DNA from: a virus
IMG/VR virus record: IMGVR_UViG_3300021961_000053
Coordinates: 1 to 64,000 of that record
DNA length: 64,000 nucleotides
Strand: one strand, 5' to 3'
Part shown: piece after piece, positions 1-64,000 of the stretch
Layout: each line of letters starts with the position of its first letter
Position numbering within the stretch: the first letter of the stretch is position 1
The notes under the pieces: generated by a model
What the model was told of the DNA's origin: nothing
Database searches by the model: none
What the model saw: only the letters and a program-made list of their open reading frames with translations
Made by a program: the position numbers and the translations under genes

Positions 1-2
1 CC

Positions 3-347
3 CTGATGGCAGCTCCTGCCCTTGCTGGTCCTTACGTTGAAAGCAAAACTACTTCTGGTGTTGCTTTTGCCAACGGTGACAGCACTTACAAAGGTGCTCA
101 AACCGAACTTCGTATTGGTTATGAAGAAAAAGTTGCTAAGGGTGTCACCGTCTATGGTGAGATTGGCCCTGGTTACGAGTGGAACACTGGTAAAACTAAA
201 AACGAAGAAGTTGCTGTTGCCGAAGTTGGCGTAAAGGCTAAGGTTGCCAAGAACGTTGGTGTTGCTGCCAAGGTTACTGGTGAGTATGGTAATCTTTCCA
301 AGGTTACCGATATCGGTGGCGAACTGAAAGTTCGTTATTCCTTCTGA
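3..347 (+). CDS. Partial secreted beta-barrel-like protein (3' end)
   Basis: The reading frame is open from the left edge, so the true start lies outside the window. The first visible residues (LMAAPALA, then GPYVESK) look like the end of a signal peptide with an AxA cleavage site. The mature part is about 105 residues of short alternating hydrophobic/polar strands and ends in RYSF, an aromatic C-terminus typical of outer-membrane barrels. Small porin-like proteins of this kind occur in T4-like cyanophages, but their role is unknown. A strong terminator follows. Confidence 0.6.
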   Translation: MMAAPALAGPYVESKTTSGVAFANGDSTYKGAQTELRIGYEEKVAKGVTVYGEIGPGYEWNTGKTKNEEVAVAEVGVKAKVAKNVGVAAKVTGEYGNLSKVTDIGGELKVRYSF

Positions 348-368
348 TCTATTATTAGATAATCTTAC

Positions 369-393
369 GGGACCTATAAGGGTCCCTTTTTTT
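369..393 (+). terminator. Rho-independent terminator
   Basis: GGGACC (369-374) pairs with GGTCCC (381-386) around a 6-nt loop and is followed by seven Ts. It closes the barrel-like gene. Confidence 0.85.
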
Positions 394-396
394 GTA

Positions 397-404
397 TCTA
401 AATA
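397..404 (+). promoter_or_regulatory. Candidate T4-type late promoter (TCTAAATA)
   Basis: TCTAAATA lies directly after the terminator and 23 nt before the next start codon. It differs from the T4 late consensus TATAAATA at position 2; the CTAAATA form is known in cyanophages. Confidence 0.45.
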
Positions 405-426
405 AACTAGGTGTGAAAAGGTTTTT

Positions 427-744
427 ATGCTCTCTACTAATTATCGCTTACGCATGGAGTTTATCTGTGATCGCATCGTCAAAGGGGAGGAATTGAAGTT
501 AGAAGACATGATTTGGGCAGAGAAACTCTCTAAGCACAATAGAAGCGCCGCTACGATGCTTAGACAGGCGAGAAGACGTGCCAGCAACCCAGAGATGCAA
601 GAGGGCAGCCTAGACGATTTTATGAATGCCTTAGACCTAGGAGATCCAGATCCATCAAACCACAAGACAAGATTTGATGGTGCTGATGATATCGTAGATT
701 GGTTTTCTCAAGATAAGTCAGACGACTGGCGACAGAGGGATTGA
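427..744 (+). CDS. Hypothetical 105-residue protein
   Basis: I do not recognise this family. The N-terminal two thirds are rich in Lys, Arg and Glu and look helical; the C-terminus is acidic (DDIVDWFSQDKSDDW). There is no signal peptide or membrane segment. It follows a terminator and a late-promoter-like box, so it probably starts a new transcript. Confidence 0.65.
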   Translation: MLSTNYRLRMEFICDRIVKGEELKLEDMIWAEKLSKHNRSAATMLRQARRRASNPEMQEGSLDDFMNALDLGDPDPSNHKTRFDGADDIVDWFSQDKSDDWRQRD

Positions 745-795
745 CAAAACCTCAGAAACTCAGTAGAATAAGTCTGTCCGAGTTTCAGAAGGGTA

Positions 796-999
796 ATGGC
801 TTTAGGAAATCAAGTAGAACAGAGCCTCAAAGAGGCAGAGCAATGTTTGCGTAATGCACTTGCTTTTGCTGCTAGAGCAGAGAGACCGATGGTATGCAAA
901 CAAATTGCTTCAATGATTGCAGAAATTGAGCATATCGGGTCATTTGATGGTATAATGGACAAACTAGAGGAGCTTTCCAATGACAAAGAAAAGTTTTAA
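796..999 (+). CDS. Hypothetical 67-residue helical protein
   Basis: Family not recognised. The sequence reads as two amphipathic helices, with heptad-like spacing of Leu and Ala around residues 5-30 and 38-62. The end overlaps the next small gene by 20 nt in another frame, which suggests translational coupling. Confidence 0.55.
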   Translation: MALGNQVEQSLKEAEQCLRNALAFAARAERPMVCKQIASMIAEIEHIGSFDGIMDKLEELSNDKEKF

Positions 1000-1120
1000 G
1001 AAGATCGACAGCAAGGGTCACGAGGAGATCTGGGAATGGGATGAGACCCCTGAACTCAAGGCATTCATCAAGGGACAGACAATTACAAAACTGTCCGTAC
1101 CCCCTTCCCGTCCTACATAG
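980..1120 (+). CDS. Hypothetical 46-residue protein
   Basis: ATG at 980, TAG at 1118-1120. The product is basic at the N-terminus (MTKKSFKKID) and contains EEIWEWDETPELKAFIKG. It starts inside the preceding gene and ends just before a promoter cassette. The overlap layout and non-repetitive composition support a real gene; function unknown. Confidence 0.5.
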   Translation: MTKKSFKKIDSKGHEEIWEWDETPELKAFIKGQTITKLSVPPSRPT

Positions 1121-1125
1121 TTCAT

Positions 1126-1156
1126 GGTATAATTACTAGGTAATCAAGGCAAGACG
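1126..1156 (+). promoter_or_regulatory. Sigma70-like promoter with downstream dyad
   Basis: TATAAT at 1128-1133 is followed by a 5-bp inverted repeat, ATTAC (1132-1136) and GTAAT (1140-1144), then TCAAGG and a start codon at 1157. The same arrangement recurs at 31301, 32291 and 35782 in front of other small genes. No good -35 box was seen. Confidence 0.6.
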
Positions 1157-1285
1157 ATGACTACGCTTCCCAACTGGCAACATCACAGTAAAAAAGAGCA
1201 GAAGCGTAGTCTGAAACCTCAGGCATTACGCCAAGCAAAAGCACGTAAGCAGGCACTGAAAGCAAAACTATTAGTGCGAATATGA
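1157..1285 (+). CDS. Hypothetical basic 42-residue protein
   Basis: ATG at 1157, TGA at 1283-1285. It is strongly basic with many Gln, Lys and Arg (QALRQAKARKQALKAKL) and may bind nucleic acid, though this is inferred from charge only. It has its own dyad promoter and ends 8 nt before the first tRNA, so promoter, leader ORF and tRNA array may share a transcript. Confidence 0.5.
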   Translation: MTTLPNWQHHSKKEQKRSLKPQALRQAKARKQALKAKLLVRI

Positions 1286-1293
1286 ACCCCTAT

Positions 1294-1365
1294 GGGGGTG
1301 TAGCTTAATGGTTAGAGCGACCTGCTTATAACGGGTTAGTCTGGGTTCAAGTCCCAGCATCCCTA
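1294..1365 (+). tRNA. tRNA-Ile (anticodon UAU)
   Basis: The acceptor GGGGGTG pairs with CATCCCT. The anticodon stem ACCTG/CGGGT encloses loop CTTATAA, giving UAU, which reads AUA. The T arm is CTGGG/CCCAG; discriminator A. UAU is rare in bacteria, which normally read AUA with a modified CAU tRNA. Confidence 0.88.
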
Positions 1366-1368
1366 TTC

Positions 1369-1441
1369 GCTCCTTTAGCAATCTGGTGAATGCAGCGAAC
1401 TCATAATTCGCCTGAGGCGTGTTCAATCCACGCAAGGAGCA
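1369..1441 (+). tRNA. tRNA with anticodon CAU (Met or Ile2)
   Basis: The acceptor is GCTCCTT/AAGGAGC; the anticodon stem GCGAA/TTCGC encloses CTCATAA. The first acceptor pair is G-C, so it is not a typical bacterial initiator. Elongator Met and lysidine-modified Ile2 cannot be separated by reading alone. Confidence 0.88.
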
Positions 1442-1446
1442 CCTAA

Positions 1447-1537
1447 GGAAGTGTGGCAGAGCGGTTTAATGCTGGGGATTGCTAATCCCTTGATACATGC
1501 TATAATGTATCCGTTGGTTCGAATCCAACCACTTCCG
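1447..1537 (+). tRNA. tRNA-Ser (GCU)
   Basis: The acceptor is GGAAGTG/CACTTCC and the anticodon loop TTGCTAA. The long variable arm (GATACATG...TGTATC) is diagnostic of a class II tRNA. Discriminator G. Confidence 0.92.
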
Positions 1538-1543
1538 CCTCAT

Positions 1544-1615
1544 TCCGAGATAGCCAAGCGGTAAGGCAGCGGGTTTTGGTCCCGCCATTCCTAGGTTCGA
1601 TTCCTAGTCTCGGAA
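1544..1615 (+). tRNA. tRNA-Gln (UUG)
   Basis: The acceptor is TCCGAGA/TCTCGGA and the anticodon stem GCGGG/CCCGC around TTTTGGT. CCA is encoded immediately after the discriminator (1616-1618), unlike its neighbours. Confidence 0.92.
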
Positions 1616-1621
1616 CCAGTT

Positions 1622-1695
1622 ACTCTCTTAGCTCAGTGGATTAGAGCATCTGACTACGGATCAGAGGGTCGTAGGTTCAAGTCCTACAGAGAGTG
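1622..1695 (+). tRNA. tRNA-Arg (ACG)
   Basis: The acceptor is ACTCTCT/AGAGAGT with discriminator G. The anticodon loop CTACGGA gives ACG, read as ICG after A34 deamination. The T arm is GTAGG/CCTAC. Confidence 0.93.
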
Positions 1696-1698
1696 TCT

Positions 1699-1770
1699 GG
1701 GTTATTAACTCAGCGGTAGAGTATTCGGCTTTTAACCGATTAGTCGTTGGTTCAAATCCAACATAACCCA
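1699..1770 (+). tRNA. tRNA-Lys (UUU)
   Basis: The acceptor is GGGTTAT/ATAACCC, the D stem ACTC/GAGT, the anticodon loop CTTTTAA and the T arm GTTGG/CCAAC. Confidence 0.92.
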
Positions 1771-1774
1771 CCTT

Positions 1775-1846
1775 GGGAGATTAGCTCAGTGGTAGAGCAA
1801 CGTGCTGATAACGCGGAGGTCGCTAGTTCGAATCTAGCATTTCCCA
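1775..1846 (+). tRNA. tRNA-Ile (GAU)
   Basis: The acceptor is GGGAGAT/ATTTCCC with one G-T pair; the anticodon loop is CTGATAA; the T arm is GCTAG/CTAGC. The outermost anticodon-stem pair (A-G) is mismatched. It is the second clear isoleucine tRNA in the array. Confidence 0.9.
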
Positions 1847-1850
1847 CCTC

Positions 1851-1922
1851 GGTCTCATCGTCTAGTGGTTAGGACAACACTCTTTCACAGTGTAGACACG
1901 GGTTCAAGTCCCGTTGAGACTA
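1851..1922 (+). tRNA. tRNA-Glu (UUC)
   Basis: The acceptor is GGTCTCA/TGAGACT and the anticodon stem ACACT/AGTGT around CTTTCAC; the T arm is ACGGG/CCCGT. Confidence 0.93.
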
Positions 1923-1927
1923 CCAAA

Positions 1928-2012
1928 GGGAGCATGGTGGAATCGGTAGACACACCAGACTTAAAATCTGTTGGGCATTACGCCCGTGGGAGTTCAAGTC
2001 TCCCTGCTCCTA
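1928..2012 (+). tRNA. tRNA-Leu (UAA)
   Basis: The acceptor is GGGAGCA/TGCTCCT; the anticodon loop is CTTAAAA; the class II variable arm TGGGC...GCCCG is expected for leucine. Last tRNA before the cpeT interruption. Confidence 0.93.
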
Positions 2013-2050
2013 TTCCTGTTAAATAGTAACAGGATATACTAACAAATGTG

Positions 2051-2332
2051 ATGGCAGTTTTTAGATACACCATAACTAGGAAACATGTCTTCGTTGACAA
2101 TGAACCAGTTCTGATGTATTTTATTGAGAACATACCATTTGCATTTGATGTTTTAGAAGAGAACGAGAAACACGATAAGTGGATCTTGTCAGAAGCAGCA
2201 CTCAATCTAGAATACACTCTTGAAGATATCTTCAGGTATTCTGATTATTTGATTGCTGAAGAATGCCACCCTGTATTGTTTGAATTAGATTTAGTTAATC
2301 CAGAAGTTTTACCTGATGAACCAGTTTCTTGA
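2051..2332 (+). CDS. Hypothetical 93-residue protein upstream of cpeT
   Basis: I chose the ATG at 2051; a GTG one codon upstream is possible. The product is acidic and aromatic (FRYTITRKHVF, LEYTLEDIFRYSDY). No family is recognised. Its last 17 nt overlap the start of cpeT, so the two are probably coupled. Both sit inside the tRNA array. Confidence 0.65.
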   Translation: MAVFRYTITRKHVFVDNEPVLMYFIENIPFAFDVLEENEKHDKWILSEAALNLEYTLEDIFRYSDYLIAEECHPVLFELDLVNPEVLPDEPVS

Positions 2333-2855
2333 TCTATTAGAGGGCACCTTTGCTAACAAACGTCAGGCACAAGGACACCCTACTCGTTATGCACATATTC
2401 GGGTTCAACATCGGAAAATTTCCGATTGTCGCTTTTATGGCGAACAAGCATACAACTATCTTCTAAATAGACCATATCGCCAGTTCGTAATTGAAGTGGT
2501 AGATGAGGGTAATGAAGTAGATGGAAACATTTACCGTCTCAAAAACTATGAGATTGAAGACTCTCTAAGGTTTGCGGAATGCAAAAATCTAGAACTTATC
2601 ACTGATGAGATCTTGACATACCGCAAGGGGTGTGATATTATTATGAGGCAAGTCGGTCCAGCAGCATTCAAGGGTGGCACCTCCACCTGCGAGTGCTGGG
2701 TTGATTGGCAAGGCACGAAGACCTACGTTCAAAACGAGGTTCTGCTCACAGAGACAGATTACCAAGTGGTTGATCGTGGTCTTCATGCCGAAACCCATGC
2801 TAAAGTATGGGGGTCCGACTGGGGAGCGTTCAAGTTCGTCAGAATGGGGATGTAG
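2316..2855 (+). CDS. cpeT: CpeT/CpcT-family phycobiliprotein lyase-like protein
   Basis: The 179 residues match the CpeT/CpcT (DUF1001-type) fold. Residues about 41-58 contain YGEQAYNYLLNRPYRQFV, and the C-terminal half has the family pattern with GC at 105-106, a Cys-containing GGTSTCECW and DRG...KVWGSDWGAFKF. In cyanobacteria these lyases attach bilins to phycobiliproteins; the phage copy is a known auxiliary gene thought to keep light harvesting running during infection. The gene overlaps its upstream neighbour by 17 nt. Its final codons and TAG stop lie inside tRNA-Asp (10 nt shared), so transcript processing at tRNA 5' ends would cut the mRNA just before the stop. Confidence 0.88.
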   Translation: MNQFLDLLEGTFANKRQAQGHPTRYAHIRVQHRKISDCRFYGEQAYNYLLNRPYRQFVIEVVDEGNEVDGNIYRLKNYEIEDSLRFAECKNLELITDEILTYRKGCDIIMRQVGPAAFKGGTSTCECWVDWQGTKTYVQNEVLLTETDYQVVDRGLHAETHAKVWGSDWGAFKFVRMGM

Positions 2856-2918
2856 CTCAGTGGTTAGAGCACTAGCCTGTCACGCTAGTGGTCGTGGGTT
2901 CAAGTCCCATCATCCTCG
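2846..2918 (+). tRNA. tRNA-Asp (GUC), overlapping the end of cpeT
   Basis: The acceptor is GGGGATG/CATCCTC, the anticodon stem CTAGC/GCTAG around CTGTCAC and the T arm GTGGG/CCCAT. The first 10 nt are also the last codons and stop of cpeT. Confidence 0.93.
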
Positions 2919-2966
2919 TGGGTGGTTCGCGCTGGAAAGATAAACCAGAATGCCGCTACCCTTCAT

Positions 2967-3038
2967 GCCATTTTAGCTCAGTGGTAGAGCAACCGCCTTG
3001 TAAGCGGTAGGTCGTCAGTTCGAATCTGACATGTGGCT
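2967..3038 (+). tRNA. tRNA-Thr (UGU)
   Basis: The D stem is GCTC/GAGC, the anticodon loop CTTGTAA in a CCGC/GCGG stem and the T arm GTCAG/CTGAC. The acceptor GCCATTT/ATGTGGC carries one T-T mismatch and a G-T pair, so it is weaker than its neighbours. Confidence 0.82.
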
Positions 3039-3040
3039 TT

Positions 3041-3093
3041 GGTAGTCGCTAGGCACATAGCCTAGAAAGACGCCAACCTTCCGTTAGGGTTGG
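3041..3093 (+). other. Structured inter-tRNA spacer with two hairpins
   Basis: CTAGGC (3049-3054) pairs with GCCTAG (3060-3065) around ACATA, inside GTC...GAC. A second, stronger hairpin spans 3073-3093, with 8 pairs closing a 5-nt loop. No poly-T follows and it does not fold as a tRNA. Confidence 0.4.
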
Positions 3094-3141
3094 AAATGTC
3101 CGAATCTAATGGTCGTAGGGAAGTCCTCTAACACTTCCCAT

Positions 3142-3216
3142 TTCCTCTGGTAGTCTATTGATAAGGACACCCCGACAAGGGAGTTGGAAACTGGGTTTGA
3201 TTCCCAGACAGAGGAA
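3142..3216 (+). pseudogene. Degenerate tRNA-like element
   Basis: TTCCTCTG (3142-3149) pairs with CAGAGGAA (3209-3216). There is a D-like stem GTCT/GGAC and a perfect T arm CTGGG/CCCAG with loop TTTGATT. CCTCTGG to the discriminator A is 72 nt, the same length as neighbouring tRNAs. The anticodon arm is defective: no 5-bp stem with a 7-nt loop and U33 can be drawn, although GACAA suggests a former Val-GAC loop. Probably a tRNA relic. Confidence 0.45.
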
Positions 3217-3222
3217 GATAGA

Positions 3223-3265
3223 GGGCAAGCCTCTGTTATATCCTTGAGGTATATTACGCTTGTCC
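3223..3265 (+). other. Inter-tRNA stem-loop
   Basis: GGGCAAGC (3223-3230) pairs with GCTTGTCC (3258-3265), enclosing a smaller hairpin around TTGA. It ends 5 nt before tRNA-Ala and may be a processing spacer. Confidence 0.35.
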
Positions 3266-3270
3266 CATCT

Positions 3271-3344
3271 GGGGAATTAGCTCAGTCTGGTAGAGCGCCT
3301 GCTTTGCAAGCAGGATGTCAGCGGTTCGAGTCCGCTATTCTCCA
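3271..3344 (+). tRNA. tRNA-Ala (UGC)
   Basis: The acceptor is GGGGAAT/ATTCTCC, the anticodon stem CCTGC/GCAGG around TTTGCAA and the T arm AGCGG/CCGCT; discriminator A. Confidence 0.93.
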
Positions 3345-3350
3345 CCTTAT

Positions 3351-3422
3351 TCCACAATAGCTCAGCGGTAGAGCCATCGACTGTTAATCGATTGGTCCCT
3401 GGTTCGAATCCAGGTTGTGGAG
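3351..3422 (+). tRNA. tRNA-Asn (GUU)
   Basis: The acceptor is TCCACAA/TTGTGGA, the anticodon loop CTGTTAA and the T arm CCTGG/CCAGG; discriminator G. Last tRNA of the array. Confidence 0.93.
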
Positions 3423-3437
3423 TTTTTAGAGGTTAAT

Positions 3438-3551
3438 ATGAATATCCGAGGTGATTGTACTTGGTCCGAACAATTCGGATACATTTATCTGTGTGTCAAA
3501 GAGATCACTAAAATTCTTATACTTGGAGATCGCTACCGCCCTAGTGTATAA
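3438..3551 (+). CDS. Hypothetical 37-residue protein
   Basis: ATG at 3438 with an AGAGG ribosome-binding site, TAA at 3549-3551. The product is short and mixed hydrophobic (CVKEITKILILGDRY). The stop codon lies inside the late promoter of the next gene. It could be chance coding. Confidence 0.35.
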   Translation: MNIRGDCTWSEQFGYIYLCVKEITKILILGDRYRPSV

Positions 3552-3554
3552 ATA
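3547..3554 (+). promoter_or_regulatory. T4-type late promoter (TATAAATA)
   Basis: An exact match to the T4 late promoter, 41 nt upstream of the giant structural gene at 3596. In T4 such elements are read by host RNA polymerase carrying the gp55 sigma factor and gp33. Confidence 0.8.
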
Positions 3555-3595
3555 AATCCTAGGATAAAAGCTTACACCGCAGGGTCAGTATAATC

Positions 3596-6500
3596 ATGCC
3601 ATTAACACGTCTGGATAACCTTATCAGCTCCAAAACTGGTAAGTATCTTTATGTTTCTCCTGATGACTTTAACGCCACAGATTCGTTATCAAACAGAGGT
3701 AATTCACCAGTTACCCCATTTAAGAGCATCCAACGTGCGTTCTTAGAAATCGCAAGATATTCATATACCCCTGGTCCATCTAACGATAGATTTGACCAGT
3801 TCAGCATCATGCTGATGCCTGGTATTCACTATATTGATAACCGTCCTGGTCTTGTAGATACCAGTGGTATTGATGTATTTGATTTCAACCAAGCTCTGAA
3901 TGCTTGGGGCGATGATCCTATCCTTGATATCTCAAATCCAGATAACATCCTTTACAGGTTCAACAACACTGAAGGTGGTGCTATTATCCCTAGAGGTTCT
4001 TCTCTTGTAGGTTATGACCTCAGAAGAACTACTGTTCGTCCTCTATACGTTCCTGATCCTGCATCTGTAACTGTTCCACGTTCTGCAATCTTTAACGTAA
4101 CTGGTGGTTGCTACTTCTGGCAATTCACTCTAAAGGATGGACAGACCACTGCTGAATCCCCTCTCTACAACCCTGCAGCAGGCACTGGTGAAGTATACTA
4201 TGATCCTAATGATTTCACTAGAAAAACTGCTCCTAACTTCTCTCACCACAAACTAACTGTATTTGAATATGCTGATAAGGAAGAGCTGCAACTCTTCTAC
4301 AGAAAGATTGCTAAGGCATTCTCTGCATATCAACCAACCATTGATGATGTATCACCAGAAGGTATTCCTGAGTTTGATTACAACGTTCAGGAAAATAGAA
4401 TCGTTGGTCCTCTATCTGACTCTCGTGTTATTGAGTCACTTAAATTCACGGATGCGACAACAAATCCTGCAATTCCATCATCAACCACTGAGATTGAAGT
4501 AACAACTAAGGTTGATCACGGTTACTTTGCTGGTCAGTTTGTTGCTATTTCTGGAACTGAAATTGATGATGAGATCGAAGGATTCTGGGGAATTTATGAC
4601 ATCTCTGATGATCCTCGTAAATTTACCTATCGTGTTCCTTTTGTTGTATCTGGAATCGGTCAAGGTCTATCGTCTGGAATTACCGTTAGTGTAGATACCA
4701 CTCCTGCATTAGGTCAGAACGCACAAGTTCTTGCGGAAGTTGATTCTGTTGAGTCTGCGTCACCATACGTTTTCAACGTTTCAATTCGTTCTGTCTGGGG
4801 TATTTGTGGTATCTGGGCAAATGGTTTGAAAGCCACTGGATTCAAATCCATGGTTATCGCTCAATACACGGGTGTTTCGCTTCAGAGAGACGATAGAGCA
4901 TTCATTCGCTACGACGAATACGCAAACACTTGGAACCAAGCATCACTAGTTGATGCATTTGCTAGTGTTCCTTACCACGCTAAGGGCGATTCCTACTGGA
5001 AGGATGACTGGAGAAACTTCCACGTTCGTGCTTCCGATGACGCATTCATCCAGAACGTTTCTATCTTCGCGGTTGGTTTCGCTGATCACTTCCTGATGGA
5101 GTCGGGTGGTGACATGTCGATCACCAACTCTAACTCAAACTTCGGTAATACCTCACTACACGCTATTGGTTTCAAAGGATTCTCCTTCAACCAAGATAAG
5201 GCAGGTTATATTACCGATATCATTCCTCCTCAGCAAGTTGTTGAGAGTGAGACAAATAGAAAGAGAGTTCTATACTATACTATTGACGTTCAGGGAACCA
5301 TCCAGGATGGAGCAAATCGCACCAAACTATATCTTGGTGGAACAGATCTAGACAATCCACTAGATCGTCCTGCTGCTACTATTGGTGGATATAGAATTGG
5401 TGGCAAGTCTGGTGATAAACTTTATGTAAAACTGGACAAAAAGAATAACATTGATACTTTCCAAACAACATTAAGTCCAACTGGTTTTGTTAAGTATATT
5501 GCTAAGGGTTCTATTCTCAATCCAAGTAACTATACTATTAATAATGTAAATGTTGACGCTGCTAATCTAATCGAAAGCAACCGTCGCATGATTCAGGAGG
5601 AAGTCTTCGGTTATATTCTAGAGAAGTATCCAAGACTCCAGAACATTTCATATGTCAATCCATCACTTAACCCTGCTGCTGGTCGTTACCTTGATGCCAA
5701 GAATCTAATCATTGCTAACCGTCAAGAGATTGTTGATACAGCTTTTGACGAGATGGTTGAGGCATTTGGTATTGGTAACATTCAAGGTGTTGCCGATGGT
5801 AAGTGCAAGCGTGACATTGGTTTCATCGTTGATGCTATCGCAGAAGACCTCAGAGATGGTGGTAATGCTAACATCATTGCTGCAACTAGAGAGTATTTTG
5901 ATGGCAATGGAGATGCAATTTCAAACGGTCTTGTTGGAGAAGAAGTTCCATCTGTATTTGCATTTAACAGAGCAAGAGATCTCTGCAAGAAAGCAATTGC
6001 TAACCTACTAACAGTTAAAGCATCTATCTACGATCCAGAGACTGATAACCTACTATCTCCTTATGGAGTTATCTCTGGAAGCACTGGATCTGCTGCTCTA
6101 GGACTAGACAGTGAAGGTGTAACTGTAGATAAGGCAAACAGACAAGATCCTGCTGGTCGTTATAAGGATGCTCGCAACAGAATTATTGCCAACCGTGACT
6201 TTATTCTTGACGCAGCACTAGCAGAAGTTGCTGTCTATCATGACGATTTCTACTTCCCAGGAACTGCACAGACTACTGCTAAGTCTCGTTTCTACGATGG
6301 ATTCAGAATGATCCGTCGCAACAACAAAGAGATTGCTGATAGAGCCCTTGCTAAGATTGCATTTGAGCATCCTGATTTCTACTTCCCAGGAGATGCTCAG
6401 ACCACTGCTGATTCAAGATTCTATGATTCATATCGTCTGATTCAGCAAAACAAAGATGAGATTCAAGACCGTGCATTAGCACAGATTGCAATCAACCATC

Positions 6501-9500
6501 CAGATTTCTACATTCCTGGTAGTGCTCAGACAACAACACAATCAAGATTCTTTGATTCATATCGTTTGATTCAACAGAACAGAACTGACATCATCAATAC
6601 AGCATGGAACAACATGGTTGCTGTATATCCTGGTGTTGTTGGTACTGAGACCAAGTGTAAGCGTGACCTAGGATACTTTGTTGATGCTATCTCCCTTGAC
6701 ATCTTCATGGGTGGTAACAAGTATGCCCGTAAGTTTGTCTCCATGTACTTTGCTAGTGGAGCACCTATTGGTAATGGTCTAGTTGGTGAAGAGGCAGAGA
6801 GCATCCGTGCATTCCAAGAGGCAAGAGACCTCATGGGTCAGGCAGTTGCTAACCAACTAGCAGTTAAGGATCTTTCACTGACTGCAGATCCTGCTACTGG
6901 TTCTAACATTGATCCTAACTCCTGCGCTAACGTTCAGTCTGCAATTGATTCTCTTACGCTCATCGTAACTGATGTAATTGCTGCTGGTTCTCTTGCTGGT
7001 ATGGCTGCAGAAACTCCTTACTCTATTGAGGCAGGTGAGCTCAAGTGCCGTAGAGACCTTGGATTCTTCATTGATGCTGTATCCCTTGACCTCTTTATTC
7101 GTGGCAATGAGTATTCATACAGATTTGCTGCTGAATACTTTGATGTCAATGGTGCTGCAATCAGCAATGGTCTAGTTGGTGAGACTGCAGAAAGCATCAC
7201 TGCTTTCAACAAAGCAAGAGACATGATGAAACTTGCTATCACCAATTCTCTATATGAGAAGGATCTAACTCTAACAGCAGATCCTGCAACTGGTGATAAC
7301 CAAGATCAAGCATCCTGTGCTAACGTTCAGTCAGCACTTGACACTCTGACAAGCATTGTCACAACCATCGTTGCTGCTGGTAACCTATCATCTCTACCTG
7401 TTGAAATCAACAAGGGTTCTGCTCCTGCAGGTATGGAGAAGTGTGGTCGTGACATTGGATACTTCATTGATGCAATTGCTGTTGATCTCTTCACTGGTGG
7501 TAACAAGCACACCAGAACCTTCATTCAGCAATACTTTGATGGTAACACACCTATTAGCAATGGTTTAGCGGGTGAAGAAGCTGAGAGCATCACTGCTTTC
7601 AACGAAGCTTCTGCATACATGCAGCTGGCAGTTACAAACGAACTATACTACAGAGATTTAACTGTTACTGCTGATCCTCTAACTGGAGACAACCAAGATC
7701 CTAATTCCTGTGCTAACGTTCGCTCTGCTATCTCAACGCTAACAACATACGTTACCGATGCTCTGACTGCAGGCAACCTCAACACTCTACCAACTGAGAA
7801 TGCTGGATCATTCCAGACTGGAGAACTCAAGTGCCGTAGAGACCTAGGATATGTTGTTGATGCTGTAGCACAAGACCTCTGGTTTGGTGGTAACGAATAC
7901 ACCATCGCAGCAACTAAGGAATACTTCAATGGTAACTCATTGATTGCTAACGGTGTTGATAACGAGATCGCACCTTCAATCACAGCATTCAAGAGAGCTG
8001 CAGATCTAATGAATCGTGCAGTCAATAACCAATACTACTACCGTGATCTTGGTCTAACCCTAGATCAAACTGGTGATCCAGCATTCGTTGCTGACATTCA
8101 TGCTGATGCATACAACCTTGTTCTTGATAACAAGGAGTTCATTGCTGCTGAGGCATATGAGCGTATGCTTGCTGCTTACCCATCATACCAACCATCTGCT
8201 GGTAACACCAAGCAGGATTGCCTAGATGACGTTTATGACGTTCTAGAAGAGGTAATGTGGGATGTCAAGTTTGGTGGCAACTCTAAGACCTATGATGCTG
8301 CAGAAATCTATGTAACTAACATCTTCAATGGTCAGCCTATTGATACTTTCCTAGATGCTGAGCGTGATGAAGCTGCTAAGGTATTCCTTGAGGCAAAGAA
8401 CATTGCTATCCAGTGCCTCAGAAATGAGACTGTAAGCGTATCTGCTGGCAATACTCTAACTCAAGTCAAAGACCTAACAATCGTCAATGATTGGGATGAT
8501 GACTTTGCTCCACTACCTCAGTGTGGTTCTGCTGCTGGTGCTGTAGATACTCTGTTTGGTATCATTCTACAGGCAGTAGGTAATGATGGTGGTGTTGGTA
8601 ACCTCAATGGAGTTACAAGAACTGCTCCTTCCCAACCATCAACCTATACATTAGGTAATTGCTCTGACGTTCTAGCAACAATTGATACTCTCATCGGTAT
8701 CGTTTGTGATGCTCTCTATGCTGGTAGCCTTGATACACTACCACCTCTAAGCAATGGTGAGTGGGATTGTGCTAACGTTCGTTCTTCAATTGAAAACCTC
8801 TTCGACATCATCACAGATGCCATTTCTAGCGGTTCTCTTGCTGGACTACCAGTTCTTAACCGTGGAGACTTCATCGTTAATGCAGAGTCTTCTAAGTGCT
8901 TCAGAGACGTTGCTTACATCGTTGATGCTATTGTTAATGACCTCAAGTACGGTGGTAACATCAACAGCGTACAGGCAGGTGAAGCATACTATGTTGGTAC
9001 TCAACTAGATTACATCGATGGCGAGAAAGCGGAAACAATTGATGCTTGGAACTACGTCGGTCAAATGGCAATCGCAGCAATGCGTAACTTTGACTTCCTT
9101 GCATATAACTGTGCCACAACCAATTCTTCTGCTCTTGTAACTATTCCTGATGCTGCTGGAACTGGAACCAGAGATGTTCCTGCTTCTGCAATCATTAATG
9201 TTGGAGACAACAGCGGTATTATCATCGGTATGAAGGTTGAGGAGTATCCATCTGGTTCTTACACCAATGGATTACTAAATGCTGGAGCTACACCAGTTAC
9301 CACAAACATTCCAGAAGGAACATATGTTAAGAGCTTGATCGGATCTGATAGCATTGAGTTGGGAACTTATGGTTCTCGCCTTGATAGTGGTGTAAATCAA
9401 AATTGTCAGCAACCACCAAGTTCAACCGTTTCCCTTTACTTCACCTACGAACAGGGTGCATGGGCGAACACAACACCTAAGACGGTTGTTGTTGGACCAG

Positions 9501-12500
9501 AAGCATCCGATCCAGATGTTATTCAGGACACTACAACTTCACCTTCCCAGCGTGAGTGTGCTTCAACTGCTGCTGCTATTCTTCAGCTCACAGAGAACAT
9601 CACCACTATTATTAACACTGGTCTAACCAAAGTTGTTAATGGTGTCACGGTTCCTACTGTAGATCGTGTAGAACCAACGTTCAACACTGCTCTACTTGCA
9701 TCTAGAGCAACTGTATTCACAATTGATACAACTGGTTACGGTTCAACAGATGCTCATGACTTTGAGACTGGAACTCCTGTTAGACTTGTTCCACGTCCTC
9801 GTTTTAACCCAGCAACTGGACAATATGTTGATGTAGATAAGCGTGTTATTAGACTGCCTAATGGATTTGATACTAATACCACTTACTATGTGATTGCTCC
9901 TGGTAGAGCAACACAACCAGTAGATTACAGCGGATCAACTCTCTTTGATGAGACCGCAGTTACTAGATTGATGCTTGCGACTTCTAAAGAGAACGCAGCT
10001 GCTGGTATCTACATCTACGCATCTGAAACAGAATCTATTGATCCAGATATTGAGATCGATCTCTATCAGTTTGTACTTGATGACAAGTATGATCTTCACA
10101 CCTATTCTTGTGGACTAGTCAATACTGTTGTTGGTGGCATTGAAACAGATATTGCTCACATTTTTGATATACCTTCTACCGCAACAACTCCTCAGAAAGT
10201 ATTCTTTAGAGCAATTGAAGGAAGTGATCTTCCAGATCTTGCTACAAATTATGCTTCAGATCCAACCGTTGCAATCACAAGTGGTGTCAATGCTGGTAAG
10301 ATTAACCCAAGTGTTGAATTTTATGTTCGTTATCAGACCAGCAAGGTCTTCACAATTCATAAGACTCTTGCTGATGCCTTAAACGATGTAAATCCAATCA
10401 CTTTCAACAACGCTAACGGTCCATTCAGAGTATTTGCTAACAAGAAGCGCAGCCCAATGCGCTTTGATCCAGGATTTAATGGTTCTGATACCGACAACGG
10501 TAAGTGGTACTTACAGTGTCTGGATAGAGAAACTGAAGGAAACGCAGTATTCTTTAATGAAATCTTCTACAGAATCAATGAGTCTGATTATCAGAGTAAG
10601 CCTACTACAACTGATACGTGGTATGAGCGTGTTGATGACACCAGAGATGCTAATGAGAGAACCTATAAACTCCGTTATGTCATTCCTAAGTACATTGAGA
10701 ACGCAAGAGATCCTATCAATGGATTTGTTATTAAGACAAGAACTGACGATACTCGTAAGTTAGTTCCTCAGAAACTACTACTCAAGCCTGTTGCTGGTAA
10801 CGTTTATGGTGCTCGATTTGAGAACCCACAACAACCAGGAGAATTCATTGGATTTACCAAAGAACAATTTGCTGCAGATGACACCCTAAATGATCTTAAT
10901 GCATATGATCCATTTAGAAGACCTCTAACTGGAGAAGATCAAGACACAGATTACCGTGCAATTGCAAGATTCACCTCTGGAGTCGCTGCTACAATTCAAT
11001 CTGGTCGTTATGTTGAGGATGATTTAGATGCATCTATTAAATATCTAGAACTGACTGTATTTGATCATAGTATCGATACTAAGAACTTCCCTGGACTAAG
11101 AAATGAGATCCTAACAACCGTCAAGATCTCTGCTCCTCAGGGTGGTGGTTTCATTGCAAATAAGACACAAAGTATTGTTGGTAACTCCGTCTCATTTGCT
11201 GGTAACTCTTCAGGTACTGCTTACATTCACGGATACTTTAATGTTGGTGGTGATCACTACCTAATCATCAAGGGTATCAGTGGTGCCAAGGGAACTGCTT
11301 CGCTAGAGTATAGCGAGTTCCAAGGCACAAGATTCACTCAGGGTGCTGTCTTTGCTGATATGCTGGATGACCAGGATATGGGCAAATCGCTACCTCTGAA
11401 GACCCATATCAGAAAAAATTTCCCAGAGTATTTTTACAAGCAAAACGGCGCTAACGTTTATACTATCACTCCTGGTGATCGTATTCAAGACGACGCTGGT
11501 ATTGAATACTATGTTTATAGTGTAGAAGATGCTGGTGTCATTGAAGATACTTTCTATATCTTCGATAGCGAAGAACTACAGAAGCGTATTCCAGGTCAGC
11601 AAGATGGTATCTACTATCTAACAGCTCTCCGTGGTAATATCTCTCCATATCCAACTGGTGCTGGTGCTGGTGGAAACTTCCGTAAGTTCAAGTTCTCTCA
11701 ACCAGTTGGTAAGATCTATCCTCTAAACTATAGAAACGATCCTCTCTGGTTCCAGAAGTCTGGTACAACCAACGAAGAGAAGAACTACTATTCACAGTTG
11801 ATTGATCCACCTCAGGCATTCTCTGCTGCTGATAACTATATCCACGGTAAAGTCACTGTCAACGATACCAAGAACTCTGTAACCAAGGAACTTGTTATCG
11901 ATCTTCTCAAGCAACCTGCGTTTGTCGAGAACACCTATACTAGTGATAATGAGATTCAGGCACAATTAGGTAATGCAACTTCTGGATCAGAAGATCGCCG
12001 CATTCCTATTGCTGGTGATAGCACAGTTCTTGCCGATCAGCGTTACTACGTTGAACTCCGCAGACCATCTATTGCCCGTGCTGGTAACCACACGTTTGAA
12101 TACCTAGGTTTCGGTCCTGGTAACTACTCAACAGGTCTTCCTGCCCGTCAGGAGATCGTTCTAGAACCAGAACAAGACTTCTACGCACAAGCTAAGAAGC
12201 AAGATGCTGGTATCGTATTCTACACTGGTATCAACTCTCAGGGTGACCTCTACATTGGTAACAGAAGAATCAACGCTATCACTGGTGAAGAAGACTTCAT
12301 CGATAGAGCAGTTCTTGCCGATGATGGAGATGCTGATGACGTTATCGGACAACTCGTTACTACATTCGACACACCTGTAACGTTCAACCAGAACATTACA
12401 ATCGTTGGTGGTCCAGATGGCGAACTTGTTAATAATATCAACTCTCCAATTCTGATTAATGTCCCAGACAATCAGTTAAGTAATCTTGGAGCACCTCTTG

Positions 12501-15500
12501 TTGTATATTCACTAGTAAGTTCAACAGATCCTATTACTGGATATCCTCAAGATACCACTTTAGATAGAAATAACTTCTTCCCAAATACATCTGGTGATAT
12601 CAGACTTGGTAAGAACAGAGTTGATGCCGCAATCTTTGGATTCAATCCAAGAGGAGAAGGTCAGAATTATAAGATTCAAACTCATGCTCCTGGTGGAATT
12701 GCGTCAAACATTTCTCCAAATCAAGATACTCTGATTTCTCAGGGTGGATCTAGAATTAATGCAAGTCAGTTCATCACATATGGTGGCACTGTTCTTCCTT
12801 CCACTGGAGATATGGCACTCAAGGGCGGTGCAGTTAATAAGAATGGCTCTCTTGGTTGGATCTTTGCTAACATTTACACAACAATTCCTAACAACGTAAT
12901 TTCTTCCCTGGAAGTTATTGTTGATCAGAGTGTTAATGTTGCATCATTCACGTTTATTGATAGCAACAGTAATCCAGTTCCTGTTGGATCCCTTAACATC
13001 AAGTCTGGTTCTGAAATTAGACTACAGAACATCAATTATAGCGGCGTTCTGAATGGAACATGGCCAGTTCTTTCTACTGTAGATTATCCATTCAACCCAC
13101 TCGATAACGTTGTATATTTCCAAGTTACTCCAAGAACTGGAACTCCACTTGGTGCATTTGATGAAACCTGGAGTAGTGGAATTATCAATAATCCTACTAA
13201 CCCATCTCCAAATGCTATTGTTTCCTTCTCCGTATCAAACTGGAAAGAGTTTGGTGTTCTGGGTGCTGAAGCACTTAGAACCGAGACTGAAACCATTGGT
13301 GATTACAAGCTCGGCATTAACACCATCAATAGAGCAACACATAATGCATATAAGGATGCATTTGTTGAAGTTGCAAATACTGATCCTCGTGCTAACTTGG
13401 ACGTTGTTGGTAATGCATACATCAGTGGTCGTAAGACAACTGATTGGCTTGCTCATGATGAGTATGCAGATCGTGAAAAGAATGCAGTATCGGATGCATT
13501 TGTTGTTGGTGGAGACAGTGCAAACATTGATGAGTATGCAACCCTTCGTGTTTCTACAGAAGAGATTGCAATTACCGAACCTGGCAGAGGAAATAATGCT
13601 GGCAAGGTTGGAATCAATGTTACTGATGCAGAACTAGATAGAGCACTAGTTGTTAAGGGCAACGCTAGATTCACCGAAGATGTACGCTTTGAGCGTGACA
13701 TCGAGATCCATGGTAATGGTACTCTAACTGAGGTAAGAACTGATACCACAACTGGTACATTCAACTTCATCACCGATACCAACTTTACTGGTACTCTTAA
13801 TATTGCTAACTCTGCTAGCGTACTTAACTTCGTTAATACCGCTACCACGATCGAGATTGGCAATGATGCTACAACAAATTCATTCTACTTTGGTAATGAT
13901 GTAGCAGGAGATCAGTTCTTCTACTTCGGTAGCAATGCTGACCATAGCAACTTCTTTATTGGCAATACACCAGACAGCGCAACTGTTGCTGCTAATGGAT
14001 CTATTCCAGTAACTGGTACTGGAATCAGTAGGGTAATTATTGGTGGTGCATTTGGTAACAGCAACCAAGATCAGTCCTATACAAGAATTGGATCCCAGAT
14101 TCTTAGAATTGATGGTGATGCTTGGTTAGGTTTCCGTCGTCAAGGTGGAACTGCTAGAATGAGATCACAGGCATCTGTGATTGATTTCTTCTCCAACTCT
14201 GGTGGTCCTTCGACAATCAACTTTGCTCTAAATGCATCTGAGATTAATATTGCTGGACAGGGTGGTAAGACAACTATCAATAACCAGTTAGAGGTTATTG
14301 CTTCTGCCAAGTTTAATTCAAATATCCTTCTTTGTGGTGGTCTTTCTTCCTTCTCCTTCTCTGGAAACAGAGCACAGATGGGATCTGTCATCTCAACACA
14401 TGATGATGGAGTTAATCCAGATGGAACGTTCATCAAAAACGTTGATATCCTGAATGTACTTGTTCTAGATTCACTAGCAGATGGATATAATGCTGTTGAT
14501 ACCGCTGGTTCTGGAACATGGGGTGGAGCATCTCACCAAGAAGCAGAAACATTTGATGGTGCTGCTGAACCAGTCGCAATTCCAGCTCTGAGTGGAGACG
14601 AGTATTACCTACCAATTAAATATTCTCCAAACAAATCAAACGGAGATCCATATCTAACCACTGGTGATTACATCATTGTTAATAGTGCAATTGTTGGATC
14701 TACAAATCACCCAGAGATTGTTCAGATTGTTGAAGTTGTAAGATCTGTTGCTCCATACTACCTAAAAGTTAAGCGTCGTCCATTTGGTGCATTTGGTGGT
14801 GTTCTTTCAAATCATGCAGATACAACTGCAATCTACAAGGTTAACGTACAGTTTGATGCTACCTGGATCGAACAACCAGTTGATGGCGCTGGCGCACAAG
14901 ATAACTTCTATCTTGCTGAGTTTGGTGGCGATCTCACAGTTAATGATTATATTCTTCTCAGCAGAGATGATGCTACTGGAACACCAGAATATGTAAAAGT
15001 TGTAACTCCTCTATCACAAGAAGTTCAGAAATTTAGAATTGCTGATGGTACTGACTGTGATAATACTGATGGAGATGTATTTGTTGTTGATTCTAAGACT
15101 GGTGACACATATATTGGTGGATCTGTTACTATCAATTCTTCCATTCTTCAAAATGGTGGTTGCTTCCTGACATCTTCTCTGGTAACTGGTGATTTAGTAC
15201 CAGAATCTGAGATTAATTTAACCTATAACATTACAAATATTAGCGATGAAGATATTGCTAATGTTGCTCTTGGTGACACTGTTAAGTTAAGAACTGGTAC
15301 TGCTTCTTCTGAATTCTTCTATCCTTGGTCTCAAGTTGTTGAGATTGAGAATACGGGAGGCGATCAGAACAGTGTCAAGTTGTCTGTAGCAGCTGTGAAT
15401 TTTGCCACAGAAGAAAATCTACAGTTCGAGTTTGGCAAGAATGAGGTATTTGCAATTGATAACGGACATCAGCAATCAACATTACATTTTGACACTTGCT

Positions 15501-17038
15501 CTGGAACACTTGAAATTGGTAATCAATATAGAAGATTTGAAATTGAAAGAATTTTACCAGACACCGAAACTGTAGCTGAAACAGTTGCAAGATATGATGG
15601 CGATGTCTTCAAAACAATCAGAGTATATGGGTATCAGCAAGATCCAAAATCTATTCAAGCAGATGGACCAAAAACTACTTTAAGTTCTGGTGCATCAACA
15701 GGATTAATTCCTAATTCTGTTTATCTAACTTGTGCCTCTATTGGAACTGGAGATGGTGCTTTTGCTGTTGGTGACCTGATTATGGTTGGTGACACGGCAG
15801 ATATTGATTCCAAGGGAACTGATGGAAATCAGTGGGAGATAATGAAGATTGCTTCTATTGACGCAGTTAATAACATATTGAGATGTCTTCCAGGACAAGA
15901 AGGAACAACAGCAAGAGCTCTTACTGATTATCCTGCAATTACAACAACAGTAATCAGACTTCTTAAGCATCCAGAGACTTCACTAATCTATGATATTCAA
16001 CAGAGAACGAGAGCAAGCGTTGGTTTTGTTTCTCTAATTCTTGAGAAAGGATATATTTCTCAAACAATCATGGATTATGCTCAGTATTTCAGATTCTATG
16101 ATACTACTGGAGTTTTGGATGATGAGTGGTTCTATGTTCCTACTTGCCTAAGAGGTAAGTATCATGAGACCACAATGAATGAGCAAGTTTATGCTGGTCA
16201 GTTTGGTGAAAGATCTCAGAGAATTGGTAATATTGTTATTAACAATGATCTTGAGCTGATTGGTGGTCAAATTCTCATGTATGATTCCACGAGAAAGACC
16301 AAGATTCTAAACTTCCTCAATGATGGCGGACACTCTGATCACCAAGGAGAACTATACTTCGATGCTAAGGTAACAGGAAGAGGAACAATTACAATTTATG
16401 GATTGGGATGTCCAGAGGAGACCAATTCACTCACATGTGATCCAACCTTTGCTGTAAATCAGGACGGTGATGTAACAGCGTTGAGAACATTCTCTATCAC
16501 TGGTATTGCTTCCACAAATCCACCAACATCACCAATATTGACTGTCAAGAACCTTGGCGTTCAGGGTGGATCTGAATTTACAGTAAATCATGATTGTTCT
16601 ATTGACTCCTTCGGATACGATAAGTTCTATACCAGAACTGGTGGTAGACACACAAGATACCTAGCATCTGGTACTGACGCTGAAAATCTATATCTGAAAC
16701 CAAATATTAATTACTTTGTAAATGTAACTGATGGAGATAACTTCGTTGTTTATCTACCAGAGGCTCCAATTTCTGGAGATACTGTTACTATTATTGATGT
16801 TGGTGGAAATCTAACTTACAACACTTCGTTGGTTGTTAGAGCACAGGGAACTGGAGTTAAAGTACAGGGAGATAGCACAGGAACAACCCTTGGTGGTCTT
16901 GCTTCTGCATATCCATCAGGTGAACTTGTTGTCCAAACAGCACATGCCGCATTCACACTAATCTATCTTGGTGGTACTGACACTACTGGAGCAATTGTTT
17001 CTTCTAGTGTCAATGGATGGTGGCTCAAGGAGGTCTGA
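3596..17038 (+). CDS. Giant repeat-containing virion structural protein (4480 aa), probably tail fibre or tail-associated
   Basis: This is the largest gene in the window. The N-terminus (LDNLISSKTGKYLYVSPDD) and the overall low-cysteine, Asn/Thr/Gly-rich composition match large structural proteins of T4-like cyanophages. Residues about 736-1790 hold seven copies of a module with a Cys-x-Arg-Asp motif, a DAhxxDLxxGGN motif and usually NGLVGEE; the central copies are spaced about 130 residues apart. Residues about 884-990 hold three 43-residue repeats containing DFYxPGxAQTT. The C-terminal third (after about 3230) has strand-rich motifs such as NLDVVGNAYISG and VVKGNARFTEDV, like T4-family fibre proteins. 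It is followed by collar proteins and driven by a late promoter. A fibre role is inferred, not proven. Confidence 0.8.
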   Translation: MPLTRLDNLISSKTGKYLYVSPDDFNATDSLSNRGNSPVTPFKSIQRAFLEIARYSYTPGPSNDRFDQFSIMLMPGIHYIDNRPGLVDTSGIDVFDFNQALNAWGDDPILDISNPDNILYRFNNTEGGAIIPRGSSLVGYDLRRTTVRPLYVPDPASVTVPRSAIFNVTGGCYFWQFTLKDGQTTAESPLYNPAAGTGEVYYDPNDFTRKTAPNFSHHKLTVFEYADKEELQLFYRKIAKAFSAYQPTIDDVSPEGIPEFDYNVQENRIVGPLSDSRVIESLKFTDATTNPAIPSSTTEIEVTTKVDHGYFAGQFVAISGTEIDDEIEGFWGIYDISDDPRKFTYRVPFVVSGIGQGLSSGITVSVDTTPALGQNAQVLAEVDSVESASPYVFNVSIRSVWGICGIWANGLKATGFKSMVIAQYTGVSLQRDDRAFIRYDEYANTWNQASLVDAFASVPYHAKGDSYWKDDWRNFHVRASDDAFIQNVSIFAVGFADHFLMESGGDMSITNSNSNFGNTSLHAIGFKGFSFNQDKAGYITDIIPPQQVVESETNRKRVLYYTIDVQGTIQDGANRTKLYLGGTDLDNPLDRPAATIGGYRIGGKSGDKLYVKLDKKNNIDTFQTTLSPTGFVKYIAKGSILNPSNYTINNVNVDAANLIESNRRMIQEEVFGYILEKYPRLQNISYVNPSLNPAAGRYLDAKNLIIANRQEIVDTAFDEMVEAFGIGNIQGVADGKCKRDIGFIVDAIAEDLRDGGNANIIAATREYFDGNGDAISNGLVGEEVPSVFAFNRARDLCKKAIANLLTVKASIYDPETDNLLSPYGVISGSTGSAALGLDSEGVTVDKANRQDPAGRYKDARNRIIANRDFILDAALAEVAVYHDDFYFPGTAQTTAKSRFYDGFRMIRRNNKEIADRALAKIAFEHPDFYFPGDAQTTADSRFYDSYRLIQQNKDEIQDRALAQIAINHPDFYIPGSAQTTTQSRFFDSYRLIQQNRTDIINTAWNNMVAVYPGVVGTETKCKRDLGYFVDAISLDIFMGGNKYARKFVSMYFASGAPIGNGLVGEEAESIRAFQEARDLMGQAVANQLAVKDLSLTADPATGSNIDPNSCANVQSAIDSLTLIVTDVIAAGSLAGMAAETPYSIEAGELKCRRDLGFFIDAVSLDLFIRGNEYSYRFAAEYFDVNGAAISNGLVGETAESITAFNKARDMMKLAITNSLYEKDLTLTADPATGDNQDQASCANVQSALDTLTSIVTTIVAAGNLSSLPVEINKGSAPAGMEKCGRDIGYFIDAIAVDLFTGGNKHTRTFIQQYFDGNTPISNGLAGEEAESITAFNEASAYMQLAVTNELYYRDLTVTADPLTGDNQDPNSCANVRSAISTLTTYVTDALTAGNLNTLPTENAGSFQTGELKCRRDLGYVVDAVAQDLWFGGNEYTIAATKEYFNGNSLIANGVDNEIAPSITAFKRAADLMNRAVNNQYYYRDLGLTLDQTGDPAFVADIHADAYNLVLDNKEFIAAEAYERMLAAYPSYQPSAGNTKQDCLDDVYDVLEEVMWDVKFGGNSKTYDAAEIYVTNIFNGQPIDTFLDAERDEAAKVFLEAKNIAIQCLRNETVSVSAGNTLTQVKDLTIVNDWDDDFAPLPQCGSAAGAVDTLFGIILQAVGNDGGVGNLNGVTRTAPSQPSTYTLGNCSDVLATIDTLIGIVCDALYAGSLDTLPPLSNGEWDCANVRSSIENLFDIITDAISSGSLAGLPVLNRGDFIVNAESSKCFRDVAYIVDAIVNDLKYGGNINSVQAGEAYYVGTQLDYIDGEKAETIDAWNYVGQMAIAAMRNFDFLAYNCATTNSSALVTIPDAAGTGTRDVPASAIINVGDNSGIIIGMKVEEYPSGSYTNGLLNAGATPVTTNIPEGTYVKSLIGSDSIELGTYGSRLDSGVNQNCQQPPSSTVSLYFTYEQGAWANTTPKTVVVGPEASDPDVIQDTTTSPSQRECASTAAAILQLTENITTIINTGLTKVVNGVTVPTVDRVEPTFNTALLASRATVFTIDTTGYGSTDAHDFETGTPVRLVPRPRFNPATGQYVDVDKRVIRLPNGFDTNTTYYVIAPGRATQPVDYSGSTLFDETAVTRLMLATSKENAAAGIYIYASETESIDPDIEIDLYQFVLDDKYDLHTYSCGLVNTVVGGIETDIAHIFDIPSTATTPQKVFFRAIEGSDLPDLATNYASDPTVAITSGVNAGKINPSVEFYVRYQTSKVFTIHKTLADALNDVNPITFNNANGPFRVFANKKRSPMRFDPGFNGSDTDNGKWYLQCLDRETEGNAVFFNEIFYRINESDYQSKPTTTDTWYERVDDTRDANERTYKLRYVIPKYIENARDPINGFVIKTRTDDTRKLVPQKLLLKPVAGNVYGARFENPQQPGEFIGFTKEQFAADDTLNDLNAYDPFRRPLTGEDQDTDYRAIARFTSGVAATIQSGRYVEDDLDASIKYLELTVFDHSIDTKNFPGLRNEILTTVKISAPQGGGFIANKTQSIVGNSVSFAGNSSGTAYIHGYFNVGGDHYLIIKGISGAKGTASLEYSEFQGTRFTQGAVFADMLDDQDMGKSLPLKTHIRKNFPEYFYKQNGANVYTITPGDRIQDDAGIEYYVYSVEDAGVIEDTFYIFDSEELQKRIPGQQDGIYYLTALRGNISPYPTGAGAGGNFRKFKFSQPVGKIYPLNYRNDPLWFQKSGTTNEEKNYYSQLIDPPQAFSAADNYIHGKVTVNDTKNSVTKELVIDLLKQPAFVENTYTSDNEIQAQLGNATSGSEDRRIPIAGDSTVLADQRYYVELRRPSIARAGNHTFEYLGFGPGNYSTGLPARQEIVLEPEQDFYAQAKKQDAGIVFYTGINSQGDLYIGNRRINAITGEEDFIDRAVLADDGDADDVIGQLVTTFDTPVTFNQNITIVGGPDGELVNNINSPILINVPDNQLSNLGAPLVVYSLVSSTDPITGYPQDTTLDRNNFFPNTSGDIRLGKNRVDAAIFGFNPRGEGQNYKIQTHAPGGIASNISPNQDTLISQGGSRINASQFITYGGTVLPSTGDMALKGGAVNKNGSLGWIFANIYTTIPNNVISSLEVIVDQSVNVASFTFIDSNSNPVPVGSLNIKSGSEIRLQNINYSGVLNGTWPVLSTVDYPFNPLDNVVYFQVTPRTGTPLGAFDETWSSGIINNPTNPSPNAIVSFSVSNWKEFGVLGAEALRTETETIGDYKLGINTINRATHNAYKDAFVEVANTDPRANLDVVGNAYISGRKTTDWLAHDEYADREKNAVSDAFVVGGDSANIDEYATLRVSTEEIAITEPGRGNNAGKVGINVTDAELDRALVVKGNARFTEDVRFERDIEIHGNGTLTEVRTDTTTGTFNFITDTNFTGTLNIANSASVLNFVNTATTIEIGNDATTNSFYFGNDVAGDQFFYFGSNADHSNFFIGNTPDSATVAANGSIPVTGTGISRVIIGGAFGNSNQDQSYTRIGSQILRIDGDAWLGFRRQGGTARMRSQASVIDFFSNSGGPSTINFALNASEINIAGQGGKTTINNQLEVIASAKFNSNILLCGGLSSFSFSGNRAQMGSVISTHDDGVNPDGTFIKNVDILNVLVLDSLADGYNAVDTAGSGTWGGASHQEAETFDGAAEPVAIPALSGDEYYLPIKYSPNKSNGDPYLTTGDYIIVNSAIVGSTNHPEIVQIVEVVRSVAPYYLKVKRRPFGAFGGVLSNHADTTAIYKVNVQFDATWIEQPVDGAGAQDNFYLAEFGGDLTVNDYILLSRDDATGTPEYVKVVTPLSQEVQKFRIADGTDCDNTDGDVFVVDSKTGDTYIGGSVTINSSILQNGGCFLTSSLVTGDLVPESEINLTYNITNISDEDIANVALGDTVKLRTGTASSEFFYPWSQVVEIENTGGDQNSVKLSVAAVNFATEENLQFEFGKNEVFAIDNGHQQSTLHFDTCSGTLEIGNQYRRFEIERILPDTETVAETVARYDGDVFKTIRVYGYQQDPKSIQADGPKTTLSSGASTGLIPNSVYLTCASIGTGDGAFAVGDLIMVGDTADIDSKGTDGNQWEIMKIASIDAVNNILRCLPGQEGTTARALTDYPAITTTVIRLLKHPETSLIYDIQQRTRASVGFVSLILEKGYISQTIMDYAQYFRFYDTTGVLDDEWFYVPTCLRGKYHETTMNEQVYAGQFGERSQRIGNIVINNDLELIGGQILMYDSTRKTKILNFLNDGGHSDHQGELYFDAKVTGRGTITIYGLGCPEETNSLTCDPTFAVNQDGDVTALRTFSITGIASTNPPTSPILTVKNLGVQGGSEFTVNHDCSIDSFGYDKFYTRTGGRHTRYLASGTDAENLYLKPNINYFVNVTDGDNFVVYLPEAPISGDTVTIIDVGGNLTYNTSLVVRAQGTGVKVQGDSTGTTLGGLASAYPSGELVVQTAHAAFTLIYLGGTDTTGAIVSSSVNGWWLKEV
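5801..8960 (+). repeat. Seven in-frame copies of a Cys/RDLGY/GGN protein module
   Basis: Copies begin near nt 5801, 6653, 7043, 7439, 7829, 8210 and 8894. The core is KCxRDhGYhhDAhxxDhxxGGN, followed by NGLVGEE in most copies; the sixth and seventh are the most diverged. The DNA is also partly repetitive, so intragenic recombination could change copy number. The module recurs twice in the gp7-position protein (nt 52762 and 53446). Confidence 0.75.
6195..6600 (+). repeat. Three 43-residue tandem protein repeats
   Basis: Copies carry DFYFPGTAQTT, DFYFPGDAQTT and DFYIPGSAQTT at residues 884, 927 and 970, each followed by SRFYD/SRFFD and a Gln/Asn-rich helix. The spacing is exactly 43 residues. 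Confidence 0.8.
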
Positions 17039-17041
17039 TAA

Positions 17042-18424
17042 ATGGCAAGCTATAACAGAATAAAAGCAAGTACAAATTTTCCGATTGGAACTATTATTCC
17101 ATGGACTGGTGGATCTAGGCGAGGTGATGAAGCTGATCGAGTACCAGCTGGGTGGATAATATGCAATCAAGCGAATAGTTTATTATTTGCTGCTGACTAT
17201 CCTATTCTTGCAAAAATTATAGGAAACACATATGGTCCAATACCAGAAACACCAGATCAAGAAATTGGAGTAAATTATGGGATTGTAAATCAGTATCCAT
17301 ATAATCCACCAGATACTAGTCCAGACCACAATCCCAACTTACATGTTGATGTTTTTTCTCTGCCAAATTTAAACCAACTTGCTCTCGTTGATCTAGAGGG
17401 ATCTAGATTATCAACAACGGATCTTTTGCAAATTGGACAATATATCAGCACTAATGGAACGGAAGAAGGAAAGCAAGCCCTAACCTTGATTAGATCTGAT
17501 GTTGATATTCAGTTTGACCTAGAACCATCAAATACACTTGCTGGAAAAATTACTGGTATAGCAATGTCTGATCCAGTCTATTTTGACACACTTTATGTTC
17601 TCCCAAGAAAGTTGGGCATTGATCATATGCCAAACCACAATCACCAACCTCAAAGTGCTGATGAATTTGATCAATTTATCACTGCTGTTCCCTCTGGAAC
17701 TAACGTATTAGAATTTCAACCAGGAATTCCGTTGAGAAATGATGCTGCAAAAACAACTGCTGTAACACCAGTTGGTAGAAAAGGAACAAGTTCTTCAGCA
17801 CACACATTTAAACCAGGAAAAGCAGAAATTACTTGGTATGATCCAAATGATGGTGGTATTTCTTTAGTCACAACGGATCAAAAAGTAAATATAGCTAGTA
17901 ATTTAAATTTGATTCCGCAAGTACAATCTAGAGTTATTCCAGAACAATTTGCTATTGAATTTTCATATACTGATAACGGATCAGCAATTGCAAATGTTCA
18001 AGCAGATGCTCATACTGGAGCATTTCCACCAGCAGGATATTATCAAGGAAAAAGAAATTATTATCAGAGTGTAGATATTCCAGCGGAACACAGGGGTGCT
18101 GATATGCCAGCATCTAACATTGCTGATATGGTTTATGATCCAGCTCAGGAAAAACAACCAATCAACCCAAACGTAACAAATACATTTGCAACAACTCTAA
18201 ATCATCCTAACGAGGAATGGGCTTCTACTGGATTAAAATCTCACGATCACGATGCCATGGAATTGACAATGAATAAAGGTGGATTGGGAATTACAACAAC
18301 GTTACTTGTTAATGATGTTTCCACTGGAACAACTTCCCCGCTATCTATTGAAACCGCTCTTAGTGTAGCAATAAATCCTAATACGCCTTCACTAACGATG
18401 ATATATATTATGAGGGCTTTCTAA
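17042..18424 (+). CDS. Tail-collar-domain structural protein (460 aa)
   Basis: The N-terminal 65 residues fit the phage tail collar family seen in T4 gp12-type short fibres: PIGTIIPWTG, VPAGWIICNQ, ADYPILAKIIGNTYG, then a FSLPNLN-type segment near residue 103. His-rich motifs follow (MPNHNHQPQ near 200 and SHDHDAME near 400); in gp12-like proteins such histidines can bind metal in the fibre tip. The C-terminus is MIYIMRAF. It starts 3 nt after the giant gene and is first of three collar-type genes in a row. Role inferred: receptor-contacting fibre or its connector. Confidence 0.8.
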   Translation: MASYNRIKASTNFPIGTIIPWTGGSRRGDEADRVPAGWIICNQANSLLFAADYPILAKIIGNTYGPIPETPDQEIGVNYGIVNQYPYNPPDTSPDHNPNLHVDVFSLPNLNQLALVDLEGSRLSTTDLLQIGQYISTNGTEEGKQALTLIRSDVDIQFDLEPSNTLAGKITGIAMSDPVYFDTLYVLPRKLGIDHMPNHNHQPQSADEFDQFITAVPSGTNVLEFQPGIPLRNDAAKTTAVTPVGRKGTSSSAHTFKPGKAEITWYDPNDGGISLVTTDQKVNIASNLNLIPQVQSRVIPEQFAIEFSYTDNGSAIANVQADAHTGAFPPAGYYQGKRNYYQSVDIPAEHRGADMPASNIADMVYDPAQEKQPINPNVTNTFATTLNHPNEEWASTGLKSHDHDAMELTMNKGGLGITTTLLVNDVSTGTTSPLSIETALSVAINPNTPSLTMIYIMRAF

Positions 18425-18426
18425 AA

Positions 18427-19773
18427 ATGGCAGTATACTACAACAGAGAGAAAGCAAGGCATGGTGGATTGACAGGAACTATTATATCAGTTCCTGTTCA
18501 GATTGCTTCAAATGATCCATCCTCGTCGATACAAAAAGCACAATTTCCTGCTGGATATTTGAGATGTGATGGAAGCATCTATACAGCAGATGATTATCCT
18601 TTGCTTGCCGCAGTTCTTGGAGTTGGGGATAATTGCAAATTCAAAAAAGATGATCAACCATTAAATGCGACTCAGTTTCAGTTGCCAGATCTTAGAAGTA
18701 AGCACATAAGAGCAACGACTTCATCTAACATTGGATTTTACAATGATCTGGTAGTTCAAACTCAAGACGGTGACGATGTTGTAAAATCTGGTGTTGGTTT
18801 AGAGGTGCTTCAGAACATTGAGAGTCCATATGAATTAACTTATAATGGATCTTTTTATATTCCACCGCAGTCTCAACCATTGAAGGGAGAACCAGCTTTT
18901 AGTATTGATAGTGGAACTTATACATTTGAAAGAGAAGTTCCAGAAACTGGTTTCCAACCTCACATGCACAGAACAACAACATCTCGTGCTAGACAGGTTG
19001 ACAAAAATGGAAATTATTTTTCTAATAGTCAATTAAATTCTATAAAAACTAAGTTATCTCTTACCACCTGTGAATGGTGGAAAAATACAAGACAAGATCT
19101 TTGTTACTGGCAACTGACAACAGCTGCTGCCGTTGATGCTCCTGGAAAAACCGAAAACTCAACTTCATATTATGAACAATATGGTTTGTGTTGGAATGCT
19201 TGTAGTGGATTTACTACAGCTGGATATTGCTTGTGGCCTAGTACCACTGCTTGTCCTGGTTTGAATAATTCAAAAAACATGTGTATTGTTTTGGATGTTG
19301 ATGATGATTGCAACACTCTCAAAAACAACATTTGTGAAGGGACAACATTTGGCAACATTACGTATGATCCAACATTTACACAATCTTGCGTTTGTACTCT
19401 TGAGATTCTTGGTGAATGTCCTGGTGCATTAAATGGTGGAGATCTAGCTCTCCCACAAAATACATCTCAGTTGGTTAACTATGATGATCCAAACATGCCA
19501 GTCAGTAGTTTAGATGAATCCTATTCTACTGGATATGCTGCTGTAAGTAATTACACAATGCTTACTGGATTCAAGGGGGATGATGCTATTCATAAACATA
19601 CGTTGAATTTCAGTGCAGACGAACCTCATACTTATGTTATGAAGACTAGAGCTGGCACCGCATCTGCTTCAGCTGGACTGGTTTCTAAGATAACAATACA
19701 AAAAAACAACGAACCAAAGGCGGATAAATACATTCAACCATACATTGTCACCGAATATTTAATTAAGATATAA
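18427..19773 (+). CDS. Tail-collar-domain structural protein (448 aa)
   Basis: The N-terminus carries the collar signature GTIISVPV, FPAGYLRCDGSIYTADDYPLLAAVLG and FQLPDLRSKHIRAT. The middle is unusual for this phage in holding many cysteines (about residues 218-335: CEWW, CYWQ, CWNACSG, CLWPS, CPG, CVCTL), suggesting disulphides or bound metal. A His motif (HMHRTTT) lies near 180 and KHTLNF near 388. The C-terminus, YIVTEYLIKI, resembles the other two collar proteins. It begins 2 nt after its neighbour's stop. Confidence 0.78.
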   Translation: MAVYYNREKARHGGLTGTIISVPVQIASNDPSSSIQKAQFPAGYLRCDGSIYTADDYPLLAAVLGVGDNCKFKKDDQPLNATQFQLPDLRSKHIRATTSSNIGFYNDLVVQTQDGDDVVKSGVGLEVLQNIESPYELTYNGSFYIPPQSQPLKGEPAFSIDSGTYTFEREVPETGFQPHMHRTTTSRARQVDKNGNYFSNSQLNSIKTKLSLTTCEWWKNTRQDLCYWQLTTAAAVDAPGKTENSTSYYEQYGLCWNACSGFTTAGYCLWPSTTACPGLNNSKNMCIVLDVDDDCNTLKNNICEGTTFGNITYDPTFTQSCVCTLEILGECPGALNGGDLALPQNTSQLVNYDDPNMPVSSLDESYSTGYAAVSNYTMLTGFKGDDAIHKHTLNFSADEPHTYVMKTRAGTASASAGLVSKITIQKNNEPKADKYIQPYIVTEYLIKI

Positions 19774-22700
19774 ATGGCAAGTTATAGACCTACGTTTGAG
19801 AACTTTTATTCGGATAAAGGTGGTTTCTATTCAACAATAGGAGCTATTATGCCCGTATTGGTGAATAGTTATACTGACAGTGCTAATACTGACACTGGTG
19901 GCAATCCAGAGCATTATGCTCATAGGGGATTCTTATATTGTGATGGATCGGAATATTTTATTAGAGATTATCCTCTATTGTACAGAGTCGTTGGCAATAA
20001 CTATGTTAAGTCAGCAGACAAAGTAAATAATAATTCTCATTTTTTTCAAAGTGCTGGTGAAGATGGCACTATATACAGAACTTTTGTTGATAGTGGAAAC
20101 TTGTATGCTGAGATATACAAGTATGATCATACATTTGATGACTCTACCGTTGTTAAATACAGATCAACTCCAAATGGCGCAACCTTAAGGTTTGTTGGCA
20201 GTTTGGGATCTTTTCCAGACGGTGGTATATTTTCAGCTGATGTTGATTATCTTCTAGAATACAGTGATACTTATCAAAACCTAGCACAAGACAGTAATAC
20301 AACAGTTCATAGATTTATAGTAGATGGTGCTACTATATCTACACCTGTTGTCTGGTCAGTAAATATGCCAGACCTTGTTCTAAATTTTGAGGGAGATCTT
20401 GTTCTTCCTATTCAACACTTTGGAACTGTTCCACCATTTGAACAAGATCCAGCAACTGGACAATATTCAACTTCTTCAACTGGATATGACAGTTATGTGT
20501 TGGATGGAGCATTAAATACAAGCCCAGCAGTTTCTTGGGGATCTCCATCTGGACTTCCTGATGGAGTTGTTGTGGATGAATATGAAATTTACTTAGAGAA
20601 CCTTTCTTTAGAAAATTTTGTTTGTTGGCATCTTTCCAATATTCCAGCAACAACAACATTTTTGACTCCAAATGCCGAACCACCAAATGGTTCTACAGTT
20701 CAAACAAATAATGCCAATTCAGTCCTGCAGAATGCTGATGGCACAAAACCTTGGATAAGAAGTAATGGTTATTCTGGACCACAACCAGAAAAAGGTGATA
20801 CAAACATTTATAAGATGAATATAATTGCATATCTATCTAATGGACAGACGTTAGTTGTATCAAAAGAATTTATTGCTGGGAATGGACCTATTATTCCAGT
20901 CTATCCAGGTGGATCTGCATATACAGATAATCTTATTATTGGTGGATCTCAAAGTTCTATAAATGGTAGTGCTTTTAATATTTTATGGTCAACTCTTGCT
21001 ACTCATCCGTCTGTAAGAATAAGGAAGGCATTCAGTTTAGCTGATTCTCCTTATCAATTAGGAAAATTTAGAGTTCCCGATTATCGTGATAGAAAATTAA
21101 TCGGATATGGAGAAGGAGTTGATGGAACAGGAACTCCATTGGTTGAAGATAGAGTTAGTATTAAAGTTGGCGATATTGGTGGAAAGTGGTTTATTCCAAC
21201 TAGTGCAATCAAAGATCCACTTGAATTCTTTTCTATTAGTGATGTATCTACAACTGGTTATAAAGATGTCCAAACACAAATTCAAGCATATCTTACTGGA
21301 TCAAAGAAATATGTGGTTGGACCAATTGATGATTATATTTTTTCAAAACCACCAAGTCATCAGCACCAACTTTTAACTTCAAGAGTAAATGAAAGTAATG
21401 AGGTTAGTCTTGCAGGTGTAGATACATTTGCTGTTCAATATCTAGAAAGTAAGGGAACCATATTGGATTTTACTCCTGGTGGAGAATTTACTGATGATTC
21501 GCCTTTCGGACATTCGCATGGATTGCTGGGAAGTAAGCCAATCAACAAAGTTATGGCTACCTATGGCAACATAGATGGTATTGGTGAAAAATACGACGAG
21601 GGTGGTGGATGTTTCAGTTATGGAGTTACAGAATCTCCACCACTATTAACTACTGGTGTTAGTAGCGATGGTACATATATTACAGTTGTTACTTCCAATT
21701 CGCATGGATTATCGGCAAATGATTGGGTTACTATCACTAATGCTGGCAGTTTAAATGGAAGTTATAAAATCATAGCAACTGGAATAACATCTACCAGTTT
21801 CAATCTTCAACCAAGTCCTGCACCAGCAGTAACAACCGAAAATTCTGCTGTTGTAAAGCAAGCTAGTGGAATTTTCGAAGAAGTGACAAGCACACCAGAT
21901 CCAGATTGCTGGGTTGTCAATAACAACACTGTTATTGGTGGGAAAGAAACAATTGCAATTCCCGCAGGCAATTATAAACTTGCTTATGATAGCGCACTTA
22001 CATCATCGGGCAGTCTTCTTAAGACTGCTGCTGATGGTGGAGCAAATGTATTGAGATATAGAATTGACATGTTCGCCCCTGGTGGCGGCGGTGGTGGAAC
22101 ATCTGGTAATGGCGGAAATGCTGGAACTGCGTCAGTAACTTTTACCGTCAGTGGAGTGCAATATACAGTTACTGCTAGTGGTGGAACTGGAGGAACAGCA
22201 GGGACATCTGGAGGAACTGGTGGAAGTGGAGGTACTGTTACTATTCCAACAGCTTTAGTTAGCGAACCTAAAGTTGATATATCTTCTACTACTGAGAATG
22301 TAAATGGTACTACTGGAGGACAGGCAAATGGTGCTACTCCTAATGGTGGATTGCTAAATGGTGGTCCAGATGCAGTAGCTGGAAATGGTGGAAAGGGTGG
22401 ATATACTACAACATTGATAACTGGTAGTTTCAGTCAAACTTTTACTGCAGCTGGAGATTATGATGCGACAACAGATTCTAATTTACCAACAATTAGCGGA
22501 ACTACTGCAACTGTTGATAGCGTATCAATTGACATTTCTGGTGGAGCAGGTGGAAATGGAAATAGCGATGGACAGGCTGGATGTAGTACAACTGGTGGTA
22601 ATGGATCTGCAGGACGAAGAGTTACCGCAACTACGACTTCTATCAAGTCCTTTAGTTTCGAAATTGGTACAAAGGGTGGAGATGGATTTAACAATGTTGG

Positions 22701-24291
22701 CGGCAATAGTTACGAAGCAACCAACACTGCCGTAGGAACTGGTTCTGCAAATGGTGGAAATGGAGGACAAGGTGCATGGGCTAATGCTGGAACTGGTGGT
22801 GCTGGTGGCGGTGCCACTGGTGTTTCTGGCAGTGTTGGATATATTCTCGGTGCTGGCGGCGGTGGCGGTGGCGGTGGATCTGGTGGTAATGCATCTCAGG
22901 GAGATGGGTGTTCTTACGGAAACAATGGTAAAGGTCCAGAGGGTGGTATAGTAGGAACTACTTCTATTGGTCCTTACACTGGTGGTGCTGGTGGAACAAC
23001 TGGATGCACAGGCGGCGGCGGAGGCGGCGGCGGTGGGGGATTCTACATCTCTGGTTCTGGCGGTGGTGCTGGTACTGCTGATGGCGGTGCTGCAGGTGTT
23101 GCTCACCCACAGTATGGAACTACTGGTGGCGGCGGTGGTGGTTATGCTGGATATTCTGCATACAATTCAAATTATTTTTCTTCTGCCACTGAAAGTGATG
23201 GATCTACTGGTAATGGATATGCCAAATTTACAGTAAATTATTCTGGCACACAAACCAATCCATCTGGTGGAGGCGGTGGCGGTGGTGCCGCAGCAACTAT
23301 TATTATTAGTGGAACTCTTGATGATCTGGGTCAATTTGCAACAGCAATTAGCGCAACCTTGGGTGGTCCTGGTAGTGCTGGTTCTGGAAATGGACTTGGG
23401 GGAAGTAATGGATACATCAGAGTTAGAGCATTTTATATCGAACAGGGAGATGCTCAAGTAGTTGATATTTCAACTCCTGGTGGTAGAGTGTGGGAAACTG
23501 CTGGATTCCCAACTAATAAACCATCTGGATCTGGAGCTGCTGTTGGCGGAGCCATATGGCATTCATCCAGTACAGGAGTAAATGTTAAGCAATCATCTAC
23601 AGGAACATTTCCTGTTGCTACTACATTAACTGGTGGTGTTTCTGATAGATACATTGAATTTGCTGGTTCTGGTAGTCGTTTTCTCCAAATTGGACCATTG
23701 AATCTGAGTGCTGCAGAACAAATAGTTTTTACAGTGATTAAAGGAAATGGAAGCAACGGTGGCGATTCACCAGAAGAGCCATTGGATTTGTATTATAAAA
23801 CTTCTGTAGATTCCCCAACAGAAACTCTATTACAGTCCATTGCAACTGCTACTGTAACTGCCAGTGGATATGCTGACTACACAATTGATGTTGATGATTC
23901 GTCTCCAATAAAATTTAATGGTGTATATCTAGTCATAAGACAAACTAGAGGATCAACTTCTGGTGATAATTCTGCTGTTAATGAATCGCAATTGGATAAT
24001 TGGGGACTGGGTATGTTCTCTGTTATTTACGGGGAGGTTACACAAACCGTATTTACTCCATCACTAAACGCAACAATCCCTGGAAATGAAGGAACATGTG
24101 GTCCTGACAGCGGAATTGATGTTATTCGTAGAACTGTTCCAGCAAATAAAACTAACATTACATTTACTGATGGAACTTTCCAGTTATCGACATCCACTCC
24201 AATTTCTATAACGTCATCTGCATATGTTGTAGATACTATTCCACTGATCACCAAATATCATAGATCAAAATATTTGATTAAAGCATTCTAA
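19774..24291 (+). CDS. Collar-domain, glycine-rich adhesin-like protein (1505 aa)
   Basis: The start ATG directly abuts the previous TAA. The N-terminus has a collar signature (FLYCDGSEYFIRDYPLLYRV, residues about 52-71); a second collar-like segment RVPDYRDRKLIGYGEG lies near 431, followed by SHQHQ and GHSHGLLG. Residues about 770-1210 are extremely Gly/Ser/Thr-rich and include runs of eight or nine glycines, like the glycine-rich receptor-binding domains of T-even gp38 adhesins. The C-terminus is YHRSKYLIKAF. Together with its two collar-type neighbours it is the best candidate for host-receptor binding. The glycine codon runs are recombination-prone. Adhesin function is inferred. Confidence 0.75.
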   Translation: MASYRPTFENFYSDKGGFYSTIGAIMPVLVNSYTDSANTDTGGNPEHYAHRGFLYCDGSEYFIRDYPLLYRVVGNNYVKSADKVNNNSHFFQSAGEDGTIYRTFVDSGNLYAEIYKYDHTFDDSTVVKYRSTPNGATLRFVGSLGSFPDGGIFSADVDYLLEYSDTYQNLAQDSNTTVHRFIVDGATISTPVVWSVNMPDLVLNFEGDLVLPIQHFGTVPPFEQDPATGQYSTSSTGYDSYVLDGALNTSPAVSWGSPSGLPDGVVVDEYEIYLENLSLENFVCWHLSNIPATTTFLTPNAEPPNGSTVQTNNANSVLQNADGTKPWIRSNGYSGPQPEKGDTNIYKMNIIAYLSNGQTLVVSKEFIAGNGPIIPVYPGGSAYTDNLIIGGSQSSINGSAFNILWSTLATHPSVRIRKAFSLADSPYQLGKFRVPDYRDRKLIGYGEGVDGTGTPLVEDRVSIKVGDIGGKWFIPTSAIKDPLEFFSISDVSTTGYKDVQTQIQAYLTGSKKYVVGPIDDYIFSKPPSHQHQLLTSRVNESNEVSLAGVDTFAVQYLESKGTILDFTPGGEFTDDSPFGHSHGLLGSKPINKVMATYGNIDGIGEKYDEGGGCFSYGVTESPPLLTTGVSSDGTYITVVTSNSHGLSANDWVTITNAGSLNGSYKIIATGITSTSFNLQPSPAPAVTTENSAVVKQASGIFEEVTSTPDPDCWVVNNNTVIGGKETIAIPAGNYKLAYDSALTSSGSLLKTAADGGANVLRYRIDMFAPGGGGGGTSGNGGNAGTASVTFTVSGVQYTVTASGGTGGTAGTSGGTGGSGGTVTIPTALVSEPKVDISSTTENVNGTTGGQANGATPNGGLLNGGPDAVAGNGGKGGYTTTLITGSFSQTFTAAGDYDATTDSNLPTISGTTATVDSVSIDISGGAGGNGNSDGQAGCSTTGGNGSAGRRVTATTTSIKSFSFEIGTKGGDGFNNVGGNSYEATNTAVGTGSANGGNGGQGAWANAGTGGAGGGATGVSGSVGYILGAGGGGGGGGSGGNASQGDGCSYGNNGKGPEGGIVGTTSIGPYTGGAGGTTGCTGGGGGGGGGGFYISGSGGGAGTADGGAAGVAHPQYGTTGGGGGGYAGYSAYNSNYFSSATESDGSTGNGYAKFTVNYSGTQTNPSGGGGGGGAAATIIISGTLDDLGQFATAISATLGGPGSAGSGNGLGGSNGYIRVRAFYIEQGDAQVVDISTPGGRVWETAGFPTNKPSGSGAAVGGAIWHSSSTGVNVKQSSTGTFPVATTLTGGVSDRYIEFAGSGSRFLQIGPLNLSAAEQIVFTVIKGNGSNGGDSPEEPLDLYYKTSVDSPTETLLQSIATATVTASGYADYTIDVDDSSPIKFNGVYLVIRQTRGSTSGDNSAVNESQLDNWGLGMFSVIYGEVTQTVFTPSLNATIPGNEGTCGPDSGIDVIRRTVPANKTNITFTDGTFQLSTSTPISITSSAYVVDTIPLITKYHRSKYLIKAF
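22076..23410 (+). repeat. Glycine-codon low-complexity tract
   Basis: GGN-rich repeats encode the Gly-rich domain; the purest blocks (mostly GGC/GGT) lie near 22850-22880 and 23010-23040. No exact tandem unit is kept over the whole tract. Confidence 0.7.
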
Positions 24292-24299
24292 AATAAATA
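24292..24299 (+). promoter_or_regulatory. T4-type late promoter (AATAAATA)
   Basis: AATAAATA begins directly after the stop of the adhesin-like gene and lies 21 nt before the next start. Confidence 0.65.
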
Positions 24300-24320
24300 A
24301 GTCATACCATAAAGAGCGTC

Positions 24321-25253
24321 ATGGCAACCAGAGTATCCAGTAACGTCGAATTTTATATGAACACCATTGAACGTGTCATGCAATATAAAGGCGTTCAAAA
24401 ACAAATTAACGATGATTATTGGGAGTCTTCTATTGCCCCACTTCTCTACCCATTTTGGGATAATCCCAAAGACAGACTAGAGTTGTTTGTATACAACAAA
24501 GATGATTCTTTCGTTGTCACCAGAAGTAAATACAAGAGAGATTGGAAAACAAATACTTCAACTTGGGTTTCTTATTCGTTTGACCCAACAGCAGCAGAAC
24601 CATCCTCTGTTTCAAATTTTAAGAATCAATTAGTTGAAAAATTTATTGAGTTTAAAGATCTTTCAGACAAGACATACGAAGACTTTATCACTCAAGAGTA
24701 TTCCAGAACAAATAGTTTGACATGGAAGAAGATTCAGTTGGTCAGGAAGTTTCTACTCCAAGATTCTGATTTCATTTTCAATCAAGATTATGAAATCAGT
24801 GATGAGAAAAAAGCGTTGTGGAAACAATATAGAACTTATATTAGAGACATTCCAGAAATTCAAAAGGGAACAGAAACTCCATTTGACGTTGTGTTTCCTA
24901 TCACTCCCGATGAATATTTGAAGAGAAAGGAATTGTATATCGAACCACTAGTTGCTGAGATGGTTGGAGATCAGGGAATCAATGATGATTATTTGACCAG
25001 TTCTTATCATTTCTGGAAACTGAGTGCCCCAAATCTTGCCATGTTTGCACAAAGGTTTAGTTTCTACATTGCTGCTAGGGCAATAACTTCTGATCTTGAA
25101 CCAAACTATCGCATCATGGTAAGTAATTTCATCACTAAATTTACTGCAAACCCAGAAGTTCAGGCTTCAAGAATTAATTCTGAAAATTCTGGTCTTGCAA
25201 CTGATAGTTTTATTGATGATCTGTTAAATAAAATTGAACTTGGAGAGTTGTAA
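24321..25253 (+). CDS. Putative tail-fibre assembly chaperone (310 aa)
   Basis: Residues about 161-203 read DEKKALWKQYRTYIRDIPE and then FDVVFPITPDEYL. This resembles the W-x-x-YR-x-x-LRDIP...P pattern of phage tail/fibre assembly chaperones (Caudo_TAP type). The rest is helical and charged, without signal or membrane segments. Its position just after the collar/adhesin genes, under its own late promoter, fits a dedicated folding or attachment factor. The similarity is short, so it could instead be a minor structural protein. Confidence 0.5.
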   Translation: MATRVSSNVEFYMNTIERVMQYKGVQKQINDDYWESSIAPLLYPFWDNPKDRLELFVYNKDDSFVVTRSKYKRDWKTNTSTWVSYSFDPTAAEPSSVSNFKNQLVEKFIEFKDLSDKTYEDFITQEYSRTNSLTWKKIQLVRKFLLQDSDFIFNQDYEISDEKKALWKQYRTYIRDIPEIQKGTETPFDVVFPITPDEYLKRKELYIEPLVAEMVGDQGINDDYLTSSYHFWKLSAPNLAMFAQRFSFYIAARAITSDLEPNYRIMVSNFITKFTANPEVQASRINSENSGLATDSFIDDLLNKIELGEL

Positions 25254-25627
25254 TGCTAATCTCAATGGAACCAAAGCGACTGTATGATATAGTTGCTTCA
25301 CATGCAAAATCAACTGGTAAATATGTTCTAGTTGTTAATTATGAAAATATATTCTTTCATACTGAAGAACAGAAAGCATCCCTGAAGGAATTCTATTCGG
25401 ATGCAATTCCTGAAGAAGAAATAGATGAGATTTTTGGATCTCAATATAATTTCTATGAGTTCAATGCACAATCATCTGCTGTTGAAACAGCTACGGATTG
25501 GTTTCCAAGAACCATCGATCTGGATGACATGACATATTTTGTTGAGTGTTATGTCATAACCCCATCTGGTGGAATTCCTCACACAAATAAAGTAACAGCA
25601 AGACCATTGACAGAATCGGAAGAGTGA
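25253..25627 (+). CDS. Hypothetical 124-residue protein
   Basis: The ATG overlaps the previous stop by one base and has a GGAGAG ribosome-binding site; an in-frame ATG at 25265 is an alternative start. The sequence is acidic (EEEIDEIFGS) with no recognised domain. Coupling to the chaperone-like gene suggests it belongs to the tail block. Confidence 0.65.
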   Translation: MLISMEPKRLYDIVASHAKSTGKYVLVVNYENIFFHTEEQKASLKEFYSDAIPEEEIDEIFGSQYNFYEFNAQSSAVETATDWFPRTIDLDDMTYFVECYVITPSGGIPHTNKVTARPLTESEE

Positions 25628-25659
25628 TCTATACTTGATTCTCTGTTTCCAAATAGCGA

Positions 25660-25887
25660 ATGAAAGTTCCCACTCAACCTGAGTTGATTCATCTTCAGTT
25701 GCAGGCTATGCTGCGAGATCATAATATTCCAGAGACTGAAGTAAAGTATCTTGGTGATCGTGAATATACTATTGAGTATCAAGCACATCCAGAGTATCAT
25801 GGTAAAATCATGCCGTGGTATTTGATTGCAAATGAACATGAAGTGCCCGTGTGCGACATCGCATCAATTGATGCAGTGGACAATTGA
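25660..25887 (+). CDS. Hypothetical 75-residue protein
   Basis: A soluble mixed alpha/beta-looking product (VKYLGDREYTIEYQAHPEYHGKI would form two strands). No family recognised. It is the last gene before a strong terminator, closing the fibre block. Confidence 0.6.
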   Translation: MKVPTQPELIHLQLQAMLRDHNIPETEVKYLGDREYTIEYQAHPEYHGKIMPWYLIANEHEVPVCDIASIDAVDN

Positions 25888-25899
25888 AGAACTGTCACA

Positions 25900-25919
25900 G
25901 GGGGTCTTCGACCCCCTTT
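25900..25919 (+). terminator. Rho-independent terminator
   Basis: GGGGGTC (25900-25906) pairs with GACCCCC (25910-25916) around TTC, then TTT. It is preceded by CTGTCACA, an element also found near other terminators in the early region. Confidence 0.75.
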
Positions 25920-25928
25920 CTCATGCCC

Positions 25929-25934
25929 TATACT
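25929..25934 (+). promoter_or_regulatory. Sigma70-like -10 box (TATACT)
   Basis: ATGCCC then TATACT, 22 nt before the helicase start. A poor -35 (TCGACC, 25908-25913) with a 15-nt spacer would lie inside the terminator hairpin. Confidence 0.55.
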
Positions 25935-25956
25935 ATTCTCATCAACGACGCACCGC

Positions 25957-27207
25957 ATGACCCTGACTCTTCGCCCTCACCAGCAGCGTATGCTCGATGC
26001 TCTGCTGACTGCTGCTAAGGGTCGCCTGACCTGCCCTACAGGCGGCGGCAAGACCCTTGTGATGATCCTTGACACCCTGCGTCGCCTGCAGCAGGCAGAC
26101 CGCCCCCAGACCATTGTAGTGGTCTCTCCTCGCATCCTGCTCTCTGTGCAACTCTTTGAAGAGTTCTTTGCTGAGCTGAATGGCAAGGTTGATGTTGCTA
26201 CCCTCCACGTTCATAGTGGTGAGGTTGAAGGCAACAGCACCACCAAGATCGGTGAGATTGCTTGCCATGCTGCTGTGTGTAAGACTGCTGGCATTCACCA
26301 ACTGATCTTCACCACCTACAATTCTCTGCGTCGCATCAACGAGGCAGGTATTGATGTGGATACCATCTATTATGATGAAGCACACAACTCTGTCCGCCGT
26401 GACTTCTTCAAAGAAGTTGCTGCTGCTACTCTGACTGCTAAGCAAGCATACTATCTGACTGCCACTCCTAAGTATCGTGGTGGTGCTATCAGCATGAACA
26501 ACACTGATGTGTATGGTTCTGAACTGATCAATGTCCCTGCTCCCGAGCTGATTGCTAACGGTAGCATCATTCCTCCCACCGTTCAACCTCACGTTGTTGA
26601 TTTTGAGCGCAACAAGTCTCTGCTTGCTGCTGAGAACGACCGTGAAGTGCTGGTAGATATCATCAACAAACTTGATAATGATGCTGCCCAGAAAATCCTG
26701 GTTGCTGCTCCTAACACTCGTGTGCTGTGGGCATTGCTGTCTCAAACCAATGTGATGGCAGAGTTTGCTGCTAAAGGTTATGACGTGCTGCATATTACCA
26801 GCAAGTACGGTGCTTATGTCAATAAGAAGAAAGTTGGTCGTCAAGAGTTCTTTGACACTCTTGATGCATGGGGTAAAGATCCTAGCCGCAAGTTCATCAT
26901 GTTCCACTACAGCATTCTGTCTGAAGGCATCAACGTGCCTGGTCTGACCCATACCATTCTCCTTCGCAATCTTCCTGTGATTGAGATGGCACAGACCATC
27001 GGACGTGTGATCCGTCTTGACCGCCAGGATGCTGCTGATATTGCCTCTGGCAAGATCCCTGCTGGCAAACTTGACTTCTACCGCAAGAAGACTGGTTTCG
27101 TGACTGTACCTGTCTTCACCAACTATGGCAAGCAGACTGAGAAGCGCCTGCAGCGCGTTGTGGATGCCATCTTTGTCAAAGGTGTTGCTGCCACTGAGTT
27201 TGCCTAA
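25957..27207 (+). CDS. DEAH-box superfamily-2 DNA/RNA helicase (416 aa)
   Basis: Motifs in order: Q-motif-like RPHQQRMLDAL (6-16), Walker A CPTGGGKT (26-33), DEAH (140-143), LTATP (167-171), EGINVP (323-328) and QTIGRVIR (346-353). All are intact, so an active ATP-dependent helicase is expected. Size and architecture resemble the compact helicases of T4-like cyanophages and T4 UvsW, which remodels branched DNA and R-loops and helps switch from origin-dependent to recombination-dependent replication. That specific role is inferred. The gene has its own promoter, sits between terminators, and uses many more C/G-ending codons than the fibre genes. Confidence 0.9.
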   Translation: MTLTLRPHQQRMLDALLTAAKGRLTCPTGGGKTLVMILDTLRRLQQADRPQTIVVVSPRILLSVQLFEEFFAELNGKVDVATLHVHSGEVEGNSTTKIGEIACHAAVCKTAGIHQLIFTTYNSLRRINEAGIDVDTIYYDEAHNSVRRDFFKEVAAATLTAKQAYYLTATPKYRGGAISMNNTDVYGSELINVPAPELIANGSIIPPTVQPHVVDFERNKSLLAAENDREVLVDIINKLDNDAAQKILVAAPNTRVLWALLSQTNVMAEFAAKGYDVLHITSKYGAYVNKKKVGRQEFFDTLDAWGKDPSRKFIMFHYSILSEGINVPGLTHTILLRNLPVIEMAQTIGRVIRLDRQDAADIASGKIPAGKLDFYRKKTGFVTVPVFTNYGKQTEKRLQRVVDAIFVKGVAATEFA

Positions 27208-27221
27208 AGGTTAAGAATGTA

Positions 27222-27243
27222 TGAGGGAATGCGGATTCCCTCA
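27222..27243 (+). terminator. Perfect hairpin after the helicase gene
   Basis: TGAGGGAAT (27222-27230) pairs with ATTCCCTCA (27235-27243) around GCGG. Only a weak T-rich stretch follows, so it may be a terminator or an mRNA 3' end. Confidence 0.55.
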
Positions 27244-27269
27244 CATTTACATCTAAAATACTACTACTA

Positions 27270-27278
27270 TGCTACACT
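27270..27278 (+). promoter_or_regulatory. Extended -10 promoter (TGC TACACT)
   Basis: TG-n-TACACT 3 nt before the start codon at 27282. If used, the transcript would be essentially leaderless. Confidence 0.35.
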
Positions 27279-27281
27279 AAC

Positions 27282-27464
27282 ATGGATCAAGTAAAGCACG
27301 ACAAACGCCGTGATGCTCTCGGTTTATTCTACGAGAGCGTTTTGAAACCAGATCCTGAGCTGCGCCAGTGCGCCCACAATCAAGAATGTTTCCATGAATT
27401 GATGGAGTGGCGCTCTGAAGTGCTAGAATATCTTGACAACCGCCGTAACGAGGAATTTCACTGA
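27282..27464 (+). CDS. Hypothetical 60-residue protein
   Basis: A charged, helical product with HNQECFHELMEWRSEVLEYL. It overlaps the next gene by one base (TGATG) and is first of a five-gene chain to 28423. Confidence 0.6.
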   Translation: MDQVKHDKRRDALGLFYESVLKPDPELRQCAHNQECFHELMEWRSEVLEYLDNRRNEEFH

Positions 27465-27754
27465 TGACTATTGAAGGACGCCCTGAATTGAACGTTGATT
27501 GGAAAGAACAGTATGCTAAGCAGCGTCGCAATCGCCTAGCAGACAGCATCAACGAGTATCTTGAGGATGATGAGGTGACTATTGATGAATTCTATAACGA
27601 TCTGAAGGCAGAGATTGAGGAGATTATCACTTATCATAAAAAGCGCAAGGAAAATGCCGAGGGTGCCCTCCAGTTGGTCCTCGGACATCGCAGCGTCACT
27701 TTTGACGAAGATCTAAGCCAGAAGTGGAAAATGGACATTCCTGGACGTTACTGA
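27464..27754 (+). CDS. Hypothetical 96-residue protein
   Basis: A helical, highly charged product; residues about 20-62 are Glu/Lys/Arg-rich and may form a coiled coil. TGATG junctions on both sides imply coupled translation. Confidence 0.65.
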   Translation: MTIEGRPELNVDWKEQYAKQRRNRLADSINEYLEDDEVTIDEFYNDLKAEIEEIITYHKKRKENAEGALQLVLGHRSVTFDEDLSQKWKMDIPGRY

Positions 27755-27999
27755 TGAATGAGAAAGCACGTTTGCTGCTAGCACTGCAGCAAATAAATAA
27801 CATCACCAAACTTATCCAAGACAATCAGTACAAAGATTACATGTACCAGAATCTTGTGAAGGTTGAGGTAGAACTACAACGCCAACTCACAAACATTACT
27901 TATCATGAGCGAAGAAGATTTCAAGACAGCGGTGCAAAACATGCTGATGATGCAGAACAACAACGATCACAACTTCCAGATCTTACAGGCACAAATTGA
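27754..27999 (+). CDS. Hypothetical 81-residue protein
   Basis: I chose the ATG at 27754, which overlaps the previous TGA. Residues 1-52 (LLLALQQINNITKLIQDNQY, then VELQRQL) look like a helical hairpin. The last 30 residues overlap the next gene by 95 nt and are low in coding character, so the natural product may be shorter. Confidence 0.55.
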   Translation: MNEKARLLLALQQINNITKLIQDNQYKDYMYQNLVKVEVELQRQLTNITYHERRRFQDSGAKHADDAEQQRSQLPDLTGTN

Positions 28000-28105
28000 C
28001 AATCTGCAAAAGCAACTGACTGAACTGAATGATCTGAAAGAAATGTTCCGTCTCCCTAAACCAGAGAATCAAAACCGCGAAGCATTTACCCAGATTGACG
28101 AATGA
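27905..28105 (+). CDS. Hypothetical 66-residue coiled-coil protein
   Basis: Heptad-like spacing in FQILQAQIDNLQKQLTELND suggests a coiled coil at residues 24-45. It overlaps the preceding gene by 95 nt and the next by 4 nt (ATGA). Confidence 0.6.
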   Translation: MSEEDFKTAVQNMLMMQNNNDHNFQILQAQIDNLQKQLTELNDLKEMFRLPKPENQNREAFTQIDE

Positions 28106-28371
28106 AATTCCAGTATGGTATGATGGTTGAGTACCGCCACACTCGTGGTTGGGTCAATTTTATTGACGATCAGTACATTACCATCTGTTATGTCGATAGA
28201 CCAGATCGATCTTCGCATACTGGTCGTTATCAAGCAAACCTTGTCGTTTTTCGTAATTATTGGCATGAAGTACGCAGTTGTGTGGATGAAACAAAAGAAG
28301 AACAAGCAGACGAAACAACAAGCTATTTTCTACAATCTAGAGGATGCGATTATGTGGGAGCAGCACATTAA
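28102..28371 (+). CDS. Hypothetical protein, probably frameshifted (89 aa as read)
   Basis: Residues 1-60 (YGMMVEYRHTRGWVNFID, YITICYVDRPD, GRYQANLVVFRNYWHEV) look like a compact beta domain. From about nt 28300 the frame degrades, while the +1 frame gives a plausible tail (FYNLEDAIMWEQHI, then TEHAKTELHPIWGDS) ending at 28423. The natural gene probably spans 28102-28423 with a +1 shift in the A-rich stretch 28283-28320. Confidence 0.5.
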   Translation: MKFQYGMMVEYRHTRGWVNFIDDQYITICYVDRPDRSSHTGRYQANLVVFRNYWHEVRSCVDETKEEQADETTSYFLQSRGCDYVGAAH

Positions 28372-28433
28372 CATGACTGAACACGCAAAGACAGAGTTGC
28401 ACCCAATCTGGGGTGACAGTTGAAGAACTGGTT

Positions 28434-28458
28434 GGGGCGCTTGACACCGCCCCTTTTT
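28434..28458 (+). terminator. Rho-independent terminator with -35 box in its loop
   Basis: GGGGCG (28434-28439) pairs with CGCCCC (28448-28453) and TTTTT follows. The 8-nt loop contains TTGACA. Confidence 0.85.
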
Positions 28459-28469
28459 CATGCCATAAT
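28441..28469 (+). promoter_or_regulatory. Consensus sigma70 promoter (TTGACA-17-CATAAT)
   Basis: TTGACA at 28441-28446, a 17-nt spacer and CATAAT at 28464-28469 with an extended TG. It is the best promoter in the window and drives the nuclease-like/methyltransferase pair. Confidence 0.85.
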
Positions 28470-28491
28470 ATCAGTATCAAAACAACACATC

Positions 28492-29316
28492 ATGACACCG
28501 CTCCAGCGCCTTGAGTCCATTTTAACCGCAGTATATGACAATGCTAGACATTTAGAGACTGCTGCTGATCAAGTATACATGTCATGCTTCCGAACAGGAA
28601 CTGATCTTGTTGCTCTCCTGGATAACATTCAGTCCGATAAGGTGTTTGATGTAAATACTTTTAGCGCAGCATCTGCTGGCAATATCTTTGATTACATACA
28701 AGAAGAGTTTCGTGAATGTGTTTCACGTTTTGTTAATATTACTGCTGGTGGAAATGGCGGTATGGCGTCAATTGGGCGTGGAGAGTTCATGATTTCGTTC
28801 GCTAGTAATTTCCAAGCGAAGATTAGCAAGGCAGGCAAGGGAGATCTGGAATATGTTGTCAAACGCATCAATGAAGAAGTAAAGTGGAACGGTGGTAAGA
28901 TCGAAGTATCTAAAACTCAAGGTAAAGAAGTTTATAAGACCTTTATTTCTCTGCTGAAGCAGAACAATGATATTGATCTTATCATCAAAGACTTCCTCCC
29001 CTTCCGTAAAAAAGATAAAAAAGTTTATGATGCTGACACCATTGCTGTCTTGAATTCTTATTTTTGGCAAGCTGTCTCTGGGCAAAAATGTGGTCCTCTC
29101 ACAGACTCTGAGTTGAAAAAACTCTGTCTCCGTTGTGCCTTTGACCTCACCTTCACTAAATCTGATTCTATTTTAATTGTCAATGAAGATGGTAAGTTCG
29201 TTCGCTTTACAGATGCAGATACTGCTGTAGAATACTACCACAATAAAATTGATAAAGTTGATCTGGAAATTCGTGCCAAGCAAACCAATCCCATCGCCAT
29301 TTACTTATTTGTATGA
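28492..29316 (+). CDS. Putative PD-(D/E)XK-type nuclease (274 aa)
   Basis: I chose the ATG at 28492, 23 nt after a consensus promoter; an in-frame ATG at 28420 lies upstream of that promoter. Residues 95-100 (GRGEFM), 117-120 (GDLE) and 128-131 (EEVK) reproduce the E...D...ExK pattern of PD-(D/E)XK nucleases, with GGK soon after. The adjoining methyltransferase starts inside the stop codon (ATGA), as in restriction-modification operons. The C-terminal half (IIKDFLPFRKKDK, LCLRCAFDLTF) matches nothing I recognise. Restriction or host-DNA degradation is inferred from motif and context; a structural protein with a chance motif remains possible. Confidence 0.5.
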   Translation: MTPLQRLESILTAVYDNARHLETAADQVYMSCFRTGTDLVALLDNIQSDKVFDVNTFSAASAGNIFDYIQEEFRECVSRFVNITAGGNGGMASIGRGEFMISFASNFQAKISKAGKGDLEYVVKRINEEVKWNGGKIEVSKTQGKEVYKTFISLLKQNNDIDLIIKDFLPFRKKDKKVYDADTIAVLNSYFWQAVSGQKCGPLTDSELKKLCLRCAFDLTFTKSDSILIVNEDGKFVRFTDADTAVEYYHNKIDKVDLEIRAKQTNPIAIYLFV

Positions 29317-30080
29317 CTTTTGATTTACAACTAGGTGACTGTCTGGACCTCATGCGTGAGATTCCAGATGAATCCATCGATTTTATTTGCTGTGACCCAC
29401 CCTACGGCACCACCACCATCAAGTGGGATGAGATTTTAGATTTTGATGCCATGTGGGAGCAATATGGTCGCATCATTAAACCCCAGGGCATGATGTGTCT
29501 GTTTGGATCACAACCATTTTCTGCACAGTTGATATGCTCCAAGATCAACTGGTTCAAGTATGAATTGGTGTGGAACAAGAACAAGTGTGGTTCTCCTGGT
29601 CTTGCAAAGTATAGACCCATGAAGACACATGAAAATATACTGCTGTTCTCTAAGAAACCAGGCGGAGTATATAATCCTCAGATGGAGGTTGGAGAACCAT
29701 TTAAAAGAAAGAGTAAGAACCCAGAAGGATATGTGAGCAAAAGAAATCCTCATGGTTATGGACTGAAACCAGTGAAAGAGTTTGAGAACAATGGCACACG
29801 CTATCCTAAGTCTGTTCTGAATATCTCACGCGATTTTAGCGCACAACAGCAAGTACATCCCACACAAAAACCTGTGCCTTTGATGGAGTGGTTGATCAAG
29901 ACATACTCTAATGAGGGTGATACTGTGCTCGATAATTGCATGGGATCTGGTTCTACTGGTGTTGCCGCAGTGAAACTTAATCGTAAGTTCATTGGCATGG
30001 AGTCAGACACAGAATACTATTCTATCGCTGAAAAGAGAATAAAAGAAGCGGATAGAGTTGACATCAATCATTTTTTGTGA
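29313..30080 (+). CDS. Site-specific DNA methyltransferase (255 aa, beta class)
   Basis: Catalytic motif IV DPPY lies at residues 28-31, motif X-like HPTQKPVPLMEW at 182-193 and the AdoMet-binding motif I DNCMGSGSTG at 207-216, with the acidic FIGME (227-231) as motif II. The order IV-X-I is the beta class, which methylates N6 of adenine or N4 of cytosine. All key residues are intact and the length is normal. It overlaps the putative nuclease by 4 nt. It may self-protect phage DNA, evade host restriction, or complete a phage-borne restriction-modification pair; the target site cannot be read from sequence. Confidence 0.9.
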   Translation: MTFDLQLGDCLDLMREIPDESIDFICCDPPYGTTTIKWDEILDFDAMWEQYGRIIKPQGMMCLFGSQPFSAQLICSKINWFKYELVWNKNKCGSPGLAKYRPMKTHENILLFSKKPGGVYNPQMEVGEPFKRKSKNPEGYVSKRNPHGYGLKPVKEFENNGTRYPKSVLNISRDFSAQQQVHPTQKPVPLMEWLIKTYSNEGDTVLDNCMGSGSTGVAAVKLNRKFIGMESDTEYYSIAEKRIKEADRVDINHFL

Positions 30081-30098
30081 TAAAATAATTTAGTAACT

Positions 30099-30121
30099 AG
30101 AAACAGACAATTTCTGTTTCT
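30099..30121 (+). promoter_or_regulatory. Perfect 9-bp inverted repeat, operator or hairpin
   Basis: AGAAACAGA (30099-30107) and TCTGTTTCT (30113-30121) flank CAATT, 26 nt before the next gene. A TAAAAT -10-like box lies just upstream (30081-30086). There is no T tract, so an operator is as likely as a terminator. Confidence 0.55.
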
Positions 30122-30146
30122 CTCTAAACATTTAAGGAGACCTATT

Positions 30147-31238
30147 ATGTCTTTTGCAACACCACCAATCATTGAACGAGTTATGTTCTATGACTGGTTA
30201 GATGAAAAAAAGTACCTAGTCAATCCAATTGAGAGACCGTACAAGGAACGAGCAAAACGAGCTGATGTCATTGACCGATTTAATCCATGGCAGTCTATCC
30301 ATTATCTTGGTCACGCTACGGAACTCCAAGTAGATGATGTTGATGAAGTCAGCGGTATAAAATATAAGAAAGGAACCATATTCAAGTTGGATATGCATAC
30401 CAGACCCCAAGTAATCATCAATGGGGATAGTGATGCAACTCCAGAGTTAATTGATAAAAACGGTGGATTTTTAATTTCCAAGGAGAAAGCTTTCAGCATT
30501 AAAGACGTAAAAGCACAGTACAAGCGGCATGACAGTGCAGAGGCAGTAGAAAAAAGATCTGATGCAATGTATTCTGCTTTCTATTCTGCTTACTATGATA
30601 CTCTGGTTCCACAACCAGATAATCCTGCCTTCATGAAGGCTCAACCGCTTTCATATGCTGCATTCTACACATTTGGATGGGATGAAATAAAGAAAAAAGG
30701 ATTCAAGTCTGACAGTGGGTTAGATCAAGAAACACTTTCTTATGCTGTGAAAGCATTTATGTCCTATTACGACAAACTTGATAACATCACTTTTAACACT
30801 AAAAAGATGTCATCAAAGAGTGATGCGGCACATGTGTATGCTTCTATCAGATGGGATAGTTGGTTGTATTTTGCTAGTCTGATGGTTGGTCATCATCATA
30901 ACTGGTCGCCTGCTTGGTATCAGACAGTTCTGCAAATCAACAACTGTGATTTAACAGGTTTAGATCTCACTGGAAAAAAAGGATCAACAGCACTTGCTCT
31001 CCTTTGTCGTGAATGGGATCAAACTAATGGAGCACCAGCACACCCAGACAAACGTTTAAATAAAGGACAACTTGGTGGTTCGTTGATAGATCAATTGTTC
31101 TTTTTGTTTGATGCTGCTATCCAAGAACCTAATAAGAGATTCAAGAGTATTTTTACTGAAAGTAATGGATACTTTGATAATGTATACAAATTCAGATTAA
31201 ATCAATCTAAGAAGAATAGTATCTCTTACTTCTTTTAA
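30147..31238 (+). CDS. Unknown 363-aa protein with ParB-like N-terminus
   Basis: It has the strong ribosome-binding site AAGGAGA 6 nt upstream of ATG. The N-terminal 90 residues (NPIERPYKERAKRADVI, then FKLDMHTRPQVI) recall the ParB/Srx-like fold of phage proteins that carry R-x-x-x-RA...LDGHTR, though Met replaces the usual Gly. The middle and C-terminal parts (WDSWLYFASLMVGHHHNWSP, LDLTGKKGSTALALLCREWD) are not recognised. It follows the nuclease-like/methyltransferase pair and ends at a strong terminator, so the three genes form one bounded module. Confidence 0.55.
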   Translation: MSFATPPIIERVMFYDWLDEKKYLVNPIERPYKERAKRADVIDRFNPWQSIHYLGHATELQVDDVDEVSGIKYKKGTIFKLDMHTRPQVIINGDSDATPELIDKNGGFLISKEKAFSIKDVKAQYKRHDSAEAVEKRSDAMYSAFYSAYYDTLVPQPDNPAFMKAQPLSYAAFYTFGWDEIKKKGFKSDSGLDQETLSYAVKAFMSYYDKLDNITFNTKKMSSKSDAAHVYASIRWDSWLYFASLMVGHHHNWSPAWYQTVLQINNCDLTGLDLTGKKGSTALALLCREWDQTNGAPAHPDKRLNKGQLGGSLIDQLFFLFDAAIQEPNKRFKSIFTESNGYFDNVYKFRLNQSKKNSISYFF

Positions 31239-31271
31239 ATATTTCATGTGCCACTTTTCAAAGTGTCACAG

Positions 31272-31294
31272 GGGGTCCTCGTGACCCCTTTTTT
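31272..31294 (+). terminator. Rho-independent terminator
   Basis: GGGGTC (31272-31277) pairs with GACCCC (31283-31288) around CTCGT, then six Ts. GTGTCACA precedes it. Confidence 0.88.
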
Positions 31295-31297
31295 ATG

Positions 31298-31331
31298 CCC
31301 TATACTACAAAGGTAGTCAAGGGAACACCCC
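31298..31331 (+). promoter_or_regulatory. Dyad promoter cassette
   Basis: TATACT (31301-31306) with dyad ACTAC (31304-31308)/GTAGT (31313-31317), then TCAAGGGAAC and the start at 31332. It is nearly identical to the cassette at 32288. Confidence 0.7.
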
Positions 31332-31574
31332 ATGCAACTCCTGAACTCTGCCACTCAAGTCGATTTCTTTCCTGTCGCTGGTGGCAAGCGTTTCGTCAAG
31401 CGCGTGATCTGGCATCCTGGTGCTGCTAGCGAGATGATCTCCTTCTCCACCGTTGTCAAGAGCGATGCTCTCTATTCTATCCGCAACCTGATCGCTAACG
31501 GTGCTGAGGTGACTGACTTCAACACTGAAGCATACTCTGGTTCTGATTATAATCCTATGGCAGGTGCTTGCTGA
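31332..31574 (+). CDS. Hypothetical 80-residue protein
   Basis: No recognised domain. The basic patch FVKRVIWHPG and a C-terminal AYSGSDYNPM stand out. Codons favour C/T-ending forms like the helicase gene, consistent with early expression. Confidence 0.6.
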   Translation: MQLLNSATQVDFFPVAGGKRFVKRVIWHPGAASEMISFSTVVKSDALYSIRNLIANGAEVTDFNTEAYSGSDYNPMAGAC

Positions 31575-31608
31575 TCTTCAAGATCTTTTTTCCCCTGAAA
31601 CTATCACC

Positions 31609-31788
31609 ATGTTTCCATTTCTCCTGGCTACAGTTACCGCATTTCAAGATCCTAATGTTGCGCCTGAGTATATACAGCGTCATTGTGCTGCTGTCATTGG
31701 CATCCCTTATGCTTCCGACAACTTCTCAGAAGAAGAATGGTGGCAATACGTGGGATGTGTCCGTGATCATCTAAGACATGATGTTTGA
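31609..31788 (+). CDS. Hypothetical 59-residue protein
   Basis: I chose the ATG at 31609; a GTG at 31564 would add 15 residues and overlap the previous gene. The end carries EEEWWQYVGCVRDHLRH. It overlaps the next gene by 11 nt. Confidence 0.5.
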   Translation: MFPFLLATVTAFQDPNVAPEYIQRHCAAVIGIPYASDNFSEEEWWQYVGCVRDHLRHDV

Positions 31789-32065
31789 ATTTCCGCATCA
31801 ACCTCCGCGTGGTTACACATATGAAATCATGCCTCATAAGCGTAATATTCTTTCTATTTGGATCTGTAACCACAGCAAGTTTAGTTATACTGACGATACT
31901 CCTGTTAAATCCATCTGGGGATTTTATAATACAAAGACACGCGAATACATTGCTCCAATCAATGCAGAAAAACCTGGAAAAGTGGTAGCATTTGATGATA
32001 CCACGCCCTACAGCGCCATGCAGATCCTGAAACCGCTGCGCCCCAGTGTCCTATCGTTCTGCTAG
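31778..32065 (+). CDS. Hypothetical 95-residue protein
   Basis: A beta-rich-looking soluble product (SIWICNHSKFSYTDD, VKSIWGFYNTKTREY). ATG 31778 or 31781. A short hairpin AGGCG/CGCCT follows the stop. Confidence 0.6.
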   Translation: MMFEFPHQPPRGYTYEIMPHKRNILSIWICNHSKFSYTDDTPVKSIWGFYNTKTREYIAPINAEKPGKVVAFDDTTPYSAMQILKPLRPSVLSFC

Positions 32066-32110
32066 AGGCGTCTAGAAGCGCCTGTAATGCCCCTCTGACC
32101 CCTGTGACCT

Positions 32111-32287
32111 ATGAAGACTGCTGAAGTCCCCCTGACCGCCTCTGAACTGAAGTTCCTGATCGATGTGCTGTGGGGTGCTCCCATCGCCACGGTCAAGGAT
32201 GCAGCATTGCGCCATGGTCTCTCTGATTCTGACGTGGAGGGACACTTGGTAAAGTGTCTAGGATACCTCGCCTGTGAGTCCGATTGA
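32111..32287 (+). CDS. Hypothetical 58-residue protein, HTH-like
   Basis: ATG 32111, TGA 32285-32287. LTASELKFLIDVLWGAPIAT followed by KDAALRHGLSDSDVEGHLVK resembles a helix-turn-helix reader, but the match is by eye only. The stop abuts a dyad promoter. Confidence 0.5.
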   Translation: MKTAEVPLTASELKFLIDVLWGAPIATVKDAALRHGLSDSDVEGHLVKCLGYLACESD

Positions 32288-32321
32288 CCCTATACTACAA
32301 AGGTAGTCAAGGGAACGACCC
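32288..32321 (+). promoter_or_regulatory. Dyad promoter cassette (second near-identical copy)
   Basis: TATACT (32291-32296) with ACTAC/GTAGT arms (32294-32298, 32303-32307). It differs from the 31298 copy only near the start codon. Confidence 0.7.
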
Positions 32322-32477
32322 ATGATCGGTGACACCACTGAAGACAAACAACTCCGCCGCATGATCCTCAATGCTATTGAGGGTTATGACATTGAGATGC
32401 TCAAGCGCATTGCTTATGAAGTGCGTTGTGAAGAGATGGGCATCTATCCCGACCACACTTACACCAACCTGAAATGA
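32322..32477 (+). CDS. Hypothetical 51-residue protein
   Basis: A helical, charged product (LRRMILNAIEGYDIEMLKRI). It has its own dyad promoter and overlaps the next ATG by 4 nt, heading a chain of five overlapping or abutting genes to 33172. Confidence 0.55.
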   Translation: MIGDTTEDKQLRRMILNAIEGYDIEMLKRIAYEVRCEEMGIYPDHTYTNLK

Positions 32478-32629
32478 AAACCTCTTACTGGTTCCTTGCT
32501 GTCATTGCCATTCTCATGTATAATGGTTTCTTAGCACAGCGCGATGCCAAGATGTTTGAAGCATACGATCGCGCCTGTGCTGAATTGCCTACAGGGCACC
32601 CTGATTGTGTGTTTGCTAAGAAAAAATGA
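32474..32629 (+). CDS. Small membrane protein (51 aa)
   Basis: Residues 5-20 (YWFLAVIAILMYNGFL) form one N-terminal membrane or signal-anchor segment; the rest holds two cysteines. It overlaps the RlpA-like gene by 4 nt, which suggests joint envelope function. Confidence 0.55.
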   Translation: MKTSYWFLAVIAILMYNGFLAQRDAKMFEAYDRACAELPTGHPDCVFAKKK

Positions 32630-32928
32630 TTGCTGCTTTAATGTGTGGCGTTGCCACATTCTACGGCATGGGTGATGGTTTCCATGGTAACATTACTGCT
32701 TCTGGTGAGCGTTTCGATGCTTATCGATGGACTGCTGCTCACCCTTATCTCCCGATGGGTAGTAAAATCCGTGTCACGAACCAAGATAACGGCAAACAAG
32801 TAATTGTCCGTGTCAATGATCGTGGTCCATTCTCTCATGCTGATCTAGACTTATCCTATGCTGCGTTCGCGCACATAGAATCTACCCGCAAGGGTAATGC
32901 TACTGTTTGTTATCGCGTTATTGGTTAA
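32626..32928 (+). CDS. RlpA-like double-psi beta-barrel protein (100 aa)
   Basis: The family pattern is clear: ATFYGMGDGFHGNITASGERF (residues 10-30), TAAHPYLPMGSKIRV (36-50) and VIVRVNDRGPF...LDLSYAAF (59-81). The length is just the barrel domain, without the SPOR domain of bacterial RlpA. RlpA proteins bind or cleave peptidoglycan glycan strands. The short hydrophobic start (MIAALMCGVA) may be a remnant signal. Flanked by small membrane proteins it could help in lysis or wall remodelling; this is inference, and catalysis is unproven. Confidence 0.8.
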   Translation: MIAALMCGVATFYGMGDGFHGNITASGERFDAYRWTAAHPYLPMGSKIRVTNQDNGKQVIVRVNDRGPFSHADLDLSYAAFAHIESTRKGNATVCYRVIG

Positions 32929-32930
32929 TT

Positions 32931-33059
32931 ATGGAAGAAGTTTTGCTTGACCGTTACATCCTGAGCCAACTGGATGCTTATGATCTTGATCTCAGTGAAG
33001 ATAACTGGGATGAGATGCCTAAAGAACAACTATCTGATGAGGTTTTGGAATTGCTGTGA
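32931..33059 (+). CDS. Hypothetical acidic 42-residue protein
   Basis: ATG two bases after the RlpA-like stop, TGA 33057-33059. Very acidic (DAYDLDLSEDNWDEM). It overlaps a GTG start of the next gene. Confidence 0.5.
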   Translation: MEEVLLDRYILSQLDAYDLDLSEDNWDEMPKEQLSDEVLELL

Positions 33060-33172
33060 TTAAACTGCTCGTGGTTGTTGCTGCCATTTATATCCTATGG
33101 GAACCAGCACGACCGATCCGCCATGTGACAGCTGACATACTGGCACATACTGCCGATCTTGTGCGCCGCTAG
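33056..33172 (+). CDS. Small membrane protein (38 aa, GTG start)
   Basis: GTG overlaps the previous stop (GTGA). Residues 2-14 (IKLLVVVAAIYIL) are a membrane segment; the tail is basic. Last of the RlpA-containing chain. Confidence 0.45.
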   Translation: MIKLLVVVAAIYILWEPARPIRHVTADILAHTADLVRR

Positions 33173-33176
33173 ACCC

Positions 33177-33182
33177 TATACT
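33177..33182 (+). promoter_or_regulatory. Sigma70-like -10 box (TATACT)
   Basis: GACCC then TATACT, followed by a different small palindrome TGAT-TAC-ATCA. 27 nt before the start at 33210. Confidence 0.55.
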
Positions 33183-33209
33183 GATTACATCAGCGAAAGA
33201 CACCACCCC

Positions 33210-33563
33210 ATGACCGCCACCTTCGCCCAGTTCCAAGCAGAGCAAGACGCTCGCAACACCATCCAACTCAACATTGTCAAGTATGGTATGATGCTGTGTG
33301 ATGCTCTCCAGCAGACTGCTCCTGACGGTTACTTCTACTCTCTGGATTCTTCTGGTCGCAAGTATCACAAAGTCTTCATGCATATTGATGATCGCCGCGA
33401 TAGCATCCACGCTTTCATCGACAAGAAGACTGGTGAAGTGTTCAAACCTGCTAGTCTGAAAGCGCCTGCCAAGGGTGCTCGCTACAACGTTCTCTCCATT
33501 CCTTCCCGCGAAGAGATGTTTGAGCGTTGTGATTGGGCAGGTGGTTACCTCTACATGCGTTGA
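33210..33563 (+). CDS. Hypothetical 117-residue protein
   Basis: I chose the ATG at 33210 because a TATACT promoter lies just upstream; an upstream GTG would start before it. The product is soluble and basic in the middle (KYHKVFMHIDDRRDSIHAFI, KASLKAPAKGARYNV) with a CDW near the end. Many phages carry similar small proteins of unknown role. Confidence 0.65.
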   Translation: MTATFAQFQAEQDARNTIQLNIVKYGMMLCDALQQTAPDGYFYSLDSSGRKYHKVFMHIDDRRDSIHAFIDKKTGEVFKPASLKAPAKGARYNVLSIPSREEMFERCDWAGGYLYMR

Positions 33564-33588
33564 CATTCCGCGCCTTCTCTGCTAAATT
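33560..33588 (+). promoter_or_regulatory. Sigma70 promoter (TTGACA-17-TAAATT)
   Basis: TTGACA overlaps the previous stop codon (TGA 33561-33563); TAAATT at 33583-33588 after a 17-nt spacer. 28 nt before the next start. Confidence 0.7.
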
Positions 33589-33615
33589 ACTCTAGAGTTC
33601 AATCGCTTTCCTCTC

Positions 33616-33849
33616 ATGACTGCCCCTCGTTTCTATTTGGTTGCTAACGAAGACGCTTTCATTCTTGATAATGATGGCGTGACTGTTTATGGTGCTCCTG
33701 TCAATTCTGATGGCACTGTAGATTTTGAGTGTGCCTACGATTTTGATCCATGTGAGGATGAATTAGAGTATGTTGCTCACATGAGCAAATGTTTGATTGA
33801 TTCTGCTAAACTGTACCACGAACACAACGTTGAGGTCTTTATCAAATGA
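33616..33849 (+). CDS. Hypothetical acidic 77-residue protein
   Basis: Strongly acidic (NSDGTVDFECAYDFDPCEDE). No family known to me. It overlaps the next gene by 4 nt. Confidence 0.6.
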   Translation: MTAPRFYLVANEDAFILDNDGVTVYGAPVNSDGTVDFECAYDFDPCEDELEYVAHMSKCLIDSAKLYHEHNVEVFIK

Positions 33850-34094
33850 ACATGCTTCAAGAGCACATCCGCGAGTACATCAATCCATTTCCCAATCGTT
33901 ACACTCGTGGATCGTGGGAAATCCGTGTTCTTCCGCACGAAGATCTAGATTATGATGGTGTAGAGAAGTTCTGGCGTCTCTTCAAGAAGTTTCCTAACGA
34001 TTTTGCTGCTGCTGCCGTCTCTCTGCTCCCTGATGATGTAGAATTCATTCAGTACGACCACCTCAACAACATTCTCTTCGCTAACAAACTATGA
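33846..34094 (+). CDS. Hypothetical 82-residue protein
   Basis: Contains YTRGSWEIRVLPHEDLDYDG and FWRLFKKFPNDFAAAAV. Soluble, unrecognised. ATGA junctions on both sides. Confidence 0.6.
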   Translation: MNMLQEHIREYINPFPNRYTRGSWEIRVLPHEDLDYDGVEKFWRLFKKFPNDFAAAAVSLLPDDVEFIQYDHLNNILFANKL

Positions 34095-34303
34095 GTACCG
34101 ACATCGAACGCCTTTCAGCACAACGCGACGACATCTACGATTACATGTGTGATCGTTTCAAGCAGATGATTGCTGAAGACCGTCATGATGATGCTATGGC
34201 AATTGCAGATGAGTTCTTTGAGTGGTTGGACCCTGAACAAATGGATCTCGAAGAAACATTCTACTATGACGAGCGCGAACTCATCAAACTCACCAATGAG
34301 TGA
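34091..34303 (+). CDS. Hypothetical acidic 70-residue protein
   Basis: A helical acidic protein (RDDIYDYMCDRFKQMIAED, DEFFEWLDPEQMDLEE). It overlaps its neighbours by 4 and 8 nt. Confidence 0.6.
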   Translation: MSTDIERLSAQRDDIYDYMCDRFKQMIAEDRHDDAMAIADEFFEWLDPEQMDLEETFYYDERELIKLTNE

Positions 34304-34433
34304 GGAATTTCACAAACTAATCATAGACTACATGACGGCATACAACAATGACGATTATGAGCTAGCAAATCTGTATCTCTCACAGATACAGGAGCATAAC
34401 ATGAAGGAGAAACTCAATGGAAGTGAAGATTGA
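34296..34433 (+). CDS. Hypothetical 45-residue protein
   Basis: I chose the ATG at 34296, inside the previous gene's end. The product is helical (LIIDYMTAYNNDDYELANLY). It overlaps the next gene by 17 nt. Confidence 0.5.
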   Translation: MSEEFHKLIIDYMTAYNNDDYELANLYLSQIQEHNMKEKLNGSED

Positions 34434-34587
34434 ACTGGGACCAGATCTTCAGTTAGAGTATCAATCATGGTTGGATGTGAAAGAGAGTCTTGGTATTGAT
34501 CGTAGCATCAATAACTTCCTCTACTATACATACAATTACGGAACATTTGCCAACCCCAAGAACCCTGACGACAATGACGATTCCTAA
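34417..34587 (+). CDS. Hypothetical 56-residue protein
   Basis: ATG 34417, TAA 34585-34587. Contains LDVKESLGIDRSINNFLYYT and ends in a DDNDDS acidic tail. It overlaps the next start by 14 nt. Confidence 0.5.
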   Translation: MEVKIELGPDLQLEYQSWLDVKESLGIDRSINNFLYYTYNYGTFANPKNPDDNDDS

Positions 34588-34960
34588 TTTCAAATCCCAA
34601 GAAGACTGGGAAGCATTTACAGCAATGTTTGATGCTCGTTGGCATTGCAAGAAAGCATTGCTAGAGCGTGTCAAGGATGATCTCTATCCCAAATACAAGT
34701 GGGAAGAACTGACTGCAGGGGCAGTTGAAGTAATCAACGACATCGTTCAATCTCTGCTGTATGATGTAGAGTATGAGTTTGAACAAGTACATCCAGAGTA
34801 TAAGCGTGATGATGAATTGTTCATTCCACGCCGCTCATTCAAAGAAGATGTAGAGGAAGCACTGCTAGCTGCCAACCAGAAGTTCTGGAATAGTGCTAAC
34901 GAGTGCGAACCATGTCCTCCCTGTGATGAACTGGCATGTACTGATCATCTAGGTGAGTGA
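34574..34960 (+). CDS. Hypothetical 128-residue protein
   Basis: I chose the ATG at 34574; an upstream in-frame start would overlap its neighbour much further. The C-terminus holds CEPCPPCDELAC, a cluster of four cysteines that could bind zinc. The rest is helical and acidic. Confidence 0.6.
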   Translation: MTIPNFKSQEDWEAFTAMFDARWHCKKALLERVKDDLYPKYKWEELTAGAVEVINDIVQSLLYDVEYEFEQVHPEYKRDDELFIPRRSFKEDVEEALLAANQKFWNSANECEPCPPCDELACTDHLGE

Positions 34961-35043
34961 AAAAGTGTATCATACGATCGACCGCATCGGAATGGTTTGT
35001 GGTAGAATCATTCCTGGCACATCATTCACAAGTTTGGAGGAAA

Positions 35044-35460
35044 ATGATTGACGTTAAAGAAAACGAAGACGGTACGTTCACAATCAGCTGGGACGAAAAC
35101 GACCCAGAAGAAAGCATCTTCAACGACTGGACAGAAAAAGACTTCACAGACGCAATCACGAACTACATCAACACTCTCAAAGAATCTGGCGTCCTTGACG
35201 ACGACGGAGAGCAAAAGCTCACAGAAAGCATCGAGCAAATCAGCGAGTTCTTCTTCGAAGACTACGAAGACGCCTACGAAAACTACATCCAAGCGTCCTA
35301 CGAAGTCAGCCCCTACTACATCGACCAAACAGCAGAAGAAGTCCAGCAAGACATCGACACTGCCCGTCAATACATCCAAAGCACGAACGAAGAAACCTAC
35401 GGAGAGCAAGCAATCCGTAAAGACGAAGGTGACGACCGACGCCCTCGTTTATTCTTCTGA
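35044..35460 (+). CDS. Hypothetical acidic 138-residue protein
   Basis: The ATG at 35044 has an excellent ribosome-binding site (TTTGGAGG) and a TAGAAT -10-like box at 35003. The product is extremely acidic and Tyr-rich (FFFEDYEDAYENYIQASYE). Codons strongly favour C/A endings (GAC, AAC, GAA, ATC), unlike neighbours, leaving the +1 frame open as a Lys/Ser/Thr-rich shadow. Such charge could mimic DNA, but that is a guess. Confidence 0.65.
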   Translation: MIDVKENEDGTFTISWDENDPEESIFNDWTEKDFTDAITNYINTLKESGVLDDDGEQKLTESIEQISEFFFEDYEDAYENYIQASYEVSPYYIDQTAEEVQQDIDTARQYIQSTNEETYGEQAIRKDEGDDRRPRLFF

Positions 35461-35608
35461 TCTCACTCTATTCCCCTTTGTAGATACATTCCCGTATCGT
35501 CTAGAGGATAAGAGCGAGAAGAAAACCTGTTATTTCCAATGTGAATCTCATGCCAGAAAATACATCGACAGATACAAACCAGAATACCAGTTATACTGTT
35601 ACTCTTGA
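35429..35608 (+). CDS. Hypothetical 59-residue protein (GTG start)
   Basis: I chose the GTG at 35429, within the end of the acidic gene, preceded by GACGAAG. The product FPYRLEDKSEKKTCYFQCES followed by HARKYIDRY is well composed and contains a Cys pair. It overlaps the AbrB-like gene by 59 nt. Confidence 0.5.
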   Translation: MTTDALVYSSDLTLFPFVDTFPYRLEDKSEKKTCYFQCESHARKYIDRYKPEYQLYCYS

Positions 35609-35762
35609 GGAAGATGGTGACGAGTGTATTCTACCTCTTCCTGATGAACTCATGGATCAATTAGGATGGTATGATGGGGATGAACTGGAATGGATCGTAA
35701 ATGACGACAACACCATCACGATCCGCAAGGTGCCAGTTGATGAAGTGGCACCCTGCCCCTGA
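35550..35762 (+). CDS. AbrB/MazE-like DNA-binding protein (70 aa)
   Basis: Residues about 26-61 (CILPLPDELMDQLGWYDGDE, then LEWIV...ITIRKV) match the swapped-hairpin AbrB/MazE/SpoVT fold. No MazF-like toxin is adjacent, so a transcription regulator is likelier than an antitoxin. I chose the ATG at 35550 over a GTG three codons earlier. Its TGA stop forms part of the next promoter's -35 box. Confidence 0.7.
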   Translation: MPENTSTDTNQNTSYTVTLEEDGDECILPLPDELMDQLGWYDGDELEWIVNDDNTITIRKVPVDEVAPCP

Positions 35763-35810
35763 CTCTGCCACCACTCTGCCCTATAATTACAAGGTAATCG
35801 AGAGACACCC
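35759..35810 (+). promoter_or_regulatory. Sigma70-like promoter with dyad cassette
   Basis: CTGACT (35759-35764), 17 nt, TATAAT (35782-35787), then dyad ATTAC (35786-35790)/GTAAT (35794-35798). The start follows at 35811. Confidence 0.7.
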
Positions 35811-36188
35811 ATGGCAACCCGCTCCCGCATCGGTATCGAACTCAAGAACGGTTCTATTCTGTCTGCCTATCACCACTGGGATGGTTACCCCGAGTGGTTG
35901 GGTCGCATCCTGAATACTCATTACAATACTCGTGCTAAAGCTGCCGAACTGATTGATGGTGGTGACATGAGTGCTTGCTGGAATGATAACAAGCAAGCAG
36001 AATACTATGGCACGGATTGCCCCCCGCGTCTTGATGCTGACCTTGCGGAATACCTGCTCCCCGAGAATAGCGAAGAGTTTGCATATGTCTTCCGTAATGA
36101 TGAGTGGGTGTGCTATAATATGCATGAGTTTGATGATAGCAAACTCCCTGAAGTTGTTGAGATCCCCTCTGGAGCATTGATGGCATGA
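35811..36188 (+). CDS. Conserved phage protein of unknown function (125 aa)
   Basis: The start SRIGIELKNGSILSAYHHWD then GYPEWLGRIL is typical of a small protein shared by many unrelated phages; no activity is known to me. It is soluble, ends acidic, and leads a chain of overlapping genes reaching beyond 38000. Confidence 0.7.
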   Translation: MATRSRIGIELKNGSILSAYHHWDGYPEWLGRILNTHYNTRAKAAELIDGGDMSACWNDNKQAEYYGTDCPPRLDADLAEYLLPENSEEFAYVFRNDEWVCYNMHEFDDSKLPEVVEIPSGALMA

Positions 36189-36385
36189 AGCGTGTAACTG
36201 TTCGTCCTAAATCATCCAAAGCAAAGAACCGTCTTGCTAATATGATGGATGGCAATGCTATTTGTATTGTAGAGCAAGACAAAGGTGATGGTATGCTGTT
36301 CCTTGCTAGTGAGAATGGCAAATACTTCTTCTGGGTGAATACTAGCAACGATTGTCACTGGGAAACTGAATGGGAGGTACTATGA
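36185..36385 (+). CDS. Hypothetical 66-residue protein
   Basis: A basic N-terminus (MKRVTVRPKSSKAKNRLA) and a strand-rich C-terminus. ATGA overlaps at both ends. Confidence 0.6.
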   Translation: MKRVTVRPKSSKAKNRLANMMDGNAICIVEQDKGDGMLFLASENGKYFFWVNTSNDCHWETEWEVL

Positions 36386-36597
36386 GTCATTTTGTGAAGA
36401 ACCCAGACGAGATTGTGCTGGAAGATGTGCGTATGATCCATTATGAAACAATGGAAGAAGGACGTGCTGTGTGGTTGGGCATCTACATGAATGATGGTAA
36501 GATGTATCATATGAATATCGGTGGTGATAATCTGTATGTCAATTACTCTTACGAGGGTAATGATCCAAACATTACTGAATGGGCAAAACTCAAATGA
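36382..36597 (+). CDS. Hypothetical 71-residue protein
   Basis: I chose the ATG at 36382, overlapping the previous TGA. Strand-rich (VWLGIYMNDGKMYHMNIGGD). Function unknown. Confidence 0.6.
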   Translation: MSHFVKNPDEIVLEDVRMIHYETMEEGRAVWLGIYMNDGKMYHMNIGGDNLYVNYSYEGNDPNITEWAKLK

Positions 36598-36800
36598 AAC
36601 CAGTTAGTGTAGATCAACTGATTGAAGCACTGTATAATGAATATGTCTATCTTTGTCACGATGATTTTGATCCCGATGAAGATCCAACTCCCGAAGAGTA
36701 TCTTGAAATGATCAAAACTTTATCGTATGATGAATTGATTTCAGAAACTAGCACTGATGAAGAATATACTCTTCAAGAGTTTATGGAGACATGGGGATGA
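36594..36800 (+). CDS. Hypothetical acidic 68-residue protein
   Basis: ATG 36594 overlaps the previous stop. Acidic and helical (CHDDFDPDEDPTPEEYLEMI). Confidence 0.6.
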   Translation: MKPVSVDQLIEALYNEYVYLCHDDFDPDEDPTPEEYLEMIKTLSYDELISETSTDEEYTLQEFMETWG

Positions 36801-36949
36801 CTGACGAACAAATTGATATGCTCCGTCATCTCATCAAACAAGAGATTGATGCTGCACAAATTGATGGTATGGAGCATGGACAATGGGGATGGGCAGATAA
36901 ACAACTAGAGGAAGGATGGAAGATGTTCAAGGAGAGTTTCAATGACTGA
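36797..36949 (+). CDS. Hypothetical 50-residue protein
   Basis: Helical product with a Trp-rich patch (GQWGWADKQLEEGWKMF). It overlaps its neighbours by 4 and 8 nt. Confidence 0.55.
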   Translation: MTDEQIDMLRHLIKQEIDAAQIDGMEHGQWGWADKQLEEGWKMFKESFND

Positions 36950-37121
36950 CTATAACATGCCCAATGGTGATTTCATCAAGACTTATCCTGATGTCACTCG
37001 TGTAGAGGTTATCACCAACAATGGACGTGAGTTCGTTCAGTATGAATGTTCCAACGTTCAGGTGTCACTACAGGATGACGGACAAACAATTAAAGTATTT
37101 CTATTCTCCACCTATGACTGA
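36942..37121 (+). CDS. Hypothetical 59-residue protein
   Basis: ATG 36942, TGA 37119-37121. Strand-rich (TRVEVITNNGREFVQYECSN, VQVSLQDDGQTIKVFLF), suggesting a small beta barrel. Confidence 0.6.
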   Translation: MTDYNMPNGDFIKTYPDVTRVEVITNNGREFVQYECSNVQVSLQDDGQTIKVFLFSTYD

Positions 37122-37341
37122 AGATGATAAACATGCATTGAAAGAGTTCATGAATGGTGTGGCATTTACCGTTGCTGTCGTAGGTATTGCTATCATAGGT
37201 ATTGCCATCATGTCTGGTGGTAGTGTGCCAGAAGAACAACTGCCCACGAAGGTGGTTGGCACATACAAAGACTGTGATATAATTCAATGGCATTACGGCC
37301 CTCTCGCTGAATACAAGTATTTTCTCTATTGCCCCAAATGA
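37114..37341 (+). CDS. Small membrane protein (75 aa)
   Basis: One clear membrane segment (FTVAVVGIAIIGIAIM, residues about 15-30). The end has two cysteines. I chose ATG 37114 for its 8-nt overlap; ATG 37075 would add 13 residues. Confidence 0.55.
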   Translation: MTEDDKHALKEFMNGVAFTVAVVGIAIIGIAIMSGGSVPEEQLPTKVVGTYKDCDIIQWHYGPLAEYKYFLYCPK

Positions 37342-37946
37342 CTTACAACGCTGAACTGACATTCAAATTTGATGCTACCTACACTCATGAGTATAATCGT
37401 GGGTTTGGTTCTACTATTGGTGATGATGACTTTGTTCCTGAAGAGCATTATATTATCACAGCACCAGCAGCAGACCTCAATGCCAAGCAGTATTTCAAGT
37501 TATTTGAGAAATTCATGCTGTGTGTAGGCATGTGCCCGCAATCTATCCGCAGTGGTGCTATGTCTCTTGTCTTCAATGAATATGTGAGTGAGGCAGATCA
37601 GCGCAAGGTGTGTGATGAGTATGAGCTGACGATGGATGAAGATCTGCGTAGCAAGTTTGAAGACTTCAAAGAGGTAGATGCTGCATGGGCAAAACTGAAG
37701 AAAGGTCCAATGGGCACAGTTCTTGAAGATGACTGGAAAGATAAGTTTGATGCACTACATCGTCGCTTCAATCGCTTTGCTGCTCTCAGTGATGATCAAC
37801 TAGAAGATCTTGCTAAGTATGCGGAGAAGACATACTATGTGGTGGATGATTGTGCTCTAGATGATAAGGAGAAGTGCAAGGAGTATAATATGCGTGAGCA
37901 AGAATACTACGACAAACGCGCACAACTGGACCTGAAAACAAAATGA
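37338..37946 (+). CDS. Hypothetical 202-residue protein
   Basis: The largest gene in this chain. A strand-rich N-terminus is followed by a helical, acidic C-terminal half (DDQLEDLAKYAEKTYYVVDD). Four scattered cysteines are visible. No family known to me. Its C-terminal residues overlap the following lipoprotein-like gene by 4 nt. Confidence 0.65.
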   Translation: MTYNAELTFKFDATYTHEYNRGFGSTIGDDDFVPEEHYIITAPAADLNAKQYFKLFEKFMLCVGMCPQSIRSGAMSLVFNEYVSEADQRKVCDEYELTMDEDLRSKFEDFKEVDAAWAKLKKGPMGTVLEDDWKDKFDALHRRFNRFAALSDDQLEDLAKYAEKTYYVVDDCALDDKEKCKEYNMREQEYYDKRAQLDLKTK

Positions 37947-38125
37947 TTGTTCCTATACTTGGTTGTATTCTCGCAGGTTGCCTGCAAGACGTGCCTATCA
38001 TCGTTTCAGACCGTCCCATCCTCACTAGATTGGAACTTCTAACAAACAAACCCAAATCCATAGACAAATCACAATACTCATGCTATATTGAAGGAGAGTT
38101 TTACACATCATGTCCGACAAAATGA
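37943..38125 (+). CDS. Putative small lipoprotein (60 aa)
   Basis: The start MIVPILGCILAGCLQD contains a lipobox-like LAGC (residues 10-13) after a short hydrophobic stretch, so Cys13 may be lipidated. The remainder is polar. It overlaps the next, membrane-anchored gene by 16 nt in another frame, recalling outer/inner spanin pairs, but sizes and order differ. Confidence 0.5.
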   Translation: MIVPILGCILAGCLQDVPIIVSDRPILTRLELLTNKPKSIDKSQYSCYIEGEFYTSCPTK

Positions 38126-38388
38126 TCTACGAAAGCCCTGATAAAGGAAAGACTGTTACCCAGCGTCCATTCCATCAACCAATCAAACAAGTGAAATCTA
38201 ATTGGTATTATGTGTTCTGGGGCATCATGGCAACTGCTGTTGTGGGAGGGCAAATCTATGTTGGACTAGGTTATCGTGAGATGGCAGAAGCAACCAAATC
38301 TACATCTATCAGTGTGATGTGTGAAACAATGTCACCATATCAGATTCCAGTCTCACCCTATCGTAATCGTACAGGACAATTTGAATGA
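38110..38388 (+). CDS. Small membrane protein (92 aa)
   Basis: A polar basic N-terminus of about 30 residues, one membrane segment (WYYVFWGIMATAVVGGQIYV, residues 32-51) and a 40-residue tail. Function unknown; see the neighbouring lipoprotein. Confidence 0.6.
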   Translation: MSDKMIYESPDKGKTVTQRPFHQPIKQVKSNWYYVFWGIMATAVVGGQIYVGLGYREMAEATKSTSISVMCETMSPYQIPVSPYRNRTGQFE

Positions 38389-38648
38389 CACTCATCAAAT
38401 TCATTCATCGTGAAGACTTTGGACATGAATATATTGTTCAAATTATCAACACAGGCAAACATATGCCTAAACCATTCAAGAACTACTCATTGATTCAAGT
38501 ATCATTGTCATGGAATGATTTCCCTGGTTGGCCATACATTAAGATCAGTTCTGGTACTGGTAGTCTAATCAATGTTATGGCATGGGTGTATAAACTAGGA
38601 TTTGATTTCTCTATCATAGATCGTACATGGAATTGGCATGAGGAATAA
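38385..38648 (+). CDS. Hypothetical 87-residue protein
   Basis: Strand-rich and aromatic (YSLIQVSLSWNDFPGWPYIK). Ends HEE and directly abuts the next gene. Confidence 0.6.
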   Translation: MTLIKFIHREDFGHEYIVQIINTGKHMPKPFKNYSLIQVSLSWNDFPGWPYIKISSGTGSLINVMAWVYKLGFDFSIIDRTWNWHEE

Positions 38649-38798
38649 ATGACATACGAAGTACAAACATGGGATAGTGAAGAGTATTGTGTGAACTATC
38701 ATACAGTCAGTGATGCAATTGATTATGAGGATGCACAACAAGTAATAGAACTACAATACCCAGATCAAAAAGTAATCTCAGTAATCAAACGACAATGA
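38649..38798 (+). CDS. Hypothetical 49-residue protein
   Basis: ATG directly after the preceding TAA. Contains SDAIDYEDAQQVIELQYPDQ. It overlaps the next ATG by 4 nt. Confidence 0.55.
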   Translation: MTYEVQTWDSEEYCVNYHTVSDAIDYEDAQQVIELQYPDQKVISVIKRQ

Positions 38799-38923
38799 TT
38801 TACTTTCTCATCATATCATCAGCAGTAGTATGGGCATTGTTCTCATTGTACTCACCTAGACTGTCTCATCTAGATAAAGAACATGAACAACAACGTATCA
38901 ATGATAGACGAGAACACACCTGA
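38795..38923 (+). CDS. Small membrane protein (42 aa)
   Basis: Residues 2-20 (IYFLIISSAVVWALFSLYS) form an N-terminal membrane segment; the tail is charged. Confidence 0.5.
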   Translation: MIYFLIISSAVVWALFSLYSPRLSHLDKEHEQQRINDRREHT

Positions 38924-39044
38924 TAAACTAAGAGAGATTATCAGAGATACATGGCCTAATCTCTATCATTTGAAGCAACGTGATAATGACGTTGATAATG
39001 ATTCTGAACCAGATTGTCAAGGTGCTCCGCGTCAGTATCAGTAA
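38883..39044 (+). CDS. Hypothetical acidic 53-residue protein
   Basis: ATG 38883 (or 38901). Acidic, with PDKLREIIRDTWPNLYHLKQ. It overlaps its upstream neighbour by 41 nt and is last before the origin-like gap. Confidence 0.45.
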   Translation: MNNNVSMIDENTPDKLREIIRDTWPNLYHLKQRDNDVDNDSEPDCQGAPRQYQ

Positions 39045-39190
39045 GGGTTCTTGATACTAATTCGTATTGTTATCAGAATGTTTTTAAATCATAATAAAAA
39101 TAGGGTTAAGGTGCGGTAGAGATGTTGGCTTAGCACGCTACCTATCGAAAGTCAAGCAACACTGTGCCAGTCCTCAAAGTGTCACAGAAA
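39045..39190 (+). other. Non-coding stretch, possibly structured
   Basis: No gene seen. It contains GGTAG (39113-39117) and CTACC (39139-39143), which could pair, and a GTGTCACA element at 39178-39185. A small RNA is possible but not shown. Confidence 0.3.
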
Positions 39191-39366
39191 CCCTCAGAGA
39201 CCCTCAGAATGCCCTATAATAGGTACATCAGAGGGGGAGAGATCCACGCCTTCTGAGGTTTTCCACAGGTTGTGGAATTTGTGGAAAACTCAAAAACTGA
39301 AAAAGACAAAAATCTCACTTTTTAAGTTTTTTCAAAAACTGAGAATTTAAGATTTTTGAGTTTTTT
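39191..39366 (+). other. Candidate phage replication origin
   Basis: Three DnaA-box-like sites cluster within 30 nt: TTTTCCACA (39259-39267), TGTGGAATT (39272-39280, reverse, 7/9) and TGTGGAAAA (39280-39288, reverse exact). TTTTCCACA is the cyanobacterial box. Next comes about 75 nt of A/T-rich DNA with two copies of AGTTTTTTCAAAAA, one fully palindromic, and the arms AAAACTCAAAAA and TTTTTGAGTTTT. Upstream are two CCCTCAGA direct repeats (39191, 39201) and TATAAT (39215-39220). Origin function is inferred from architecture only. Confidence 0.5.
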
Positions 39367-39405
39367 CAAAAATTAAACTTTAATCACCTGCATTTACTCA
39401 CTAAA

Positions 39406-39654
39406 ATGACAAAAACCTACGATAATCTTACTAGTAGTGCTATCAATAGTATTACAGTAGAAGATAATGTAGTAAAAGTAGTGTATAATAGTAATAAAGA
39501 CAAAGAATATACATTCAACTGTCAAAACATGGATCAATTTGTAGAACAATTGAGTTCAGAATTGATCGATGTAGAGATCAACAATGGAAAAGGATCTGTT
39601 GGTCGTTTCTTACACCAACAAATCAAGAATGGTGTTCTAATTGAATCTAAATAG
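39406..39654 (+). CDS. Hypothetical 82-residue protein
   Basis: NLTSSAINSITVEDNVVKVV then YNSNKDKEYTF and VGRFLHQQIKNG faintly recall KTSC-type phage domains (SSxI...hxVxF...YxY...). It is first after the origin-like gap, with A/T-rich codons. Confidence 0.65.
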   Translation: MTKTYDNLTSSAINSITVEDNVVKVVYNSNKDKEYTFNCQNMDQFVEQLSSELIDVEINNGKGSVGRFLHQQIKNGVLIESK

Positions 39655-39687
39655 TCACACAGTTTGAGTAACTAATCAATCAAAACA

Positions 39688-39849
39688 ATGAGCAACAAAA
39701 ATCATCGCAATGACCGCTACGATAAGTATAGCGAATTCAATGACGATTTCGAAGACTTTGGTTATGACGTGAAGAACGTTCGCCGTCAAACTAAAAAGAA
39801 AGTTACCAAATTCAAGACCCGTGACGATGAATACTATGACACTTTCTAA
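39688..39849 (+). CDS. Hypothetical charged 53-residue protein
   Basis: Alternating acidic (NDDFEDFGYD) and basic (VRRQTKKKVTKFK) blocks; may bind nucleic acid. A terminator follows. Confidence 0.55.
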   Translation: MSNKNHRNDRYDKYSEFNDDFEDFGYDVKNVRRQTKKKVTKFKTRDDEYYDTF

Positions 39850-39873
39850 ACTGGCACACTAACACCCCCATCG

Positions 39874-39915
39874 ATCCCATCATCGTGTATTGTATACAAG
39901 TTGATGGGATTTTTG
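39874..39915 (+). terminator. Rho-independent terminator, long loop
   Basis: ATCCCATCA (39874-39882) pairs perfectly with TGATGGGAT (39902-39910), then Ts. The 19-nt loop contains GTATTGTATAC, which can form a small inner hairpin. Confidence 0.8.
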
Positions 39916-39922
39916 ATTGACG

Positions 39923-40093
39923 ATGACACTAACTGAACGCAACCAAAAGTTATATGAACTGCGTGATCAGTTGTTGAAAGCACGAGCACAAGTTGCCTGG
40001 ATTGAACAACAGATCTGGTTGACTCGTGATGCATACGATCAAGAACAATTTGCCATCCCTGGTAATAGTCTTTTTGATCAAATGTTCAACTAG
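39923..40093 (+). CDS. Hypothetical 56-residue protein
   Basis: Helical, Gln-rich (NQKLYELRDQLLKARAQVAW), probably a short coiled coil. Confidence 0.55.
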   Translation: MTLTERNQKLYELRDQLLKARAQVAWIEQQIWLTRDAYDQEQFAIPGNSLFDQMFN

Positions 40094-40122
40094 ATAATAT
40101 AACCAACACCCAAGGAGTTCTC

Positions 40123-40257
40123 ATGACTGTGCAGGAAATGTATCAAGAGATGAAAGAACAAATGCTGGAGGATTCGCTCCTAGGGTATAGAGATCATCAC
40201 CTCTACGATGATGCTGAGAGCTATATTGTAGAAATCGACTACACTACACAGAACTAG
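40123..40257 (+). CDS. Hypothetical 44-residue protein
   Basis: Good AAGGAG ribosome-binding site 8 nt upstream of ATG. The product is acidic (YQEMKEQMLEDSLLGYRDHH). Unrecognised. Confidence 0.5.
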   Translation: MTVQEMYQEMKEQMLEDSLLGYRDHHLYDDAESYIVEIDYTTQN

Positions 40258-40283
40258 TGTGACAGTTGGCAAGGTGTCCCCAA

Positions 40284-40317
40284 TTGACCCCAGATGCCCC
40301 GACCCTGTGCCTATAAT
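40284..40317 (+). promoter_or_regulatory. Sigma70-like promoter (TATAAT)
   Basis: TATAAT at 40312-40317, only 6 nt before the ATG at 40324. TTGACC at 40284 is 22 nt away, too far for a standard -35. Confidence 0.45.
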
Positions 40318-40323
40318 GTCTGC

Positions 40324-40521
40324 ATGACAAACAACCTCACCGCTTCCATGGTCCATCAGTTCGATCTCGACATCGCTCCCGCCTTGCGTGAGTACATGGG
40401 TTCTAATCTCACTGACCTCAGCGACTGCATCGATTGGGTGTGCGCTGTGTTCGATGTGCCCGCTAGCGAGTGGATCTGCGATCGTATCGCTGACGAGTTC
40501 GAAGAGTTCTTCGGGGTGTGA
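40324..40521 (+). CDS. Hypothetical 65-residue protein
   Basis: I chose the ATG at 40324, just after a TATAAT box. Acidic and helical (LSDCIDWVCAVFDVPASEWI, DRIADEFEEFFG). From here to 42660 the DNA is visibly more C/G-rich. Confidence 0.6.
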   Translation: MTNNLTASMVHQFDLDIAPALREYMGSNLTDLSDCIDWVCAVFDVPASEWICDRIADEFEEFFGV

Positions 40522-40527
40522 CAGTTG

Positions 40528-40575
40528 GGGGAGTGTCCATCATTCTCCCCATTGCCCCCCATCTGCTGCCATACT
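40528..40575 (+). promoter_or_regulatory. Hairpin followed by extended -10 (TGC CATACT)
   Basis: GGGGAG (40528-40533) pairs with CTCCCC (40545-40550); CATACT at 40570-40575 follows with TG one base upstream. There is no T run, so termination is doubtful. Confidence 0.45.
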
Positions 40576-40604
40576 AACCTCAGTTCAAACAACCAACGCC
40601 AAAC

Positions 40605-40964
40605 ATGCGTAAGATCGAACGCCAAATGCTCAACGCCATTGCTGTTAACAGCAACTGGAAATGTGCTAACACTGAAGTGTGCTACGATCCCGAAACTAAC
40701 GAGAGCACTGTGTATCTGCACGGTAACAAGATTGCAGAGGTAGGTGATAACTACCTGCGCCTCTTTGATGGTGGTTGGCAATCTAACACCACCAAATCTC
40801 GCATCAATGCTATCATGCAAGAATGCAGCATTGCAGGCGAAGGTGTATTCCAGAAGAACTATCAGTGGTTCATTCGCCTCTTCAATGGCACTGAATTCTT
40901 CGTCACTGAGTTTCGCTCTGGCATGAAACTTGGTGCTCTGCCTTACTCTCTGCTGCTCGCCTGA
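40605..40964 (+). CDS. Hypothetical 119-residue protein
   Basis: Mixed alpha/beta. Contains NSNWKCANTEVCYDPETNES, a strand pair TVYLHGNKIAEV and a C-terminal FNGTEFFVTEFRSGMKLG. The leader contains CTCAGTTCAAAC, shared with other genes nearby. Function unknown. Confidence 0.65.
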   Translation: MRKIERQMLNAIAVNSNWKCANTEVCYDPETNESTVYLHGNKIAEVGDNYLRLFDGGWQSNTTKSRINAIMQECSIAGEGVFQKNYQWFIRLFNGTEFFVTEFRSGMKLGALPYSLLLA

Positions 40965-40975
40965 GTTACAGAATA

Positions 40976-40994
40976 GGGGAGACAATCTCCCCTT
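40976..40994 (+). terminator. Probable terminator
   Basis: GGGGAGA (40976-40982) pairs with TCTCCCC (40986-40992) around CAA, then TT. The T tract is weak. Confidence 0.55.
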
Positions 40995-41047
40995 CTCAAT
41001 AGACTTTCTAATTGAGAATCGCGGCTGCCCCTAGTACAACTGAACTC

Positions 41048-41191
41048 ATGGCATCATCAGCATCCCCCATCCTAGGCGTCTGGTATGATCCGACCGCCAA
41101 GCGCAGTACAGTTGAGAATGTGGCACAGTGGGTTGCCGTTGCTGCTGCCCTGGGATCTATACTGATCTCAGTTCAAACGAAACGCAAGTGA
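41048..41191 (+). CDS. Hypothetical 47-residue protein with C-terminal membrane segment
   Basis: Residues 27-41 (VAQWVAVAAALGSIL region) are hydrophobic and end in a basic tail KRK, as in a small tail-anchored protein. It overlaps a GTG start by 4 nt. Confidence 0.4.
   Translation: MASSASPILGVWYDPTAKRSTVENVAQWVAVAAALGSILISVQTKRK
41158..41163 (+). promoter_or_regulatory. Sigma70-like -10 box (TATACT)
   Basis: TATACT with a TTGCCG -35-like box at 41133 (19-nt spacer), inside the preceding gene. CTCAGTTCAAACGA follows, matching the leader at 40605. Confidence 0.5.
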
Positions 41192-41403
41192 CCCACGCCA
41201 TCGCAGTTCAACCGACCGCCTGGACTTCCTTCGATCAGCATGGTTGCGAGTGGGCAACCGACATGCGCCATGCCTACCGCATCGCCCAACAATGGGGCGA
41301 GCCCTGCATGGTCTGGATGTGCCCCGTGCATGGTGCCCCGATGAAGTGGTGTCGTGCCACTGAGATCACAGACGCCATCGCTGACCTAGTGTTCGGTGCC
41401 TGA
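41188..41403 (+). CDS. Hypothetical 71-residue protein (GTG start)
   Basis: GTG at 41188 overlaps the upstream stop (GTGA). Contains WTSFDQHGCEWATDMRHAYR and CMVWMCPVHGAPMKWCR; the Cys/His pattern might bind metal. Unrecognised. Confidence 0.5.
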   Translation: MTHAIAVQPTAWTSFDQHGCEWATDMRHAYRIAQQWGEPCMVWMCPVHGAPMKWCRATEITDAIADLVFGA

Positions 41404-41441
41404 AGTGGCACAAGGGGGACTGAGATCCCCTGCCCACCCTC

Positions 41442-41447
41442 TATACT
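41442..41447 (+). promoter_or_regulatory. Sigma70-like -10 box (TATACT)
   Basis: TATACT 6 nt before the ATG at 41454, preceded by the small hairpin GGGGA/TCCCC (about 41415-41430). Confidence 0.5.
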
Positions 41448-41453
41448 AACAGC

Positions 41454-41663
41454 ATGAACAGCACCGAACTCAAGACCCTGAACTTCACCCTCTCCCTGCA
41501 GGATCGCTGCATCGCCATCGCTGAGGCGCTCGCCATGGAAATCAACGGTGACCTCTCCTACGTGCCAGAGGAGGATGCCGAGCGTATCATGGCACGTCTG
41601 ACCCCAGACAACATACAGGAGACGGCAGAGGAACTGGCACAACTTGCCTACTGGTTCAACTGA
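41454..41663 (+). CDS. Hypothetical 69-residue protein
   Basis: Helical and acidic (LQDRCIAIAEALAMEINGDL, QETAEELAQLAYW). Very short leader after TATACT. Unrecognised. Confidence 0.6.
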   Translation: MNSTELKTLNFTLSLQDRCIAIAEALAMEINGDLSYVPEEDAERIMARLTPDNIQETAEELAQLAYWFN

Positions 41664-41698
41664 TCACCCCTTAGACTGATTCCATCGAAACGAACCCC

Positions 41699-41866
41699 AT
41701 GATCTACGTTGTGACCGCTGGCGACTTCTACGAATCCGATGATGTCTGCTGCCTGTTCGCCCATGAGGCAGACGCCCATGCCTATGCTGCCCAACTCGAA
41801 GGCGAATACGATTGGGCAGAGGTCACTCCCCAAACCGTCCACCAAGGTCCGCTGGTCGCCGCCTGA
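41699..41866 (+). CDS. Hypothetical 55-residue protein
   Basis: ATG 41699, TGA 41864-41866. Begins MIYVVTAGDFYESDDVCCLF and has AHEADAHAYAAQLEGEYDWA, the layout of small phage proteins with one beta hairpin and a helix. Confidence 0.55.
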   Translation: MIYVVTAGDFYESDDVCCLFAHEADAHAYAAQLEGEYDWAEVTPQTVHQGPLVAA

Positions 41867-41871
41867 CCCCT

Positions 41872-41877
41872 TATACT
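41872..41877 (+). promoter_or_regulatory. Sigma70-like -10 box (TATACT)
   Basis: TATACT six bases after the preceding stop, in TGACCCCT-TATACT; start codon at 41884. Confidence 0.5.
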
Positions 41878-41883
41878 AAGAGC

Positions 41884-42054
41884 ATGAACAAACAACCCGA
41901 CCTCGCCGCCATCATGGCATCCTACACTGCACAGTACAACCAGATGCAGGCACGATCCGCTGCCAACCGTCAGGCATTCGCTGAGGGTCGCCCCTTCCCC
42001 TTCCCTGCCCCTGAGTGCCAGTCGGGCAACTGGAACATCAGCGACCGCGACTGA
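41884..42054 (+). CDS. Hypothetical 56-residue protein
   Basis: I chose the ATG after TATACT. Gln/Ala-rich helix (YTAQYNQMQARSAANRQAFA) then a Pro-rich tail. Unrecognised. Confidence 0.55.
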   Translation: MNKQPDLAAIMASYTAQYNQMQARSAANRQAFAEGRPFPFPAPECQSGNWNISDRD

Positions 42055-42100
42055 TCGCCTGACCCTCTAGAATTCTCTCATACCAAACAACCCAAACGAC

Positions 42101-42373
42101 ATGACCGCTTCCACCCTCCCCACGTACAACGGTTGGGCAACCTACGAGACCTGGAATGCTGCCCTCTGGATTGGCAACGATCAATTCCTCTACAACACCG
42201 CTAAGGCGTGTGTCGAGTTCTGCTCTGATGACGAGACCCCCTGGGATAAGTTCGTCCGCTGCATGACTGACGGGCAGATCGGTCGCCATCTTGTGCAGAC
42301 CCGTGATGGGGTGCGCTGGGATAGCGTCGCCATCGATGCAGACGAGATGAACGCCATGATGGTCGATCTCTGA
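42101..42373 (+). CDS. Small conserved phage protein with NGWxTYETW motif (90 aa)
   Basis: Residues 10-27 (NGWATYETWNAALWIGND) form a motif common to many small phage proteins of unknown function (DUF7249-like). A TAGAAT box lies at 42068. Soluble, with one CVEFC pair. Confidence 0.65.
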   Translation: MTASTLPTYNGWATYETWNAALWIGNDQFLYNTAKACVEFCSDDETPWDKFVRCMTDGQIGRHLVQTRDGVRWDSVAIDADEMNAMMVDL

Positions 42374-42385
42374 ACCGCACACTAC

Positions 42386-42418
42386 GGGGGTCTCTGCTGC
42401 CCCCCTTGCCTATAGACT
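42386..42418 (+). promoter_or_regulatory. Hairpin plus -10-like box
   Basis: GGGGG (42386-42390) can pair with CCCCC (about 42401-42405); TATAGACT follows at 42411. CACAGTTCAAC in the leader resembles the leaders at 40576 and 41164. Confidence 0.4.
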
Positions 42419-42446
42419 AACCACAGTTCAACCGACAGACAGACCG

Positions 42447-42632
42447 ATGATCATGAGCATGGCAACCGACCTCCAGACCCGCCGCATCGTGTGGGCAGGT
42501 CGCAAGACAGAGACCGCTCATCAGACCATGGGGCAAGATCTCCCCATCACCGTAGAGAGCGAGTGGATCGCGGGTGCCTACGCTGACCGCTGGCATGATG
42601 AGGCAATCGCCAAGATCCCCACGTTCGGGTGA
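42447..42632 (+). CDS. Hypothetical 61-residue protein
   Basis: ATG 42447; later in-frame ATGs at 42453 and 42459 are possible starts. Contains RRIVWAGRKTETAHQTMGQD and WIAGAYADRWHDEA. Unrecognised. Confidence 0.55.
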   Translation: MIMSMATDLQTRRIVWAGRKTETAHQTMGQDLPITVESEWIAGAYADRWHDEAIAKIPTFG

Positions 42633-42671
42633 GGGGTCGCCCCCCATCCTACCACACACCCATTCTCTACT

Positions 42672-42872
42672 ATGAACATCAGAAAGTATCAGCGATCAGT
42701 GGATGAAATCATGAACCGCTACGGTTTCATCTTTGAGAGCAAGTCTAAGCACATGAAATACAAGCACACGAAACTAGGCATCATTCAGGTATGCTCTGCG
42801 ACGCCATCTGATAACTATGCTCTCTCGCAGATTGAGCGCCAATGTAGACGCTCACTCGCAGCAGCACAGTGA
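42672..42872 (+). CDS. HicA-like protein (66 aa)
   Basis: GFIFESKSKHMKYKHTKLG then IIQVCSATPSDNYALSQIER resembles the HicA double-stranded RNA-binding/mRNA-interferase fold: a GF...KxSKH core with the candidate catalytic His27, a strand, and a TPSD...R tail common in phage copies. No HicB-like partner is adjacent. It could be a solitary nuclease or an RNA-binding relative. A strong terminator follows. Confidence 0.55.
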   Translation: MNIRKYQRSVDEIMNRYGFIFESKSKHMKYKHTKLGIIQVCSATPSDNYALSQIERQCRRSLAAAQ

Positions 42873-42876
42873 TACT

Positions 42877-42902
42877 GGGGGGCAGTTAATTTGCCCCCCT
42901 TT
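42877..42902 (+). terminator. Strong rho-independent terminator
   Basis: GGGGGGCA (42877-42884) pairs with TGCCCCCC (42892-42899) around GTTAATT, then Ts. TATACT follows at 42905. Confidence 0.88.
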
Positions 42903-42969
42903 GTTATACTTAGGGGCGCCAAGCGAAATGTTTGGGTCCCTCCTAACCTACAAAAGTATCCAGACGACC

Positions 42970-42977
42970 GATAAATA
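42970..42977 (+). promoter_or_regulatory. T4-type late promoter (GATAAATA)
   Basis: GATAAATA, 45 nt before 43023; it marks the change from early genes to the late baseplate block. Confidence 0.65.
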
Positions 42978-43022
42978 TTTCTGAAAACCTTGAAAATAAA
43001 AAAATTTGCCCAGAAAAAAATT

Positions 43023-43274
43023 ATGGAAAAACCCGCGTTTGAAAACTTCACAGGTATTCTAGAGAACTTTGATGCATTCTGCGACGAGTTTGAATCACGC
43101 GCCGCAGAGGCATTCATGAGAGGAGATCAAAATAATGGAAACATCGTCAGAGCAGCCACAGAAAAACTTGGAGGAGAAACTCCTACTGTTGTTACAGAGA
43201 TTAGAGAGTCTGGAGCTGAGGGTGTCTCAGTTGGAGAGACCGACGATTGCGTACAGACGCCCACAGGGGAATAA
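43023..43274 (+). CDS. Hypothetical 83-residue protein
   Basis: I chose the ATG at 43023. The first 40 residues (FENFTGILENFDAFCDEFES) look genuine; the rest overlaps the next gene by 140 nt and has low-quality composition, so the real end may differ. Confidence 0.5.
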   Translation: MEKPAFENFTGILENFDAFCDEFESRAAEAFMRGDQNNGNIVRAATEKLGGETPTVVTEIRESGAEGVSVGETDDCVQTPTGE

Positions 43275-43365
43275 TTACGAAACATTGTCAGACACTCTGG
43301 ACTACCTTCACAATAATGTAGAAGGTATTAAGAAAGATTTGCTAAAAGTCGCCCAAGCAGTATAA
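43135..43365 (+). CDS. Hypothetical 76-residue coiled-coil protein
   Basis: Leucine-rich heptads (LEEKLLLLLQRLESLELRVS) at residues 12-31 predict a coiled coil; a second helix closes the protein. It overlaps the previous gene by 140 nt and the next by one base. Confidence 0.6.
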   Translation: METSSEQPQKNLEEKLLLLLQRLESLELRVSQLERPTIAYRRPQGNNYETLSDTLDYLHNNVEGIKKDLLKVAQAV

Positions 43366-43817
43366 TGCCAAACATCGTAGGACCAGATTGTGTAGATACT
43401 TTAAGTACAGATGCACTATGTCTGTATCCCGCAAAGGCACTAGGAGGGGACCCTACAAAGAGTCCTAATGTAAAGATCAACGGCGAATCGGTAGAATACT
43501 ATAAATCTACGAGTATTCCAGACCCCACCGATCCAGAACCACTCCCATCAAATGTGATTCCCCTCCCATGCCAACCAGGAGATCGAAGGATTCAACCAAC
43601 AATTAACACGACAGTGTATATCAATGGTAATCTTTTCGCAGTACAGGGAGATGAAGCACAGTTGGTGGTGGGAGGCACTCCAAGACCCCTCGTTGGTCCG
43701 TTCAAGTATCCCACAGTCAAAATACAGGAAGGAGGTGCTGGAGGGTCATCTGGAGGCAGCTCAGGGGGTGATGAAGCATTCCCACCAGATGATGGGGGTG
43801 AATTCATTCTTTACTGA
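43365..43817 (+). CDS. PAAR-like spike-tip candidate (150 aa)
   Basis: Residues about 80-115 (NTTVYINGNLFAVQGDEAQL, VVGGTPRPLVG) and the early GG..T..PNVKINGE segment recall PAAR-type proteins that sharpen contractile-tail spikes (T4 gp5.4). The end is Gly/Ser-rich. Position directly upstream of gp25 and gp6 fits a baseplate part. The match is modest, and metal-binding residues of PAAR tips are not obvious. Confidence 0.45.
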   Translation: MPNIVGPDCVDTLSTDALCLYPAKALGGDPTKSPNVKINGESVEYYKSTSIPDPTDPEPLPSNVIPLPCQPGDRRIQPTINTTVYINGNLFAVQGDEAQLVVGGTPRPLVGPFKYPTVKIQEGGAGGSSGGSSGGDEAFPPDDGGEFILY

Positions 43818-43826
43818 GTTTTATGG

Positions 43827-43832
43827 TATAAT
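43827..43832 (+). promoter_or_regulatory. Sigma70-like -10 box (TATAAT)
   Basis: GG-TATAAT, 23 nt before the start at 43856. Confidence 0.5.
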
Positions 43833-43855
43833 ATACAAGTCAATCGAGTACATCT

Positions 43856-44002
43856 ATGGCAAAATCTAAAGTTGGTATCAGTGGTTTGAAGTTTGAGCCT
43901 GGTCCCCCTAAAAAGTCCCGTCAAGGTCGTTCAAAGAATACCAGTCTTAGTGCTACATCCCGCAATGGGCGTAAGAAGCGTTATCGTGGTCAGGGGAGTT
44001 AA
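43856..44002 (+). CDS. Hypothetical basic 48-residue protein
   Basis: Very basic (MAKSKVGISGLKFEPGPPKK, RNGRKKRYRGQGS). Proteins of this pattern are conserved in cyanomyoviruses next to baseplate genes. Binding to nucleic acid is plausible from charge only. Confidence 0.6.
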   Translation: MAKSKVGISGLKFEPGPPKKSRQGRSKNTSLSATSRNGRKKRYRGQGS

Positions 44003-44028
44003 TCTCCGAGAACGTAAGCGCCGAGCAA

Positions 44029-44036
44029 ACTAAATA
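44029..44036 (+). promoter_or_regulatory. Candidate late promoter (ACTAAATA)
   Basis: CTAAATA form of the late element, directly upstream of a strong hairpin and the gene at 44099. Confidence 0.45.
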
Positions 44037-44051
44037 TTTCTAAGAGATAGC

Positions 44052-44098
44052 AACCTCTCTAAAAGTTCTGGAAACAGACTCTTAGAGAGGTTATTTTT
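44052..44098 (+). promoter_or_regulatory. Perfect 11-bp hairpin at a start codon
   Basis: AACCTCTCTAA (44052-44062) pairs with TTAGAGAGGTT (44082-44092), then ATTTTT and ATG at 44099. GAGAGG, the only ribosome-binding-site-like sequence, lies in the 3' arm. It may terminate incoming transcripts or mask the start. Confidence 0.6.
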
Positions 44099-44305
44099 AT
44101 GGGACTCTACCCAGTAGACAAAGGTAATGATTTTCTAAAGGAAGGCAAGACGCTAATCACCGAACATGACAGTGAGAGGTATCTAGAAGCGCACAGAAAG
44201 AGCAAGAAACGCGACGAACTATACGACATACCAGAAGACAGAATGAGCCGCCCCTGTGGCGGTCCTGGGGGATTCGATGATTTTGTAGAGCGTTGGCATG
44301 AGTGA
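44099..44305 (+). CDS. Hypothetical 68-residue protein
   Basis: Charged with a C-terminal RPCGGPGGFDDFVERWHE. No family recognised. Its stop overlaps the gp25 late promoter. Confidence 0.6.
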   Translation: MGLYPVDKGNDFLKEGKTLITEHDSERYLEAHRKSKKRDELYDIPEDRMSRPCGGPGGFDDFVERWHE

Positions 44306-44312
44306 ATAAATA
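44305..44312 (+). promoter_or_regulatory. T4-type late promoter (AATAAATA)
   Basis: 24 nt before the gp25 start. Confidence 0.65.
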
Positions 44313-44336
44313 CAAATAGCTTCGTATCTTCATGCA

Positions 44337-44729
44337 ATGCAGACCTTTAAGACGTTTAAGGATTTAAGCGTCACATTTAAAAAACATCCTATGACCAATG
44401 AGTTACTCACGGTCAAGGATCAGGCTGCAATTAAACAGTCGATCATGATTTTGCTTCTAACAGAAAAGAATGAGCGACTGTTTAAACCCAAATTCGGAAG
44501 TGCTATTTACTCAATGTTATGGGAACCACTCGATTTTGCTAGTGCTGCGATCATTCGCAGTGAAATTGGTCAAGTATTAGCACAATATGAACCACGTATT
44601 AATGTAACTGAGATAATATGCAATCCAGACTTTAACAACAATGGATTTGATGTAGAAGTTCATTATGAAATTATAGGAAGAGACGATACTCCACAAAACG
44701 TAGCTTTTACATTAGAGAGAACTCGATAA
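44337..44729 (+). CDS. gp25: Baseplate wedge protein gp25 (130 aa)
   Basis: Matches the GPW/gp25 family: DQAAIKQSIMILLLTEKNER then LFKPKFGSAIYSMLWEPLD, followed by INVTEI and a strand-rich end. In T4, gp25 joins the wedge core to the sheath and is a sheath-assembly initiator. Length is normal and the gene abuts gp6, the usual order in contractile phages. Confidence 0.9.
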   Translation: MQTFKTFKDLSVTFKKHPMTNELLTVKDQAAIKQSIMILLLTEKNERLFKPKFGSAIYSMLWEPLDFASAAIIRSEIGQVLAQYEPRINVTEIICNPDFNNNGFDVEVHYEIIGRDDTPQNVAFTLERTR

Positions 44730-46526
44730 ATGCCATACGCTCAGATTTCAAATCTTGACTTTAATGATATTAAAGTAGTTCTCAAAGAATACATGAGAAC
44801 ACAGTCAGATTTTACTGACTATGATTTTGAGGGATCCGTTCTCAGCAATCTATTAGATGTTCTTGCCTATAACACTTATTATACGGCATTTAACACCAAC
44901 ATGGCAATCAATGAGTTATTCATTGATAGTGCCACAATCAGAGACAACGTTGTTGCTATTGCCAGACAACTTGGATATAGACCAAGATCTATTACCAGTT
45001 CAACAGCATATGTCAATTTTACAGTTGAGTATGCAAATCCAACAACTGATGTAGAACTAATCCTCAGAAAAGGAACAGGATTTGTTGCATCATTCAATAA
45101 TAAGGTTTATCAATACGTAACACCTGTAGACGTAAAAACACAGGTGGTGAATGATGTCGCAACTTTCACTAACGTTTTAGTAAAAGAAGGCACCCAGATA
45201 GAGAATCAGTTTATTGTCAATACTTCCAATAAATCACAGAGATTTATTCTAGACAACAGAAATATAGATACTGATACGATTCAAGTAGAAGTCTTTGCAG
45301 ATGGTTCTAGTTTTAGCGAACCATATCTTCTTGCTGACAACATCCTCGATGTAACTTCAACAACAAAAGCATTTTTCCTCAATGAAATCGAAGACCAACG
45401 ATATGAGTTGATCTTTGGTGATGGTATCATTGGAAAGAAACTTGATGATCAATCTTTAGTTGTTGTTCGTTATGTTGTTACTAATGGTCCAGAAGCAAAT
45501 GGAATCAGAACTTTTGTATTTTCTGGAATTTTAGAAAACGAGTTTGGCATTTCCCCACTATCATTCGATACAAGTATCAATTCCACAGTTGCAGCAACTG
45601 GTGGCGAAGCAATTGAAAGCATTCAATCGGTAAAATATAGTGCTCCAAAAACATTTGGCACACAGAATAGAGCAGTTACAGCATCTGACTATTCTGCACT
45701 AGTGAGAAATGCATATCCATCGGTTGGAGACATTATTGTTTTTGGTGGTGAAGATCAAGACCCACCTCAATATGGAAAAGTTTTTATCTCTGTAAAACCC
45801 AGAGATTCTGCATATCTAACTTCATTTAGTAAGCAAAAAATTCTTGATGAATTGAAAAAGTATTCGGTGGCATCTGTTCAAGCAGAAATAGTAGATCCAT
45901 CAATACTCTACGTTGAATTAAACAGTAAGATATTCTTCAATAGTTCAACAACAGATCTAACAGCATCTCAGATAGCAGCACTTGTAACAAGAAATTTCCA
46001 ATCTTATATTGAAAGATCTGATACAGAAAAGTTCAACGGAAAGTTTAGATTTAGTAAAGCAGTTAGCGTTATTGATGATTCTGCTAAAGCAATCAATTCC
46101 AATTTAACTACTGTTAAAATGAGGAAGGATTTTTATCCACAGTTGAACTCTACAACATATTATGAAATATGTTTCCAAAATGCATTTGATAAAGATTGTG
46201 ATGGTCCAACCCTTTCTACGACTGGGTTTAGAGTAACCGAGTATCCGAATTTTGATGTCTATTTAGAAGATAGGGATGGCAAAATTGTCCTATATAGACT
46301 AGATGCTATAACTGGTGAAAAAGTTGTTCTAGACAAGGAAGTTGGCGATATTAATTATGAAAAAGGTGAATTGATGATGTATGATCTAACAATAATTAAA
46401 GGATCATTCTTTGATAATCGTATCTCAGTTAGAGTAAATCCACTATCTAATGATATCAAGGCAGCTCGTGAAGTTTATCTTGATGTTGATGTAGCAAATT
46501 CGACCTTCATTGCGTACAAAGAGTAA
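44730..46526 (+). CDS. gp6: Baseplate wedge protein gp6 (598 aa)
   Basis: Baseplate J-like protein. The N-terminus reads DYDFEGSVLSNLLDVLAYNT then MAINELFIDSATIRDNVVAI and LGYRPRS, the conserved start of T4-type gp6. gp6 dimers form the ring that links six wedges. The ATG follows the gp25 stop with no gap. Size is close to T4 gp6 (660 residues). Confidence 0.9.
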   Translation: MPYAQISNLDFNDIKVVLKEYMRTQSDFTDYDFEGSVLSNLLDVLAYNTYYTAFNTNMAINELFIDSATIRDNVVAIARQLGYRPRSITSSTAYVNFTVEYANPTTDVELILRKGTGFVASFNNKVYQYVTPVDVKTQVVNDVATFTNVLVKEGTQIENQFIVNTSNKSQRFILDNRNIDTDTIQVEVFADGSSFSEPYLLADNILDVTSTTKAFFLNEIEDQRYELIFGDGIIGKKLDDQSLVVVRYVVTNGPEANGIRTFVFSGILENEFGISPLSFDTSINSTVAATGGEAIESIQSVKYSAPKTFGTQNRAVTASDYSALVRNAYPSVGDIIVFGGEDQDPPQYGKVFISVKPRDSAYLTSFSKQKILDELKKYSVASVQAEIVDPSILYVELNSKIFFNSSTTDLTASQIAALVTRNFQSYIERSDTEKFNGKFRFSKAVSVIDDSAKAINSNLTTVKMRKDFYPQLNSTTYYEICFQNAFDKDCDGPTLSTTGFRVTEYPNFDVYLEDRDGKIVLYRLDAITGEKVVLDKEVGDINYEKGELMMYDLTIIKGSFFDNRISVRVNPLSNDIKAAREVYLDVDVANSTFIAYKE

Positions 46527-46530
46527 ATAA

Positions 46531-49500
46531 ATGGCAATTAAGACCAAAAAAATCTCTGCTCTTATTGAGTCTCAACTTCCTAATTTTATAGTTGATGAGT
46601 ACCCATTGTTCTCCAAGTTTTTGGAGAAGTATTATGAGGCACAGGAAAATAGTGGGCAACCTCTAGATCTTGCTAATAATATCTTAGAGTACGCAGATAT
46701 TAATTATTATGAGTCTAATTTGCTCAAGGAAAATACTCTATTGAGTAGCACTATCTCAGCATCAGATTCAACTATTGTGTTGGATGCTGGAGATTCATTC
46801 CCAGATAAAAATGGATACGTCAGAATTAATGACGAGATTATTTTTTATGGCAGGAGAAATGGAAACATTCTCACAAACTGCTCCAGAGGCGTCAGTGGCA
46901 ACACCACCCTAGGAGATTTATACGAACAGTCTTCATTCGTTACTACAGAGGCAGCAGGACACGTCTCAGGGTCTGTTGTATATAACGTAAGTAATCTTTT
47001 CCTGTATGCTCTTATCAAGAGCTTTGAATCTCAATACCTGGCATCATTTCCAGAGAAATATCTCAAGGGTGCGGTAGACAAAAGAACCCTTATCAAGAAT
47101 ATAAAGCAGTTTTACAAAACAAAAGGAACCACTGCTTCTATTAGATTCATTTTCAACTCTATTGTCGCAAAAGACACTAGAGATGTCCCAGAAACATATA
47201 ACCCAACAGATTACACATACAAGGCATCTAATGCCGATTGGATTAATGTATTTGCTATAAAAGCAAAGGTTGTATCTGGAGATCCAAATGATCTAATTGG
47301 AAAGGTCATTGTTCAAGAAGAAACCGATGAATATGGATATGCATCAGCAACTGTTGATAATGTTTATCCAGATGGTACTTCCGATGGAGAACAAATTTGG
47401 AACATTGTTTTAGCACCAGAAACAGTAAATGGAACTTTTGCAATTTCCACTAAGACTCGCTTAGAAAAAGAACTACAAACAACCGATGGTGTTGGAAAGA
47501 GAGTTAATGTTTTCTCTACAGTAGGATGGGGAAAGACTGGGGAAATTCTAATCGGTGATGAAATAATTAAATTTGAAGAAAAAAATGTAACTCAGTTTGT
47601 AATCAAGAAAAGAGGAAATATAACCTACACTCATAGTGTTGGTGCTTCTGTATATAAACCAGTTACTATTTCTGGATCCAATGTCACTATGCTGACATTT
47701 GGTGTTGTCTATAATTTGAAGCCAAATAATTTACAACCATATTCCTTTACTGGAGATAAAGTTCAGATTTCAAATCCTGGATTTGAAACCTCAGATCCAA
47801 AGATTGTATTAAGTGGAACAAATCAAGTACGCTGGTTGTTAAATCGCAACCTTCCTGTAAGCATTACATCAATTCCATTATTACAAACTTCTCTTGATGA
47901 TGTCTCTACTGATGTATCTGCTATTTTTAGCGATGATCAATACTATTACATCACAACCTCTGGTTTTCCATCTTATAACATTCTCAATGGTTCTACAGTA
48001 ACTCAGACTGTTCAAGATCAGAAGATCTTACGTATTATAAGAAAGCGAGCAACTAGAACTACAGAAAAATATAATACTCCAAAATCTGAAGTTGGAATTC
48101 TACTGAACGGAGCTAGAGTTTATTGTCATAAAGATTCTGAAAGCATTCGATATGGAAAACTAGAGAGTATTGCAGTTAATACTCAAGGAAGTGGTTATGC
48201 TAAACCACCTTTTGTATTACTCGACGGTGTTCCAAATAAAGCAAGAGCAATTCTTTCTGGATCTGTTGTTGAAAGATATGTTGTTGATACAAAAGATACG
48301 TTTAGAAGAACACCAGTTGTAGAAGTAACATCTGGCAGAGGAGCAGTTGTTCGTGCAATTGTTACTGGAGATAAGATTACATCTTTGGTTATTGATAACC
48401 CTGGCGAATACTATTCGTCCCCACCACTTATTAGAATTACAGACAAGAATGGAAAGGGAAGATTCGCGGATTATACATCTGTTGTAAACACAGATGGAAA
48501 AATTACTGGGTTTATCAAAAATGATGAAGGAACTTTCTACAATCAGAATACTGTAGTAGTTGATGTTATTCCTGTCGGTAAAGGTGCAACAGCAACTCCA
48601 TTTTTGAAAGAATGGAATTTCAATAGATTTGAAAAGTTAAAAACCAATCTTGATTCCGAGTATGGATATGTTTTCAAGAATTATAATAACGTTTTAGAAT
48701 ATGGTTATGGACACGTAGCAAATCCAAAAGCACTCAGAGTTGCACTCAATGATAACTTGGGTCCTTCTGGGATCGAGCCATCCACAAAAGTGCATTCCCC
48801 AATTATCGGATTTGCTTATGATGGAAATCCAATTTATGGTCCTTTTGGTCATCAGAATCCTTTAGATCCACAGTCACCTATTGCTAGAATGACTTCTAGT
48901 TATTCTAGAAAAGGAACTAGGGCAGATGGTCCTTCTATGACGACATATCCATTGGGATCATTCACAAATGATTATGTTTATACTCATAAATCTGGGTCTC
49001 TAGATGAAAATAATGGAAGATTCTGTATTACTCCAGATTATCCAGAAGGGGTTTATGCTTATTTTATTACAATCGATAGTAATCAAGTACCACAATATCC
49101 ATATATTTTAGGGGAAAATTTCTATTCACTTCCAGTTGAAAGTAATTATGCTTCTGACATCAATCAAAACGATATTCCAAAAAATTCAAAAAGGTTATTC
49201 GTTCCTGGTATGCCACAGAATGGAAGTGGTGTTGTTGCAGAAATTGCAGAAGTAAAATCTGGAACTGTCGATGCAATCAGTATTGATAGATCATCCGATA
49301 ACTTTTCTGTTAATTCTAAACTGTATTTTGACAATAGAGGGACGGATGGATCTGATGCCGAAGCACTGGTAGAATCGGTAAAAGGAAAAGTAGTATCTTA
49401 CCTCGATAGTTATGAAAACAAAGTAGTAAAACTAACTACGATTCAAAATGCATATCTCTTTACAGATGATACATTAAGACAACCATCGTCTGGAGCATCT

Positions 49501-52500
49501 GGAGTTATTGTTGGTGAAGTTAAAAACGACAATGTTGTTGTGTTAAAAAATGTTGTTGGCACTTTTGATAATACAGGAACATTTTCAGCAGACATCAAAA
49601 CTTTCTTCATTCTTTTAGATCAAAAGAGTTCTTTTACAAAAGGTGCTACAATAAGCCTTACCGATGGTATAAATCCACCTATTGCCACTGCAGAAATCTT
49701 AAATGGAACTGCTGCTCAGAATGTAGTTGAAATTAAGGTTGAAACTGGAGATTGGTTACAATTTAACCAAGCGGATTACTTCTTACAATCAGATAATCTA
49801 TTTGACACATCTGGAACCAGACCAGTTATCCTCACTTCTTTAAGCGATAATTTGGAACCATTTGAAGTAAATCAAAGTGTTGCTCTTATTGAAACAGCAT
49901 CAAATCATGGTCTTGGAGTTGGTGATAAAGTCAATGTTGATATCTTCCCAGATGATGCATCTAAAACCAAGACGTACTATTTGAGAAAAAGATTATACCA
50001 GGATGTTGTATTAAAAGCACCTCAATTTAAGACTTCTATAAATGACACTGGAGTTGGAAGATTTCAAATTTTAAATGGTGGAGCTGGTTATACTCCAGGA
50101 ACATATACTAATGTACCACTGACTGGTGGATCTGGAAGTGGTCTGACAGCTACTATTACAGTTTCCAATGCTGGTATTGTATCTTCAATACAACTTCAAA
50201 ATGGTGGTAATGGATATAAAAAAGCAGATTACCTTGGAGTTGACGATGAATCTTTACAAAGATCTGTTAATTTTGGCAGCACTCAGAGGTTAGCATTATA
50301 TGTTGATCATGTAGGATTTGCTTCTGGATCTACAAATCTCACTCTTGATAGTGTAACTGGTATCTCTGAAAATGATTTGATTTTTATTGGAGAAGAAATT
50401 ATTAAAGTTTCTTCAATTGCAGGTAAAACTCTTACTGTTTTGAGAGCAAGAGAGAACACAATCGATGCAGATCACTATAATGGTCAAGAAGTATCTTTGT
50501 ATAAACCAAGATACAATTTTGATGCGAATTTCCAAGTAGGATCTGGAATTGGTAGTGGATACATTGCTTCTTATGATTTAGAAACTCAAAAAGCAACTAT
50601 TGTTTATGACTATTCCACATTAAAGGAAACGGCAAAAAATGTAAAGATAAGTACCACTTTCTTTGATAATAGTGTTCCTTCTAGATTGGTTTCTATTAGA
50701 ACTGTAGATCCAATAGAATATAAATTTGAATTTTCAGAAGATAACGTTAATTATATTCCAAACCCAACTATAGAGATACAGGAATATTACAAATACAAAT
50801 TTGACACATCACATTCATCACTAACTGGAACATATTTTGATTTGAGTCCTAGTAAAAATTATAATGTAATTACAACCGAGAAATTAGCATCCAACATTCT
50901 TCCTGGAAACCCTGGAGCATTTACAGATGTTAAATTTGGATTTGGACCAAGAATTGCTGGAAATAATTATCAGACAAAAACAGGAACGGATTTTACGAAT
51001 TTCTACTATTTTGACAAAAAGGGAATCGTAGATTCGGATGGAAAATATCTAAAGATCATCACAGATCCACTTCAAGGTGAAAAGGTATTAAATTATGTTA
51101 CTCCAAACAGATTTGTATATAATATTGTAGATCCGCCCCTTTGGGACGGATCTGGTTCAATCACATATACTACTACTGGACAATTTGCAGTTGGTGAATT
51201 AAATTCCATCAAGATTACAAATCTTGGATTAAATTATAAAAAAGTTCCAGTTATTGCTGGCATTGATCCAAACCAAAACTTTAAAGCAAAAGCTACAGTT
51301 TTATTTGATGCTGCAACTAGCACTATAACTGGAGTTTCATTGGATGATAAAGGATCAAACTACACAAATCCAAAAGCAGTTATTATAGATGGTGATGGAA
51401 TTGATGCAACATTTAATTTGGTTGTTAGAGATGGAAGTATTTTCTCAATTACTATAGGTAACCCAGGAAGAGGATATACATATGCTCCTACTATTGAAAT
51501 TGTTGAGGGTGATGTAGAGGCATATGTTGATAGCTCAACTATAGGTATTCCACAAAGTATTAATATCATAAGAAATGGTGGGGCATTTCATTTAGATAAG
51601 ACAATATCTTCCAAATTTGAATCGAAATACACAGTTTCTCTCAAGAACTTTAGTGGAAATTTCCAAAGAGGGGAAACTGTTATCCAGAAAATTGGTCAAA
51701 CAGAAATTTCTAGATCAACAGTATCTGAATGGAGACTTGGATCTAATCTTCTCAAACTAGAGAATATTAGAGGTATCCTTAGAGAAGACATTGCAATTGA
51801 AGGATTGGTGTCTCGTGCAAATGGAAATGTGAAGGCAGTATATGCTACCACCTTTGCAGAGAGCATAACTGCTTTCTTTGACAATGTTGGATATTACAAA
51901 TCTGATAAAGGAAAACTTGGTGTATCAAATCAAAAAATTACCGATAGCTTTTTCTATCAGGACTATTCATATGTAATTAAGTCTAAGACTCCTATCGAAC
52001 AATGGAGAGACTTAATCAAGTCAACAACTCATCCAGCTGGATTTAGACTATTTGGGCAAGTTGATATTGAAGCTTCTGCACAAGTTGAAATGCCAGTAGA
52101 GATGCCAAAAGCATCGCACTATAGTGTAATTCAACTTTGGGATCCAAACAAAAATAAAATAACGGTAGAAAATACCAGAAGGACAATAACTCAAACTATC
52201 CAGAAGATAGAGAACCAAAGAATCCGAAAAGGAGTTGGATCCGCTGCTACATCAGAGTTTAATTTCAATGAATCTCGTGCATTCACATTTACACTCAATG
52301 GATCTTTTGATGGATATTATGATTCAAATGGCAGATTGCAAGGAACAACGACTTTCCAGATACTAGACGATCAAGGATTCCCATTCTTCCCAGCAAGTTC
52401 TAAGAATTTGATTGTAACTCTGGATGGAATTCTTCAAGAACCAGAAGTAGCATACACTATTTCTGCAGATAATATCATTTTCTCCCAACCACCACTTGGA

Positions 52501-55500
52501 CCATATCAGAAACTGACTGGCAGTACATTAACAGCTCTTACTCCATATGCTGGCGTTACTTTCTACGGTAGATATTTTAGTTTCAAAGATAGTCAATATA
52601 ATACAAGGTACTTTAAAAAGATTAGAAACATCTTCCAGAGAAATGGAAGATGGTTGGATGCTGCTAATCAAATTGAAAGAAACAGAAGTTTCATCGTAGA
52701 GGAATCTATTGGTTATGGAAGATCAAAGTATCCATCACTAGATTGGAGCACCAAGCAAGATGATTATGAGAGAGATCTGGGATATATTCTTGATGCGTAT
52801 CAACATGATATTAGATTTGGTGGTAATGTAAAGACTGTTGATTATGTTTCTTTCTTTAATCAAGATACTGATTATGATTATATCACAGACAACAAAGTTC
52901 AATCACTGAGCATATTTAAGTATGCCACCAACTTGGCAAAACTTTCCGTTAGAAATTGGGATGTTGTAGAAACTGGAGTATCTTATATTCAAGGATCTAA
53001 AGTAGTTATAGTACAAGATACTAATAATCTTGCTGTTGGTATGCATATTAGTTCTGGGAGATCATACGCTCCAGGAACAAAGATTGTTTCTATTGATAGT
53101 GCTACTCAAGTTACATTGTCACATGCTGCTCTTGCTAACTCTGGTGGTGGTGGTGGAGCTCCTGATGGAACTACCACATATAGTGGAACAAGCGGTGGTA
53201 ATGTTACTGCTCCTACAAATACTGTTGCTATTGAGCCAGGTGATACTTTTGCGGTTGAACCAGGAGATACTTTTATAGCTCCAGTATCATTCTCTGGATC
53301 AGATACGGCAACATTCTTCTTCAGCGGAATCAACAGTGGAACGTTCTATGATGCTGCCAATTTAATCTCATACAATAAAGAGTATCTACAAGAAGAAATC
53401 AGTGGATATATCTATGACAACTATACCCTATCCACAGATGTAAGCAAGTGCTATAGAGATCTTGGTTACCTAGTTGATGCTATCACATACCATTTAAAAT
53501 TTGGTGGAAATGAGAAGGTTGTAGAGTTTGCAAGACTTTACTATACAAATGCTGGATATCCATATGGAGAGGAACTAACCTATATTAATAGAACTGCAGA
53601 AGAAACTGCTGCTGCTATTGATGCATGGGAAAAACTTGGAGAGAAGATGATTCTTGCCATGAGGAATTCTCTTGGCGCTGGAGCATATACAGCAATTCTT
53701 CCAGTTACAGATACTTCAATTGCTGTTGATCCAGTTTCACCATATTGTTCCGAAGTGGCATCTGCTATCAACTCTTATGTTGATATAGTCAAGGATATTC
53801 TTGCAAACGGAACTGGTGCTGTAGATTCAGTTGGAATCAACGCTACCAAACCTGGATATTGGACTGATACAAAACCATCTATTGATTATAATCTAATCCC
53901 AGATCCTTCAAAACCAGGAACAGGTGAGTGTGATGATGTTGTCTCTGCAATTGATTCTCTTTATGATAATGTTGATGATGTCCTTGCAGAACTATTGGTT
54001 GCAAAAAATCTCCCAGATTATGTCGACGGAGAAAATAAAGTATTTGAGTTGTATTGGGATGATGATACAGAGGTTTCTACAGAAGAAGATGAAGATCTAT
54101 TCTTAATGATCAATGCTGTTCTTCAAAGACCTAAGTACAATGCAGAATACCCAGGTGGTGATGCATACTATATTGATAGAAACACGATTCCAAATAAACT
54201 AGTCTTTGATGTTGCTCCAATTTGGGACCAAGATTTTGGTGCTAAGAGCATTGGAGAACCAACTGCTGTGGAGAAAGTGGTCGGTATTGGTGTTGGTAAC
54301 TATAAGAGACTAACAATTGACTATAATCTTGTCAATGGAGTTAAGACTGGACCATTCCTAATCCTTGATGTTGAGGACAAAACAGTTCAGAGTGTTGAAG
54401 AGAAGGAATATCTGTATGTCTTCTTAGATGGTGTTTTACAAAGAGAAGGATATAGCTACATTGTTTCTGGTCCAAATATCTATTTCAATGTTCCTATTAA
54501 GAAGGAAATGAAGATTGATATGAGATATCTCTATGGTAGAGATGTCGGACAGATCCTAAACATTTATGATTTTGCTCCAGATACCTATTTTGCTACTGGT
54601 ACTTTTATTATAGAGTCTAGTTCATCATTGATTAATGATTATTTGAGCTATAGATGGATGGGAAATCTTTCTGGATTTGGAGTTCATTGTTGGCAACAAA
54701 GACCAGATGGAACTTACAACGTAATTGGAAAACTTACCAATCCATATAGAACTTCGTCTGAAATCAAGTTTGATGTTGTAAGATCTCAGAACGCAACTAT
54801 TATTCCTGGATTAGATATTGTATTTGCTGTTGAGGGCAGATATTCAAGAACATTCACTCTCCCAACATCAGAATTTACAAATGCAACTTTAACATTAGAA
54901 GTTGATGAATTTGGAAGAAAGATACTTTCAAGTGAAGATGCTTATTGGTATGGAACTTTCTTCAGAAGATTCCACAAAAATCCTTTCGTAAGCCTATCTA
55001 ATGGCGACAAGATCCGCGTAGAAGGAGAAGATAAATTCAGAAGTATTAAAGTTCTCCCGCAAAAAACCACATCAAAAGATGGCAGAGATGGAGAGCAACT
55101 ATCAGATGACATATATGGATCTGTTGAGGTAGAGACTTATAATGGTATTACTCGCGGAGAAGGTCTCAGTGTTGTTGCAACTATTGAAAATGGAAGTGTT
55201 GTTTCTCTATCTTGGAACCAACGCAGCTGGGATCCACTGACTCAACCAACAGCATATCAGTATTTTACACCACCTGTTCTTGAATTTGTTCCAGAAAATG
55301 GAGATGGCGGCGGCGCAAGAGCCGAAGTAATAGTAAGCAAAGGTCAGGTTATCAGTGTTGATCTTCTTGATGGTGGTTCTGGATACACCAAGGCACCGAA
55401 GGTTGTTGTTGCCAGAAGATATGAAATTCTTAATGAGAGAGACATTGGTGTATCACTAATTCGCGTGGGAATCAATCCATACGTTGAACATGCTGGAATG

Positions 55501-57048
55501 ATTGTTACATCAACTATTGATACTCTTGGCAATCAAGTTTCTGGAATTAATACATTTACATCAATCGTCTTTAGTAGTCCAGTTGATGCATCAAGAAAAA
55601 TTACTGCCCAAATTCAGTTAATTGAAGCCACAGGCAGCGAATTACAAAGAGCAGGGGCAGAATTTTTAGGAATTCGAGATGATGATGCAGATAACGTACA
55701 AGTAATTGATCTATTTACTGCGACCAATCAATATATCTCACAAATTTCTGGTCGTGTTGCGGATATTATTTCAAACTCTATTGTAACTGCTAGCAGACAA
55801 ATCACCACCACTGTAGATGTGTTACTACAGAATGATGCCTTGTCAAATATCAATTACTATGAGGTTGGTGCATATCTTGATATTGATCTTGGTCTCACAG
55901 ACACTATTGTTTATATTCCAGATACAACCAAATTTAAATCAAATGGTTATCTATTGATTGGAAATGAAGTTGTTCGCTACATGCGTAAGCTGAATGATCG
56001 TTTCCTCAAGGTAGAAAGAGCACAAAATAACACAACAGCACAGTTCTGGGCTGCAGGAACATTTATCAGGCAGATTCCAAATCCAGTATCTGTTGCATTT
56101 GGAGGCGTTGCTGTTATTCATTCCGATGCTTCTGTAAGCATGGTTGGTGCTTTTGCTGGGGTTGGAGCAGCAGGAGATGGACAAGATAGAGTTCGCTATC
56201 AACAAATAGAATCTCCAAGTGTGACTGTTGTATCAACTTCCAGAGTAATTACTGCAGAGATACAACCAGAAATTAATATTCAGTCTATAACAGAAACATA
56301 TAGTTTTGTAAAATATAGGTTAGAGACTTCCGTTGATAGTATTAAATCAATCATTGTTTCTCATGAAGCAACTGAGACAAGAGCAGAAATTCAGTCTGTT
56401 CAATCTCAGTTTGTAGTTCAAAGAGCAGCAACAGAATTGGTATTGACACCACCACCTTCTGGTATTATTGATAGATATGAAGAAAGTGTTTACATAGATG
56501 ATCCAATCAAAACAAGATTGAATGGATTTGTAGATATTCTCAATGATTATGGTGTCGTTCAAAGAAGTTCAAATATAATTTATGTTTCCAACTCCATATT
56601 TGGAAGCGGTAGTGAATATTTTGGAAACTACACTAATTCAAATGCTGGATATGTTATTAAACATTTTGATGGAATATTTGACGATGGATTTGCTAATGTA
56701 TCTGGATTGTCAATTCAAGAGATTACTACGTACTTCTCCGCATTAACTCTTCGTGATTTTACGGAAAGAAAAAATTCTCAATATACTCTTTCTGGCGCTA
56801 AATTTAATTTATTGCCACCATCAATACAAAATCCAGTCAGTATTAGTTCTTCTTCTGGAACAATTGTTGGATCAATATCTGTGCAATCAACAACATATTT
56901 CCCCGAGGAAGGATATCTATTCAGTTCTGGTGGAACAGTCATTCAATATACAGGTAAAACATCAACAACCTTTGACGGATGTACATTGCATAAAGGACCA
57001 GACTTGATCACTGCTGGTGATGAGTTGGTTCCATATTCAATTTCCTAA
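46531..57048 (+). CDS. Giant baseplate wedge protein in gp7 position (3505 aa)
   Basis: Lies between gp6 and gp8 as gene 7 does in T4, but is over three times longer than T4 gp7 (1032 aa). The N-terminus (LPNFIVDEYPLFSKFLEKYY, QFYKTKGTTASIRFIFNSI) is typical of cyanophage wedge proteins. Residues about 750-870 contain a YHYH-type domain (IIGFAYDGNPIYGPFG, LDENNGRFCITPDYPEGVYA). At least five GGxGYxxxPxV strand motifs recur between about 550 and 2960. Two Cys/RDLGY/GGN modules at about 2078 and 2306 match the 4480-residue protein. The C-terminus is fibre-like. The gp7 name rests on synteny. Confidence 0.75.
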   Translation: MAIKTKKISALIESQLPNFIVDEYPLFSKFLEKYYEAQENSGQPLDLANNILEYADINYYESNLLKENTLLSSTISASDSTIVLDAGDSFPDKNGYVRINDEIIFYGRRNGNILTNCSRGVSGNTTLGDLYEQSSFVTTEAAGHVSGSVVYNVSNLFLYALIKSFESQYLASFPEKYLKGAVDKRTLIKNIKQFYKTKGTTASIRFIFNSIVAKDTRDVPETYNPTDYTYKASNADWINVFAIKAKVVSGDPNDLIGKVIVQEETDEYGYASATVDNVYPDGTSDGEQIWNIVLAPETVNGTFAISTKTRLEKELQTTDGVGKRVNVFSTVGWGKTGEILIGDEIIKFEEKNVTQFVIKKRGNITYTHSVGASVYKPVTISGSNVTMLTFGVVYNLKPNNLQPYSFTGDKVQISNPGFETSDPKIVLSGTNQVRWLLNRNLPVSITSIPLLQTSLDDVSTDVSAIFSDDQYYYITTSGFPSYNILNGSTVTQTVQDQKILRIIRKRATRTTEKYNTPKSEVGILLNGARVYCHKDSESIRYGKLESIAVNTQGSGYAKPPFVLLDGVPNKARAILSGSVVERYVVDTKDTFRRTPVVEVTSGRGAVVRAIVTGDKITSLVIDNPGEYYSSPPLIRITDKNGKGRFADYTSVVNTDGKITGFIKNDEGTFYNQNTVVVDVIPVGKGATATPFLKEWNFNRFEKLKTNLDSEYGYVFKNYNNVLEYGYGHVANPKALRVALNDNLGPSGIEPSTKVHSPIIGFAYDGNPIYGPFGHQNPLDPQSPIARMTSSYSRKGTRADGPSMTTYPLGSFTNDYVYTHKSGSLDENNGRFCITPDYPEGVYAYFITIDSNQVPQYPYILGENFYSLPVESNYASDINQNDIPKNSKRLFVPGMPQNGSGVVAEIAEVKSGTVDAISIDRSSDNFSVNSKLYFDNRGTDGSDAEALVESVKGKVVSYLDSYENKVVKLTTIQNAYLFTDDTLRQPSSGASGVIVGEVKNDNVVVLKNVVGTFDNTGTFSADIKTFFILLDQKSSFTKGATISLTDGINPPIATAEILNGTAAQNVVEIKVETGDWLQFNQADYFLQSDNLFDTSGTRPVILTSLSDNLEPFEVNQSVALIETASNHGLGVGDKVNVDIFPDDASKTKTYYLRKRLYQDVVLKAPQFKTSINDTGVGRFQILNGGAGYTPGTYTNVPLTGGSGSGLTATITVSNAGIVSSIQLQNGGNGYKKADYLGVDDESLQRSVNFGSTQRLALYVDHVGFASGSTNLTLDSVTGISENDLIFIGEEIIKVSSIAGKTLTVLRARENTIDADHYNGQEVSLYKPRYNFDANFQVGSGIGSGYIASYDLETQKATIVYDYSTLKETAKNVKISTTFFDNSVPSRLVSIRTVDPIEYKFEFSEDNVNYIPNPTIEIQEYYKYKFDTSHSSLTGTYFDLSPSKNYNVITTEKLASNILPGNPGAFTDVKFGFGPRIAGNNYQTKTGTDFTNFYYFDKKGIVDSDGKYLKIITDPLQGEKVLNYVTPNRFVYNIVDPPLWDGSGSITYTTTGQFAVGELNSIKITNLGLNYKKVPVIAGIDPNQNFKAKATVLFDAATSTITGVSLDDKGSNYTNPKAVIIDGDGIDATFNLVVRDGSIFSITIGNPGRGYTYAPTIEIVEGDVEAYVDSSTIGIPQSINIIRNGGAFHLDKTISSKFESKYTVSLKNFSGNFQRGETVIQKIGQTEISRSTVSEWRLGSNLLKLENIRGILREDIAIEGLVSRANGNVKAVYATTFAESITAFFDNVGYYKSDKGKLGVSNQKITDSFFYQDYSYVIKSKTPIEQWRDLIKSTTHPAGFRLFGQVDIEASAQVEMPVEMPKASHYSVIQLWDPNKNKITVENTRRTITQTIQKIENQRIRKGVGSAATSEFNFNESRAFTFTLNGSFDGYYDSNGRLQGTTTFQILDDQGFPFFPASSKNLIVTLDGILQEPEVAYTISADNIIFSQPPLGPYQKLTGSTLTALTPYAGVTFYGRYFSFKDSQYNTRYFKKIRNIFQRNGRWLDAANQIERNRSFIVEESIGYGRSKYPSLDWSTKQDDYERDLGYILDAYQHDIRFGGNVKTVDYVSFFNQDTDYDYITDNKVQSLSIFKYATNLAKLSVRNWDVVETGVSYIQGSKVVIVQDTNNLAVGMHISSGRSYAPGTKIVSIDSATQVTLSHAALANSGGGGGAPDGTTTYSGTSGGNVTAPTNTVAIEPGDTFAVEPGDTFIAPVSFSGSDTATFFFSGINSGTFYDAANLISYNKEYLQEEISGYIYDNYTLSTDVSKCYRDLGYLVDAITYHLKFGGNEKVVEFARLYYTNAGYPYGEELTYINRTAEETAAAIDAWEKLGEKMILAMRNSLGAGAYTAILPVTDTSIAVDPVSPYCSEVASAINSYVDIVKDILANGTGAVDSVGINATKPGYWTDTKPSIDYNLIPDPSKPGTGECDDVVSAIDSLYDNVDDVLAELLVAKNLPDYVDGENKVFELYWDDDTEVSTEEDEDLFLMINAVLQRPKYNAEYPGGDAYYIDRNTIPNKLVFDVAPIWDQDFGAKSIGEPTAVEKVVGIGVGNYKRLTIDYNLVNGVKTGPFLILDVEDKTVQSVEEKEYLYVFLDGVLQREGYSYIVSGPNIYFNVPIKKEMKIDMRYLYGRDVGQILNIYDFAPDTYFATGTFIIESSSSLINDYLSYRWMGNLSGFGVHCWQQRPDGTYNVIGKLTNPYRTSSEIKFDVVRSQNATIIPGLDIVFAVEGRYSRTFTLPTSEFTNATLTLEVDEFGRKILSSEDAYWYGTFFRRFHKNPFVSLSNGDKIRVEGEDKFRSIKVLPQKTTSKDGRDGEQLSDDIYGSVEVETYNGITRGEGLSVVATIENGSVVSLSWNQRSWDPLTQPTAYQYFTPPVLEFVPENGDGGGARAEVIVSKGQVISVDLLDGGSGYTKAPKVVVARRYEILNERDIGVSLIRVGINPYVEHAGMIVTSTIDTLGNQVSGINTFTSIVFSSPVDASRKITAQIQLIEATGSELQRAGAEFLGIRDDDADNVQVIDLFTATNQYISQISGRVADIISNSIVTASRQITTTVDVLLQNDALSNINYYEVGAYLDIDLGLTDTIVYIPDTTKFKSNGYLLIGNEVVRYMRKLNDRFLKVERAQNNTTAQFWAAGTFIRQIPNPVSVAFGGVAVIHSDASVSMVGAFAGVGAAGDGQDRVRYQQIESPSVTVVSTSRVITAEIQPEINIQSITETYSFVKYRLETSVDSIKSIIVSHEATETRAEIQSVQSQFVVQRAATELVLTPPPSGIIDRYEESVYIDDPIKTRLNGFVDILNDYGVVQRSSNIIYVSNSIFGSGSEYFGNYTNSNAGYVIKHFDGIFDDGFANVSGLSIQEITTYFSALTLRDFTERKNSQYTLSGAKFNLLPPSIQNPVSISSSSGTIVGSISVQSTTYFPEEGYLFSSGGTVIQYTGKTSTTFDGCTLHKGPDLITAGDELVPYSIS
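52762..53640 (+). repeat. Two RDLGY/GGN modules shared with the 4480-residue protein
   Basis: ERDLGYILDAYQHDIRFGGN at residue about 2082 and KCYRDLGYLVDAITYHLKFG at about 2306, followed by GEE/AIDAW-type helices. The first copy lacks the cysteine. Confidence 0.7.
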
Positions 57049-57055
57049 ATATTGC

Positions 57056-57069
57056 TATAAATATAAATA
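57056..57069 (+). promoter_or_regulatory. Double T4-type late promoter
   Basis: TATAAATATAAATA contains two overlapping exact TATAAATA boxes offset by 6 nt, 33 nt before gp8. Confidence 0.8.
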
Positions 57070-57102
57070 ACTCAGGCACAAACACTACGTCGGAAAAAAC
57101 CA

Positions 57103-58914
57103 ATGGCTGCTATTATCTCTGATAAGTTTAGAATTTTTAATGCGAAACAATTTCTTGAATCGCTAACTGAGGGTGCTACGGATACTAGCGCCGAGCGTTC
57201 CAGAATGTATTTCTTTGTGGGTCGCCCACAACCCTGGAAAGCGTACTTAGAAGTTTATTCTAAGTCGGCAACCAACTTTACTGTTGGCAACGAAGTTTAT
57301 GTCGGAACATATGGATCAACAGCGTTCCGTGCCACAGTTTCTGCCGTTTATGATAGTGCCCTCCTCCTAACCGACATTTTTGGCAGCAACGGTGTTAATT
57401 CTGCTCCTTCTTTAGGCAGCACTCTAAAAGAGACAGCAGACGGTGGTGTTAGTGATACTGCAGCCACAGCAACCACTGGTGTCTATCGCTACGCTACTGA
57501 AGATGTGCCACCACTTCCTCTTGATAACCAAAGAGAGAAGATCGCTCTTTACGACGAAATTATTGCTGCTAAGCGCGTTACTGATGCATATGCAAGAACA
57601 GTTGTTCGTCGTTATAATTGGGATCTAGTTGCAAATCCTAAGTTTGACATGTGGAAACCTGATTACTCTGCTACTCCTGGTGGTGGCGGTCAAATCGGTA
57701 AGCAAACCGCGACTGGTGCAGACAACATTTCAGATGCTAAGTTCTATGTAATGAACTCTTCATATGAAGTATTCAAGTGCCTCTATAATGGTGAGAATCC
57801 TTCAAACACAACTGGACAGAATGCAACTGAAGAACCATTAACTACTGGTGCTAACTATGATGCTGGTACTGGTCTCTACACCGAGACAACAGGTGCTGGT
57901 TACATCTGGAAGCACATGTACACTATCCCAACTGACGATGTTCTGAAGTTCCTTTCTTCGGATTTCATGCCAATCGTTCTCCCATCACAACCTTCTAGAG
58001 TGGCAGTTGCTGGTCTTGCAGTTCCTGGTGCTGTTGATGTTGTTTTAATTGAAGATGCGGGCAATAATTTACCAGCATCTCAAACTCTTTACACAGGCAT
58101 CAAGGGAGATGGAACTGGTGGTGTAATTGAGTTTGTTACAGATGGTACTGGAAGCATTACTTCCGCATCTGTTGTTGCTCGTGGTTCTGGTTACACTTAT
58201 GCCAATGTTCTCCTTGGAAACGGTAATTTATTCTCAAACCAAGCACTGTCATCCGCTGTTGCAACTCCAGGTGGAGCAACTGGAGCTCTAGAAGTTGTAA
58301 TGCCTCCTCAAGGTGGTCATGGTTCAGATCACGAGATCGAACTAAATGGTAAGCGTGTTATGACGAATATTCGTCTAACTTATGCGGAAGGTTCTGGAGA
58401 CTTCCCAGTTGATAACGATTTCCGAAGAATCGGTATTATCAAGGATCCATACAACTATGGAACCACAACATATTCAACTTCAGATACTTTATCTGGTCTT
58501 CGTGCAATCAAGATTACTGGAGCATCTGCAGACTTTATTCCTGATGAAACTATTTCACAAACAGTAAGTGGTGGAACCGCATATGGAACAGTTGTTTCTT
58601 GGACCCTAGATTCTGGTTCAACAACTGCTGGTGTTCTTAAGTATATCCAAACCAATGATGCACACACAGATCAAGGTGTAGTAAGAGCTTTTGCAAGCAA
58701 CGGTGCTAATGCAATCTCTGGCGGACTCTCTGCTGCTTCTGGTAATGTCGATACTGGATATGCAAATACACTTCTAGGAGCAACATTTGCTGCTGGTCTA
58801 GCAACTCCAGAAATTGAAAACAACTCTGGAGATGTAATTTACATTGAAAACCGTCGTCTAATCACCCGTGCTCCTGACCAGATTGAAGATATCAAACTGG
58901 TTATTGAGTTCTGA
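57103..58914 (+). CDS. gp8: Baseplate wedge protein gp8 (603 aa)
   Basis: The N-terminus (SRMYFFVGRPQPW) and the core GAGYIWKHMYTIPTDDVLKF with FMPIVLP are the conserved gp8 pattern of T4-like cyanophages. gp8 binds the gp7-gp10 wedge edge. A GSGYTYANVLLGNG motif like those in the gp7-position protein occurs near residue 364. The gene is bounded by a double late promoter and a strong terminator. Confidence 0.88.
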   Translation: MAAIISDKFRIFNAKQFLESLTEGATDTSAERSRMYFFVGRPQPWKAYLEVYSKSATNFTVGNEVYVGTYGSTAFRATVSAVYDSALLLTDIFGSNGVNSAPSLGSTLKETADGGVSDTAATATTGVYRYATEDVPPLPLDNQREKIALYDEIIAAKRVTDAYARTVVRRYNWDLVANPKFDMWKPDYSATPGGGGQIGKQTATGADNISDAKFYVMNSSYEVFKCLYNGENPSNTTGQNATEEPLTTGANYDAGTGLYTETTGAGYIWKHMYTIPTDDVLKFLSSDFMPIVLPSQPSRVAVAGLAVPGAVDVVLIEDAGNNLPASQTLYTGIKGDGTGGVIEFVTDGTGSITSASVVARGSGYTYANVLLGNGNLFSNQALSSAVATPGGATGALEVVMPPQGGHGSDHEIELNGKRVMTNIRLTYAEGSGDFPVDNDFRRIGIIKDPYNYGTTTYSTSDTLSGLRAIKITGASADFIPDETISQTVSGGTAYGTVVSWTLDSGSTTAGVLKYIQTNDAHTDQGVVRAFASNGANAISGGLSAASGNVDTGYANTLLGATFAAGLATPEIENNSGDVIYIENRRLITRAPDQIEDIKLVIEF

Positions 58915-58935
58915 TTCAAACAAAAGATTATTAAG

Positions 58936-58963
58936 TCCCCTGAGAAATCAGGGGATTTTTTTT
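58936..58963 (+). terminator. Strong rho-independent terminator
   Basis: TCCCCTGA (58936-58943) pairs with TCAGGGGA (58948-58955) around GAAA, then eight Ts. Confidence 0.95.
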
Positions 58964-58969
58964 ATCTCT

Positions 58970-58977
58970 ACTAAATA
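58970..58977 (+). promoter_or_regulatory. Candidate late promoter (ACTAAATA)
   Basis: CTAAATA form directly after the terminator, 34 nt before the next start. Confidence 0.5.
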
Positions 58978-59011
58978 CTAAAGACTGGATACTAGTATTT
59001 GGCGGAGTACG

Positions 59012-62000
59012 ATGCCTCAGAAGACTAACCTTAATGTAAATCCTTATTATGAGGACTTTGACGCGAATAAGAATTTTTATAAAATTCTATTCCGTCCAGG
59101 ATACTCTATTCAAGGTAGAGAGTTAACACAACTACAATCAATCCTTCAAAATCAAGTAGAAAGTTTTGGAAGATTTGCATTTAAACAAGGTCAATTGGTT
59201 ATTCCAGGTGAAGTTTCACTTAACACCAAACTTGACTATGTTAAACTGTCATCTGTAACTGAGGTAGCAGTAAATGATGGAAATGATATTGTTTATAAAA
59301 AATATGATATTACCCAGCTGATTGGGCAAACTCTGAGAGGTATAACCTCTGGGGTTAGAGCAACCGTACTGACAGCAAATTTAGCAACCGCAAATTCTGC
59401 TGATACGTTGTACGTAAACTACTTAAACAGCGGTAATTCAAATACAGAAGAAACTTTTAGACAGGGTGAAACTTTAGAAGTTATTAATGGTGTTAATACT
59501 CCTTTGATGGTTGTTGGAACAGATGGAAGTGTTCTCCCAACAAGTATCAGTGTAAAAGATCCAGAATCTGGATTGATTACATCATTAGAAAGTCCAGCAA
59601 TGGGTTATGGATCTGCCGTAAAGGTAGAAGAAGGAATTTATTTTGTGAATGGTTACTTCGTTCGCAATGATGAACAACTTTTGGTAATTGATGAATACTA
59701 CAACAAACCATCCGCCAAAGTCGGATTTACTATTGTTGAAGAGATTATAACTCCAGAGGAAGATTCAAGTCTATATGACAACGCTATTGGATCTTCAAAT
59801 TATACAGCTCCTGGAGCACACAGATTAAAAATTAGTCTGGCGTTGAAAGAATTTTCATTAGATGCAATAACAGATAAAAATTTCATTCAGTTACTTACTG
59901 TATTAAAGGGCACTGTTCAGAGAAAAATTGCTGCAGCAGATTATACACTTTTAGAGCAAACTCTGGCACGTAGAACTTTTGATGAAAGTGGAGATTATGT
60001 AGTAGAAAATTTCTCTGTTGATATCAGAGAATATGCCCAACAGAACAGCAATATGGGCATATATTCTGTAGATGAATTTGGTTTATACAATGGATTAACT
60101 CAAGCAGAAGCATCCAAAAAAATGGTTGCTAGCATTGGTCCAGGTAAAGCATACATTAAAGGTTACGAAATTGTAAATAAAGAGACTAAGTATCTTGAGA
60201 TCAATAAGGCAAGAGAGAGTCTAACAAGCGACAACGTAACAATAAAAACAAAAGGACTTCCAACCTACACTATTTCTAATGTTTATGGTAGTGTTCCACT
60301 AAACAAAGAAGGATCACAATTAACAGCATATCCAACGGTATACCTATACAATCTTTTTAATGATGGGTATGTCGGTTTAAATGGAACTGAGTCCAATACA
60401 AATTATCGTCAAACAATTCAAAGAAGAGGTTTATTCTTTGATTCAAATACAGCTATAAAAACAATAACGTTGAATATAGTTGATGTCAATATTCCTATTA
60501 CATCTATCTCTCCAGATGAGCTCGAAACTACGTTTGCAAAATTATGGTATGTAAAAACTAGAGCTGGTACTAATGTTGTTTCTAGTGTAGATGTTCTTTC
60601 ATATACTAAAGTATTCAAACCACTAATAAATCCTGGCACCACAGAGGAATCAAAATTCCTTGAGGTAACTGTTGCTGGTTTAAAGTCGGATCTTGAAAAT
60701 GTATTCAAGGACTATGATGAGAGTTCCGATAACAAGAGGAGAAAATTATTCTTGACCCAGAATGATGCTCTTGGTGATGAAAAGGAAGGACTATCTTCAA
60801 CAATATTTGCATACATTGTTGATTATAGCGATAGCATTACTCCTGTAATTGGAACTGCAAAACCAAGTAATTTTTACTTGCAGCGTAGAGGGGATGGATT
60901 TAATCCAGATTCAGATGTTGTAATTTCCAAAGGAATTCTTCCACAGGGAACAGAGGCATACAATGCTTCCTTCGGATTTTCATATTTTGATCCCCAATTC
61001 TTCACAAAATTAAAATTAAATTCTACCCCACCACAAGGATCTTATGCTGTTGGTGTCTATGTGTATGGATTAACCAGTGGTGCTTACGGTGTTGTTGAAG
61101 GTGCTCCAGGTGGTGTATATTCAACTGGAAATCTTTTATTCGTCAAAACTCTTTCTGGAAAATTTGTTCCAGGTGAAACAATCAGAGACGAAAAAGGCAA
61201 TCTAGTAAAAATTGCCCAGGAAAATACAATTTCGCATTTCATTGTTCAAAATAGAGGTCTAGGATATCCAACTACTACCAAGATCATTATTGATGGTGTA
61301 ACTTATGATTCTTCTCAGTTCGAAGTAAATACTATTGCTACTGGCGTCTATAAAATTTCCATCAACGATACTTCTGCGCTTGTTCAATATTCAAAACCTC
61401 CAGTTGTTACTTTTGATACTGGATCTGCAAATCCAACAGAAAGTGCTTCCGTTTTACCTATTCTCAATAAGAACTCAGTAACAACATATACACCACAAAA
61501 TGTAAAATCATTTGGTGCATCATATGGATCTGGGAACGAGAATAAATTTACAGCAGATGTTATTGCTGATAGCAGAACATTTTCAGATATCACCCCCATC
61601 ACAGATTTTACTTTCTTTGGTTTAAAAGGAACAAAGTTCTTAGAATCTACTAGTTTTAGTGCTGATGCAAGTCCTGTTGTTCAACAGGGAGATTTGGTTC
61701 AATTCTCTGATGCATCGAATAATACAATTAGAGCAATTGTTCAATATGCAACCAGTCCTAGCGGATCATCAAAGACAAGAATTTATTTGGATGAAACCCT
61801 ATATGACGATGTAACTGGAACAACCGTCGTTCGTTTGCGTCCAAAAGTAGCAAATTCTAATGCTGGAACACTACTATTTCCAACTGGTAGTAAGCAGGTA
61901 TCAAAAATTTCTGCTGGATCCGAAGATAGCAAGATCAAATATTATTTCCGCAGAGATTTTGTAACTAGTGGTTCAACTGATGGCGGTTTAATCACGTTTG

Positions 62001-64000
62001 CTGCTCAACTTCCATTTGGAACACAAAGATTTGCAGCATTTAATGAAAACAACTATATTATTACTGTGCTTAATAAGAATAGTGCAGACTTGGTAGAAAC
62101 TGGAGACATTATATACATTGATCCAGATTTTGTTACTATTTCTTCATCCACTGATACAGCAAGTGGTCTAACAGCTGGAAGCATTGAATTCGAACTTCCA
62201 AAATCATACTTCACAGCAAATTACGAAGGAGTAGCAAATTATGTTGCTCCAGATCTTAAATTGACAGCAACTCTCGAAGTTACTAATGCAAAACCAAGAT
62301 TAAAAACCGCAGTTAGAAATAGAAGAATTGTTGTCAGTTCTGCTGGCGATAGAGTCCTTCCGTTTAGAGGAACAAATTACGATAGTGATAGTGTAGAAAT
62401 ACTATCATACTCAGATGCCTTTAAATTGAGATATGTTTATGAAGGCACAAGCACACAACCACCAGAGATCGATAGAGCTGGAAATTTAGTATCGGGAACC
62501 GATGTTACAAATAGATATACATTTGATGATGGTCAGAGAGATACAATTTATGATGTTTCTAGAATCATAATTAAACCTGGATTTGAACCAGCAGTAGGTC
62601 AATTAGTGATTGCATTTGATTATTTCGAACAGTCTCAGGGAGACTTCTGTACAATTGATAGCTATCTACACGAGTCTGGCGTAACTGAAGATGAAATTCC
62701 ATCATTCAATTCTTCTGTACTAGGAAATGTTGATCTAAAAAATCTTATTGATTTTAGACCAAAAGTTAATAGTCAAACAATTATTGCTGGATTCCAGGAT
62801 ACATCTTCTCTTGAAGTTACAAGCAGCAATTTCTCTGGAGCTGGAGCGGTTGTTGCAAGTACGCCTGCCCCAGATATAAATCTGGAATATACATTCTCAT
62901 TCAGTCAAGTTCAATACCTTGATAGAATTGATGGCATTTTCTTGAATAAGAATGGGGAGTTTGTTGTTAAGGAAGGCAATTCTTCTTTGAATCCATCCAA
63001 ACCAGATCAAATTAAAGATGCTATTCCTTTGTTCTATGCATATATTCCAGCTTACACTAATACAAGCAGAGATGTAAGAATCACTCCAGTTGAACATAAG
63101 CGTTATACAATGCGCGATATTGGTAAATTGGAGAAGCGCATTGAGCGCCTGGAATATTACACAACTCTTAGCATCCTTGAGCAACAAGCTTTAAACATGC
63201 AAGTTAAGGATGATATTGGATTGGATAGATTCAAGTGTGGATTCTTTGTAGATAACTTTGAAGCACATAAAGTTGGAAATCTTGTTTCTGCTGATTATAA
63301 GTGCTCTATTGATAGTAAGCAATCTGTTTTACGCCCACAATCAAAAGAAGACTCTTTAAAACTAAAAGAAGTTTATACCAGACAAGATCAGAGATCTGTA
63401 GCAGGATATCAAAAATCAAAAGATATTGTTACTCTTCCATATTCTCCCGTGAGATTACTTGGAAATGACTTTGCTTCAAAAACAATCAACCCAAATCCAT
63501 TTGTTGTATTCCAATATGTTGGAGATGGTAAGATTTCTCCAGAGATCGATCAATGGTATGATCAATCTATTGATCCCCTGGTTGTGGATACAAATACAAG
63601 CATCTTTAACATTTTCTTAGCCAAGGATGATTCCAAGGAAAGTTTTGCGAGCCTCCATAATTCATTTATCGTTAATTGGGTTGGAACTTCTCCTTCATTC
63701 ACTTCTATTAATTCTCTAGGAGAATCAAATAGTGCAAATGCAAGATCAACGGTGAGTGCTGCTTCAGTTGGAAGTTCTTCTAACATTAGTCCACAAAATA
63801 ACGAGATTGGTAAGGGAGTCCAGTCAAAGTCTGTTGGAGAAAATATTGTTTCTACCTCTCTGCAATTCTTTGCTAGAACTCAACCAATCAAATTCGTAAT
63901 TGGAAGATTAAAACCAAACACCAAAGTTTCGGTTTTCCTAGAAGGAAGAAATATTAATCGTTGGGTAAATCCAGATCTTAGATTTACTGGAACTGCTGCA
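59012..64000 (+). CDS. DUF4815-type virion structural protein, 3'-truncated (at least 1663 aa)
   Basis: The frame is open from ATG 59012 to the right edge. The N-terminus (PYYEDFDANKNFYKILFRPG, RELTQLQSILQNQ) is the DUF4815 signature of large cyanophage structural proteins. GPGKAYIKGYEI occurs near residue 378. Near the edge, QPIKFVIGRLKPNTKVSVFL resembles the LKPNT motif that recurs in this family. Following gp8, it occupies the gp9/gp10 region of T4, so a wedge or fibre-attachment role is likely but inferred. Confidence 0.8.
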   Translation, partial: MPQKTNLNVNPYYEDFDANKNFYKILFRPGYSIQGRELTQLQSILQNQVESFGRFAFKQGQLVIPGEVSLNTKLDYVKLSSVTEVAVNDGNDIVYKKYDITQLIGQTLRGITSGVRATVLTANLATANSADTLYVNYLNSGNSNTEETFRQGETLEVINGVNTPLMVVGTDGSVLPTSISVKDPESGLITSLESPAMGYGSAVKVEEGIYFVNGYFVRNDEQLLVIDEYYNKPSAKVGFTIVEEIITPEEDSSLYDNAIGSSNYTAPGAHRLKISLALKEFSLDAITDKNFIQLLTVLKGTVQRKIAAADYTLLEQTLARRTFDESGDYVVENFSVDIREYAQQNSNMGIYSVDEFGLYNGLTQAEASKKMVASIGPGKAYIKGYEIVNKETKYLEINKARESLTSDNVTIKTKGLPTYTISNVYGSVPLNKEGSQLTAYPTVYLYNLFNDGYVGLNGTESNTNYRQTIQRRGLFFDSNTAIKTITLNIVDVNIPITSISPDELETTFAKLWYVKTRAGTNVVSSVDVLSYTKVFKPLINPGTTEESKFLEVTVAGLKSDLENVFKDYDESSDNKRRKLFLTQNDALGDEKEGLSSTIFAYIVDYSDSITPVIGTAKPSNFYLQRRGDGFNPDSDVVISKGILPQGTEAYNASFGFSYFDPQFFTKLKLNSTPPQGSYAVGVYVYGLTSGAYGVVEGAPGGVYSTGNLLFVKTLSGKFVPGETIRDEKGNLVKIAQENTISHFIVQNRGLGYPTTTKIIIDGVTYDSSQFEVNTIATGVYKISINDTSALVQYSKPPVVTFDTGSANPTESASVLPILNKNSVTTYTPQNVKSFGASYGSGNENKFTADVIADSRTFSDITPITDFTFFGLKGTKFLESTSFSADASPVVQQGDLVQFSDASNNTIRAIVQYATSPSGSSKTRIYLDETLYDDVTGTTVVRLRPKVANSNAGTLLFPTGSKQVSKISAGSEDSKIKYYFRRDFVTSGSTDGGLITFAAQLPFGTQRFAAFNENNYIITVLNKNSADLVETGDIIYIDPDFVTISSSTDTASGLTAGSIEFELPKSYFTANYEGVANYVAPDLKLTATLEVTNAKPRLKTAVRNRRIVVSSAGDRVLPFRGTNYDSDSVEILSYSDAFKLRYVYEGTSTQPPEIDRAGNLVSGTDVTNRYTFDDGQRDTIYDVSRIIIKPGFEPAVGQLVIAFDYFEQSQGDFCTIDSYLHESGVTEDEIPSFNSSVLGNVDLKNLIDFRPKVNSQTIIAGFQDTSSLEVTSSNFSGAGAVVASTPAPDINLEYTFSFSQVQYLDRIDGIFLNKNGEFVVKEGNSSLNPSKPDQIKDAIPLFYAYIPAYTNTSRDVRITPVEHKRYTMRDIGKLEKRIERLEYYTTLSILEQQALNMQVKDDIGLDRFKCGFFVDNFEAHKVGNLVSADYKCSIDSKQSVLRPQSKEDSLKLKEVYTRQDQRSVAGYQKSKDIVTLPYSPVRLLGNDFASKTINPNPFVVFQYVGDGKISPEIDQWYDQSIDPLVVDTNTSIFNIFLAKDDSKESFASLHNSFIVNWVGTSPSFTSINSLGESNSANARSTVSAASVGSSSNISPQNNEIGKGVQSKSVGENIVSTSLQFFARTQPIKFVIGRLKPNTKVSVFLEGRNINRWVNPDLRFTGTAA

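Follow-up and report, generated by a model that had tools for sequence, protein, structure and literature searches.

A tRNA that supplies the stop codon of a cyanophage cpeT gene, and a conserved promoter-like motif within that gene

The stretch of DNA analysed here (the window, 64,000 nucleotides in length) is part of an 83 kb IMG/VR virus record that, judging by its content, derives from a T4-like cyanophage. In the phage collection, the closest named relatives of the window are Synechococcus phages. ARAGORN identifies 13 tRNAs between positions 1293 and 3423, and the tRNAs, the two protein genes before tRNA-Asp and the cpeT promoter motif described below all lie on the + strand. The final tRNA of an upstream block of nine is tRNA-Leu(TAA) (1928..2012), and two protein-coding genes are placed between it and tRNA-Asp(GTC) (2846..2918). 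The first is a small open reading frame (2048..2332) that carries a T4-like GC730 label in the annotation of some relatives, and the second is cpeT (2316..2855), the start of which overlaps the small gene by 17 nt. Beyond tRNA-Asp lie tRNA-Thr(TGT) (2967..3038) and a downstream block that includes tRNA-Ala(TGC) (3271..3344) and tRNA-Asn(GTT) (3351..3422), each of which is called by both ARAGORN and Rfam, as is tRNA-Leu. Two degenerate tRNA-like stretches, at 3039-3120 and 3145-3217, can be discerned by eye between tRNA-Thr and tRNA-Ala, where neither ARAGORN nor Rfam makes a call. A T4-type late promoter sequence, TATAAATA, is located at 3547-3554, ahead of a gene at 3596 that encodes 4480 amino acids.

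The cpeT open reading frame encodes 179 amino acids and ends with a TAG codon at 2853-2855. Its product matches the Pfam CpeT profile (PF06206) with an E value of 1.6e-38 and a score of 132.8 bits (cut-off 21), covering positions 2-181 of the 181 in the profile, and is also related to the solved CpcT structure 4o4o (E value 2e-22). By this full-domain profile match, the gene is classed as T-type phycobiliprotein lyase-like, of the CpeT/CpcT family.

An initial annotation of this DNA proposed that cpeT reads into tRNA-Asp, and that its last three codons and stop codon form the 5′ acceptor strand of the tRNA. The first proposal is confirmed: the two genes share 10 nt on the same strand (open reading frame 2316-2855, tRNA 2846-2918). 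The tRNA is placed at 2845-2919 by ARAGORN and at 2846-2918 by Rfam (RF00005), where its score of 74.3 bits is the highest among the 13 tRNAs. It forms a cloverleaf with a GUC anticodon and carries both G73 and C38, which are identity elements of tRNA-Asp; the CCA end is not encoded. Nucleotide 1 of the tRNA (G, 2846) falls on the third position of ATG, the third-last codon of cpeT, and the 5′ acceptor strand GGGGATG occupies 2846-2852. The second proposal thus holds for the overlap itself but not for the stop codon, which lies outside the acceptor strand and corresponds to U8-A9-G10 (2853..2855), namely the two linker bases and the first base of the D stem. The cpeT frame lacks a separate stop codon; the near-invariant U8-A9-G10 of the tRNA acts as its stop, both in the window and in 70 relatives.

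One isolated overlap of this kind is unremarkable, because a random frame that enters a tRNA will stop at positions 8-10 about one time in three. The share observed in a chance control is similar. This control comprised 120 IMG/VR stretches chosen by a tRNA pattern that already contains TAG at positions 8-10, in which every tRNA was counted (601 distinct) and frames of at least 100 amino acids were scored if they ended between −60 and +70 relative to the tRNA start. Ninety-four frames end in this range, 25 of them within the tRNA, and eight of the 25 stop at positions 8-10, one of the eight belonging to a cpeT gene. Genes other than cpeT account for 21 of the 135 frames that stop in this manner in cyanophage loci. 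Six of these non-cpeT frames were compared with Pfam, yielding three 2OG-Fe(II) oxygenases, one HNH match below the Pfam cut-off and two frames with no Pfam match. One gene in phage Sf-CH11 (2016-2570 of locus L013) is annotated as DNA endonuclease V, matches the 2OG-Fe(II) oxygenase profile PF13759 and has its stop inside tRNA-Thr. Both the control and the non-cpeT examples speak for an accident of packing, wherein the cpeT frame has met the TAG of a tRNA by chance, and to which we return after describing the promoter-like motif.

The persistence of the overlap across lineages and tRNA species is a different matter, and is not unremarkable. We assembled 148 cpeT loci of the window type (the window, 22 from GenBank and 125 from IMG/VR), where one gathering step was limited to the 80 best of 140 relatives and where raw counts contain duplicates, since some GenBank phages recur as IMG/VR copies. 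U8-A9-G10 serves as the cpeT stop in 71 of the 148, being supplied by tRNA-Thr in 56 loci and by tRNA-Asp in 15. In many relatives, tRNA-Thr(TGT) lies directly 3′ of cpeT and provides the stop there. When three truncated loci and two with unknown ends are set aside, 143 remain readable, and these include eight in which cpeT stops elsewhere in the tRNA, 25 with their own stop no more than 60 nt before the tRNA and 39 without an adjacent tRNA. Hence, 71 of the 79 window-type cpeT genes that end within a tRNA do so at U8-A9-G10, although the loci share ancestry and include some duplicate records. Among the exceptions are three loci of the S-CAM3 type, in which cpeT enters tRNA-Thr by 39 nt and its TAA stop adjoins the anticodon. 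In S-PM2, too, the stop is found at a different site of the tRNA. Because 25 of the 143 readable loci have a separate stop just before the tRNA, the overlap is dispensable.

The same arrangement recurs in a second, distant cpeT clade, whose members are 24-28% identical to CpeT of locus L016. In its GenBank members, the gene occupies a different genomic place, preceded by a CP12-like or small gene and followed by gp5. The cpeT stop falls at tRNA positions 8-10 in 44 of 91 second-clade loci (43 tRNA-Val and one tRNA-Gly), a share that depends on the two queries chosen and that includes three truncated loci and one of unknown state in its denominator. The stop is TAG, or in some cases TAA. Conservation in other phages, which the initial annotation had named as a check on its proposal, is therefore evident as a recurrent overlap in both clades.

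Given that the window derives from an IMG/VR record, a miscalled frame end, a pseudo-tRNA or an assembly error might be suspected. However, the same arrangement is present in six GenBank phages in which both features are annotated (S-RSM4, S-WAM2, S-CAM4, Sf-CH1b, Sf-FR1 and S-CAM1). Acceptor stems of the overlapping tRNAs also remain mostly paired while their bases vary, with non-pairs numbering 1 of 28 for tRNA-Asp and 9 of 98 for tRNA-Thr. These observations, together with the high score of the window tRNA-Asp, make an artefact very improbable.

A tree was built from 100 trimmed CpeT proteins, after removal of short sequences and of identical trimmed proteins sharing the same state; it is a quick tree in which 35 of 96 inner branches are open. 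On the best tree, the overlap trait changes at least 21 times and switches between tRNA-Asp and tRNA-Thr number at least 11, while the starred branches alone force fewer changes (12 for the tRNA-Thr state and five for the tRNA-Asp state). We do not count the 11 switches as independent fusions, as recombination or loss of a tRNA-Asp unit would fit equally well. Across approximately the last 500 bases of cpeT, each 60-base segment of ACG-2014i matches ACG-2014j at 92-100%, and only one of the two carries a tRNA-Asp unit between cpeT and tRNA-Thr, with the junction in frame. In ACG-2014i and ACG-2014e, this unit is bracketed by the repeat CCCGTATG, of which one copy lies inside cpeT and the other is made up of the end of tRNA-Asp, the spacer and the first base of tRNA-Thr. 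Deletion between these repeats would leave cpeT in frame with a new stop. The tRNA-Thr-only forms in this comparison carry different Arg codons. In the window, the spacer that follows tRNA-Asp (2920-2966) contains CAGAATGCC and CTTCATGCC, which resemble the junction between the end of cpeT and tRNA-Thr in relatives and are possibly a scar of tRNA-Asp gain. We suggest that the overlap lasts because the stop could not change without damage to the tRNA, and because each of the tRNAs that come and go beside cpeT would provide a stop in the same register.

Another conspicuous feature lies inside cpeT at 2612..2641, where the sequence CTTGACA-N17-TATTAT matches a sigma-70-type promoter with a score of 11 of 12. 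It comprises a leading C (2612), a −35 element (TTGACA, 2613-2618), a TGA that provides the extended −10 TGn (2633-2635) and a −10 element (TATTAT, 2636-2641), with a spacer of 17 nt (16-18 were allowed) and a predicted start near 2648. When the leading C and TGn are included, the window contains a single exact match, and two matches if one mismatch is allowed, where 0.05 would be expected. A gap of 205 nt separates the −10 element from nucleotide 1 of the tRNA in the window, and the same holds for 36 of the 48 distinct cpeT genes with an overlap. At homologous codons, a score of at least 10 of 12 is found in 43 of the 48 distinct overlapping genes and in 44 of 53 others; the remaining five overlapping genes score below 10, three of them at 8 or less. 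A separate classification covered 98 of 101 distinct proteins. When the last 330 nt are searched, the best site reaches at least 11 in 54% of overlapping cpeT genes versus 2.9% of synonymous-codon shuffles.

Synonymous constraint was assessed over 172 codons in 50 cpeT representatives with less than 85% identity. The most constrained codons include Leu100 (rank 1), codon 99 (rank 2), codon 108 within the −10 element (rank 3) and Thr101 (rank 6). Codon 99 has C as its third base in 30 of 49 representatives, Leu100 is encoded by TTG in 44 of 49 (17% elsewhere) and Thr101 by ACA in 39 of 46 (30% elsewhere). Two further motif codons are GAT in 48 of 49 (74% elsewhere) and TGT in 44 of 50 (72% elsewhere). 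The preference is retained among 21 representatives with less than 70% identity (TTG in 16 of 20, ACA in 16 of 19). Second-clade genes exhibit TGGACA or TTGACA, mostly with TATGAT, at the homologous codons, and there the GAC codon that supplies the C before the −35 element and the Thr codon ACA hold ranks 1 and 2 of 143 codons (24 representatives), or ranks 1 and 7 of 141 when 17 representatives are used. The encoded residues differ at these sites (LT or WT; DI, DN, DT or DM), while the motif positions in the DNA are kept in both clades. These comparative patterns show selection on the motif DNA beyond that on the protein.

An accidental meeting of frame and tRNA would have to account for this pattern by some RNA signal or codon effect, with all tRNAs arising by read-through and processing. 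Promoter-like codons with some constraint are indeed found in a second gene, the one that precedes cpeT. Its site at 2094-2122 was considered as a clean negative control and rejected, as its codons 22, 19 and 17 rank 2, 3 and 5 for synonymous constraint within that gene. This site is less conserved: 9 of 29 representatives reach a score of 10 or more out of 12, and the three codons have G values of 23-27 versus 105 for Leu100 of cpeT. Some of the phages may use it as a cpeT promoter. Against an accident, however, the positions that are kept within cpeT are precisely the −35 element, the base preceding it, TGn and the −10 element at 17-nt spacing, and the same positions are kept in two clades of distant proteins despite different residues. 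We therefore consider a mere packing accident unlikely.

Whether the motif serves the tRNAs can be judged from their co-occurrence. When tRNAs within 1.5 kb are scored, 83 cpeT genes have both motif and tRNA, seven have neither, six have a tRNA only and four have the motif only (Fisher P = 2.8e-5), but this association reduces to five to seven independent pairs, about three to zero, which is not significant. Across 12 pairs, presence of the overlap does not follow that of the motif (about two to one). A strict tie between motif and tRNAs is contradicted by the P-SSM3-like phages, which lack tRNAs and retain the motif with scores of 9 to 11 of 12 (one listed row scores 5), an observation that also lends weight to the packing-accident reading. 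In P-HM1, which has no tRNA, the motif scores 7. A scan for host cpeT, in one genome, found only a phage-like copy. Weighing against a promoter, a review (PMC2984593) relates that the authors of the S-RSM4 study found no sigma-70-like motif upstream of early T4-gene homologues in that phage; the motif described here is present in S-RSM4 cpeT. The cultured phages S-RSM4 and S-RIM2 both carry overlap and motif. Taken at sequence level, the motif probably serves whatever lies downstream, tRNAs included.

The initial annotation had also argued that RNase P cleavage at the tRNA 5′ end would remove the stop codon from the cpeT message, so that one transcript cannot give both products and lyase output could be tied to tRNA processing. 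The first step is sound, as the stop codon lies 3′ of a cut at nucleotide 1 of the tRNA. The claim of exclusivity is too strong, given that a ribosome could complete cpeT ahead of tRNA folding and cleavage, such that protein and tRNA might be obtained in sequence from one molecule. The annotation had itself named a tRNA promoter within cpeT, giving separate transcripts, as evidence that would count against it; at the level of DNA sequence, such a candidate now exists as the conserved and constrained motif at 2612-2641, present in two clades. Because of this motif, the tRNAs probably have their own transcripts, with CpeT made from longer ones, and the proposed coupling is weakened, an RNase P switch being the less probable reading. 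Overall, the original interpretation is partly supported.

Such a switch would make CpeT and tRNA mutually exclusive for each transcript, and lyase production would fall as tRNA processing proceeds. U at position −1 favours bacterial RNase P, and this base precedes the tRNA in 40 of 41 distinct junctions versus 152 of 285 other tRNAs in these loci, counting tRNAs with T8 and G10 in register; all are related sequences. The predicted cut between U(−1) and G(+1) falls within an AUG codon in 36 of the 41 junctions. Given the relatedness of the sequences, and since the Met codon may reflect a protein trait, the prevalence of U(−1) is suggestive only, and we do not take it as proof of selection by RNase P. 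The switch can also draw on the long life of the overlap across window-type loci and the second clade, and on a precedent for the same logic in selB/tRNA-Sec, as proposed by Mukai (PMC8124441). However, the intragenic motif offers tRNA transcripts without cpeT, some relatives terminate cpeT before the tRNA, and the partner tRNA varies (Asp, Thr, Val or Gly) with no evident tie to pigment work. Nor is there a special leader structure across loci. With a 60-nt leader, the predicted acceptor stem is retained in 31 of 49 overlapping tRNAs versus 257 of 356 others, and with a 30-nt leader in 35 of 49 versus 272 of 356. A leader that hides the tRNA was thus rejected: the 30-nt leader of the window alters the predicted fold, yet over the whole set of loci the overlapping tRNAs differ little from the others. 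On balance, we regard the switch as improbable. A broader proposal, wherein cpeT and tRNA form a reciprocal module (the gene holds the tRNA promoter, the tRNA holds the gene stop, and neither can be cleanly lost) and RNase P shifts output from CpeT to tRNA during infection, is speculative and in our view rather doubtful.

The most likely explanation, which we favour with reasonable though far from complete confidence, is a closely packed junction of genes whose transcripts are nested. The cpeT frame enters the tRNA and is terminated by its U8-A9-G10, while a promoter of the host sigma-70 type inside cpeT, approximately 205 nt upstream, could yield this tRNA and those that follow. Short RNAs from this putative promoter would lack a complete cpeT, and so tRNA output need not use up the CpeT message. 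CpeT itself would be translated from longer transcripts initiated further upstream; ribosomes would either complete the frame before RNase P cuts between U(−1) and G(+1) or compete with that cut, and any cleaved, stop-less cpeT ends would presumably be resolved by trans-translation.

Intragenic sigma-70 promoters are known in bacteria and phages, and the cpeT motif resembles them in having −35 and −10 elements with a 17-nt spacer within a coding region and upstream of other genes. What sets it apart is that two clades keep it at equivalent codons of a single auxiliary metabolic gene, often with a tRNA after it that provides the stop of the same gene. In mitochondria, long transcripts are cut at tRNAs. 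Animal mitochondria also have overlapping protein and tRNA genes, according to PMC8124441, which cites Doublet 2015 for them, and share with the present case a compact genome and tRNAs partly or fully within a protein gene, whereas cpeT has a nested bacterial-type promoter motif. A further parallel described in that report is selB, whose 3′ end contains or overlaps the tRNA-Sec gene (selC) in Alphaproteobacteria and others, and for which the same logic of processing versus protein was proposed (Mukai 2021, PMC8124441). As with cpeT, the protein frame enters a same-strand tRNA, cutting by RNase would leave a nonstop mRNA, and some relatives lose the overlap through a new stop before the tRNA. 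The cpeT junction thus has the same-strand overlap that processing would cut, but over only 10 nt, whereas the selB frame includes either the entire tRNA or the first 46-48 nt of it. Moreover, the selB protein and its tRNA act together while the cpeT partner changes, and U8-A9-G10 as the stop and a promoter motif within the gene are particular to cpeT in this comparison. Among the matches listed in a search of titles and abstract starts in the open-licence literature, we found no account of the cpeT/tRNA overlap or its promoter in phages. Sullivan 2010 (PMC3037559) reports cpeT in 12 of 16 cyanophages, in passages that make no mention of a tRNA overlap.

Annotation suffers in some of these phages. 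In the stretches of S-H9-1 and S-H9-2, cpeT is present in the DNA without an annotated coding sequence, and only the overlapping tRNA-Asp is annotated. In those of ACG-2014e, ACG-2014i and S-PM2, tRNAs that ARAGORN finds after cpeT are missing from the GenBank annotation.

These findings show that, in many phages, a protein gene can rely lastingly on a conserved tRNA base triplet as its stop codon, and the cpeT/tRNA junction offers a clear case in which to examine how translation and RNase P compete. They also suggest a second role for cpeT, an auxiliary photosynthesis gene of marine phages, as a promoter for whatever follows it, tRNAs included. If this promoter is active, then part of the cpeT sequence would be kept for regulation and not for the lyase alone, which bears on the question of why viruses keep cpeT.
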